Shown here one piece after another: positions 1 to 35,911 of a DNA stretch of 35,911 nucleotides (the first letter of the stretch is position 1; the number at the start of each line of letters is the position of its first letter). Below the pieces are notes generated by a model. The model had not been told where the DNA came from. It did no database searches and worked only from the letters and a program-made list of their open reading frames with translations. The stretch covers positions 1 to 35,911 of the forward strand of contig JAOASL010000029.1 in assembly GCA_030158675.1 (NCBI GenBank), read 5' to 3'. The translations under genes and the position numbers were made by a program. This DNA comes from Burkholderiaceae bacterium. Its GTDB lineage: Bacteria; Pseudomonadota; Gammaproteobacteria; Burkholderiales; Burkholderiaceae_D.

Positions 1-354
1 CTGTACCGGCAATGGGGCTGCGACGTGATCGGCATGACCAACATGCCCGAGGCGAAGCTCGCGCGCGAAGCCGAGATCTGCTATGCCAGCGTGGCAATGG
101 TCACCGATTTCGACTGCTGGCATCCCGGACATGCGCACGTTACGGTCGACCAGATCATCGCGGTACTGCTCGCGAACGCGGACAAGGGCCGCTCGCTGGT
201 AAAGCATGTGGTGCCGCAGCTGAAAGACGATGCGCATGCGGCCGACTGCCCGTGTCGCAGCGCACTGCAGCACGCACTGATCACCGCGCCTGACGCACGC
301 GATCCGGCAATGATGGAAAAGCTGTCGGCAATCGCCGGAAGGATGCTGGCATGA
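1..354 (+). CDS. mtnP: S-methyl-5'-thioadenosine phosphorylase, 3' part only
   Basis: This is the C-terminal 117 residues of a purine nucleoside phosphorylase of the MTAP type; the start lies before the window. The enzyme splits methylthioadenosine (and, in many bacteria, 5'-deoxyadenosine) with phosphate into adenine and the 5-substituted ribose-1-phosphate. The open frame begins at base 1 and carries the family's hallmark segment WGCDVIGMTNMPEAKLAREA, followed by EICYASVAMVTDFDCW, which shape the purine and methylthioribose pocket. The TGA at 352-354 overlaps the ATG of the next gene (ATGA), a sign of translational coupling. The neighbours, an aldolase, apt and mtnA, use both products of this reaction, which supports MTAP over a general nucleoside phosphorylase. 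Substrate preference between MTA and 5'-deoxyadenosine cannot be read from this fragment. Confidence 0.93.
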   Translation: MYRQWGCDVIGMTNMPEAKLAREAEICYASVAMVTDFDCWHPGHAHVTVDQIIAVLLANADKGRSLVKHVVPQLKDDAHAADCPCRSALQHALITAPDARDPAMMEKLSAIAGRMLA

Positions 355-1004
355 GCATCCTGGTTCGCGAACAGATCGTCGCCGCCTGCAAGAAACTGGA
401 GTTCAGCGGACTCAATCGTGGCACTTCCGGCAATGTCAGTTGCCGCGAGAAAGACCATTTCCTCGTCACGCCCAGCGGCGTGGCGGTCGACGAAATCACC
501 CCGAGCCGCATTGTCGCGGTCGGCTATGACGGCAAGGTGATCGGCATCGGCAAGCCATCCAGCGAGTGGCATTTTCATTGCGACATATTGAAGGCGCGCG
601 CCGACATCGGCGCCGTGGTGCACACGCATGCACCGTATGCGACCGCCATCGCCTGCCTGCGCGAGGACATCCCGGCCTTTCACTACATGATCGCGGTCGC
701 CGGCGGCGACTCGATACGCTGCGCGCCGTATGCGCTGTTCGGCACCGATGAATTGTCGCGCCATGCGCTCGACGCCCTCGAGGGCCGCAAGGCTTGCCTG
801 CTCGCGAACCACGGCATGATCACGCTTGGCCGCGATCTTGATGAAGCGATGGCGGTCGCGGTCGAAGTCGAGTCGCTGTGCCAGCAATATCTGCTAGCGC
901 GGCAGGCCGGCAAGCCGACCCTGCTGTCGACCGAAGAGATGCAAAGCGTGATTGAAAAATTCAAGACCTACGGCAGGAATGCCCAGACTCCGGCAAAGCC
1001 ATGA
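351..1004 (+). CDS. class II aldolase, fuculose-1-phosphate aldolase type (probable DHAP-shunt aldolase)
   Basis: A 217-residue zinc-dependent class II aldolase, the normal length for this family. The zinc and catalytic residues of E. coli FucA (E73, H92, H94, H155) line up one to one with E72 (SSEWHFH), H91 and H93 ([12 protein letters not shown]) and H154 (LLANHGMI). The family cleaves ketose-1-phosphates to dihydroxyacetone phosphate and an aldehyde. Lying between mtnP and apt-mtnA, it most probably cleaves 5-methylthioribulose-1-phosphate and/or 5-deoxyribulose-1-phosphate to DHAP plus methylthioacetaldehyde or acetaldehyde. This is the role of Ald2 in Rhodospirillum rubrum and of DrdA in Bacillus thuringiensis. 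MtnB, the dehydratase of the classical methionine salvage pathway, is a distant relative. However, the CAPYALFGT and ANHGMI stretches look aldolase-like, and no mtnC or mtnD is seen here. The substrate is an inference. The gene overlaps both neighbours by ATGA. Confidence 0.85.
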
Positions 1005-1528
1005 ACATTAAGTCACTCATCCGCACGATTCCCGATTATCCGAAATCCGGTATCCAGTTCCGCGACATCACCACGCTAATCAAGGATGCGCAAGGCTTCA
1101 AAGCCACCATCGACGCTCTGGTCGATCGTTATCGCAGCCAGAACATCACCCAGGTGGCCGGCACCGAGGCGCGCGGCTTTTTGTTCGGCGCGCCGCTGGC
1201 ATATGCGCTGGGCGTGGGCTTCGTACCGGTACGCAAGAAGGGCAAATTGCCCGGCAAGACCACCGGTCACGAATATGCCTTGGAATATGGACATGACCGT
1301 ATCGAAATTCATGACGATGCGATCGGCGCTGGCGACCGCGTGCTGGTGGTCGACGACCTGCTTGCCACCGGTGGCACCGCGCAGGCTACCGTGATGCTGG
1401 TGCGCGCGCTCGGCGGCGAAGTCAGCGAGTGCGCATTCGTGGTCGACCTGCCCGACCTCGGTGGCCGCGCGAAGCTCGAGAACATGGGACTGACGGTCTT
1501 CACGCTATGTGCATTCGAAGGCCATTGA
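1001..1528 (+). CDS. apt: adenine phosphoribosyltransferase
   Basis: A 175-residue type I phosphoribosyltransferase that converts adenine and PRPP to AMP and pyrophosphate in the cytoplasm. The N-terminus ([18 protein letters not shown]) is the characteristic adenine-PRT start. The PRPP-binding signature [14 protein letters not shown] spans residues 114-127, and the flexible-loop region KKGKLPGKT is at 79-87. The ATG at 1001 overlaps the stop of the aldolase gene (ATGA), so the two are likely coupled translationally. Placement next to mtnP makes sense because MTA phosphorolysis releases adenine, which this enzyme returns to the nucleotide pool. Length and motifs are complete and nothing is unusual. 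Confidence 0.97.
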
Positions 1529-1529
1529 G

Positions 1530-2627
1530 ATGAGTGACGCCAAAAACGGCGACGGCGCGGCCGTCGTCACTCTGCGCTGGCATGACGCTCCCGGCCATGG
1601 CCGGCTCGACATGATCGACCAGACCCGGCTGCCGGCTGTCTTCGACTACCTGCGATACGACTCCGCGGCCGGCGTTGCTGACGGTATACGTACGATGGTC
1701 GTCCGTGGCGCGCCGGCCATCGGGGTGGCCGCCGCCTACGGTGTGGCGCTGGAGGCGCTGCGTCTGAACGCAATGCACGCGCTGAACGGCATCGAATACG
1801 ATGCGGCGCTCGACAGCGCAGTGCGCTTGTTGGCGGACAGCCGGCCGACGGCGGTCAACCTGTCATGGGCGCTGCAGCGCATGCAGCAGCGGCGCGCCGC
1901 GCATGCGCAATCGCATCCGGGGTCAGGCAGCGCCACGCTCGCGCAAGCGCTGCTGACCGAAGCGAAATCCATCCACGCAGAAGACGTACAGATCAATCGC
2001 CGGATGGGCGCGCATGGCGCAACGCTGCTGGCGGACGGCGCACGCGTGCTCACGCACTGCAATGCCGGCGCGCTCGCGACCGCCGGTCACGGAACGGCGC
2101 TCGGCGTGATCCGCTCCGCCGTTGCGGCAGGCAAGCGAATCAGCGTGATCGCCGACGAGACCCGTCCCTTCCTGCAGGGTGCGCGGCTGACTGCATGGGA
2201 AATGGTGCAGGAAAACATACCGCTGACGCTCATCACCGACAACATGGCCGGCCATCTGATGGCGCAGGGCGAGATCGACGCAGTCATCGTCGGCACCGAC
2301 CGTGTGGCCGCGAATGGCGACGTGGCCAACAAGATTGGCACCTATATGGTGGCGGTGCTGGCGGCGCGCCACCGGATACCGTTCTACGTCGCCTGCCCGC
2401 TGTCAACCATCGACCTGTCGGTCCCAAGCGGCCGCGAGATTCCGATCGAGGAACGCGCAGCAAGTGAAGTAACCGGCTTCAGGGATACCCAGTGGGCGGC
2501 CGTCGGCGTGAATGTGCGCAATCCGTCGTTTGACGTGACACCGGCCGATCTGGTGACAGCATTGATCACCGAGCGCGGCATCGTGCATGCGCCGGATGAG
2601 CGCAAGCTGCGCGCACTGTTCGAGTAA
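1530..2627 (+). CDS. mtnA: S-methyl-5-thioribose-1-phosphate isomerase
   Basis: A 365-residue isomerase related to the eIF2B alpha/beta/delta fold. It interconverts methylthioribose-1-phosphate (also 5-deoxyribose-1-phosphate in shunt pathways) and the ribulose-1-phosphate form. Visible family motifs are VVRGAPAIGVAAAYG (about 58-71), the catalytic cysteine in THCNAG (C177), IADETRPFLQGARLTAWE (about 207-224) and the catalytic aspartate in VGTDRVAANGDVANKIG (D257). GREIPIEER (301-309) is also present. A GTG at 1509 would open the same frame, but it lies inside apt. The ATG at 1530 sits just behind the apt stop with GAAGG about 8 bases upstream and is preferred. It is the last gene of the operon and supplies the substrate of the upstream aldolase. 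Confidence 0.96.
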   Translation: MSDAKNGDGAAVVTLRWHDAPGHGRLDMIDQTRLPAVFDYLRYDSAAGVADGIRTMVVRGAPAIGVAAAYGVALEALRLNAMHALNGIEYDAALDSAVRLLADSRPTAVNLSWALQRMQQRRAAHAQSHPGSGSATLAQALLTEAKSIHAEDVQINRRMGAHGATLLADGARVLTHCNAGALATAGHGTALGVIRSAVAAGKRISVIADETRPFLQGARLTAWEMVQENIPLTLITDNMAGHLMAQGEIDAVIVGTDRVAANGDVANKIGTYMVAVLAARHRIPFYVACPLSTIDLSVPSGREIPIEERAASEVTGFRDTQWAAVGVNVRNPSFDVTPADLVTALITERGIVHAPDERKLRALFE

Positions 2628-2660
2628 ATCAAGAGATCATCAGAACCCGGTGCTTGGAAT

Positions 2661-2688
2661 AAAAAACGGCGCGAAGTATCGCGCCGTT
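2661..2688 (-). terminator. intrinsic terminator of the binding-protein gene
   Basis: A perfect 10-bp stem, AACGGCGCGA (2665-2674) against TCGCGCCGTT (2679-2688), encloses a four-base loop. Read on the - strand the stem is followed by six T (A-tract 2661-2666), which makes it a good Rho-independent terminator for the gene ending at 2755. It also lies just past the mtnA stop and may slow transcription from the + side, but there is no T-tract in that direction. Confidence 0.8.
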
Positions 2689-2704
2689 GATCATCCAGCG
2701 GCCT

Positions 2705-2738
2705 TGTCAGGCCAGAGGCATGCTATTGCGGCCTGACA
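2705..2738. repeat. inverted repeat between two convergent genes
   Basis: TGTCAGGCC (2705-2713) pairs with GGCCTGACA (2730-2738) around a 16-base spacer. It lies between the convergent ends of mtnA and the binding-protein gene and beside the terminator at 2661-2688. It has no T-tract and may be an additional mRNA 3'-end hairpin. Confidence 0.5.
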
Positions 2739-2754
2739 CATCCTGCTGTCGGGC

Positions 2755-3957
2755 TTACTTCCATAGCGCGCACTTGGTCTCTGCTTTGGTCATGTATGCC
2801 TGGTCGCCCGGGATCACCTGTACCACCTTGTAGTAGTCCCACGCGTACTTCGACTCAGCTGGCGACTTCACCTGCATCAGCGTCATGTCGTGCACCATGC
2901 GGCCGTCTTGACGTACCACGCCATTCTTTGCGAATACGTCGTTGATCTTGGTCGACTTCAGCTTCGCCATCACCTTGTCGCCGTCATCGGTGCCGATCGC
3001 CTTCACCGCGTTCAGATACTGCGTCGTGGCCGAGTAATCGGCCGCATGCAGCATCGATGGTGCCTTCTTGTTGCGGGCCATGAATTTCTTCGCCCATGCA
3101 CGCGACTCGTCATTCGTGTCCCAGTACCAGCCGTCGGTCAGGTACATGCCCTGCGTGACATTCAGGCCGAGCGCATGCACGTCGTTGACGAACATCAGCA
3201 GGCCGGCCAGTTTCATTTTCTTGTTCACGCCGAACTCATTGGCTGCCTTGATCGAGTTCACGGTGTCGCCGCCAGCGTTGGCCAGACCCAGCACCTGGGC
3301 CTTCGAGCTCTGCGCCTGCAGCAGGAACGACGAGAAATCGGACGCCGCCAGCGGATGGCGCACCGAACCGAGCACGCGACCGCCCTGTGCCTTCACGATC
3401 TGCGAAGCGTCATTTTCCAGCGAGATGCCGAACACATAATCGGCGGTCAGGAAATACCAGTCCTTGTTGCCCTGCTTGGTCAGCGCAGCGGCCGTGCCGC
3501 GCGCCATCGCCGCAGTATCGTACGCATAGTGAATGGTGTACGGCGTGCACTCTTCATTGGTCAGCCGCGATGTGCCGGCACCGATCGCGATGAACGGCCT
3601 TTTCTTCTCGGCCGCAACCTTCGCCATAGCCAGGTTGGTGGCCGAGTTGGTGCCGCCGATCAGCATGTCGACGCCCTGCTGGTCGAACCACTCGCGCGCC
3701 TTGCTGGCGGCAATGTCAGCCTTGTTCTGGTGGTCGGCCGATACGAACTCGATTTTCTTGCCGTTCACGTTGCCTCCGAAGTCGGCGATCGCCATCTTGA
3801 TCGCGTCCGCGCCGGCCGGGCCATCGACATCGGCATACACGCCGGACATGTCGGTAATGAAGCCAATCTTGATCGTGTCATTCGACACTTGCGCATAAGC
3901 AGCAGGAGCGGCCGCGAAGGCCATCGCTACAGCGCAGGAAAGGTTACGAATCTTCAA
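2755..3957 (-). CDS. branched-chain amino acid-type ABC transporter substrate-binding protein
   Basis: A 400-residue type I periplasmic binding protein of the LivK/HAAT family, which delivers amino acids, amides or aromatic acids to a high-affinity ABC importer. Residues 1 to about 23 form a signal peptide (KIRNLSCAVAMAFAAAPAAYA) with an AYA cleavage site. The mature part opens with DTIKIGFITDMSGVYADVDG, the usual first strand and ligand loop, and later shows the family's ADYSATTQYLNAVKAIG region. The longer open frame back to 4065 would put a polar segment before the signal peptide. The TTG at 3957, with AAGGGAG 6 bases upstream, is therefore taken as the start; TTG usage is unusual but the signals agree. 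No permease or ATPase genes are adjacent, so it is an orphan. The ligand is unknown. Confidence 0.88.
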   Translation of the reverse strand: MKIRNLSCAVAMAFAAAPAAYAQVSNDTIKIGFITDMSGVYADVDGPAGADAIKMAIADFGGNVNGKKIEFVSADHQNKADIAASKAREWFDQQGVDMLIGGTNSATNLAMAKVAAEKKRPFIAIGAGTSRLTNEECTPYTIHYAYDTAAMARGTAAALTKQGNKDWYFLTADYVFGISLENDASQIVKAQGGRVLGSVRHPLAASDFSSFLLQAQSSKAQVLGLANAGGDTVNSIKAANEFGVNKKMKLAGLLMFVNDVHALGLNVTQGMYLTDGWYWDTNDESRAWAKKFMARNKKAPSMLHAADYSATTQYLNAVKAIGTDDGDKVMAKLKSTKINDVFAKNGVVRQDGRMVHDMTLMQVKSPAESKYAWDYYKVVQVIPGDQAYMTKAETKCALWK

Positions 3958-4286
3958 TTCAATCTCCCTTGTTATTGATAGATGAGAATCAGTTGGCCTG
4001 AACATCTTAGCATGGCGAAATCTGCCCCGGCCCCGCTTGCGCCCAGAGGTCCGGCCATCTTCCATGTGTCAGTGGCAGAGCAGGACCGACCAGATCAAGC
4101 GCCACTGCCGCCACTGCCTCGATGCAGACGATACGGATCAAAAACCAGAACTTGTCGGCGCGCCGCCGGCCTACCGGATATGAAGGCGCTGGCTGCCCGT
4201 TCCCCACAGGTGGGCGGGGTTCGGCGTCTGCCCGCTGTAGCGCGGGCCGGGTCTTTCCAATACTGCAACCGTAGGAGACGACAGCC
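3958..4286. other. divergent intergenic region
   Basis: These 329 bases separate two divergently transcribed genes. At its left edge is the strong ribosome binding site AAGGGAG of the binding protein (- strand). At its right edge is TAGGAG (4272-4277) serving the DUF883 gene (+ strand). GC-rich stretches with short inverted repeats occur around 4232-4250. I found no convincing sigma-70 hexamer pair and no open reading frame that looks coding. Confidence 0.5.
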
Positions 4287-4679
4287 ATGGAAACCAATTA
4301 TCCGAGTACCGGCACCGAGACCACGGGCCTGCATCGCGACACCAGCCCGGGTACCGGTGGTGCCGGCAGCACGACCGGAATGGGCGGCAAGGCTCTGCGC
4401 ATGCGCGAGGAACTGTCGAACCTGAAGAGCGACCTGGATGCGCTGATGTCCCACGCGTCCACCCTCAACGAGAACGAATTGCGCGAGGCACGCGACCGGA
4501 TACTGGCGCGCGTTTCCTCGATGCGCTACGCGGCGCGCGGCTTCGCCGAGCAGGCTGGCCGGCAATTCAGTCAGGGACGCGACATTACCGCCGATTACGT
4601 GCGCGACAAGCCACTGCAGTCGGTCGCCATCGCTGCAGGTGTGGGCCTGCTGGTGGGCACGATTCTGCGTCGCAGCTGA
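4287..4679 (+). CDS. DUF883 family membrane-anchored protein (ElaB/YqjD-like)
   Basis: A 130-residue protein. A Gly/Thr-rich leader (about 1-35) is followed by an amphipathic helical region (about 38-105, MREELSNLKSDLDALMSHAS onward). A single C-terminal membrane segment then carries the family's DKPLQSVAIAAGVGLLVG and ends in LRRS. E. coli YqjD and ElaB share this architecture; they sit in the inner membrane, bind ribosomes and are induced in stationary phase under RpoS. The start is fixed by TAGGAG 9 bases upstream. It begins a three-gene set with YqjE-like and YqjK-like genes, the same order as E. coli yqjDEK. Function here is inferred from that family. Confidence 0.9.
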   Translation: METNYPSTGTETTGLHRDTSPGTGGAGSTTGMGGKALRMREELSNLKSDLDALMSHASTLNENELREARDRILARVSSMRYAARGFAEQAGRQFSQGRDITADYVRDKPLQSVAIAAGVGLLVGTILRRS

Positions 4680-4701
4680 CCCGGCCAACGGAGGCTCCCG
4701 C

Positions 4702-5070
4702 GTGCTCGATACCTTGAACAAAGCGAAAAAGCTGGTTGTGATTGCCATGGATCGACTGGGCGACTACGTCGCACTGGCGCGCATCGAACTCAAGATGCAG
4801 GGGCGCGAGATTGGTGTGCAATTGTTCGGCTATCTGGGTGCCTTCGTGTGCGCACTGTTTGCGCTGCTCTTCCTGGGCGTTGCGATTATCGTCAGCTTCT
4901 GGGACAGTGACTACCGTGCGCTGGCCGCGTGGGTCGTGGTTGGACTGTATGCGGCCGGCGCAGTGACCGGCATCATGCTCGCGCGAAGGCACGCCGGCAC
5001 GACCGGCGGCCTGGGAACCTTGCGCGATGAATTGAGGCGCGATGTCGCGCTGGTCAGGGAAAGCCTATGA
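4702..5070 (+). CDS. phage holin-like membrane protein, YqjE type
   Basis: A 122-residue protein with an N-terminal amphipathic part (LDTLNKAKKLVVIAMDRLGDYVALARIELKM, given here in words as residues 2-33). Two hydrophobic hairpin segments follow at about 45-68 and 78-100, ending in a charged tail. This is the layout of the YqjE/holin superfamily III family. I chose GTG 4702 as the start: ACGGAGG lies 7 bases before it, and the upstream extension overlaps the previous gene and lacks family similarity. It lies 22 bases after the DUF883 gene and overlaps the next gene by ATGA. The family is linked to stationary-phase and osmotic stress by association only; no enzymatic motif is present. Confidence 0.85.
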   Translation: MLDTLNKAKKLVVIAMDRLGDYVALARIELKMQGREIGVQLFGYLGAFVCALFALLFLGVAIIVSFWDSDYRALAAWVVVGLYAAGAVTGIMLARRHAGTTGGLGTLRDELRRDVALVRESL

Positions 5071-5597
5071 AGCCTTCGTTGGAAGATGAGCGGCGCGCGT
5101 TGCTCGAGCAGATCGAGGCAAGTCGCGCAGTCTATCGGCGCATGCTGGCCGGCGAGCCTGATTTTGTCGGCTCGCATGCGCCGGCGCGTGCGAGCGGCAC
5201 CTCGAGCAGAACGTATCCACAAAGCCGCACCATGCAGTGGATACTTGATCATCCACTGTGGGTCGCCGGCGGCGTCGCGCTGCTGGTGCTGCTGGCGCCG
5301 CGCATTGTCGGCAGCGGCAAGCGCGCAGCCGCACGGCGCAGCGCGGGGCAGCATCCGGAAGCGGCGGCGAGCGGCGGAACATTGCGCGCGCTGTTGACCG
5401 TGGCAGCCTTGCTGTTACGCGATCCGGCCAGGCTACGCGCCGCCACACGATTCGCCGGCAGCGCCTGGCAATGGATGCGGCAGCGCCGTCGTGCGCGACT
5501 ACCTGTGGCGCATGCGAGCGCGGCAATGACGATGCCCGCAAACTCAGCGCCCGCACCACTGGCAACACCGCCGCGTGCCGGCACGCGGCCCCACTGA
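5067..5597 (+). CDS. YqjK-like hypothetical membrane protein
   Basis: A 176-residue protein with no recognised enzymatic motif. The N-terminus (MKPSLEDERRALLEQIEASR) is a short charged helix. One hydrophobic segment lies at about residues 57-80 (MQWILDHPLWVAGGVALLVL), and a weaker one at about 104-117. The rest is Arg/Ala-rich and basic, and the last 30 residues are Pro/Ala-rich and probably disordered. Position after the YqjD-like and YqjE-like genes, the four-base overlap with the latter and the topology suggest it plays the part of YqjK, though sequence similarity is too weak for me to be sure. A perfect palindrome lies in its 3' end at 5570-5589. Confidence 0.72.
   Translation: MKPSLEDERRALLEQIEASRAVYRRMLAGEPDFVGSHAPARASGTSSRTYPQSRTMQWILDHPLWVAGGVALLVLLAPRIVGSGKRAAARRSAGQHPEAAASGGTLRALLTVAALLLRDPARLRAATRFAGSAWQWMRQRRRARLPVAHASAAMTMPANSAPAPLATPPRAGTRPH
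5570..5589. repeat. perfect 20-bp palindrome at the gene end
   Basis: GCCGCGTGCC (5570-5579) is followed without spacer by its exact complement GGCACGCGGC (5580-5589). It lies in the last codons of the YqjK-like gene and about 45 bases before the small lipoprotein gene. It could be a protein-binding operator or an mRNA processing hairpin; there is no T-tract, so it is not a typical terminator. Confidence 0.6.
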
Positions 5598-5633
5598 AAT
5601 CCGTCTTCACCTCGTACGACACAAGGAGACATC

Positions 5634-5780
5634 ATGCAAATTCGATTGCAATGGACACTGGCGCTGTGGATCGCGCTGGCGCTGGCCGGCTGCAACACCA
5701 TGCGCGGCTTCGGCCGCGATGTCGAGCGTGGCGGGGAACGCGTGCAGGATGCGGCGACCACTACGCAGAACAAGATGTAA
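5634..5780 (+). CDS. small entericidin-like lipoprotein
   Basis: A 48-residue reading frame with AAGGAG (5623-5628) 5 bases before the ATG. The translation is a short basic start, a hydrophobic stretch and a lipobox ALAGC with the lipidated cysteine at position 20. After it come NTMRGFGRDVERGGERVQDA and a short polar tail. The pattern GCNTxRGxGxDxxxxGxxxQ is typical of the entericidin EcnA/EcnB family of tiny stress-linked envelope lipoproteins, which in E. coli act as an antidote and toxin pair. Only one copy is present here. Its stop is 4 bases from the convergent end of a - strand gene. Function in cell lysis or envelope stress is an inference from the family. Confidence 0.88.
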   Translation: MQIRLQWTLALWIALALAGCNTMRGFGRDVERGGERVQDAATTTQNKM

Positions 5781-5784
5781 AGCC

Positions 5785-6057
5785 TTACATCGGCACACGC
5801 TCGTTCAGCACACATCCGCGCGGGGAGCGCCACTGCAACTGCGGCAGGCGCATCCTCGACCAGTGCCCCGCTGCCAGCGGCGCGATCGGTATATGTCCTG
5901 CCAGATCCGCGCAAGCCGGCAGCCCATCGGCTGGATAGCGATAGATCGCCGGTTGCCAGTTGTTGTCCGCCTGTGCACGCAGCGCAAGCACGCGCAGGCC
6001 GGCGCTGACGATTATGGCCAGCGCCAGCATCAGCCAATAAGCGGGACGCGCTTGCAT
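5785..6057 (-). CDS. small single-pass membrane protein, function unknown
   Basis: A 90-residue frame that starts one base after the glycosyltransferase stop (TGA-G-ATG at 6061-6055), so it would be translated by reinitiation on the same mRNA. The start MQARPAYWLMLALAIIVSAG gives one membrane segment at about residues 7-22. The remainder is a soluble domain rich in Pro, Arg and Trp, with three cysteines including one near the end (RGCVLNERVPM). I do not recognise a family. The tight coupling and the clean N-terminal anchor argue that it is real. It could instead be a non-coding 3' extension, since there is no independent ribosome binding site. Confidence 0.55.
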   Translation of the reverse strand: MQARPAYWLMLALAIIVSAGLRVLALRAQADNNWQPAIYRYPADGLPACADLAGHIPIAPLAAGHWSRMRLPQLQWRSPRGCVLNERVPM

Positions 6058-6058
6058 C

Positions 6059-7336
6059 TCAGTGCGCCAATCCGACAGCGGCACGGTTGGCAGTGCACGC
6101 CGCGCGCGGCGCGCACGCCAGCACCGAACGATAAACGCTGGCGATCTGCATGGCGACGCGGCTCCAGGTGAAATGCCGGTGAGCGCGGCGCAAACCGGTC
6201 CAGCCGAGACGCTGGGCGAGTGCCGGATCGTGCTGCAGTACGGCCAGCTGCGCGGCCAGCGCGGCCGGGTCGTTCGGCGGCACCAGAAAACCAGTCTGCC
6301 GGTCCAGCACAGTGCTGAGAATGCCGCCGACGGCACTGCCGATGACGGGCGTCGCGCACGCCATCGCTTCGAGTGGCGTGATGCCGAAGGGCTCATACCA
6401 AGGCGTGGTCACGAACACATCGGCCGCGCTGTAGTACTCGCGCAGCCGATGACGCGGCTGCGCGCCGGAAAACTGTACGCAATCTTCAATGCCGAGCGCG
6501 CAGGCAAGTTGTGCCAGACGCCGGATTTCCGGCGTGGCCATTGGGTCGACCCCCTCCTCACCGCCAACCACCAGCAGGCGCGCGGCGATGTCATACTGGT
6601 CCAGTAGCAGCCGCAATGCGCGCAACACATTGTCAACGCCCTTGCGCGGCACCATGCGGCCGAGCTGCAGCACGATAAATTCCCGTTCCGGCAAGTCCAG
6701 CGTGGCGCGCGCGGTATCGCGCACCGGCCAGAATTCATCCGGGTCAAAACCACAGGGCACGACGGCCAGCCGGGCCGGATCGGCACCATACAGCGCCAGC
6801 ATGTCGCGCCGGTCCTGCTCGCATTCGGCAATCACGCAATCGGCGTCCCGCATCAGCTCCTCCTCGAGCGCGAAGCGCGCATCGGGGAATCCGTCCGCCT
6901 CACCCTGGCAGCGCCGGCGAACGCGGCCCAGCGCATGAAAGGTAATCACATAAGGCCATCCGAGACGACGCCTGATCTGCTGCGCGACCATGCCGGACAT
7001 GAAGAAGTTCGCATGCACTAGCGCGTAACGCAGCGCGGCGCCGCGCATGAACCGCATCATGGCCTGCGCAAATCGTGGCATGTACGGCAGCAGCGCTTCT
7101 TTCGGCAATCTGCATGCCGGCCCGGCCTCCACATGAATGACGCGCACACCGACGCGCCAGTCCACGATCTGCGGCAAGCCGGGATCATCACGCCGCGTAT
7201 AAATATCGACGAAATAACCAAGCCGCCCGAGCTCGCGCGCCAGATTGCCGACGTACACATTCTGTCCGCCACCGTCAGCCCCACCCAGCAACGCCAGTGG
7301 CGATGCATGCTCACTGATGAAAGCGATTCTCTGCAT
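6059..7336 (-). CDS. glycosyltransferase family 4
   Basis: A 425-residue retaining glycosyltransferase of the GT-B fold. The N-terminal domain begins IAFISEHASPLALLGGADGG and continues GGQNVYVGNLARELGRLGY, which resembles the sucrose-phosphate-synthase branch of GT4. The C-terminal domain has LQLGRMVPRKGVDNVLRA (start of the donor-binding half) and the conserved ExxxxxxxE motif in EPFGITPLEA (E315 and E323), then GTPVIGSAVGG-type residues (here ATPVIGSAVGG). It likely adds a hexose or heptose to a surface glycan from a nucleotide-sugar donor; donor and acceptor cannot be told. It is downstream of the SRPBCC gene on the same strand, and with the glycosyltransferases at 10066 and 14384 it forms part of a surface-sugar region. 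Confidence 0.92.
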   Translation of the reverse strand: MQRIAFISEHASPLALLGGADGGGQNVYVGNLARELGRLGYFVDIYTRRDDPGLPQIVDWRVGVRVIHVEAGPACRLPKEALLPYMPRFAQAMMRFMRGAALRYALVHANFFMSGMVAQQIRRRLGWPYVITFHALGRVRRRCQGEADGFPDARFALEEELMRDADCVIAECEQDRRDMLALYGADPARLAVVPCGFDPDEFWPVRDTARATLDLPEREFIVLQLGRMVPRKGVDNVLRALRLLLDQYDIAARLLVVGGEEGVDPMATPEIRRLAQLACALGIEDCVQFSGAQPRHRLREYYSAADVFVTTPWYEPFGITPLEAMACATPVIGSAVGGILSTVLDRQTGFLVPPNDPAALAAQLAVLQHDPALAQRLGWTGLRRAHRHFTWSRVAMQIASVYRSVLACAPRAACTANRAAVGLAH

Positions 7337-7494
7337 CTGCGCTCATCCCCGAAAGGCCGCGACGGCCAGTCGAGTGATCGCAGCAATCGCCGTGCCTGCC
7401 TTCCAGTGCCGGACTTTCTTCGATGCTCCGTACAGGCGAACAATGCAGCGCGGGTAATCGCTGCAATTGCCGGAAAAATTTACACACGGCCGCG

Positions 7495-7983
7495 TCAGTA
7501 CCGGGGCGAACCCCTGCCCGACGGATCCGTATCGCGCCGGAGCTCGCCGCGCCACTCGCCGCTGGCTTGTCCCTGCGCTTCGAGCAATTGCTTGAAGCGC
7601 AGCATGTCCTGTTCGACACGGCGGCGCAGCTCGTTTTCATGCTGCGCCTGGTCTGTGCCCGGGAGTCGCGCCGCCAGTTCCATTTCCAGATCGACGCGCG
7701 TCAGGTCCTGTTGCAGTGGCTGAAAGCGAACGCTGCCGTGATTGCCCGGCCCGCCGATGTCGCGCCAGACGATTCTCTGATCCGGTACCTGCTCGGTGAT
7801 TTCAGAATCCCATTCCACGGTGCGGCCATGCCGGTCGGCGCGCCAATGCAGGTGCGCGTCATCAATCTGCCGTACCTCGCGTACGCCTTCCATGAAGCGC
7901 GGGAAGTCCTCGAACTGCGTCCACTGGTTGTAGGCGGCAGCGAGCGGGACGCGAACCTCGACGCTTTGCCTGATGCTTGCCAT
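7495..7983 (-). CDS. SRPBCC (START/Bet v1-like) family protein
   Basis: A 162-residue protein starting MASIRQSVEVRVPLAAAYNQ, followed by WTQFEDFPRFMEGVREVRQI and ending in a charged tail. The opening, a beta strand then an AYxxWTxFExFPxFM segment, is the standard signature of the polyketide cyclase/SRPBCC ligand-pocket fold often annotated as cyclase/dehydrase. The ligand is unknown. AGGAGAG lies 6 bases upstream of the ATG at 7983, so the longer open frame to 8280 is rejected. It is divergent from the ABC exporter and co-directional with the glycosyltransferase at 7336. Members of this group are often found beside stress and envelope genes in Burkholderiales, as here. No membrane segment is seen. 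Confidence 0.87.
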   Translation of the reverse strand: MASIRQSVEVRVPLAAAYNQWTQFEDFPRFMEGVREVRQIDDAHLHWRADRHGRTVEWDSEITEQVPDQRIVWRDIGGPGNHGSVRFQPLQQDLTRVDLEMELAARLPGTDQAQHENELRRRVEQDMLRFKQLLEAQGQASGEWRGELRRDTDPSGRGSPRY

Positions 7984-8131
7984 GCTCTCTCCTGATTTAA
8001 TGCAGTTCGATGGAGACCACGCCGATGCCAGCGACGTTCCCGGGCGACGCATGGCGGCGGCCAGGAATACGCCGAACCATTCGTTGGCGACGCCATCAGA
8101 AATCATTTGGCTCAGCACACCTCGGCTCCGC

Positions 8132-9895
8132 ATGGCCGCCACCGATCCCGTTCGTCGGGCGCTACAACGCGAAATCTGGCAGCTGGTCTCGCGTTTTCGC
8201 TTGCGCGTGGGTCTGGCGATGCTGTTCCTGGTCGCCGCCAGGTTGGCGAATGTGTCCGTGCCGCTGGCGCTGAAGCACATCGTTGATACGCTGTCGCGCC
8301 CCGAGCAGCTGGCGCTGCTGCCGGTGGTGGTGCTGACGGGCTATGCGCTACTACGCTTCACCAGCACGCTGTTCAACGAGTGGCGCGATCTGGTGTTTTC
8401 GCGTGTGACGCAAGTCGCGGTGGCCGGATTCGCACGACGCATTTTTTCGCACCTGCATGCGTTGGGTCCGCGTTTTCATGCGCGTCGCCGCATCGGCGGG
8501 CTGTTGCCTGAAATCGATCGTGGCACCGCAGGCCTGGCGTTTTTGCTGGGCATTGGCCTGTTCACGCTGCTGCCGACACTGGTCGAAATCGCGCTGGTGC
8601 TGGCGGTGATGTTCACCCGTTACAGCCTCTGGTACACGCTGATCATCGCTTCCACCTTCTTTGCATACACCAGTTTTACGCTGGCCTTTACCGCGCGGCG
8701 CGCGATCCACCAGCGGCGCGTGAACCGGCTCGACAGCGATGCCAAGGGCCGGCTGGCGGACAGCCTGATTAATGCCGACGTGGTGCGCACCTTCACTAAC
8801 GAAGCGCTTGAGGTGCGCCGTTTCGACGGCATCATGCAAGACTGGGGGCGTGCCGCGTATGACAACCAGTGGGCCTTGTTCCGCCTGCATGTAGGACAAA
8901 GCGCGCTGATTGCCATCGGGGTCGCTTCGGTGATGCTGCTGGCCGGCGCGGACGTGCTCGGCCGCCGGCTGACCGTCGGCGATCTGATACTGATCAACGC
9001 CTTCATGCTGCAGATCTGTCTGCCACTGAATTCGCTCGGCTTCGTGTATCGCGAAGCGCGCGATGCGCTGATTAATATCGAGAAGATGCGCGCACTGCTG
9101 CAGGAGCCACCGGAATTCGAAGACAGCTCGCCCTTGCCTGCGCTGCAGGTGCGCGCCGGCCAGATCGAATTTCGCCATGTGAGCTTCGGCTATGAACCGG
9201 AACGGCCGGTGCTGCAGGATGTCAGCTTCAGCATTCCGGCAGGCGCAACAGTCGCGGTGGTAGGCGGCAGCGGCTCCGGCAAGTCCACACTGGCACGGCT
9301 GCTGCTGCGCTTTCATGACCCGCTGGCGGGCGCGATCCTGATCGACGGGCAGGACATTCGTCGCGTCAGCGCGTACAGCCTGCGTCAGCAAATCGGTCTG
9401 GTGCCGCAGGACACCAGCCTGTTCAATGACAGCATCGCGTACAACATTGGCTATGGCCGTCCGGACGCTAGCCGCGAACAGATCATCGCGGCCGCGCAGG
9501 CCGCGCATGTGCATGCGCTGATCGCGTCACTGCCTGAGGGCTATGACACCGAGGTCGGCGAGCGCGGCGCGAAGCTGTCCGGTGGCGAACGGCAGCGTAT
9601 TGCGATCGCGCGCGCCATCCTGAAAGACCCGCCCATCCTGATCTTTGATGAGGCCACGTCCGCGCTGGACTCGCAATCGGAACGCGCGATCCAGACCGAG
9701 CTGGAACGCCTCGCCCGCAACCGCTCGACCCTGGTCATCGCGCATCGTCTGTCGACGGTAGTGCAGGCACACCACATTATCGTGCTCGAACACGGCCGCA
9801 TCACAGAACAGGGCAACCATCTGCAACTGATAGAAAGAAACGGAGCCTATGCGGCGCTGTGGCGCTTGCAGTTGCAGGCGTCGCCCGTAAGTTAA
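8132..9895 (+). CDS. ABC exporter, fused permease and ATPase (Atm1/HMT1-like)
   Basis: A 587-residue half-transporter with an N-terminal six-helix membrane domain (about 20-310) and a C-terminal nucleotide-binding domain. The ATPase has Walker A GGSGSGKST (378-386), a Q-loop in GLVPQDTSLFND, the signature LSGGERQR (from 482), Walker B ILIFDEATSALD (about 502-513) and the switch histidine in IAHRLS. The stretch FVYREARDALINIEKM before the ATPase resembles the Atm1/heavy-metal exporter branch, whose bacterial members move glutathione-linked compounds. The frame stays open to 7973, but that would overlap the divergent SRPBCC gene. ATG 8132 gives the usual length, with ATG 8051 as an alternative; neither has a strong ribosome site. 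Substrate is not predictable here, and a role in exporting a glycan precursor is less likely. Confidence 0.9.
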   Translation: MAATDPVRRALQREIWQLVSRFRLRVGLAMLFLVAARLANVSVPLALKHIVDTLSRPEQLALLPVVVLTGYALLRFTSTLFNEWRDLVFSRVTQVAVAGFARRIFSHLHALGPRFHARRRIGGLLPEIDRGTAGLAFLLGIGLFTLLPTLVEIALVLAVMFTRYSLWYTLIIASTFFAYTSFTLAFTARRAIHQRRVNRLDSDAKGRLADSLINADVVRTFTNEALEVRRFDGIMQDWGRAAYDNQWALFRLHVGQSALIAIGVASVMLLAGADVLGRRLTVGDLILINAFMLQICLPLNSLGFVYREARDALINIEKMRALLQEPPEFEDSSPLPALQVRAGQIEFRHVSFGYEPERPVLQDVSFSIPAGATVAVVGGSGSGKSTLARLLLRFHDPLAGAILIDGQDIRRVSAYSLRQQIGLVPQDTSLFNDSIAYNIGYGRPDASREQIIAAAQAAHVHALIASLPEGYDTEVGERGAKLSGGERQRIAIARAILKDPPILIFDEATSALDSQSERAIQTELERLARNRSTLVIAHRLSTVVQAHHIIVLEHGRITEQGNHLQLIERNGAYAALWRLQLQASPVS

Positions 9896-9999
9896 GAGCC
9901 TGTCCCTTTAGGTTGATGGCAAGGCGGCTGTACCGCAGACAGTACCAACGTAGGGCAAGGGAGGCCAACGCTGTCAGCGGCCTTACGGCACCGGCTCTT
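9894..9999. repeat. interspersed element with inverted ends, copy A
   Basis: A 106-bp block beginning on the last bases of the ABC exporter stop. Its ends are imperfect inverted repeats (AAGAGCCTGTCCCTTTAGG against CCTTACGGCACCGGCTCTT). Inside are AGGTTGATGGCAAGG, CGCAGAC, GGGCAAGG and CAACGCTGTCAGCGGC. The same words in the same order occur at 18928-19024 (copy B), so both are diverged members of one intergenic repeat family. It carries no coding capacity of its own and looks like a MITE or REP-like element. Confidence 0.75.
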
Positions 10000-10065
10000 C
10001 TAAGTAAACAAAATCACGCTGCCCCTCATGCAGCCTGCTGGAACGCGACTTGCAGATCCTCGGGC

Positions 10066-11007
10066 ATGCGCCGATTAAAAATCCTGACCTGGCTGACCCA
10101 CGGCAGTTATCTGTTCTATCTGTCGCAGGCGCCGCATGATTTCTATCTGATGATGCAGCCCGGTCGTCCGCCGGGCTATGGCGGGCGATGCGGCTCACTG
10201 CGCTGGGGCGACAATGTGTTCGACCAGCCGCTCGAGTCTGTGAGCGAGCAGTCGTTCGACTGCATCTTGTATCAGGATGATCATCAGTATTTCGACGACC
10301 GGCATCGATGGCTGTCGGCCGCGCAACGCCGGTTGCCGCAGCTGTATATCGAGCATGATCCGCCGCGCGCGCATCCGACGGACACCCGCCATCCGGTCGA
10401 TGATCCGGCGGTGCTGCTGGTGCATGTGACGCCATTCAATGCGCTGATGTGGGATTGCGGACGCACACCGACCGTGGTGATCGAGCATGGCGTGACCGAT
10501 CCCGGAGCGGTCTGGCGCGGCGAATTTGCGCGCGGCATCACGATAGTCAATCATCTGGCCGAGCGCGGCCGCCGGCTCGGCGCAGATCTGTTTGCCCGCG
10601 CGCGCGAACAATTGCCGCTGGATCTGGCCGGCATGGGCAGCAGCGCCTTCGGCGGCCTTGGCGAACTGCCGCTGCACGCATTGCCCGCGCTATGCGCGCG
10701 CTACCGTTTCTTTTTCCATCCGGTGCGCTACACCAGCCTTGGTCTGGGCATGATCGAAGCGATGATGCTGGGCATGCCAGTGGTGGCGCTGGGGACAACC
10801 GAAACGCCGAATGCGATCGAGAATGGCATTAGCGGCTATATCGATACCTGTCCCGACCGCCTGTGCGAGCGGATGCGCGAATTGCTCAGGCATCACCGCA
10901 TTGCCGCACAACTTGGCGCCTGCGCCCGCCAGCGCGCGCTGGATCGCTATGGAATCGATCGCTTTGTCAGCGACTGGAATGCGGTGCTGGCGCGCGTGAC
11001 AAGCTAA
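10066..11007 (+). CDS. glycosyltransferase, GT-B fold
   Basis: A 313-residue protein beginning MRRLKILTWLTHGSYLFYLS, with the short basic start and first strand of GT-B transferases. The C-terminal half has RYRFFFHPVRYTSLGLGMIE, where the ExxxxxxxE-type region continues into AMMLGMPVVALGTTETPNAI and NGISGYID. This is the donor-sugar pocket region of GT4/GT1-like enzymes. The longer open frame starting at 9859 would read through the repeat element at 9894-9999 and is rejected; the ATG at 10066 has only a weak ribosome site. It follows the ABC exporter on the same strand. It is shorter than typical GT4 proteins because the N-terminal domain is compact. The sugar donor and the acceptor are unknown. 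Confidence 0.82.
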   Translation: MRRLKILTWLTHGSYLFYLSQAPHDFYLMMQPGRPPGYGGRCGSLRWGDNVFDQPLESVSEQSFDCILYQDDHQYFDDRHRWLSAAQRRLPQLYIEHDPPRAHPTDTRHPVDDPAVLLVHVTPFNALMWDCGRTPTVVIEHGVTDPGAVWRGEFARGITIVNHLAERGRRLGADLFARAREQLPLDLAGMGSSAFGGLGELPLHALPALCARYRFFFHPVRYTSLGLGMIEAMMLGMPVVALGTTETPNAIENGISGYIDTCPDRLCERMRELLRHHRIAAQLGACARQRALDRYGIDRFVSDWNAVLARVTS

Positions 11008-11079
11008 GCCTTATTACGCTAAGTCCCATTACACGTTCACTAAAACAGAGCCGTCCCACCTTATGCTCACCGCATCGGC

Positions 11080-11373
11080 TCACGAATAGGTGTAATACAC
11101 CAGCCGCACCAGCGACGAATCGAAATACAGCGCCTGCCATGGAATCACTACCGGCGCCTTGCCACCCTGCGATGTCACCACGACAAAACGCAGCTGGCGG
11201 CTGCGCACGTCGACCAGCACAGACTTCACACGTCCCATGGATTGCCCGGTCGCAGTGACCACCGGGCACGAACGCAGCAATTCGGTGGCCGACGACTGGC
11301 CGGCCGTCATGCAGGCAAAACGCCGCCGACGCGCTTTCGCGACACCGCTCCCCCCTTCGAAAGTCTTCAGCAT
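11080..11373 (-). CDS. small PRC-barrel-like protein
   Basis: A 97-residue protein. After a basic leader (KARRRRFACM) comes a beta-rich unit: VVTATGQSMGRVKSVLVDVR, then QLRFVVVTSQGGKAPVVIPW and QALYFDSSLVRLVYY. The order "G..MGRV..VLVD...RQLRFVVV" followed by a PW dipeptide is how PRC-barrel domains look, as in the larger paralogue at 16044-16481. PRC barrels bind partners in RNA processing, photosynthetic complexes and envelope stress proteins. GGAGAG sits 6 bases upstream of the ATG at 11373, so the longer frame to 11427 is not used. It lies alone between a convergent glycosyltransferase and a co-directional membrane protein. The role is unknown. Confidence 0.7.
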   Translation of the reverse strand: MLKTFEGGSGVAKARRRRFACMTAGQSSATELLRSCPVVTATGQSMGRVKSVLVDVRSRQLRFVVVTSQGGKAPVVIPWQALYFDSSLVRLVYYTYS

Positions 11374-11481
11374 GGCGCACTCTCCGATGAGTAGGATTAA
11401 GACAATCCACTGATCCGGCGAGTTCACATGTACAGGGGCAGCTCAAGCGGCATGCACCGGCGCACGAATCCGCCGGGCGCT

Positions 11482-12342
11482 TCAGCCGCGTCCGAGGTCG
11501 GCCGTGCCGGCGGCGGTTTCGCCTGCTTCGTTCCAAGTGGTGCGGCGCGCCCCCATGGCACCGAGCAGACCGCCGACGACAGACAGTGCGAGCGACAAGG
11601 CGACCGCCGCAAACACCACCCAGGCCGCTGTACTGGCGCCGCGAATCGCCCGATCGGCGGCAGCTCGCCCCTGCGGTGAGGCCTGCTCCGGCGAACCGGA
11701 CATGATCAGCGCCTGATCCACTACCGTCGCCGCACGATCACGTTCCACGCCCATGCTGCTGCTCATGTAATTGATCGCCTGGTCGCGCCGGCCCGCTGCG
11801 ATATGCGACTGCAAGGTGCGCATTGACTCCGGTGTGACGTTGACGCCCAGCTGGCGGTTCAGCATGGCCGTCATGCCACCGGGGCTGGCGCCGGACTGCG
11901 CCATCGCGGTGGCACCCTGCCCCAGACTGGAAAACAGTCCGGCCAGCAAGGAACCGCCGGCCGATGTGGCGAGCACGACGAACAGCAGGGTCGTCACGGC
12001 CCACGACACAACGCCGTGCAGGATGCCGTCGGTCTTGCGCTTCAGTCCCGACATGCGGCCGGCAACATAGGCGCCGATGAGTGCCGACAGCAGCATCGAA
12101 ATGCCGGCCCAGATCATCGCGCCGGTGCCGGGCGCTTCGCCCTGCTGCACGCTGGTCATGGACAGCCCGCTGGCGATGCCGAGTAGCGTCAGCACCAGCT
12201 GGACGGAAATGCCGACTGCCACGCCGGCCAGCACTGCGCCCCAGCGAATGGCGGGAAACAAGGGACGACGGACGATGCTTTCCTGCGAGATCAGGGTGCC
12301 GCCCGGATAGGCGGCGCCGGTATCGAGATGTATGGTGGCCAT
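11482..12342 (-). CDS. multi-pass membrane protein of unknown function
   Basis: A 286-residue protein. A short N-terminal cytoplasmic part is followed by hydrophobic segments at about 32-60, 75-95 and 107-140. A loop of about 95 residues with repeated Met and Gln comes next, and a last membrane segment lies at about 238-265 (STAAWVVFAAVALSLALSVV). GxxxG-type small-residue patterns are frequent in the helices. I recognise the overall pattern as a conserved Burkholderiales membrane protein but cannot name a function. AAGGAG 7 bases before the ATG at 12342 fixes the start; the longer frame to 12459 only adds a non-conserved basic stretch. It is followed on the same strand by the small PRC-barrel gene and preceded by the glycine-zipper lipoprotein, so the three may share regulation. 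Confidence 0.75.
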   Translation of the reverse strand: MATIHLDTGAAYPGGTLISQESIVRRPLFPAIRWGAVLAGVAVGISVQLVLTLLGIASGLSMTSVQQGEAPGTGAMIWAGISMLLSALIGAYVAGRMSGLKRKTDGILHGVVSWAVTTLLFVVLATSAGGSLLAGLFSSLGQGATAMAQSGASPGGMTAMLNRQLGVNVTPESMRTLQSHIAAGRRDQAINYMSSSMGVERDRAATVVDQALIMSGSPEQASPQGRAAADRAIRGASTAAWVVFAAVALSLALSVVGGLLGAMGARRTTWNEAGETAAGTADLGRG

Positions 12343-12455
12343 CAGCAAATCTCCTTGCGAGTTTCTGCGGTTTGGGATTGGAGTGCGGCGAAGCCGAAAA
12401 TTTCTGTGACTTTGGCAGGCGTCAAAGTGTCCGGGCCTGGGTGCCGACCGGTGCT

Positions 12456-12905
12456 TCACATTTTCGTCAGCACGCCGTTGGTGATGCGCACGCGGTCGCC
12501 GGGATTAAGCTCCGGTGCGTTTTCCTGCGCAAATGACTGTGTGGTGCCGTCATCCATCTTGATCGTCACCTTGTAAATTTCTCCCGCCCTGCGACGTTTT
12601 TCCATTTCATGACCGACATAAGCGCCGCCGGCGGCACCGGCAGCGGTCGCCACCGTGCGTCCGGTGCCGCCGCCCACCTGATGCCCGATCAGGCCACCGA
12701 CGGCGGCGCCGGCCAGCGTACCGAGCCCGATGCCCTGCGAGCGTGGCACCAGATCGATCGCCTGGATCGCCCCGGTACCATTGACATTGGCCGCGATCTG
12801 CTGCGTCTGCTCGCGGCTGCCGAACAAGTCGCCGCCCATGCCCTGGCAGCCGGCCGACAGACTGGCCGCGATCATCAGCGGCAACGCGATTACTTTGACT
12901 TTCAT
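12456..12905 (-). CDS. glycine-zipper outer-membrane lipoprotein (17-kDa antigen/SlyB-like)
   Basis: A 149-residue lipoprotein. Residues 1-20 form a signal peptide with lipobox LSAGC (Cys20). At about 57-105 is a glycine-zipper 2TM motif, IGLGTLAGAAVGGLIGHQVG followed by GGTGRTVATAAGAAGGAYVG and HEMEKRRR. The C-terminal part (VTIKMDDGTTQSFAQ, then PELNPGDRVRITNGVL) is the short beta domain typical of the SlyB/Rick_17kDa group. Such proteins stabilise the outer membrane and respond to envelope stress. CAAGGAG lies 6 bases upstream of the ATG at 12905, which rules out the extension to 13037. A candidate sigma-54 promoter is found about 55-70 bases upstream. The gene is divergent from the SDR at 13066. 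Confidence 0.9.
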   Translation of the reverse strand: MKVKVIALPLMIAASLSAGCQGMGGDLFGSREQTQQIAANVNGTGAIQAIDLVPRSQGIGLGTLAGAAVGGLIGHQVGGGTGRTVATAAGAAGGAYVGHEMEKRRRAGEIYKVTIKMDDGTTQSFAQENAPELNPGDRVRITNGVLTKM

Positions 12906-12958
12906 GCTGGGCTCCTTGAGTGCACTACGCCTGTGTCGATCCACGGCAAACCTGCGAG

Positions 12959-12975
12959 AGCAGCAAACATGCCAA
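12959..12975 (-). promoter_or_regulatory. candidate sigma-54 (-24/-12) promoter
   Basis: On the - strand the bases read TTGGCATGTTTGCTGCT. Compared with the consensus YTGGCACGRNNNTTGCW, the -24 element TTGGCA is intact, GG and GC are separated by the required 10 bases, and the -12 side (CTGCT) differs at one position. Mismatches are the C of ACG, the purine that follows it and the first T of TTGC. A start near 12947 would leave about 42 bases before the lipoprotein ATG. Two sigma-54 activators are encoded nearby. Confidence 0.45.
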
Positions 12976-13065
12976 ACGCAAGCGCGAGGAACACTGCGCT
13001 GCGGCACCAGTCCACTCTGCAGTCTGTTTTGGCTCACTCATCGCGTCGTCAACCAGGGAGGCTTT

Positions 13066-13806
13066 GTGACCGTTCCCCACATCGTTCAGCTGAAAAATCA
13101 GGCGGCACTGGTCACCGGCGGCGCCGGCGGACTGGGCGCCGCACTCTGTTCGCAACTGGCCGAACGCGGTGCGCGCGTGATGATCGCCGACCTGAACGAG
13201 AACGCCGCGCAAGCGCTGGCGCAACAATTGGCAAACGACGGGCTGCAGGCCGAAGCGCTCGGCTGCGACATCAGCGATACCGACCAGGCCGAGCATGCGG
13301 TACGCCACACGATCGACCGCTTCGGCGCGATCGACATCCTGATCAACAATGCCGGCATCGATGTCACCTGCAGTCTGAGCGAACTCGAGATTCATGACTG
13401 GGAACGCGTGCTGAAAACCAATTTGCACGGCCCCTTCGTGCTGGCGCGCGCCGCAGCGCGCCACATGATGGGTCGCGGCTGCGGTCAGGTGGTGAATATC
13501 ACATCGACTGCCGCCAAGCGGCAATGGCCGAATGCGGTGGCCTATCACGCCAGCAAGACCGGCCTGCTGGCGCTGTCGCATGCGCTGCATGCGGAACTGC
13601 GACCTGCGGGCATCAAGGTCATGGCCGTGATCGCGGGCGGCATGCGCACGCCTTTCCTGTTGGATCGTTTTCCCGCAATCGACCGTGGCACGCTGCAGGA
13701 TCCGGCCAGCGTTGCGCTGGCGATCTGCGATCTGCTGCAACTGCCCGCAGGCACCGTGGTGCCTGAAGTGGCGATATTGCCGACGCACGAAACCTCATGG
13801 CCGTGA
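13066..13806 (+). CDS. short-chain dehydrogenase/reductase
   Basis: A 246-residue classical SDR, an NAD(P)-dependent oxidoreductase. The nucleotide-binding motif TGGAGGLG is at residues 17-24, NNAG follows the fourth strand, and the catalytic tyrosine and lysine are in YHASK (Y160, K164), with the serine in NITSTAAK upstream. AGGGAGG lies 5 bases before GTG 13066; the longer open frame crosses the divergent lipoprotein leader and is not used. The stop overlaps the start of gmhB by 10 bases, so the two are coupled. In this setting it could modify a nucleotide sugar or a polyol, but the substrate cannot be read from the sequence, and it may belong to an unrelated redox step. Confidence 0.9.
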   Translation: MTVPHIVQLKNQAALVTGGAGGLGAALCSQLAERGARVMIADLNENAAQALAQQLANDGLQAEALGCDISDTDQAEHAVRHTIDRFGAIDILINNAGIDVTCSLSELEIHDWERVLKTNLHGPFVLARAAARHMMGRGCGQVVNITSTAAKRQWPNAVAYHASKTGLLALSHALHAELRPAGIKVMAVIAGGMRTPFLLDRFPAIDRGTLQDPASVALAICDLLQLPAGTVVPEVAILPTHETSWP

Positions 13807-14387
13807 AGCGCGCGGTCTTTCTCGACAAGGATGGCACGCTGATTGACGACCTGCCTTACAACGCCGACCCCGATCGCATTCGCATGGCATACGGCGCCGG
13901 CGCGGCACTGCGGCAATTGCTGGATGCCGGGTTCAGGCTGTTTGTGGTCAGCAACCAGTCGGGCATCGCGCGCGGGTTGATCGGCGAAGGCGCGATGGAC
14001 GTAGTACGCGAACGTATTGCACTGTTGCTGCAGCAGGAGGGCGTGGTGCTGGACGGTTTCTACTATTGCCCGCACTGGCCGCATGGCGGCACGCCGGCGC
14101 TGCGACACCTGAGCCACCTTGCCCGCACCTGCGATTGCCGCAAACCGAAACCCGGTATGTTGTTACACGCCGCGCAGCAACACCAGCTGACACTCACGGA
14201 CAGCTGGATGGTCGGCGACATCCTCGATGACATTGAAGCGGGCCGGCGCGCAGGCTGCCGTACGGTACTGATCGACAATGGTAACGAAACCGAGTGGATC
14301 ACCGGCCCGCTACGCCAGCCCCATCGTCGGGCGCAGAACTTGCCGCATGCGGCGCGCATCATCATGCAGCTTGCCGGGCAATCGTGA
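13797..14387 (+). CDS. gmhB: D-glycero-beta-D-manno-heptose-1,7-bisphosphate 7-phosphatase
   Basis: A 196-residue HAD-superfamily (IIIA) phosphatase. It removes the C7 phosphate in the ADP-heptose pathway for LPS inner core and other heptose glycans. Seen in the protein are the nucleophile motif FLDKDGTL (D10 and D12), SNQSGIARG (52-60), the zinc loop C91-P-H93 and C112-D-C114, KPKPG (116-120) and GDILDDIEAG. The zinc ligands match those of E. coli GmhB (C92, H94, C107, C109) with a slightly longer loop. Related histidinol-phosphatases share the fold, but the zinc spacing and the adjacent GT9 heptosyltransferase favour GmhB. It overlaps the SDR by 10 bases and the GT9 gene by 4 (GTGA). No gmhA or hldE is in this window. 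Confidence 0.88.
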   Translation: MAVKRAVFLDKDGTLIDDLPYNADPDRIRMAYGAGAALRQLLDAGFRLFVVSNQSGIARGLIGEGAMDVVRERIALLLQQEGVVLDGFYYCPHWPHGGTPALRHLSHLARTCDCRKPKPGMLLHAAQQHQLTLTDSWMVGDILDDIEAGRRAGCRTVLIDNGNETEWITGPLRQPHRRAQNLPHAARIIMQLAGQS

Positions 14388-15475
14388 AACTGCTCGCCAT
14401 CCGGCTGGACTCGGCGGGCGACGTGCTGATGTGTTCGCCCGCGCTGCGCGCGCTGCATGAACACGGCCACCGGGTAACGCTGCTGACATCGACGGCGGGC
14501 GCACTGGCAGGAGAGCGCATCGATGGCGTCAGCGAGCTCATCCGCTGGGCCGCGCCCTGGATGAAAGCCAGCGCACCGACGGCGCCCAACCAGGTGCCGG
14601 CCATGGCCGCACTGCTGCGCCAACAGGGTTTCGATGGTGCCGTGATCTTCAGCAGCTACAGCCAGAGTCCGTTACCGGCCGCACTGCTTTGCCAGATGGC
14701 CGGCATACCGCTGCGGCTCGCGCATTGCCGCGAAAATCCTTATCAGCTGCTGACGCACTGGGTGCGCGACAGCGAACCCGGGCAGCATTTACGGCATGAG
14801 GTGGAACGGCAGCTCGCACTGGTCGCCGAACTGGGATGCCGTCCCTCATCGATACGACTGTCGGTGCGGATCGATGAGGGCGATCGCAATGCCGCCTGCA
14901 GCGCACTGCGCGAGGTCGGCATCGATGCTGGCGGCGACTGGATATTGATGCATCCGGGCGCCAGTGCGCCGGCGCGGCGCTATCCGGCAGCAGGCTGGCG
15001 ACAAGCTGCGCATTTGCTGACGACGCATGTCCGGCTGCCCCTGGTATTTGCCGCTGGCAGTGATGAGCTGGCACTGGTGAATGCGATCGTGAATGAAGGT
15101 AGTGAGAGCACAGACCAATGCTCAGCGGGCAGACCGTCCCCACCGCGGTTGCCGCGCTGGCCCTCGCTGGCTGGCCGCCTGGATTTCGGCGCACTCGCCG
15201 CACTGATCTCAATGGCGCGCGTGCTGGTCGCCTGCAATAGCGCACCCGCTCACCTGGCTGCGGCGACCGGTACGCCAGTGGTCGACTTGTATGCACTGAC
15301 CAATCCGCAACATACGCCCTGGCAGGTTCGGCACCGGCTGCTGTACCGCTCCGTGCCCTGCCATGATTGCTATCAGAGTGTCTGCCCTTACGGCCACCAA
15401 CGCTGCCTGTCGGCGGTGGAACCGGCAGAGATCGTCTGCGCCGTGCGGGAATTGCTGCCGCCGGCAGAGCGATGA
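14384..15475 (+). CDS. ADP-heptose:LPS heptosyltransferase-like protein, GT9 family
   Basis: A 363-residue glycosyltransferase of family 9. The N-terminus (KLLAIRLDSAGDVLMCSPAL) is the typical first strand and loop of WaaC/WaaF/WaaQ proteins. The C-terminal part has ILMHPGASAPARRYPAAGW, the ADP-heptose pocket motif, and ACNSAPAHLAAATGTPVVDL, where a D is more usual than the N of CNSAP. The GTG start at 14384 overlaps the gmhB stop (GTGA). It contains a cluster of cysteines near the end (SVPCHDCYQSVCPYGHQRC), which is unusual for cytoplasmic GT9 proteins and may bind a metal. It probably transfers a heptose made through gmhB, an inference from neighbourhood. The acceptor is unknown and WaaC, WaaF or WaaQ cannot be told apart. 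Confidence 0.86.
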   Translation: MKLLAIRLDSAGDVLMCSPALRALHEHGHRVTLLTSTAGALAGERIDGVSELIRWAAPWMKASAPTAPNQVPAMAALLRQQGFDGAVIFSSYSQSPLPAALLCQMAGIPLRLAHCRENPYQLLTHWVRDSEPGQHLRHEVERQLALVAELGCRPSSIRLSVRIDEGDRNAACSALREVGIDAGGDWILMHPGASAPARRYPAAGWRQAAHLLTTHVRLPLVFAAGSDELALVNAIVNEGSESTDQCSAGRPSPPRLPRWPSLAGRLDFGALAALISMARVLVACNSAPAHLAAATGTPVVDLYALTNPQHTPWQVRHRLLYRSVPCHDCYQSVCPYGHQRCLSAVEPAEIVCAVRELLPPAER

Positions 15476-15478
15476 TGC

Positions 15479-15973
15479 TCAATGCCGGATGACGCTGAAG
15501 TTTCCATCCGGTTCAAGGTAGACCGCCTTCACCTGTGCGAGATCGTCAATGCCCTGTTCGCGCAGCCGCGCCCACAGCTCTTCCTCGGTGATGAATTCAC
15601 GCCGCAGGTTACGCTTCAGCAGCTGGCCATCGCGCACCAGCGGCAAAGTGGTCGGTTCGACGAAACGACGCACCATCGGAAAACGGAACGCCAGCCAGTC
15701 GAGCAAGACGTTCCAGCCGAGCAGCGTGGAGACCAGCACCAGTCCTTCGCTGACGGTTGTATAGCCACCTGCCATGGCGTTCTGCGATGCGTCGGCCACC
15801 AGCACCAGCAACAGCATATCGGCGATGCCGACCGAGCCGACATCACGACGGATGACGAAGCGAAAAGTCAGGAACAGGAATGCATAAACAACTGAGCCGC
15901 GCAGAACAAGCTCGGTAACAGGCACCGACAGCCGAAACAGACCGGACCAGTCGGTGCCCTGTAAGGCGTTCAC
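15479..15973 (-). CDS. DUF421/YetF-like membrane protein
   Basis: A 164-residue protein with three membrane segments at about 19-37, 48-70 and 78-94, and a cytoplasmic C-terminal domain. The domain includes FVEPTTLPLVRDGQLLKRNL and REFITEEELWARLREQGIDD, then AQVKAVYLEPDGNFSVIRH. This arrangement, with "LVRDGQ" and "LEPDGNFSVI", is that of the YetF/YcaP family (DUF421). The family is common in Gram-positive spore formers and also occurs in Proteobacteria; its biochemical role is not established. The ATG at 15973 has no strong ribosome site, but the length matches. The gene is convergent with the GT9 gene (gap of 3 bases) and lies 70 bases downstream of the PRC-barrel gene on the same strand, so it may be cotranscribed with it. 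Confidence 0.88.
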   Translation of the reverse strand: MNALQGTDWSGLFRLSVPVTELVLRGSVVYAFLFLTFRFVIRRDVGSVGIADMLLLVLVADASQNAMAGGYTTVSEGLVLVSTLLGWNVLLDWLAFRFPMVRRFVEPTTLPLVRDGQLLKRNLRREFITEEELWARLREQGIDDLAQVKAVYLEPDGNFSVIRH

Positions 15974-16043
15974 GCGTCAGTGCGGCGGTGGGCGGCATGA
16001 CCGTGCACGTACTGCTCCACTGTCCTCCGCGCAACCGCGCTGT

Positions 16044-16481
16044 TCATTGCCAGTAAGGCTGCTGGTTGTAATACGCATAGATCTGCGATGCCCAGCTCTG
16101 GTCAGCCATCACCGGCCAGTGCTCCTTGTCGAAGCCGGGCGCAGCTTGCAGCCTGTCCTTGGGTATGTCGAGCACGAAGCACTGGCGGTCGGCGTCGAGT
16201 GTCATTGCGCTCCATGGCACCGCGAACAACTTGTCGCCCATGCCGAGTATGCCGCCGAAGGACAGCACCGCATAGGCAATGCGGCCGCTGCCGACATCGA
16301 GCATGATGTCCTCGATGGTGCCGAGCTTGTCGCCCTGCAGATTAATCACGTCGTCACCTTGCAGTGTCTCGGCGGCCATCACGTCGGGCCCCGGCCCGCT
16401 GTGGTCGTCCGGATGACGCTGGACGATGCGCGCGCCCTGCTGCGACTGCGTTCCCTGAGGAGTGTTGGAAGAGAGGCTCAT
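16044..16481 (-). CDS. PRC-barrel domain protein
   Basis: A 145-residue protein with a polar Gln/Ser-rich start (about 1-35). The PRC-barrel at about 36-115 contains MAAETLQGDDVINLQGDKLG, TIEDIMLDVGSGRIAYAVLS and FGGILGMGDKLFAVPWSAM. The short C-terminal tail is aromatic (IYAYYNQQPYW). PRC-barrel proteins of this type are common next to YetF and CsbD stress proteins in soil bacteria. The ribosome site AAGGA is 5 bases before the ATG at 16481; the open frame to 16622 is longer but has no site and would enter the sigma-54 regulator gene. The biochemical partner is unknown. It resembles the smaller gene at 11080-11373. Confidence 0.9.
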   Translation of the reverse strand: MSLSSNTPQGTQSQQGARIVQRHPDDHSGPGPDVMAAETLQGDDVINLQGDKLGTIEDIMLDVGSGRIAYAVLSFGGILGMGDKLFAVPWSAMTLDADRQCFVLDIPKDRLQAAPGFDKEHWPVMADQSWASQIYAYYNQQPYWQ

Positions 16482-16569
16482 CTTCTGTCCTTTCGAAGCG
16501 TTCGGTTGATCCGGCAAATGCGTGTGACATGCAACTGTCCGGGACTGGGTTGGACTGGATCCGAGGCCA

Positions 16570-17979
16570 TTAAGTGCCTCGGAAAAAATTCTGGCTTCCA
16601 CGCGCAACGATATCGGCAGCATTTTTCCAATCCCTCTCCTCTGCGGCGCTGCCAGTGTGGGCGGCGGCCGGCTCGCTGCCGTATTCTTCGAGCCGGTTGT
16701 ATAAGGTCTTCAGGCTGATGCCTAGCAAGTCGGCCGCGCGCTTCTTCACGCCGCCGCACAGTGCGAGCGTGGCAAAGATCAGTCGGCGGTCGGCATCGGC
16801 CAGTGTGCTGCCGACCGGCACCGCCAGAGTCAGGCTGGTGGCGGCACTCTGCGTCGTGCCGGGACCAAGCGTCTGTGCATCGATCGTCTGGTCGGACAGG
16901 ATATAGGCGCGCTGAATAAAGTTGCGCAGCTCACGCACATTGCCGGGCCACTGGTAAGCCTGCAGCATGGATGGCGTACGTGCGGACAGCCGCTTGGCCG
17001 TGCCGTGTGCCGCATTCAGCTCAGCAAGAAAATGCAGCGCCAGCAGCCCGATGTCGTCGCCGCGTTCGCGCAAGGGCGGCACCGGTAGCGGAAACACGTT
17101 AAGCCGGTGGAACAGATCGAGTCGCAAGCGTCCGTCGGCAATGGCCGCCTCGGGATCACGATTGCTCGCCGCGACAATGCGCACATCGGTGTGCAGCTCC
17201 TGGTTACTGCCGATGCGCATGAAGCTGCCGGTCTCGAGCACGCGCAATAGCTTGACCTGCAATTCGACCGGCATCTCGATGACTTCATCGAGGAACAGCG
17301 TGCCACCGCTGGCTCGCTCGAAATAGCCTTTGTGCTGCCGGTCCGCGCCGGTGAAGCTGCCCTTCTCGTGCCCGAAGATCTCGCTTTCGATCAGGTGCGG
17401 CGAAATCGCGCCGCAATTTACCGGCAGGAACGGATGGCGGTGCCGGCGCGACAGCAGATGGATGTTCTGCGCGACCAGCTCCTTGCCGGTGCCGCTTTCG
17501 CCGAGTAGCAGCACGCTGGCCTCGGTAGGCGCGACGCGCGCGATGTGGTCGCGCAGGGTCTGCATTGCCGGCGACGCGCCGAACAGTTGCGGCGCCTGAT
17601 CGCTGCGCAGGGCGTCGGAGCGCACTTGTACCACGCGTGCGCCGAACAGCTCGCGCAGCCGGGCAGTATCGACCGGCTTGCTCAGGTAATCGGCCGCACC
17701 ACGGCGGAACGCATCGACCGCACGTTCAAGCGACGGACGGTCCGTCATCAGGATCAGCGATGCGGCGCCCTCACTACCCAGTTCGTCCAGCAGATCGAGG
17801 CCAGCACCGTCGGGCAGCTGTTCGGCGGCCAGGATCCAGTCGGGCGGTTGCAGCGCGCACTGCACGAGTGCCTGCCGCAACCGCGGAGCGATGACGCAAG
17901 AACTGCCTTCAGCGCAAACCCAATCACGCAATCCGGCCGCACTGCCGACTTCATCGTCGACGATCAGGACGTGGGGCAT
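16570..17979 (-). CDS. sigma-54-dependent transcriptional activator with a degenerate receiver domain
   Basis: A 469-residue NtrC-type regulator. It has a receiver (about 3-115), an AAA+ domain (about 130-365) and a C-terminal Fis-type helix-turn-helix (about 415-455, RAADLLGISLKTLYNRLEEY). Walker A is GESGTGKE (160-167), the sigma-54 contact loop is GSFTGA (207-212) and Walker B is LFLDEV (228-233). The receiver keeps the acidic pocket D8-D9, T79 and K101. Where NtrC has the phosphoacceptor aspartate, this protein has alanine (A52, in DWILAAEQLPDGAGL), so it probably cannot be phosphorylated in the usual way. No histidine kinase gene is adjacent. The ATG at 17979 opens exactly at the receiver and the extension to 18252 is rejected. 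Target genes may be the neighbouring envelope genes. Confidence 0.92.
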   Translation of the reverse strand: MPHVLIVDDEVGSAAGLRDWVCAEGSSCVIAPRLRQALVQCALQPPDWILAAEQLPDGAGLDLLDELGSEGAASLILMTDRPSLERAVDAFRRGAADYLSKPVDTARLRELFGARVVQVRSDALRSDQAPQLFGASPAMQTLRDHIARVAPTEASVLLLGESGTGKELVAQNIHLLSRRHRHPFLPVNCGAISPHLIESEIFGHEKGSFTGADRQHKGYFERASGGTLFLDEVIEMPVELQVKLLRVLETGSFMRIGSNQELHTDVRIVAASNRDPEAAIADGRLRLDLFHRLNVFPLPVPPLRERGDDIGLLALHFLAELNAAHGTAKRLSARTPSMLQAYQWPGNVRELRNFIQRAYILSDQTIDAQTLGPGTTQSAATSLTLAVPVGSTLADADRRLIFATLALCGGVKKRAADLLGISLKTLYNRLEEYGSEPAAAHTGSAAEERDWKNAADIVARGSQNFFRGT

Positions 17980-18043
17980 GAGGCATGGGAGCGGATCAGC
18001 GCTAACAAGCGTTCGTGCCGGCGAACAGGCCTGCGCCCCGGGC

Positions 18044-18283
18044 TTATCTGCTGCCTTCCGATGAATTCGACTTGTCGGACGAGGAGGTGCCGCCGGATGA
18101 CGAGCCGCTGTCACCCAGACTGCCGCCCGATGATTCACCGCGGCCGGACTGCGATTTGCCGCCACTGCTGGCGCCGGATGAAGTACCGCGATCTTCGCCG
18201 GCCCGCTGGCAAGCGGACAAGGCTCCCGAGAAAAACATCGGCACCATCGCAAGTGCCAGCCATTGCTGCAGTCGTTTGTTCAT
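18044..18283 (-). CDS. small Ser/Gly-rich lipoprotein
   Basis: A 79-residue protein. Residues 1-25 form a signal peptide with lipobox ALSAC (Cys25). The remaining 54 residues consist almost only of Ser, Gly, Lys, Asp and Thr (SSGASSGGKSQSGRGESSGG, then SLGDSGSSSGGTSSSDKS), so they are probably an extended linker on the envelope. The ATG at 18283 with AGGA upstream is used. An in-frame TTG at 18301 is less likely. It lies 64 bases upstream of the sigma-54 regulator on the same strand and downstream of a similar, larger lipoprotein. A 12-base direct repeat sits in its leader at 18305-18328. The function is unknown. Confidence 0.7.
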   Translation of the reverse strand: MNKRLQQWLALAMVPMFFSGALSACQRAGEDRGTSSGASSGGKSQSGRGESSGGSLGDSGSSSGGTSSSDKSNSSEGSR

Positions 18284-18304
18284 CTGCGTTTTCCTGGTCA
18301 AAGA

Positions 18305-18328
18305 AATCGGTGGTTCAATCGGTGGTTC
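18305..18328. repeat. tandem 12-bp direct repeat in a leader
   Basis: AATCGGTGGTTC occurs twice in direct succession (18305-18316 and 18317-18328), 22 bases upstream of the small lipoprotein ATG (- strand). It could be a two-site operator or a local duplication. It lies between two lipoprotein genes and outside any coding frame. Confidence 0.7.
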
Positions 18329-18373
18329 ACTCGGATGTGGGGACAGGCCGGCCGCAAGTCGCTGACTCGCAGC

Positions 18374-18907
18374 TTATTTCGCGCCGCCCGAACTGCTGCT
18401 GCCGCTCGTCGAACTGCCCGAGGTGCCGCCCGGAGTGGAACCCGACGGCATGCCGCTGCTGGCGTCACCACCGGTCGATCCACCCGAACTCGTTCCTGCG
18501 CCGGTGGAATTTCCACCTGAAGTACCGCCGTACATGCCTGACGTACCTGACGTACCTGACGTACCAGAGGTACCCGACGTTCCGGATTTGCCCGGCGCGA
18601 CGGTTCCGGATTCGCCCGCAGCGCCCGACGGACTCGAAGGACTGGCGCCCGGCGATGTCGGGCTGCCGGGCGAGGTTCCGCCGGTACCACCGGTGGCGCC
18701 GGTGCCGGAAGAGGGCGACGGAGGCGCAGCGCCCGGGGTCTCGGACGGCGGTGGTGTCGTCGCCGGCGCAGTCGATGTGCCGGTTCCGCCCGATGTGCCT
18801 CCGGCCTGATCGCTGCCCTTGTCACCGCCTTTGTTGCAGGCCGTGACGCTCAGCGCCAGCAAGCTCAGCAGTACCATGATCCTCGAAGCATGGAATGTTG
18901 GATTCAT
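18374..18907 (-). CDS. low-complexity Gly/Ser/Thr-rich lipoprotein
   Basis: A 177-residue protein. Residues 1-24 form a signal peptide with lipobox SVTAC (Cys24). After it the chain is almost entirely Gly, Ser, Thr, Pro and Ala, including a GTS tripeptide run (KSGTSGTSGTSGTSG) that corresponds to a 9-base tandem at about 18536-18565. No globular domain is seen. The sequence suggests a flexible surface or periplasmic stalk, possibly glycosylated given the Ser/Thr content and the nearby glycosyltransferases (inference). GAAAGGAAGGG before the ATG at 18907 is a strong ribosome site. The smaller lipoprotein at 18044-18283 has the same make-up and follows it on the same strand. Confidence 0.72.
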   Translation of the reverse strand: MNPTFHASRIMVLLSLLALSVTACNKGGDKGSDQAGGTSGGTGTSTAPATTPPPSETPGAAPPSPSSGTGATGGTGGTSPGSPTSPGASPSSPSGAAGESGTVAPGKSGTSGTSGTSGTSGTSGMYGGTSGGNSTGAGTSSGGSTGGDASSGMPSGSTPGGTSGSSTSGSSSSGGAK

Positions 18908-18927
18908 TTCCCTTCCTTTCAGCTATA

Positions 18928-19024
18928 AACCTATCTCGTCAGGTCGATGGCAACGTGCGTCGACGCAGACCACCGCTGTACGACAAGGAGACGCAACGCC
19001 GCCAGCGGCTTAACGAGATAGGTT
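18928..19024. repeat. interspersed element with inverted ends, copy B
   Basis: A 97-bp block with perfect 12-bp inverted ends, AACCTATCTCGT (18928-18939) and ACGAGATAGGTT (19013-19024). Inside are AGGTCGATGGCAA, CGCAGAC, CGACAAGG and CAACGCCGCCAGCGGC. These match copy A at 9894-9999 in order and spacing. It lies in the 349-base gap between the lipoprotein and the second sigma-54 regulator. It may carry or displace the promoter of the lipoprotein, which starts 20 bases from its left end. Confidence 0.8.
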
Positions 19025-19256
19025 CTAACGATGATGTCGTCGCCATCCGTCTTGACTGGACGATGCTGCATAAGTTTCAACACCCGCTTGCGCGCTCTGC
19101 GTCACAGCAAACACGACACGCAGGTCGAAGCGGCTCGGCAGACGCGATATTGGCGCAGCGGTGGCGCGTGCTTTTGACGCGACACAGGTTTGCGTGCGCC
19201 GACGGGCGCGGATCATACCGCTGCCTGTCCAATTCCTGTTTCATCTTCATGCAGCG
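19025..19256. other. intergenic leader of the second sigma-54 regulator
   Basis: This is the rest of the gene-free gap beside the repeat. It contains no convincing reading frame. TTGGCGCAGCGGTGGC at 19150-19165 has the GG-N10-GC spacing of a sigma-54 promoter, but the -12 side is poor. No clear sigma-70 pair was found. Confidence 0.3.
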
Positions 19257-20204
19257 ATGTCCAGCGAGAAGCCCCTGAAACAATTCGGCCTGTTGTATGG
19301 CAGCTCCGTTGCGATGGAGACCTTGTACCGACAGCTCGAACGTGTCGCCGGTACCGAAGCGACCGTGCTGCTCGAAGGCGAAAGCGGCACTGGCAAAGAA
19401 CTGATCGCGCAGACGCTTCATCTGGCCAGCCGCCGCGCCGGGCGGAAATTCGTCGCCGTGAATTGCGGCGCCATTCCTGCCCATCTGATCGAGGCCGCCC
19501 TGTTCGGCCATGAAAAGGGCAGCTTTACCGGCGCGCTGCGGCAGCAGGCGGGCTATTTCGAACATGCCAGCGGCGGCACGCTGTTCCTGGACGAGATCAC
19601 GGAGATGCCGTGTGACATGCAGGTCAAGCTGCTGCGCGTACTCGAGAGCGGTAATTTCTACCGTATCGGTGGCAGCGACCAGGTACGGGTCGATGTGCGA
19701 CTGATCGCGGCGACCAATCGCCCGCTGCTGCAGGCCGTGCAGGAAGGCCGCCTGCGCCAGGACCTGATGTATCGCCTGGCGGTGTTCCCGGTCCGGGTGC
19801 CACCGCTACGGGAACGTGGTGATGACATGATCCTGCTTGCACAGCATTTTTTGCGGGAGCTGAACAGACAGGCCGGCACGGCGAAACAGTTATCGCGGCT
19901 GTCGCTGGATCGATTGCGCCATCGTTCGTGGCCAGGCAATGTGCGCGAACTGAAAAATCTGATGGTCCGCGCCTATATCCTGTCGGCCGACATCGTGCAG
20001 ATCGACGCTCCGGACGCGCGCTCAGGACGGCGCACGGTATTTGCAGATGGCGCTCTGAACTTCCATGTCGGCACACCATTGGCCGATGCGCAGCGCGAAC
20101 TGATCATGGCAACACTGCACCATTTCAGCGGCAACAAGCGGCTGACCGCATCGGCGCTGGGCATCAGCGTGAAGACCTTGTACAACCGGCTGAAAGACTT
20201 CTGA
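19257..20204 (+). CDS. sigma-54-dependent activator lacking a sensory domain
   Basis: A 315-residue regulator made only of an AAA+ domain and a Fis-type helix-turn-helix. Walker A is GESGTGKE (41-48), the contact loop GSFTGA is at 88-93, Walker B LFLDEI is at 109-114, and the C-terminal helix-turn-helix is [17 protein letters not shown]. It resembles the central and C-terminal parts of the activator at 16570-17979. No receiver, PAS or GAF domain precedes the AAA+ unit, as in PspF or HrpR/HrpS, which are controlled by partner proteins. The open frame extends back to 19161, but that part is Arg-rich and unlike a domain, so the ATG at 19257 is preferred. It lacks an obvious ribosome site. Its target promoters are unknown. 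Confidence 0.88.
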
Positions 20205-20235
20205 AGCCTGGCGGCGGCAGTTGCATCTCGTCGCG

Positions 20236-21090
20236 TCAGGTATTAATGACCTCGCCACCATTCGGATGCAACACCTGGCCGGTCATGTAGCTGCTGTCCT
20301 CACTGGCGAGAAATACATAGCAGGGCGCGATCTCTTCAGGCTGAGCTGCGCGTCCGAGCGGTACATCGCGACCGAACTGCGGAATACTCTGCGCGCTGCT
20401 GCTCGACGGAATCAGCGGTGTCCACACCGGCCCCGGTGCCACGCCATTCACCAGGATCTTGCGGGGCGCCAGTTGCTGCGACAAGGAGCGCGTGAAACTG
20501 ACGATCGCGCCTTTGGTGGACGCATAGTCGAGCAGGTGCGCACTGCCGCGATAGGCGGTGACGGAGGTGGTGTTGATGATGCGTGCGCCTTCCTTCAAGT
20601 GCGGCAACGCGGCGCGGGTCAGATAGAAATACGCGAAGATATTGGTGCGGAAGGTACGCTCAAGCTGGTCGTTCGGTATATCTTCCAGGGTTGATGCTGA
20701 ATGCTGTTCGGCCGCATTGTTGACGAGGATGTCGAGTTTGCCGAAACGCGCCAGCGTGTCGTCGATCAGTTGCCGGCAAAAGCTGTCATCGCCGACATCG
20801 CCGGAGATCGCTGCGCATTGCCTGCCCTGCTGTTCGACGAGCCGGCGAACATGATCCGCATCCTGCTGCTCTTTCAGATAAGCGAGGACGACATGCGCGC
20901 CTTCCCTGGCGAAGTGAATCGCAGTCGCGGCGCCGATACCGCTGTCACCGCCCGTGATCAGCGCGACCTTATCCTGGAGTTTGCCCGCGGCGCGGTAATT
21001 TTTACCTTCGATCTGCGGTCGTGGCGTCATCGCCGCCTCGACGCCAGGTGCCTGCGTTTGCTGCTGCGGGGGGAAAGACGGGTCGCTCAT
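20236..21090 (-). CDS. SDR family oxidoreductase, general-stress type
   Basis: A 284-residue classical SDR of the longer type that has a 40-residue N-terminal extension (SDPSFPPQQQTQAPGVEAAM, then TPRPQIEGKNYRAAGKLQDK). It carries cofactor motif TGGDSGIG (46-53), NNAAEQ, catalytic YASTK (Y189, K193) and the C-terminal SSYMTGQVLHPNGG. The extension and the GGDSGIG form are shared with YhdF/YdaD/YghA-like proteins found in stress regulons of Bacillus and enterobacteria. The substrate is unknown; aldehydes or glucose are often listed for the family. ATG 21090 is preferred to the GTG at 21099. It is convergent with the sigma-54 activator (31-base gap). Confidence 0.92.
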   Translation of the reverse strand: MSDPSFPPQQQTQAPGVEAAMTPRPQIEGKNYRAAGKLQDKVALITGGDSGIGAATAIHFAREGAHVVLAYLKEQQDADHVRRLVEQQGRQCAAISGDVGDDSFCRQLIDDTLARFGKLDILVNNAAEQHSASTLEDIPNDQLERTFRTNIFAYFYLTRAALPHLKEGARIINTTSVTAYRGSAHLLDYASTKGAIVSFTRSLSQQLAPRKILVNGVAPGPVWTPLIPSSSSAQSIPQFGRDVPLGRAAQPEEIAPCYVFLASEDSSYMTGQVLHPNGGEVINT

Positions 21091-21158
21091 GATCGCCACA
21101 CTGAGAAAGACGAGTAGCGAGCTCCTGCAGCTTCCATGCCAGCGGCACGGAAGGAAAA

Positions 21159-22181
21159 TCAGGCAGCCAACGGCAACGATTGCGCAGCGTGCAGCAAGAT
21201 GCCGGCATCGCCGCTGGCCAACAGTTTGGCATCCGACATCGTCTGCCGGAATGTGCGTGCGCCACGCAGGCCGGCCATCAGGCCAAGCATATGACGCACG
21301 ATACTGTTGAGCCGCGGGCCACCGGTCGCAAGCTGGCTTTCAATGTAGGGCAGCATCGCTTCGACCACCTGCAGCCGGGTCTTTGTCGATGGCGCATCGT
21401 CGTAATAGCGTTCGTCGAACGCCGACATCAGCCAAGGATTGTGATAAGCCTCGCGGCCAACCATGACGCCATCGACGTGTAGCAAATGTGCATCGATGTC
21501 TTCAAGCGTCCTGATGCCGCCGTTGACGATGATCTCGAGTTGCGGGAAATCTTGCTTCAACTGGTAAGCATAGTCATATTTCAGCGGCGGTATCTCGCGG
21601 TTTTCTTTCGGGGACAATCCCTTCAGGATCGCATTGCGCGCATGGACAATGAACGTGCGGCAGCCCGCATCGGCGACGGTGCCGACGAAGTCGCGCACGA
21701 AGTCATAGGACTCGACGTCATTGATGCCGATGCGGTGCTTGACGGTGACGTCGATGCTGACCGCGTCGCACATCGCCTTCACGCCATCGGCCACCAGCGT
21801 TGGCTCGGACATCAGGCAGGCGCCGAACGCGCCGCGCTGAACGCGCTCTGACGGACAGCCGCAATTCAGATTGATCTCGTCATAACCCCACTGCTCGCCC
21901 AGCCTGGCGCACTTCGCAAGATCGTCCGGCTCGCTTCCACCCAGCTGTAGCGCGACCGGATGCTCGTCATCGCTGAAATTCAGGAAGCGCTGCGCATCGC
22001 CATGGATGATGGATCCGGTCGTGACCATCTCGGTATACAGCCAGGTATGCCGCGTGATCTGACGATGAAAATAACGGCAGTGGCGGTCGGTCCAGTCGAG
22101 CATCGGGGCGACGGACAGGCGGCGTGAGGGAAGAGTTGTCTTATTGATCACGGCATGGTGAAAAGCTGAAGCAACTGGCAT
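21159..22181 (-). CDS. dusA: tRNA-dihydrouridine(20/20a) synthase
   Basis: A 340-residue FMN enzyme that reduces uridine 20/20a in the D-loop of tRNAs, using NADPH. The TIM barrel starts with LSVAPMLDWTDRHCRYFHR. The catalytic cysteine is in NLNCGCPS (C109), and the FMN phosphate site appears in IIVNGGIRTLEDI and DGVMVGREAYHNPW. WTDRHCRYFHR near the start and the length assign it to DusA rather than DusB or DusC. The ATG at 22181 gives the normal N-terminus. It is transcribed on the - strand behind the terminator of the LRR gene, so it should have its own promoter; a 17-base palindrome at 22209-22225 lies in that leader. Confidence 0.97.
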   Translation of the reverse strand: MPVASAFHHAVINKTTLPSRRLSVAPMLDWTDRHCRYFHRQITRHTWLYTEMVTTGSIIHGDAQRFLNFSDDEHPVALQLGGSEPDDLAKCARLGEQWGYDEINLNCGCPSERVQRGAFGACLMSEPTLVADGVKAMCDAVSIDVTVKHRIGINDVESYDFVRDFVGTVADAGCRTFIVHARNAILKGLSPKENREIPPLKYDYAYQLKQDFPQLEIIVNGGIRTLEDIDAHLLHVDGVMVGREAYHNPWLMSAFDERYYDDAPSTKTRLQVVEAMLPYIESQLATGGPRLNSIVRHMLGLMAGLRGARTFRQTMSDAKLLASGDAGILLHAAQSLPLAA

Positions 22182-22208
22182 TTTACCGGTTCGCGATCGA
22201 GATAAAAG

Positions 22209-22225
22209 ACATCGTCAGACGATGT
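22209..22225. repeat. palindrome upstream of dusA
   Basis: ACATCGTC (22209-22216), a single A, and GACGATGT (22218-22225) form a perfect inverted repeat 28 bases before the dusA start. On the - strand it is followed by CTTTTATC, so it could be a weak second terminator for the upstream gene or an operator for dusA. Confidence 0.55.
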
Positions 22226-22259
22226 ATCAGACTCACTCGGAAGACAGGAAAAAAAACAT

Positions 22260-22300
22260 CGAATCAAAAAAAGCGCGGGACCAGCCCGCGCCTTGATTCG
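22260..22300 (-). terminator. intrinsic terminator of the LRR protein gene
   Basis: GCGCGGG (22273-22279) pairs with CCCGCGC (22285-22291) around a 5-base loop. On the - strand the stem is followed by seven T. Outer arms CGAATCAA (22260-22267) and TTGATTCG (22293-22300) extend the inverted repeat. It sits 17 bases after the stop codon of the LRR gene. Confidence 0.88.
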
Positions 22301-22316
22301 ATTCAGTCAGACGAAC

Positions 22317-24050
22317 TCAGGTGCGCGATGGTCCGCGCTGGCCGGGCTCGGCGATCGTCGTGGTCGTAGTGGTCGTGGTGGTAGTGAGAGGGCTGGTCGC
22401 GCTGGCCGTGGTCGTTGCGGTTCCATTGGCCGTTGTCAGCCGCGTTGCTGAGGAGCTGGCGGATCGCCTTTGCATGTCTGCCCAGACATCGCTCAAGGAG
22501 ACCAGATCCGCAATCGGTGTGTGCATCGCCAGTGTCATGCTGAGTTCGCGTGGCCAGTATTGTGGTGCATTCACGCTGTTCGAAATCAGCTGCTGATAGG
22601 CGTTCGTCCCGTCCTCTGACAATCGCGGTCCGTTTTTCAACAGCTTGTGCTGCAGCTCATCGGCATCAGCAACTTGAATCTTATTTTCATCGAGATTCAA
22701 GACTGTCAAGCTGGAGCCGAATGGCAGTGAACTGACGAGGTGATGCGTTTGTTTCTGCGTCAGCGAACATCCGGAAAGATCCAGCACTTCCAGGTGTTTA
22801 CCAAAACTGAAAGGTAATTCTTTTTTGGAACCTGGCTCTCCAAGCGCCATCGAAAAATAATGCAGCCCGGAGGTCGCCAGATAGTCGCTCAGGGCATCAT
22901 CGTTGGCCGCGCTCTTTTCCACTGCGCCGAGCTCCGTGCCGGCGAAGGATATTTCATGCAACCGCGATCCCTGGCCAAACAGGCCAGCGGCCTGCTCGAG
23001 CGAAAAAACAGGACCAATGAGGAATGAATGACTCATATGGCTAAGTTTGACCGAGCGAAGGCTCTGGTTGGCTTGGATGCCTGCGATCAATGGCTGGTCG
23101 GGAATGGATCTAAAAAGAGTACCTGCAAGAAAAATACGCGGCATCGAAAATTCGAGAACCATTTTATCCAGCACTAGTTCACGCAAGGTCGAATTGGCCG
23201 CCAATGCGGCACCCAGGGCTTCTTGGCTGTCGAGACTGATCACATCGCCATTGCCCAGACTCAGGGTTTGAAGCCCCGTGTCTTTTTGAATGAAAGTGGC
23301 AAGATCGACGAAATTTTGCGCGGTTAATCTGCATCCGCTCAAATCAAGCGAACGAATTTGGTTTAGCGAGGAAAGCAGCGTGCGGAAACATGCGTCGTCG
23401 AGTGGCTCAATGGCGCCGTGCTCTCCGCCCGACAGCAGTGCGAAGATAATGCCAGGGTCGATATATTTTGAGCCGGAGCTACCACCGAAATGGCCGTCGA
23501 TTTTCACTGCAGTGAGCTCGGGGTCTCTAGCCAGAATCGCGACCAGTTCGAGCAGATCCGCCTTGCCGTACAAGGTAACGCGGAGTGCCGTGCCCTCCTT
23601 GCGTAAGCTGGGCAAACTTTGGTGCACCCCCGCGCCACTCAACGGTGGCCGCACATTCGCATCAAGTCCGGCGGCGCGTTTCGCTGCCTGATCTGAGCGC
23701 ACATTCGTCAGGACGGGATAGGACGACAGCAAATCGGCGGAACTCATTCGGGCGTGAGTTCGCAGCCCTGGCTCCTTTGCGCTTACGAGCGAAGCCTGAA
23801 AGGCTGCTCGCTTCGACATGGCGCGTGACTCGTTGGCATTACCCGAATTCTGTTGACCATACGGCACACCGGAGGCCGTCTTTCTGATGAGTTGCGCCGG
23901 GCGGTTGCTGATGGACGGCGACGGGAGGTCCACCTTGCCATCGTCTGGAGTGAATTTTTCTTTCCTTTTGTTGGTGGATTTGTCGTCGACAGGTGGAAGG
24001 CTGTCTCTGTTGACGGGTAACTTGCCGCTGAAATTGTTCGTTCTATCCAT
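22317..24050 (-). CDS. leucine-rich-repeat protein, effector-like
   Basis: A 577-residue protein of the ribonuclease-inhibitor LRR class. Residues 1 to about 150 are polar, rich in Ser, Asn, Pro and Lys (MDRTNNFSGKLPVNRDSLPP), with no signal peptide or membrane segment. About seven LRR-like units follow, among them IRSLDLSGCRLT (232-243), LQTLSLGNGDV (260-270), LRELVLDKMVL (289-299) and LRSVKLSHMS (331-340). Two more are LEVLDLSGCSLT (420-431) and LTVLNLDENKIQ (448-459). The tail is Ser/Thr-rich with a run of ten Thr (556-565). Codon use is visibly less GC-rich than in the flanking dusA and typA genes, suggesting transfer. LRR proteins with such N-termini are frequent among type III effectors (PopC and GALA proteins of Ralstonia). 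Secretion is inferred, not shown, and no secretion genes are in the window. Confidence 0.8.
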   Translation of the reverse strand: MDRTNNFSGKLPVNRDSLPPVDDKSTNKRKEKFTPDDGKVDLPSPSISNRPAQLIRKTASGVPYGQQNSGNANESRAMSKRAAFQASLVSAKEPGLRTHARMSSADLLSSYPVLTNVRSDQAAKRAAGLDANVRPPLSGAGVHQSLPSLRKEGTALRVTLYGKADLLELVAILARDPELTAVKIDGHFGGSSGSKYIDPGIIFALLSGGEHGAIEPLDDACFRTLLSSLNQIRSLDLSGCRLTAQNFVDLATFIQKDTGLQTLSLGNGDVISLDSQEALGAALAANSTLRELVLDKMVLEFSMPRIFLAGTLFRSIPDQPLIAGIQANQSLRSVKLSHMSHSFLIGPVFSLEQAAGLFGQGSRLHEISFAGTELGAVEKSAANDDALSDYLATSGLHYFSMALGEPGSKKELPFSFGKHLEVLDLSGCSLTQKQTHHLVSSLPFGSSLTVLNLDENKIQVADADELQHKLLKNGPRLSEDGTNAYQQLISNSVNAPQYWPRELSMTLAMHTPIADLVSLSDVWADMQRRSASSSATRLTTANGTATTTASATSPLTTTTTTTTTTIAEPGQRGPSRT

Positions 24051-24203
24051 GGTCGCGCTCGTCTCGTTTGATGTTGAATCGGTACCGAAAAATTCGGCAA
24101 GCCTGTAACGAATTTAAGTACCTTCATGTCAGGCGATGTTCCTGCGATACCAGATACCGGTGACTGCCGATCGCTAAACTTACATGCGCAGACCACAGAC
24201 GAA

Positions 24204-24229
24204 AAAAAAGCGCCCGAAGGCGCTTTTTT
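24204..24229. terminator. bidirectional intrinsic terminator
   Basis: AAAAAAGCGCC (24204-24214) and GGCGCTTTTTT (24219-24229) are perfect complements around a CGAA loop. It ends typA on the - strand, 17 bases past its stop. The T-tract exists in both directions. Confidence 0.9.
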
Positions 24230-24246
24230 CTAAGACATGCAGCCGA

Positions 24247-26082
24247 TCAGGCGGCTTCACGCGACGCGCGCTTGCGCTCATGCTCCTTAAGGAAGCGCTT
24301 GCGTAAACGGATGCTCTTCGGCGTGATCTCGACCAGTTCATCGTCCTCGATGAATTCGACGGCATATTCAAGCGACAACTCGATGGGTGGTACCAGGCGA
24401 ACCGCTTCGTCCGTGCCCGATGCGCGCACGTTGGTCAGCTGTTTGCCTTTGATCGGGTTGACCACGAGATCGTTGTCGCGCGAGTGAATGCCGATGATCA
24501 TACCTTCGTAGACCGGATCGTTATGGCTGACGAACATGCGGCCGCGATCCTGCAGCTTCCACAACGCGTACGCCACTGCCGCGCCGTCATCCTGGGAGAT
24601 CAGCACACCGTTGCGGCGGCCAGCCATCTCACCCTTATTCGGGTCGACCGGGCCATACGCATCAAATACGTGGCTCATCAGGCCGGTACCGCGCGTGAGC
24701 GTCATGAACTCGCCCTGGAAACCGATCAGTCCGCGTGCCGGAATACGGTACTCGAGGCGCACGCGGCCCTTGCCATCCGGTTGCATGTCCTGCAGGTCGC
24801 CACGACGGCGACCGAGTTCTTCCATCACGCCGCCCTGGTGCTGTTCCTCGACGTCGACCGTCAGGTTCTCGAACGGCTCGTGGCGCACGTCATCGACCAT
24901 CTTGTACACCACACGCGGACGCGACACTGCCAGCTCGTAGCCTTCGCGGCGCATATTTTCCAGCAGGATGGTCAGGTGCAATTCGCCGCGACCGGACACT
25001 TCGAAAATGGTGTCGTCATCGGTAGGCGCCACACGCAGCGCGACGTTCGATTTCAGTTCACGGTCAAGGCGCTCACGCAGCTGACGACTGGTGACGAATT
25101 TGCCTTCGCGGCCGGCCAGCGGCGAGGTGTTGACCATGAAGTTCATGGTCAGTGTCGGCTCGTCGACAGTCAGCATCGGCAGCGCATCGGGCGCGTCGAC
25201 TGCGCACACCGTGGAGCCGATGCCGATCTCTTCGATACCGTTGATCAGCACGATGTCGCCGGCCAGTGCCTCGCTCACCATTTCGCGCTCAAGACCCTTG
25301 AACGTCAACACCTGGTTGATTCGGCCCCTGGTCGGAGTGGAGTCCGGGCCGTTCATGATCAGCACGTCCTGCAGCGGCTTGGCGCGGCCACGGCTGATGC
25401 GGCCGATGCCGATCTTGCCGACATAAGACGAGTAGTCCAGCGACGAGATTTGCAGCTGCAGCGGACCGTCGATGTCGTCATCGCGTACCGGCACGTGCTT
25501 GAGCACCGCATCGAACAACGGCTTCATGTCGCCTTCGCGCGCTTCGGAATCCAGGCTCGCGTAGCCGTTCAGCGCAGACGCGAACACGACCGGGAAGTCG
25601 AGCTGCTCTTCGGTGGCGCCGAGCTTGTCGAACAGTTCGAAAGTTGCATTGATGACCCACTCAGGGCGCGCGCCCGGGCGGTCGATCTTGTTCACCACGA
25701 CGATGGGCTTCAGGCCCAGCGCAAGTGCCTTGCGGGTAACAAAGCGGGTCTGCGGCATCGGGCCTTCAACCGCATCGACCAGCAGCAGCACCGAATCCAC
25801 CATCGACAGCACGCGCTCGACCTCGCCACCGAAGTCGGCGTGGCCCGGGGTATCGACGATGTTGATATGGGTGCCTTCGTACTCGACCGCGCAGTTTTTC
25901 GCAAGAATGGTGATACCGCGCTCTTTCTCGAGGTCGTTCGAGTCCATCACGCGGGTATCAACCTGCTGGTTTTCACGGAAGGTGCCCGACTGCTTCAGCA
26001 GCTGGTCAACCAGGGTGGTCTTGCCATGGTCGACGTGGGCGATGATGGCGATGTTGCGTAAGGCGCGGTTGGTGGTGGTCAT
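24247..26082 (-). CDS. typA: translational GTPase TypA/BipA
   Basis: A 611-residue ribosome-binding GTPase needed for growth at low temperature and under stress, and for 50S assembly. G1 is AHVDHGKT (15-22), G2 lies in RGITI, G3 is DTPGH and G4 is NKID. The later domains carry [20 protein letters not shown] (the EF-G domain III/V-like part) and the BipA-specific [11 protein letters not shown] and [16 protein letters not shown] segments. The ATG at 26082 (MTTTNRALR) is taken because it gives the family N-terminus; the frame opens further upstream to 26133 without a ribosome site. It is the last gene of the housekeeping run and has its own downstream terminator. Confidence 0.98.
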
Positions 26083-26168
26083 GGTGTCCTGTTGCAGTGC
26101 AATATGAATCCGATAAACCTGCGAGTGTATCACGCTCGCGTGGTCGAATTATGAAAAATCCTGAAATT

Positions 26169-27125
26169 TCAATGGCTTGGAATGGCAGCCGCTGGCGGGA
26201 TGGCAAATTTGGCTACGAGCCGTTCGGGCGCTAGCAGCGCGCCATACATCAATTGCGCCGTGCCGAGCAGCACGCGGTCGGGGCCATACACGCGCACGCG
26301 GCCTTCCGCGCACGGCAGATCAATACCGGCGCGGTTTAACGCAATCCGCTGACCCTGCCGGAAACGACGGGTCAGCTCGTCATCCAAGTCAATCTGCGGA
26401 AATTTCGACAACAGCGCATCGACCGGCAATAGCTGCAATGTACGCTCCGGCTCCGACAACGCAGCCATCGCTTCGATGGCCAGCGCACCGGACAGTTCCA
26501 GCGTGTCGATACCGGTACGGCGCAGCGCAGTCAGGTGCGCGCCACAGCCCAGCGCCCGGCCGATGTCCTCGCCGAGCACACGCACGTAGGTGCCCTTGCT
26601 GCAGGTCACGCGCAGTCTCAGCTCCGGCGGAGCGAGTCCGAGCAGCTCGAGCGCATGGATCGTCACCGGCCGCGCCTCGCGCTCAAGCGTCACGCCGGCG
26701 CGCGCGTATTCGTACAGTGGCTTGCCGTCACGCTTCAGTGCCGAATACATCGGTGGCACCTGCAGCAAAGGTCCGCGGAACTGCGCCAGCACTGCCTCGA
26801 CCTGCTCGAGGCTCACGCTGACCGGACGCGATTCCAGCAAATCACCCTCGGTATCGCCAGTGGTAGTGGTCTCGCCGAGGCGAACGGTTGTCTCGTAAGT
26901 CTTGTCAGCATCAAGCAGATCCTGGGCAAACTTGGTCGCCTCACCGAAACACAGCGGCAAGAGGCCGGTCGCGAACGGATCGAGCGTGCCGGTGTGGCCG
27001 GCCTTTTCTGCATTCAGCAGGCGCTTGACTGCGACCAGCGCATCGTTGCTGCTCATACCGGCGGGCTTGTCGAGTAGCAGCACACCGTGCACTGGCACAC
27101 GCTTGCGCTTCGCAGGCAGATTCAT
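26169..27125 (-). CDS. truB: tRNA pseudouridine(55) synthase
   Basis: A 318-residue enzyme that makes pseudouridine 55 in the T-loop of almost all tRNAs. The catalytic aspartate is D49 in GHTGTLDPFATGLLP. Other family signatures are GVLLLDKPAGMSSN at the start, PPMYSALKRDGKPLYEYAR in the middle and CSKGTYVRVLGEDIG. The C-terminal part (about 240-318) is the PUA-like domain. It lies 9 bases downstream of rbfA and 36 bases upstream of the longest typA frame on the same strand. The order rbfA-truB is standard in proteobacteria. Confidence 0.98.
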   Translation of the reverse strand: MNLPAKRKRVPVHGVLLLDKPAGMSSNDALVAVKRLLNAEKAGHTGTLDPFATGLLPLCFGEATKFAQDLLDADKTYETTVRLGETTTTGDTEGDLLESRPVSVSLEQVEAVLAQFRGPLLQVPPMYSALKRDGKPLYEYARAGVTLEREARPVTIHALELLGLAPPELRLRVTCSKGTYVRVLGEDIGRALGCGAHLTALRRTGIDTLELSGALAIEAMAALSEPERTLQLLPVDALLSKFPQIDLDDELTRRFRQGQRIALNRAGIDLPCAEGRVRVYGPDRVLLGTAQLMYGALLAPERLVAKFAIPPAAAIPSH

Positions 27126-27134
27126 GCGAAAAAA

Positions 27135-27524
27135 TTACTGCTCGTCCGCGTCTTTTGCGCGGCTGGCGTTGGCTTCGTCGATCAGCTTCGACAGCGCGGC
27201 GCCGCGCGACGGCGAGATGTCGTGCACGAAATGGAGTTCGGGCAGCGTGTGGATGTGCAGCCGGCGTCCAAGATGCGCGCGCAGGAAACCAGCGGCCTTG
27301 CGCAATCCCTGCAGCGTGTTCTGCACGGCAGCCTCATCGTCGATCAGCATGGTGAAAAAGACCTTCGCGTGCGCGTAGTCCGGCGTCAGCTGAACTTCGG
27401 TCAGCGTGATCATGCCGACGCGCGGATCCTTGAGCTCCATTGCGATCAGCTCGGCCAGATCTTTCTGGATCTGGTCGGCGACGCGCTGGCCACGGCCGGG
27501 GATGGATTTACTGTGTTTAACCAT
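27135..27524 (-). CDS. rbfA: 30S ribosome-binding factor A
   Basis: A 129-residue KH-fold protein that binds the 30S subunit, helps mature the 5' end of 16S rRNA and is important in the cold. The sequence shows [20 protein letters not shown], the conserved [15 protein letters not shown], the KVFFTML strand and [20 protein letters not shown] near the end. It lies after infB across a 117-base gap that contains a repeat palindrome pair, so cotranscription is likely but not tight. Confidence 0.97.
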
Positions 27525-27545
27525 GGATGAAACTGATTCAAAGAC

Positions 27546-27632
27546 ACGGGACCCCGGCCTGCGCCGGGGTGACGGTTCGACAGCTGTACGGCCACAAAAC
27601 CGTCATTCCGGCGCAGGCCGGAATCCAGCGAC
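27546..27632. repeat. REP/BIME-like palindrome pair between infB and rbfA
   Basis: In this gap, CCCCGGCCTGCGCCGGGG with GTGACG beside it and, about 45 bases further on, CCGTCATTCCGGCGCAGGCC in the opposite orientation form an inverted pair of the well-known extragenic palindromes. It corresponds to the chance reading frame HSGAGRNP seen in many genomes. Each unit folds as a GC hairpin in RNA. It may shape mRNA stability between infB and rbfA. Confidence 0.82.
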
Positions 27633-27641
27633 TTTTCAGAT

Positions 27642-30446
27642 TTACAGCGTCCTTGCGACTTCCTGGACTTCGAAGACTTCCAGCTGATCACCTTCCTGGA
27701 TGTCGTTGTAGTTCTTCAGCGAGAGGCCGCATTCGAAGCCGGACTTCACTTCTTTCACGTCATCCTTGAAGCGCTTGAGCGATTCGAGTTCGCCGGTCCA
27801 AACCACCACGTTGGCACGCAGCAGACGCACGTTCGAGCCACGCTTGACGATGCCGTCAAGCACATAACAACCGGCGATCGAGCCGATCTTGCTTACATGG
27901 AAGACCTGGCGAATCTCGACCAGACCGATGTTGTTCTCACGCTTCTCCGGCGTCAGCATGCCGCCCAGCGCCGCCTTGATCTCGTCGATCGCGTCGTAAA
28001 TGATGTTGTAGTAACGGAGGTCGATGCCCGAGGACTCGGCCAGCTTGCGTGCCGACGCATCGGCACGCACGTTGAAGCCAAGGATAACGGCCTTCGATGC
28101 CAGCGCCAGATTGACATCGGATTCACTGATGCCACCGACTGCCGCATGCACAACCTGCACGCGTACTTCCGAGGTCGACAGCTTCTGCAACGACGCAACC
28201 AGCGCTTCCTGCGAACCTTGCACATCGGCCTTGATGATCAGCGGCAGGTTCTTCACTTCACCTTCGGTCATCTGCTCGAACATGTTCTCAAGCTTCGCGG
28301 CCTGCTGCTTGGCCAGCTTGACGTCACGGTACTTGCCCTGTCTGAACAAGGCGATCTCGCGGGCCTTGCGCTCGTCGGACAGCACCATCGTCTCTTCGCC
28401 AGCGGCAGGCACTTCGGTCAAGCCCTGGATCTCGACCGGAATCGACGGACCCGCCTCAGAAATAGTCTTGCCGTTCTCATCGAGCATCGCACGCACACGA
28501 CCGTAGGCCGAACCGGCCAGCACGATGTCGCCACGCTTCAAGGTGCCGGACTGAATCATGATGGTCGCGACCGGACCACGGCCCTTGTCCAACTTCGCTT
28601 CGATCACCAAGCCCTTGGCCGGCGCATCGACCGGCGCCTTCAGTTCCAGCACTTCGGCTTGCAACAACACGTTTTCCAGCAGCGTGTCGATCCCTTCGCC
28701 GGTTTTCGCAGATACCGAAATGAACGGCGATTCACCACCATACGCTTCCGGCACCACCTGTTCAGCGATCAGTTCTTGCGTCACGCGCTCCGGGTTCGCA
28801 CCGGGTTTGTCGATCTTGTTGATCGCCACAACCAGCGGCACGCCCGCAGCCCTAGCATGAGAAATCGCTTCCTTGGTCTGCGGCATGACTCCGTCATCGG
28901 CGGCCACCACCAGAATGACAATGTCGGTCGCCTTCGCGCCGCGCGCACGCATGGCGGTGAACGCCTCGTGACCCGGAGTATCGAGGAAGGTGATCATGCC
29001 GCGCGGCGTCTCGACGTGATACGCACCAATGTGCTGCGTAATGCCACCGGCTTCGCCCGCAGCCACCTTGGCGCGACGAATGTAGTCGAGCAGCGAGGTC
29101 TTGCCGTGGTCGACGTGACCCATCACGGTCACGACCGGCGCACGCGGCAGCTGCTCGATGTCGACGTTCTCGCTGCCCTCTTCGAGCAGCGCTTCCGGAT
29201 CGTCGAGCTTGGCCGCATGCGCAACGTGACCCATCTCTTCGACCAGGATCATCGCGGTCTCCTGATCCAGCACCTGGTTGATCGTGACCATCTGGCCCAG
29301 CTTCATCAGCTGCTTGATCACTTCGGATGCCTTGACCGACATCTTGTGCGCCAGTTCGGCGACGGTGATGGTCTCGGGCACGTGCACTTCGCGTATGACG
29401 GCCTCGACCGGCTGCTGGAAGTTCGTTTCACGATCATCATGATGCGAACCGCGACGGCCGCGCGGGCCGGCACGCCAACCATCGCGACCACCGGTCGGCG
29501 CGCCACGGGTTTTCAGACCACCGGCGCCACGTTTCTTTTCGTCCTGCCAGGTCGACGACACATTGGCCGACTTGATCGATTTCTTGTCGGCCGGCTTCTT
29601 GTCGTCTTTCTTCTCGCCCGGCTTGGCCACCGCAGTCGTCGCGGGGCGATGCAGCGTGCCCTCCGCGCGTGCGGCCGGCACCGGTGCAGGCGCCGGTTCA
29701 GGCGCCTTGATGACCTTGCGCGGCTGAGCCATCATTGCCTTGATTTGAGCAACCTCATCAGCCACGGCCTTGCGTGCGCGCTCGGTCGCTACAGCGCGCT
29801 CGGCTGACTCTTTCTCGCGTTGCGCCTTTTCTGCGGCTTCGGCGGCCACCTTGGCGTCATCGGATGCCTTTGGCACCACCGCAGCCGATGCCGATGCCGA
29901 TGCCGATGCCTGCGCCGCTGCAGCTGCCTCGACGCGCGCCCGCTCTTGCTCGCGCGCCTGCTCCGCGGCACGTTCGGCTTCAAGCTTCGCCAGACGTTCC
30001 TGCTTTTCGCGCAATTCGGCTTGCTGGCGCACGATCAACTCAGCCTGATGGCGCGCCTCTTCCTCGCGACGCGCAGCCTCTGCTTCGTCGATCACAGGCT
30101 CGGCTTCCTGCGGCACATCGATCTCGGTCGCAACCGGCGCGTCATCGCGCTTGACGAAGGTGCGCTTCTTCCGGACCTCGACTTGAATGGTGCGCGACTT
30201 GCCGCTGGCGTCGGCCTGCTTGATCTCGGTGGTTTCCTTGCGGGTCAGCGTGATCTTTTTCTTCTCGCTGTCAGCAGCGACCCCATGGACCTTGCGCAGG
30301 TGCCCGAGCAGCTTGTCCTTGTCTTCCTTGGAAAGCACATCTTCCGCCGAGCTCTTGTTCACGCCCGCGTCGCTCAGCTGCCTGAGCAGCACATCTGCCG
30401 GCATTTTCAGCTCAGTCGCAAACTGGGCTACGTTGTTACTCGCCAT
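27642..30446 (-). CDS. infB: translation initiation factor IF-2
   Basis: A 934-residue initiation GTPase that positions fMet-tRNA on the 30S subunit. The first IF2 N-terminal domain is at about 1-52. A long charged Ala/Glu/Lys-rich linker (about 90-330), with an [10 protein letters not shown] run encoded by repeated 6-base units, follows. A second IF2-N domain covers about 365-420. The G domain has GHVDHGKT (about 443-450), [15 protein letters not shown] and [10 protein letters not shown]; the rest are the beta-barrel and tRNA-binding domains, ending in [17 protein letters not shown]. The length is typical of Burkholderiales. It follows nusA by 45 bases on the same strand, the classical nusA-infB operon. 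Confidence 0.98.
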
Positions 30447-30491
30447 TCAATCCTCTTTTCTCGTGACGCGTTTGGATGGTGTGCCGGTGGC

Positions 30492-32051
30492 TTACTTGCT
30501 CTCGGCGAGGTTCCACACGCGCGCCTGCAAAGCCTTCGCGCGGTCGTCGTACTTCGCATCGATCAGGCGCATCTCATCGTCCGTCACGTCCTTGAACTGC
30601 TCTTCAATCAGCTGGCGTGCACGATCGGTCGACAGCGCCAAGATCGCGCCGAACTCGTCGTATGCCAGATTGCCGAACTGCTCCAGCGTCTTCACGCCAG
30701 CCAGTCCGAGCTTGCCCGCCAAAATGCGGTCCATCCCCTCGAGGTTGACCAGCGCCTCGTCCATGCCCTCAAGACCTTCTTCAGAGGCAATCGCCTCAGT
30801 CACTAGCGCGTCGCGTGCGCGATTGCGCAGCTCGTTGACGGTGTCCTCGTCGAATGCAGCGATCTCGAGCATTTCCTGGATCGGCACGTAGGCGATCTCT
30901 TCCAGCGTGGAGAAACCTTCTTGCGCGAGGATGTCGGCGACTTCCTCGTCAACATCAAGCTTGTCGATGAACAGAGCACGGATAGCTGCAGTCTCGGACG
31001 CCACTTTGTCGGCCGATTCCTCGGCAGTCATGATGTTGATCTGCCAGCCGGTCAGCTCGCTGGCAAGACGTACGTTCTGTCCGCCGCGGCCAATCGCGAT
31101 AGCGAGATTCTCCTCGTCCACCACGACATCCATCGCATGCTTTTCCTCGTCAACCACGATCGACGACACGTTGGCAGGCGCCAGCGCGCCAATGACGAAC
31201 TGCGCCGGGTCTTCGGACCACAGCACGATGTCGACACGCTCGCCGCCAAGTTCGCCGGTCACGCTCTGCACGCGCGAACCGCGCATGCCGACGCAGGTGC
31301 CAATCGGGTCGATCCGCTTGTCGCTGGTATAGACAGCGATCTTCGCGCGCACGCCGGAATCGCGCGCGGCCGACTTGATTTGCAGCAGGTCCTGCTCGAT
31401 CTCCGGGACTTCCAGCTCGAACAATTTCATGATGAATTCAGGCGCGGTACGCGACAGGATTACCTGTGGGCCGCGAGCATTGCGATCGATACGCAGGATG
31501 TACGCACGCACGCGGTCGCCTATACGCAGATTTTCCTTCGGGATCATCTGGTCGCGCGGCAGACGCGCCTCAATCTTGCCGGACTCGACGATCGCATCAC
31601 CGCGCTCCATGCGCTTGATGGTGCCGGTGACGAGCGCATCACCGCGTGCGAGAAAGTCGGCCAGAATCTGCTCACGCTCGGCATCGCGGATACGCTGCAA
31701 TACGACCTGCTTGGTGTCCTGCGCAAAGCGGCGGCCAAATTCAACGGATTCGATCGGCTCTTCGATGTAATCATCGACTTCGATGTCGTCGATCTGCTCC
31801 TTTGCCTCGAACAGCAGGACTTCCTGATCGGGCAGTTGCAGACCGGCCTCGTCAGGCACAACATGCCAGCGGCGGAAGGACTCGAACTCGCCGGTCTCGC
31901 GATCGATCGACACACGAATATCGACCTCGCCTTCGTAGCGCTTCTTGGTAGCTTGGGCCAATGCCTGCTCCAGCGCGCCAAACACGACTTCCTTGTCGAC
32001 GTTCTTTTCACGCGCCAGCGCATCAACCAGCAACAAAATTTCGCGACTCAT
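30492..32051 (-). CDS. nusA: transcription termination/antitermination protein NusA
   Basis: A 519-residue RNA-polymerase-binding protein that controls pausing, termination and antitermination. The order is an N-terminal polymerase-binding domain (about 1-125), an S1 domain (about 135-200, with [16 protein letters not shown]), two KH domains (about 200-345, with [18 protein letters not shown] and [18 protein letters not shown]) and two C-terminal acidic repeat domains (about 360-500). The last domains are seen in E. coli NusA and beta/gamma relatives. It overlaps rimP by ATGA (32048-32051) and is followed 45 bases later by infB. NusA limits its own operon in E. coli; see the leader upstream of rimP. 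Confidence 0.98.
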
Positions 32052-32521
32052 TTACGGCTCCTGAAATCCACTTTCGGCACTAAGCGTGCCTTGTCCACTT
32101 CGGCCAGCGAAAACTCCAGCATCGCAGGCCCGTCATTTCCCTCAAATTCAAGCTTCAGCGCCTCGCCCTCGGGCTCGTGCAGCACGCCCTGGAAGGACTT
32201 GCGGTTGGCCGCACCCGGCATTGGCTTGCGCAGCTTGACCACGGCCTCATGGCCGGCGAAGCGCGCGTAATCGGCGACCTTCTTCAGCGGGCGGTCCAGC
32301 CCGGGCGAAGATACCTCAAGGCGCTCGTAATTCGCATTCTCGACAGTCAGCACATGCAGCAGCTGGTGAGTGACCTTTTCACAGTCATCGACCGTCACAG
32401 GCCGGTCTTCGTCAGCCAGCGTGTCGATGTACACACGCAAAAGGCCGCGCGCGGCCTGCTCGAATTCGACCAGCTCATACCCCAGGCCACTCACGGTTTT
32501 TTCTATCAGCGCGGACAGCAC
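32048..32521 (-). CDS. rimP: ribosome maturation factor RimP
   Basis: A 157-residue factor for 30S assembly. The N-terminal domain starts [20 protein letters not shown] and contains GLLRVYID and the conserved [34 protein letters not shown] is the family signature, and a Sm-like C-terminal domain ends KVDFRSRK. The GTG at 32521, with GGAG 8 bases upstream, gives the standard length. A GTG at 32530 is an alternative. The open frame to 32641 starts inside a terminator hairpin and is rejected. It overlaps nusA by four bases, the usual rimP-nusA-infB order. Confidence 0.95.
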
Positions 32522-32624
32522 CAGACACACTCCATCAACATCAGAAATACAAAGCGCGGCAACGCCGGTGGCGCGATCGAGATGCCGGAATTCTTTGGCA
32601 GATCGTGCACACGGTGCGTTCGGG

Positions 32625-32649
32625 AAAAAAAAAATGGGCATCTGCCCAT
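32625..32649 (-). terminator. intrinsic terminator in the rimP leader (possible attenuator)
   Basis: On the - strand, ATGGGC (32649-32644), loop AGAT and GCCCAT (32639-32634) form a six-base-pair stem followed by ten T (A-tract 32625-32634 on the + strand). It ends rluB transcripts, but it also lies about 80 bases downstream of the rimP promoter at 32732-32760, so it can act as an attenuator. A second hairpin, TTGCCGG with CCGGCAA, lies just upstream at 32660-32690. Confidence 0.85.
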
Positions 32650-32731
32650 CTTCTTATGCTTCTTGCCGGACCCACGGTAAAGAACCCGGCAAAACCTGCC
32701 TGCTCGACGCGGCGGCTTTGTTAAGTCCCTG

Positions 32732-32760
32732 ATTATATTCGATTGGGCCGTGCGCCGCAA
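32732..32760 (-). promoter_or_regulatory. sigma-70 promoter of the rimP-nusA-infB operon
   Basis: On the - strand a perfect -10 element TATAAT (32737-32732) lies 17 bases after TTGCGG (32760-32755), which matches three of six positions of the -35 box. Transcription would start near 32725 and give a leader of about 200 bases before rimP, containing the terminator at 32625-32649. It lies partly just past the end of rluB (32789). Confidence 0.7.
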
Positions 32761-32788
32761 CGCACAAGCCCGTTACCGAAACGGCAGC

Positions 32789-34357
32789 TCAACCGCGCCG
32801 ACGACGCTGGCCGACGCCAGTACCCTGCCGATCGGCGACACCCCAGCTGGAAGCAGCCGTCGCATTGCCACGGCGCGGCCCTCGACCAGCACCGGCGCCA
32901 GTAGGGAAACCAAGCGCGGTCTGCAACGGATCCGGCTGGCGCGAACGCTGCTGGCGCTTGCCGCCCGGAGCGCCTTGACCGCCCGGCACAGTGTTGCCGC
33001 CGCGTGCGCCCGGTCCCTGTCCTTGCCACTGCCCACCCTGAGCCGCCCCCCCCTGCCACTGCCCTGGGCCACCGCGGCCCTTGGCCTGTCGTCCTTGTCC
33101 TTGCCCCTGGCCCTGATTCTGACCACCCTGCGGGCGTCCCTTGTCAAGACCGCTGGCAACCATTAGCGCCCTAACAGCGTTCTCCTCCAGCTCCTCCCAG
33201 CGACCGCGCTTCAGGCCACTAGGCAAGGTCATCGCGCCGTAGCGAGTGCGGATCAGTCGCGACACGGTCAGCCCGATCGCCTCAAACATGCGGCGTACCT
33301 CACGATTACGACCTTCGGAGATAGTCACGCGATACCAGCGGTTGACACCTTCGCCACCGCCGTCGGCAATTTTGTTGAAATTCGCTGGCCCGTCGCCGAT
33401 CTCGACGCCGGACAGCAGCTTCTGTCGCATGCCCTCTTCCAGCTCGCCGAGCGTACGCACCGCGTATTCGCGCTCGATGCCGTAGCGCGGATGCATCAGG
33501 CGGTTCGCGAGATCGCCGGAAGTCGTAAAGAGCAGCAGACCCTCGGTATTGAAGTCGAGACGGCCAACGGCCAGCCATTTTCCGGTCTTGATATTCGGCA
33601 GGCGGTCAAACACAGTAGCGCGACCTTCCGGATCGCTGCTACTGACGATCTCGCCAGCCTGCTTGTGATAAATCAGGACACGCGGCGGCTTGCTGCTGAT
33701 CTTGCGTTGCACCGGCTTACCGTTGATACGGACTTGGTCGGTCGGCAAAATGCGCTGACCGATGTGGGCCGGTTCGCCATTGACCGACACACGGCCGGCA
33801 ATGATCAATTCCTCCATGTCTCGGCGCGAACCCAAGCCGGCTTCCGCGAGCACCTTATGCAGCTTGGGCGCATCATCATCGGCCGTGAGGTCCCGGCGGA
33901 CCAGCTTGCCCTGGCGCGCGCGCGTATTGCCGTCATCGGCCGCGAGCTGGTCGAATGCCTCAGAAGTGACGAAGCTAAAAATCGCATCGGCATCTCCGGC
34001 CGGCTTGCGCTGACCCTGATGAGGCTGCTGACCCGGCTTGCCAGACTTGGCGGCGGGACGGTCGTTGCGGTTGCGCTGGGGTTGGCCCTTTGGTTGGCCT
34101 TGTGGCTGACCCTGTGGCTTGCCACGGCGCGGCTCGCCGGGCGCCAGACTCTGGCCTTCCGGATTACCGGATTCACCTGCAGCGCGCTCGGGCGCACGCG
34201 CTCGCCTCAATGATCGCGGACCGCGCACGCCACGGCGCGCGTTCTTCTTGTCCTGCGACTTGTCAGCACCAGCGTCCGCAGACGCGTTGGCGGGCGCCTC
34301 TCCCACATCAGGCGTAGCGGCATTCAACGGGGTGTCACCAGGAATTTGATCTGTCAT
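32789..34357 (-). CDS. rluB: 23S rRNA pseudouridine(2605) synthase
   Basis: A 522-residue protein, against about 290 in E. coli RluB. A basic, Lys/Arg/Gln/Pro-rich N-terminal extension (about 1-160) precedes an S4 RNA-binding domain (about 165-212, [20 protein letters not shown]). The catalytic domain has [12 protein letters not shown] (catalytic D268) and the substrate strands [14 protein letters not shown] and [10 protein letters not shown] in context. The tail from about 400 is Gly/Gln-rich ([17 protein letters not shown]). Extensions of this kind are usual in Burkholderiales. ATG 34357 is taken; the TTG at 34393 would only lengthen the overlap with scpB. The start overlaps the scpB stop by 23 bases. 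It modifies the large-subunit rRNA. Confidence 0.94.
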
Positions 34358-35402
34358 CTTTAGCTTCGGGCTGGGTATCTTCAGTTTCGGCAATGTTGTT
34401 CACGTCGCCGAACGCTCGTTCAGGACTTTGTCCGGCAATATCAGCTTCCATTCCGACCTGTGCGCCCGGTTCCGCAGGGTCGCGACCCGCAAAAACTGCA
34501 TCGGAAACCTTGCTGTCCGTATCTCGGTCGATCGCTGACATTGCCAGGTCGGTGTTGGCTGGCTCAGTAGCCGGTGCTGCAGTCTGTTCTTCGAAATTTT
34601 CTTCGGTCTGTTCAGCGGCCGACATTTCCAATCGCTCCAGACTCTGTTGCTCGGCCAGTTCGCCGACTTGCTCCTCACTTGTATCCGCACCACGACCGGG
34701 CTGTGACGCTGCGGTGCCGAATTCATCGAAACTCGCGACGGCGATGGCCACTGCCGTTCCCTGTTCCGCTGCATCGTCGGAAAAATCGATAGCAGCCTGA
34801 TCGAGCGTCGATTGCAGATTCTGCTCCATTGCCTGCATGACATTGTCCGGACTACCGGGCATTTGCTCCTGCCCTACCTGCTGCAAAGGCGGAAGTTCAT
34901 CAAGCGACGTCAATCCCAAGTCGTCAAGAAACTGCCGAGTCGTCGCTAGCAATGACGGCCGACCTGGCACATCGCGATGACCAATCACATCAACCCACCC
35001 ACGATCTTCCAACATCTTGATCGTCTGCGAATTGACTGCGACGCCCCTGATCTCTTCAATATCGCCCCGCGTTACCGGCTGGCGGTACGCAATAATTGCC
35101 AGCGTTTCCAGCGTCGCTCGCGTGTATTTCGGTGGCTTTTCAGGATTCAGCCGATCAAGAAAGACTTTCATCCCAGGACAACTCTGAAAACGCCAGCCAG
35201 ACGACAATTGCACCAACTCAATGCCACGACCAACCCAGTCTTGCTGCAGCTCACCGAGAATTTCCCTGATCGTGTCAGCCTCCAGAGAAAATTCCTCTTC
35301 TTCAGCAGCGACAAAGAGTTTTTTCAGATCGTTGACCGACAAAGCCTCATGGGCGCACAACAGTGCAGTTTCGAGGATTTTCTTCGCCTCAGCTGTGTTC
35401 AT
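34335..35402 (-). CDS. scpB: segregation and condensation protein B
   Basis: A 355-residue ScpB, the winged-helix partner of kleisin ScpA in the SMC complex that folds and segregates the chromosome. The conserved part is about 1-170: [11 protein letters not shown], then [40 protein letters not shown] and the [18 protein letters not shown] wing. It is about 150 residues longer than usual owing to an acidic Glu/Gln/Ala/Asp tail that looks disordered. It overlaps rluB, an arrangement common in bacteria. No ScpA gene is in this window. ATG 35402 has a weak ribosome site, and a strong promoter lies about 220 bases upstream. Confidence 0.95.
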
Positions 35403-35816
35403 CTACGATTCTTGCAATGCTGGTTGGTTGCAATGAGCAGCTTAAAATCAAGGCCTGCATCAACGAGGTTGCAGGCGAAAATAGCCGTGTAATGATGCTG
35501 GCGAGCCAGTGGCCGGCTTGTGGATTTTTTTGAGGCCGCAGGCGTATTGTGCGCCGATAAGACTGGTGATCCGACAGGTTGGCAGCGAGACATGGCGCCG
35601 CCAACGGACCACATTGCCAATAATTATAGGGCAGTTCGAATCGATTGTCATTTTCCGACGATGGCCGTCCTGCAACAGTCAACGGATCAAACCTGCGGCA
35701 AATATCCAAGCCAGAGAAAACAAAGCAGGCCATCCGGAAAACACAAGAAACCCTCTGCCTGAGCAATCTCGCACTTCAAGGAAAACAGCGAATAACGCAA
35801 ATTCATGCCGACCAAA
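35403..35816. other. long leader region before scpB
   Basis: These 414 bases separate the tRNA terminator from scpB. They contain the promoter at 35623-35651 and then about 215 bases of untranslated leader. Several short open frames cross here on both strands, but none has a ribosome site or a recognisable composition. I see no RNA family I can name. Confidence 0.55.
35623..35651 (-). promoter_or_regulatory. strong sigma-70 promoter of the scpB-rluB operon
   Basis: On the - strand ATGACA (35651-35646, five of six bases of TTGACA) is followed by 17 bases and a perfect TATAAT (35628-35623). The inferred start is near 35616, about 214 bases before the scpB ATG. It faces the scpB-rluB pair and is downstream of the tRNA terminator, so these genes do not rely on the tRNA promoter. 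Confidence 0.8.
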
Positions 35817-35852
35817 AGCAAAAAGGCCAACTGTGTGGTTGGCCTTTTTGCT
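35817..35852. terminator. terminator of the initiator tRNA gene
   Basis: AGCAAAAAGGCCAAC (35817-35831) and GTTGGCCTTTTTGCT (35838-35852) are perfect 15-base complements around loop TGTGTG. On the - strand the T-tract follows the stem, six bases after the tRNA 3' end. Symmetric A/T tracts allow termination in both directions. Confidence 0.92.
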
Positions 35853-35858
35853 GAATAC

Positions 35859-35911
35859 TGGTTGCGGGGACAGGATTTGAACCTGTGACCTTCGGGTTAT
35901 GAGCCCGACGA
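35859..35911 (-). tRNA. initiator tRNA-fMet (CAU), 3' part, cut by the window edge
   Basis: Read on the - strand, the bases give the anticodon arm CGGG-CTCATAA-CCCG with anticodon CAU. Then come the variable loop, a T-arm with GGTTCAAATCC and the acceptor end CCCCGCA-A-CCA with the CCA encoded. The three G:C pairs beside the anticodon loop and the A before the discriminator (A72, unpaired in initiators) are the diagnostic features of initiator rather than elongator tRNA-Met. The D-arm and the 5' acceptor strand lie outside the window. It is followed by a terminator at 35817-35852. Confidence 0.95.

What the first reader, a model, noticed from the sequence alone, without database searches (positions are those of the whole stretch)
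1..2627. Complete-looking DHAP shunt for methylthioadenosine and 5'-deoxyadenosine
mtnP, a FucA-like class II aldolase, apt and mtnA overlap or abut in one operon. Seen in the sequence: ATGA overlaps, MTAP and MtnA motifs, and aldolase zinc and catalytic residues at E72, H91, H93, H154. Known: in Rhodospirillum rubrum and Bacillus thuringiensis an aldolase of this type cuts methylthioribulose-1-phosphate or 5-deoxyribulose-1-phosphate into DHAP and an aldehyde. Inference: this strain recovers adenine and DHAP and releases methylthioacetaldehyde or acetaldehyde. The variant using a phosphorylase plus apt, without nucleosidase and kinase, is less described than the MtnN/MtnK form.
Basis: partly seen in the sequence, partly recalled or inferred. 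Interest (0 to 1): 0.78.

Follow-up and report, generated by a model that had tools for sequence, protein, structure and literature searches.

The report
Ordinary MtnP-type DHAP shunt operon
Four neighbouring genes in a bacterium close to the Oxalobacteraceae look like a known recycling line that turns toxic leftovers of S-adenosylmethionine chemistry into adenine nucleotide and sugar fragments; it is a good example of a described pathway, not a new one.

Summary
Window 1-2627 carries the 3' end of mtnP, a FucA-like class II aldolase, apt and mtnA, joined by two ATGA overlaps and a one-base gap. mtnP is cut by the contig edge; its first 195 codons lie on another contig that overlaps the window by 55 exact bases. 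Searches of the genome found no MtnD, MtnB or MtnN, no MtnK over the cut-off and no RuBisCO-like protein. Best reading: the known DHAP shunt. The same gene order stands in 27 of 30 family loci and in other families. Two refinements: apt as a recurrent operon member, not found in print by my searches, and 5'-deoxyadenosine as the likelier main substrate, since two MTA-forming families were not found against 12 radical SAM matches. The aldolase's substrate is inferred from context; sequence alone does not separate Ald2 from FucA. New member of a known kind, low interest.

The parts
1..354 (+). mtnP, 3' part (117 codons) of S-methyl-5'-thioadenosine phosphorylase; the first 195 codons are on contig C24 of the same genome
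   Evidence: NCBIfam PRK08931 7.9e-56 over profile 174-289/291; the 5' piece matches the same model over 3-191; 55-base contig overlap
351..1004 (+). ald2/drdA-like class II aldolase, 217 aa
   Evidence: PF00596 8.7e-60; FucA 1fua 4.4e-56; below the fucA equivalog cut-off (202 of 400.25 bits) and the mtnB cut-off (75.4 of 137.05)
1001..1528 (+). apt, adenine phosphoribosyltransferase, 175 aa
   Evidence: TIGR01090 231.8 bits over cut-off 185.85
1530..2627 (+). mtnA, S-methyl-5-thioribose-1-phosphate isomerase, 365 aa (the mechanical GTG start at 1509 would overlap apt)
   Evidence: TIGR00512 433.2 bits over cut-off 279

Best explanation
An operon for the MtnP form of the DHAP shunt. MtnP splits 5'-deoxyadenosine (and methylthioadenosine) with phosphate into adenine and 5-deoxyribose-1-phosphate (or methylthioribose-1-phosphate); Apt puts the adenine back as AMP; MtnA isomerises the sugar phosphate to the ribulose form; the aldolase cuts it to DHAP and acetaldehyde (or methylthioacetaldehyde). 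Shown here: gene identities, order, conservation, and lack of the tested alternatives in the genome. Inferred: all substrates, co-transcription, and that 5'-deoxyadenosine is the larger input.
For: Family assignments. The same four genes in the same order in 27 of 30 family loci (own locus included), 5 of 29 order loci, one of 29 phylum-draw loci (L051) and 7 of 80 named loci, with 2 more showing mtnP-ald-apt and no mtnA; some named and unnamed loci may be the same genome. mtnA within about 1.5 kb of the aldolase in 25 of 29 order loci and in the same locus in 62 of 80 named loci (up to 4.5 kb of flank). Own genome: PF01048 finds only the two mtnP pieces, so no MtnN; no ARD/MtnD; none of the five PF00596 proteins passes an MtnB model; MtnK below cut-off, at most 64.1 of 275 bits; the one RuBisCO-family protein passes the RuBisCO large-subunit model (774.8 over 438) and has a small subunit beside it. 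Published enzymology: PMC6079011, PMC5893883, PMC10986504 (passages). 12 radical SAM matches, no PF02675 (AdoMet decarboxylase), no PF03942 (DTW).
Against: By profile the aldolase set is closer to E. coli FucA (273 bits) than to the B. thuringiensis aldolase 6btd (207.3), and the tree does not split FucA cleanly from shunt-linked aldolases. In the phylum-wide draw only 10 of 29 loci show mtnA near the aldolase, and 13 of 80 named loci show the aldolase alone. Two family loci keep mtnP-apt-mtnA without an aldolase in the cluster (L168, L176). The full-length MtnP relative of L072 also just passes the methylthioinosine phosphorylase cut-off (226.5 of 223), though it scores far higher on the MTA model (511.9 of 437). 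A spermidine-synthase-family protein is present (32 bits over the Pfam cut-off 22.9; 205.7 of 304 on the aminopropyltransferase model), so MTA from polyamine synthesis is not excluded. AHL synthase and other MTA sources were not searched. No enzyme here has been assayed.
Confidence: 0.86

Rival explanations
1. Nucleoside pentose route: MtnP acts mainly on adenosine, MtnA on ribose-1-phosphate, and the aldolase is a ribulose-1-phosphate aldolase giving DHAP and glycolaldehyde.
For: The aldolase scores 191.9 bits on the haloarchaeal ribulose-1-phosphate aldolase model, close to its 202 on the fucA equivalog.
Against: Below that model's cut-off of 300; MtnA passes the MtnA equivalog and is below the ribose-1,5-bisphosphate isomerase one (191.2 of 314.1); the 5' phosphorylase piece scores 346.4 on the MTA model against 72.4 on the purine nucleoside phosphorylase model.
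Confidence: 0.07
2. The aldolase is a true L-fuculose-phosphate aldolase that happens to lie in an mtn operon.
For: 50% identity to E. coli FucA over residues 8-208 and aligned active-site residues; closer to FucA than to 6btd by profile.
Against: Fails the fucA equivalog cut-off (202 of 400.25 bits) while E. coli FucA passes (444.7); the next gene downstream is a periplasmic binding protein on the other strand, not a fuc gene; linkage to mtnA recurs across families. The genome was not searched for fuc genes.
Confidence: 0.05
3. Start of the universal methionine salvage pathway with the aldolase-fold protein acting as the MtnB dehydratase.
For: mtnP and mtnA are shared with that pathway (PMC5893883), and MtnB models do match the first half of the protein weakly.
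Against: 75.4 bits on the mtnB equivalog against cut-off 137.05, with only residues 9-104 aligned; no MtnD found in the genome.
Confidence: 0.02

Closest known systems
DHAP shunt of Rhodospirillum rubrum and Rhodopseudomonas palustris (MtnP, MtnA, Ald2)
   Same: Same three enzymes and phosphorylase entry; in R. rubrum the three genes are in one operon (PMC5893883, passages)
   Different: Here the aldolase lies between mtnP and apt, and apt is in the operon; no RuBisCO-like protein found, so no MTA-isoprenoid shunt beside it by that test
5-deoxyribose disposal cluster DrdK-DrdI-DrdA of Bacillus thuringiensis
   Same: Isomerase and class II aldolase giving DHAP and acetaldehyde (PMC6079011, passages)
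   Different: Kinase entry there, phosphorylase entry here; aldolase profile closer to FucA than to 6btd (that 6btd is this DrdA rests on the paper naming the entry once, and on recall)
E. coli mtnK-mtnA-ald2 with Pfs
   Same: Same final two steps (PMC10986504, passages)
   Different: Nucleosidase plus kinase there; neither found here at cut-off
mtnP-ald-apt-mtnA clusters of Oxalobacteraceae, Burkholderiales and Nitrotoga records
   Same: Same four genes in the same order (L071-L075, L099, L106; Gallionellaceae L114 and L143 without a detected mtnA)
   Different: Downstream gene differs in the one case compared: EAL/GGDEF protein in L072, periplasmic binding protein in the window

Membership tests
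DHAP shunt, MtnP form | MTA/5dAdo phosphorylase gene | tested here: met
   Two contig pieces rank MTAP models first; neither piece alone reaches the PRK08931 cut-off of 437 (189.6 and 346.4); the full-length relative in L072 does (511.9)
DHAP shunt, MtnP form | MtnA isomerase gene | tested here: met
   TIGR00512 433.2 bits over 279
DHAP shunt, MtnP form | class II aldolase with the Glu and three His of the FucA/DrdA active site | tested here: met
DHAP shunt, MtnP form | aldolase cleaves 5-deoxyribulose-1-P or methylthioribulose-1-P | not testable with these tools
   Needs an assay
DHAP shunt, MtnP form | aldolase groups with assayed Ald2/DrdA apart from FucA | tested here: inconclusive
   No assayed Ald2 or DrdA sequence was in the tree; FucA sits among aldolases without same-strand mtnA, long end branch 0.84, some of which have divergent mtnP-mtnA; profile nearer FucA than 6btd
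DHAP shunt, MtnN/MtnK form | MTA nucleosidase and MTR kinase | tested here: not met
   PF01048 only the mtnP pieces; MtnK 64.1 of 275 bits at best
Universal methionine salvage | MtnB dehydratase and MtnD dioxygenase | tested here: not met
   MtnC was not searched
MTA-isoprenoid shunt | RuBisCO-like protein (RLP) | tested here: not met
   The only RuBisCO-family protein found passes the large-subunit model, with a small subunit beside it
L-fuculose-phosphate aldolase (FucA) | fucA equivalog cut-off | tested here: not met
   202 of 400.25 bits; E. coli FucA 444.7

The most novel reading that the evidence does not exclude
In this genus the operon is a dedicated 5'-deoxyadenosine recycling line for radical SAM enzymes, returning the whole molecule (adenine as AMP through Apt, C3 as DHAP, C2 as acetaldehyde), with methylthioadenosine a minor or absent substrate because the cell makes little of it.
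Probability: 0.35. Interest if true: 0.35.

Novelty: new member of a known kind. Interest (0 to 1): 0.17.

Why it matters
It adds a clear phosphorylase-type example with adenine recapture built into the operon, in a family where an MtnA match was found in only 38 of 392 genomes searched. If the 5'-deoxyadenosine reading is right, it gives a clean organism for asking what the pathway does with little or no methylthioadenosine.

Tried and rejected
Considered and rejected: MtnB dehydratase, true FucA, MtnN/MtnK form, MTA-isoprenoid shunt (see membership rows). The RuBisCO-family hit on C45 was first taken as a possible RuBisCO-like protein; it passes the large-subunit model and lies beside a small subunit (PF00101) and an AAA protein. 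The MtnK hits on C30 are one 335-residue frame below cut-off. One origin of the mtnP-ald-apt-mtnA order was tested: the tree needs 9 changes, at least 3 forced by starred branches, so the order is not one clade. In that quick tree I left out the copies of the window locus (L001, L007, L008, L151), repeated identical proteins, and rows with under 180 aligned query residues (own-genome L002 and L004 among them). Two remote own-genome aldolases (L003, L005) were kept and have end branches of 9 to 10. Labels count only same-strand genes whose matches start within 3.5 kb, so L064-L066, with mtnP-mtnA divergently beside the aldolase, are labelled as aldolase alone, and loci with 1.5 kb flanks may hide neighbours. 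Structure prediction was not run, as the family was clear from sequence. Papers not held: 10.1111/mmi.14459 and 10.1073/pnas.1711625114; I know their content only through papers that cite them and from recall.

Full report
What is there. The window is the whole of contig C29 of its genome (3.0 Mb in 49 contigs, 100% complete and 0% contaminated by the tool's figures). The aldolase's nearest named relatives are Oxalobacteraceae records (67-72% identity); the organism itself is not named. Bases 1-354 are the last 117 codons of mtnP; 351-1004 a class II aldolase; 1001-1528 apt; 1530-2627 mtnA. Two ATGA overlaps and a one-base gap make one transcription unit likely (inference). The other part of mtnP lies at the end of contig C24 (C24:9457-10014 by the family match; start codon at L006 1474), and the last 55 bases of C24 equal the first 55 of the window. 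mtnP is therefore most likely interrupted by assembly, not by biology, and reads as about 294 codons.

Identity of the parts. Both mtnP pieces rank the MTA phosphorylase model PRK08931 first. The full-length protein of L072 passes its cut-off (511.9 of 437 bits), and also just passes the methylthioinosine phosphorylase cut-off (226.5 of 223). Apt and MtnA pass equivalog cut-offs. The aldolase passes no NCBIfam cut-off among the 25 of 29 families shown: best are fuculose-phosphate aldolase models (224.8 of 264, 216 of 264, 202 of 400.25), then the haloarchaeal ribulose-1-phosphate aldolase (191.9 of 300), with MtnB far behind (75.4 of 137.05). As a control, E. coli FucA scores 444.7 on the fucA equivalog. 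Glu72, His91, His93 and His154 line up with Glu73, His92, His94 and His155 of FucA, and Tyr112 and Tyr207 with its Tyr113 and Tyr209 (roles recalled, apart from the glutamate, which PMC6079011 describes for DrdA Glu76). All six are invariant in the 13-sequence alignment A1.

Conservation. Of 200 order genomes 82, own included, have a match at 1e-20, many of them remote. In the 29 best order loci besides the own one, mtnA lies near the aldolase in 25, and the full order mtnP-ald-apt-mtnA in 5. Of 398 phylum genomes 51, own included, match at 1e-45; among the 29 loci L042-L070, 10 show mtnA near the aldolase on either strand, one of them (L051) in the full four-gene order. In the family, an MtnA match was found in 38 of 392 genomes, own included, three of them only 49-53% identical; of the 21 same-genus genomes in the rows shown, own included, 18 have it (334 genomes without a match were not listed). 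Of the 30 family loci kept (own included), 27 have the full four-gene order, one lacks apt (L172) and two lack the aldolase (L168, L176). So the four-gene unit is a regular feature of this genus and recurs in other families.

Tree. A quick tree of 159 aldolases puts the window in an 18-row group (SH-aLRT 97) that is wholly mtnP-ald-apt-mtnA. The order as a whole needs 9 changes on the tree, at least 3 forced, so it arose, moved or was lost more than once. E. coli FucA falls among aldolases labelled as having no same-strand mtnA (21 of 22 rows of that fork), on a long branch; some of those (L064-L066) do have mtnP and mtnA divergently beside them, so the tree does not prove a FucA/Ald2 divide. 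Profile scores are also nearer FucA (273) than 6btd (207.3). The case for the shunt thus rests on gene context more than on sequence.

Rest of the genome. PF01048 finds only the two mtnP pieces, so no MtnN and no other member of that family was found. No MtnD. The four other class II aldolase-family proteins pass no MtnB model. MtnK hits are below cut-off. The one RuBisCO-family protein passes the large-subunit model and lies beside a small subunit. PF02675 (AdoMet decarboxylase) and PF03942 (DTW; that E. coli-type DTW enzymes release MTA is recalled) are not found; as controls the first rang in 8 of 14 known genomes, E. coli among them, the second in 2 of 14, E. coli and M. jannaschii, over the cut-off in one of the two. 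One spermidine-synthase-family protein is present (over the Pfam cut-off; 205.7 of 304 bits on the nearest aminopropyltransferase model). PF04055 gives 12 radical SAM matches, all over the cut-off. This favours 5'-deoxyadenosine as main input, but AHL synthase and other MTA sources were not searched, so it stays an inference.

Literature. I read passages, not whole texts, of six papers; four of them are the four that one search listed for 'DHAP shunt' with 'methylthioadenosine'. PMC10986504: the E. coli form uses Pfs, MtnK, MtnA and Ald2, and the other known variation uses MtnP in place of nucleosidase and kinase. PMC5893883: in R. palustris MtnP and MtnA are needed for growth on MTA, Ald2 leads to 2-(methylthio)ethanol by a route partly redundant with the MTA-isoprenoid shunt, and about 6.5% of sequenced bacteria in KEGG had homologues of all three. 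PMC6079011: three-gene clusters with kinase or phosphorylase in six phyla, with biochemistry and structure of DrdA. PMC8102628: the Synechococcus mtnP mutant excretes both 5'-deoxyadenosine and MTA. PMC6302742 reviews the pathways. PMC12632272 treats regulation in E. coli. 'DHAP shunt' with 'phosphoribosyltransferase' gave 0 papers. A search for three or more of mtnP, adenine phosphoribosyltransferase, methylthioribulose and aldolase gave 7 papers; one, PMC12502724, holds all four terms and was seen only in the listing. A search joining the shunt with Burkholderiales and Oxalobacteraceae gave 442 papers with two or more terms; of the 10 shown none holds both the shunt and either group name. 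So I found no statement in that library that apt belongs to this operon; it may stand in papers not held or not opened.

Verdict. What is left over is modest: apt as a recurrent operon member, and a possible 5'-deoxyadenosine bias.

Noticed in passing
L006 1314-1412 (contig C24, about 60 bases upstream of the mtnP start) and window 9897-9999: A palindromic repeat of about 100 bases with 19-base arms stands just upstream of mtnP; a diverged copy (81% over 90 bases) stands right after an ABC transporter gene in the window. It looks like a small mobile palindromic repeat and could affect mtnP expression. Not found by exact pattern in the other 180 loci held.
   Followed up: partly
L168 and L176: Two family members keep mtnP-apt-mtnA without the aldolase in the cluster, so either the sugar phosphate has another fate or the aldolase is elsewhere.
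   Followed up: no
L089 3401-5124 and L138 3408-5115: Methylotenera and Azonexus records have a two-gene mtnA-aldolase unit; by eye no kinase or phosphorylase lies beside it (upstream of the L089 pair is a TatD protein). Its MtnA is 44-47% identical to the window's, against about 70% or more in the four-gene clusters.
   Followed up: partly
L038 (contig C45): The genome carries RuBisCO large and small subunits with an AAA protein (CbbX-like, name recalled) beside them, suggesting carbon fixation.
   Followed up: partly
L006 109-864, minus strand, contig C24: A 251-residue frame on the other strand upstream of mtnP reads like a C39-peptidase-type protein (by eye, not searched).
   Followed up: no
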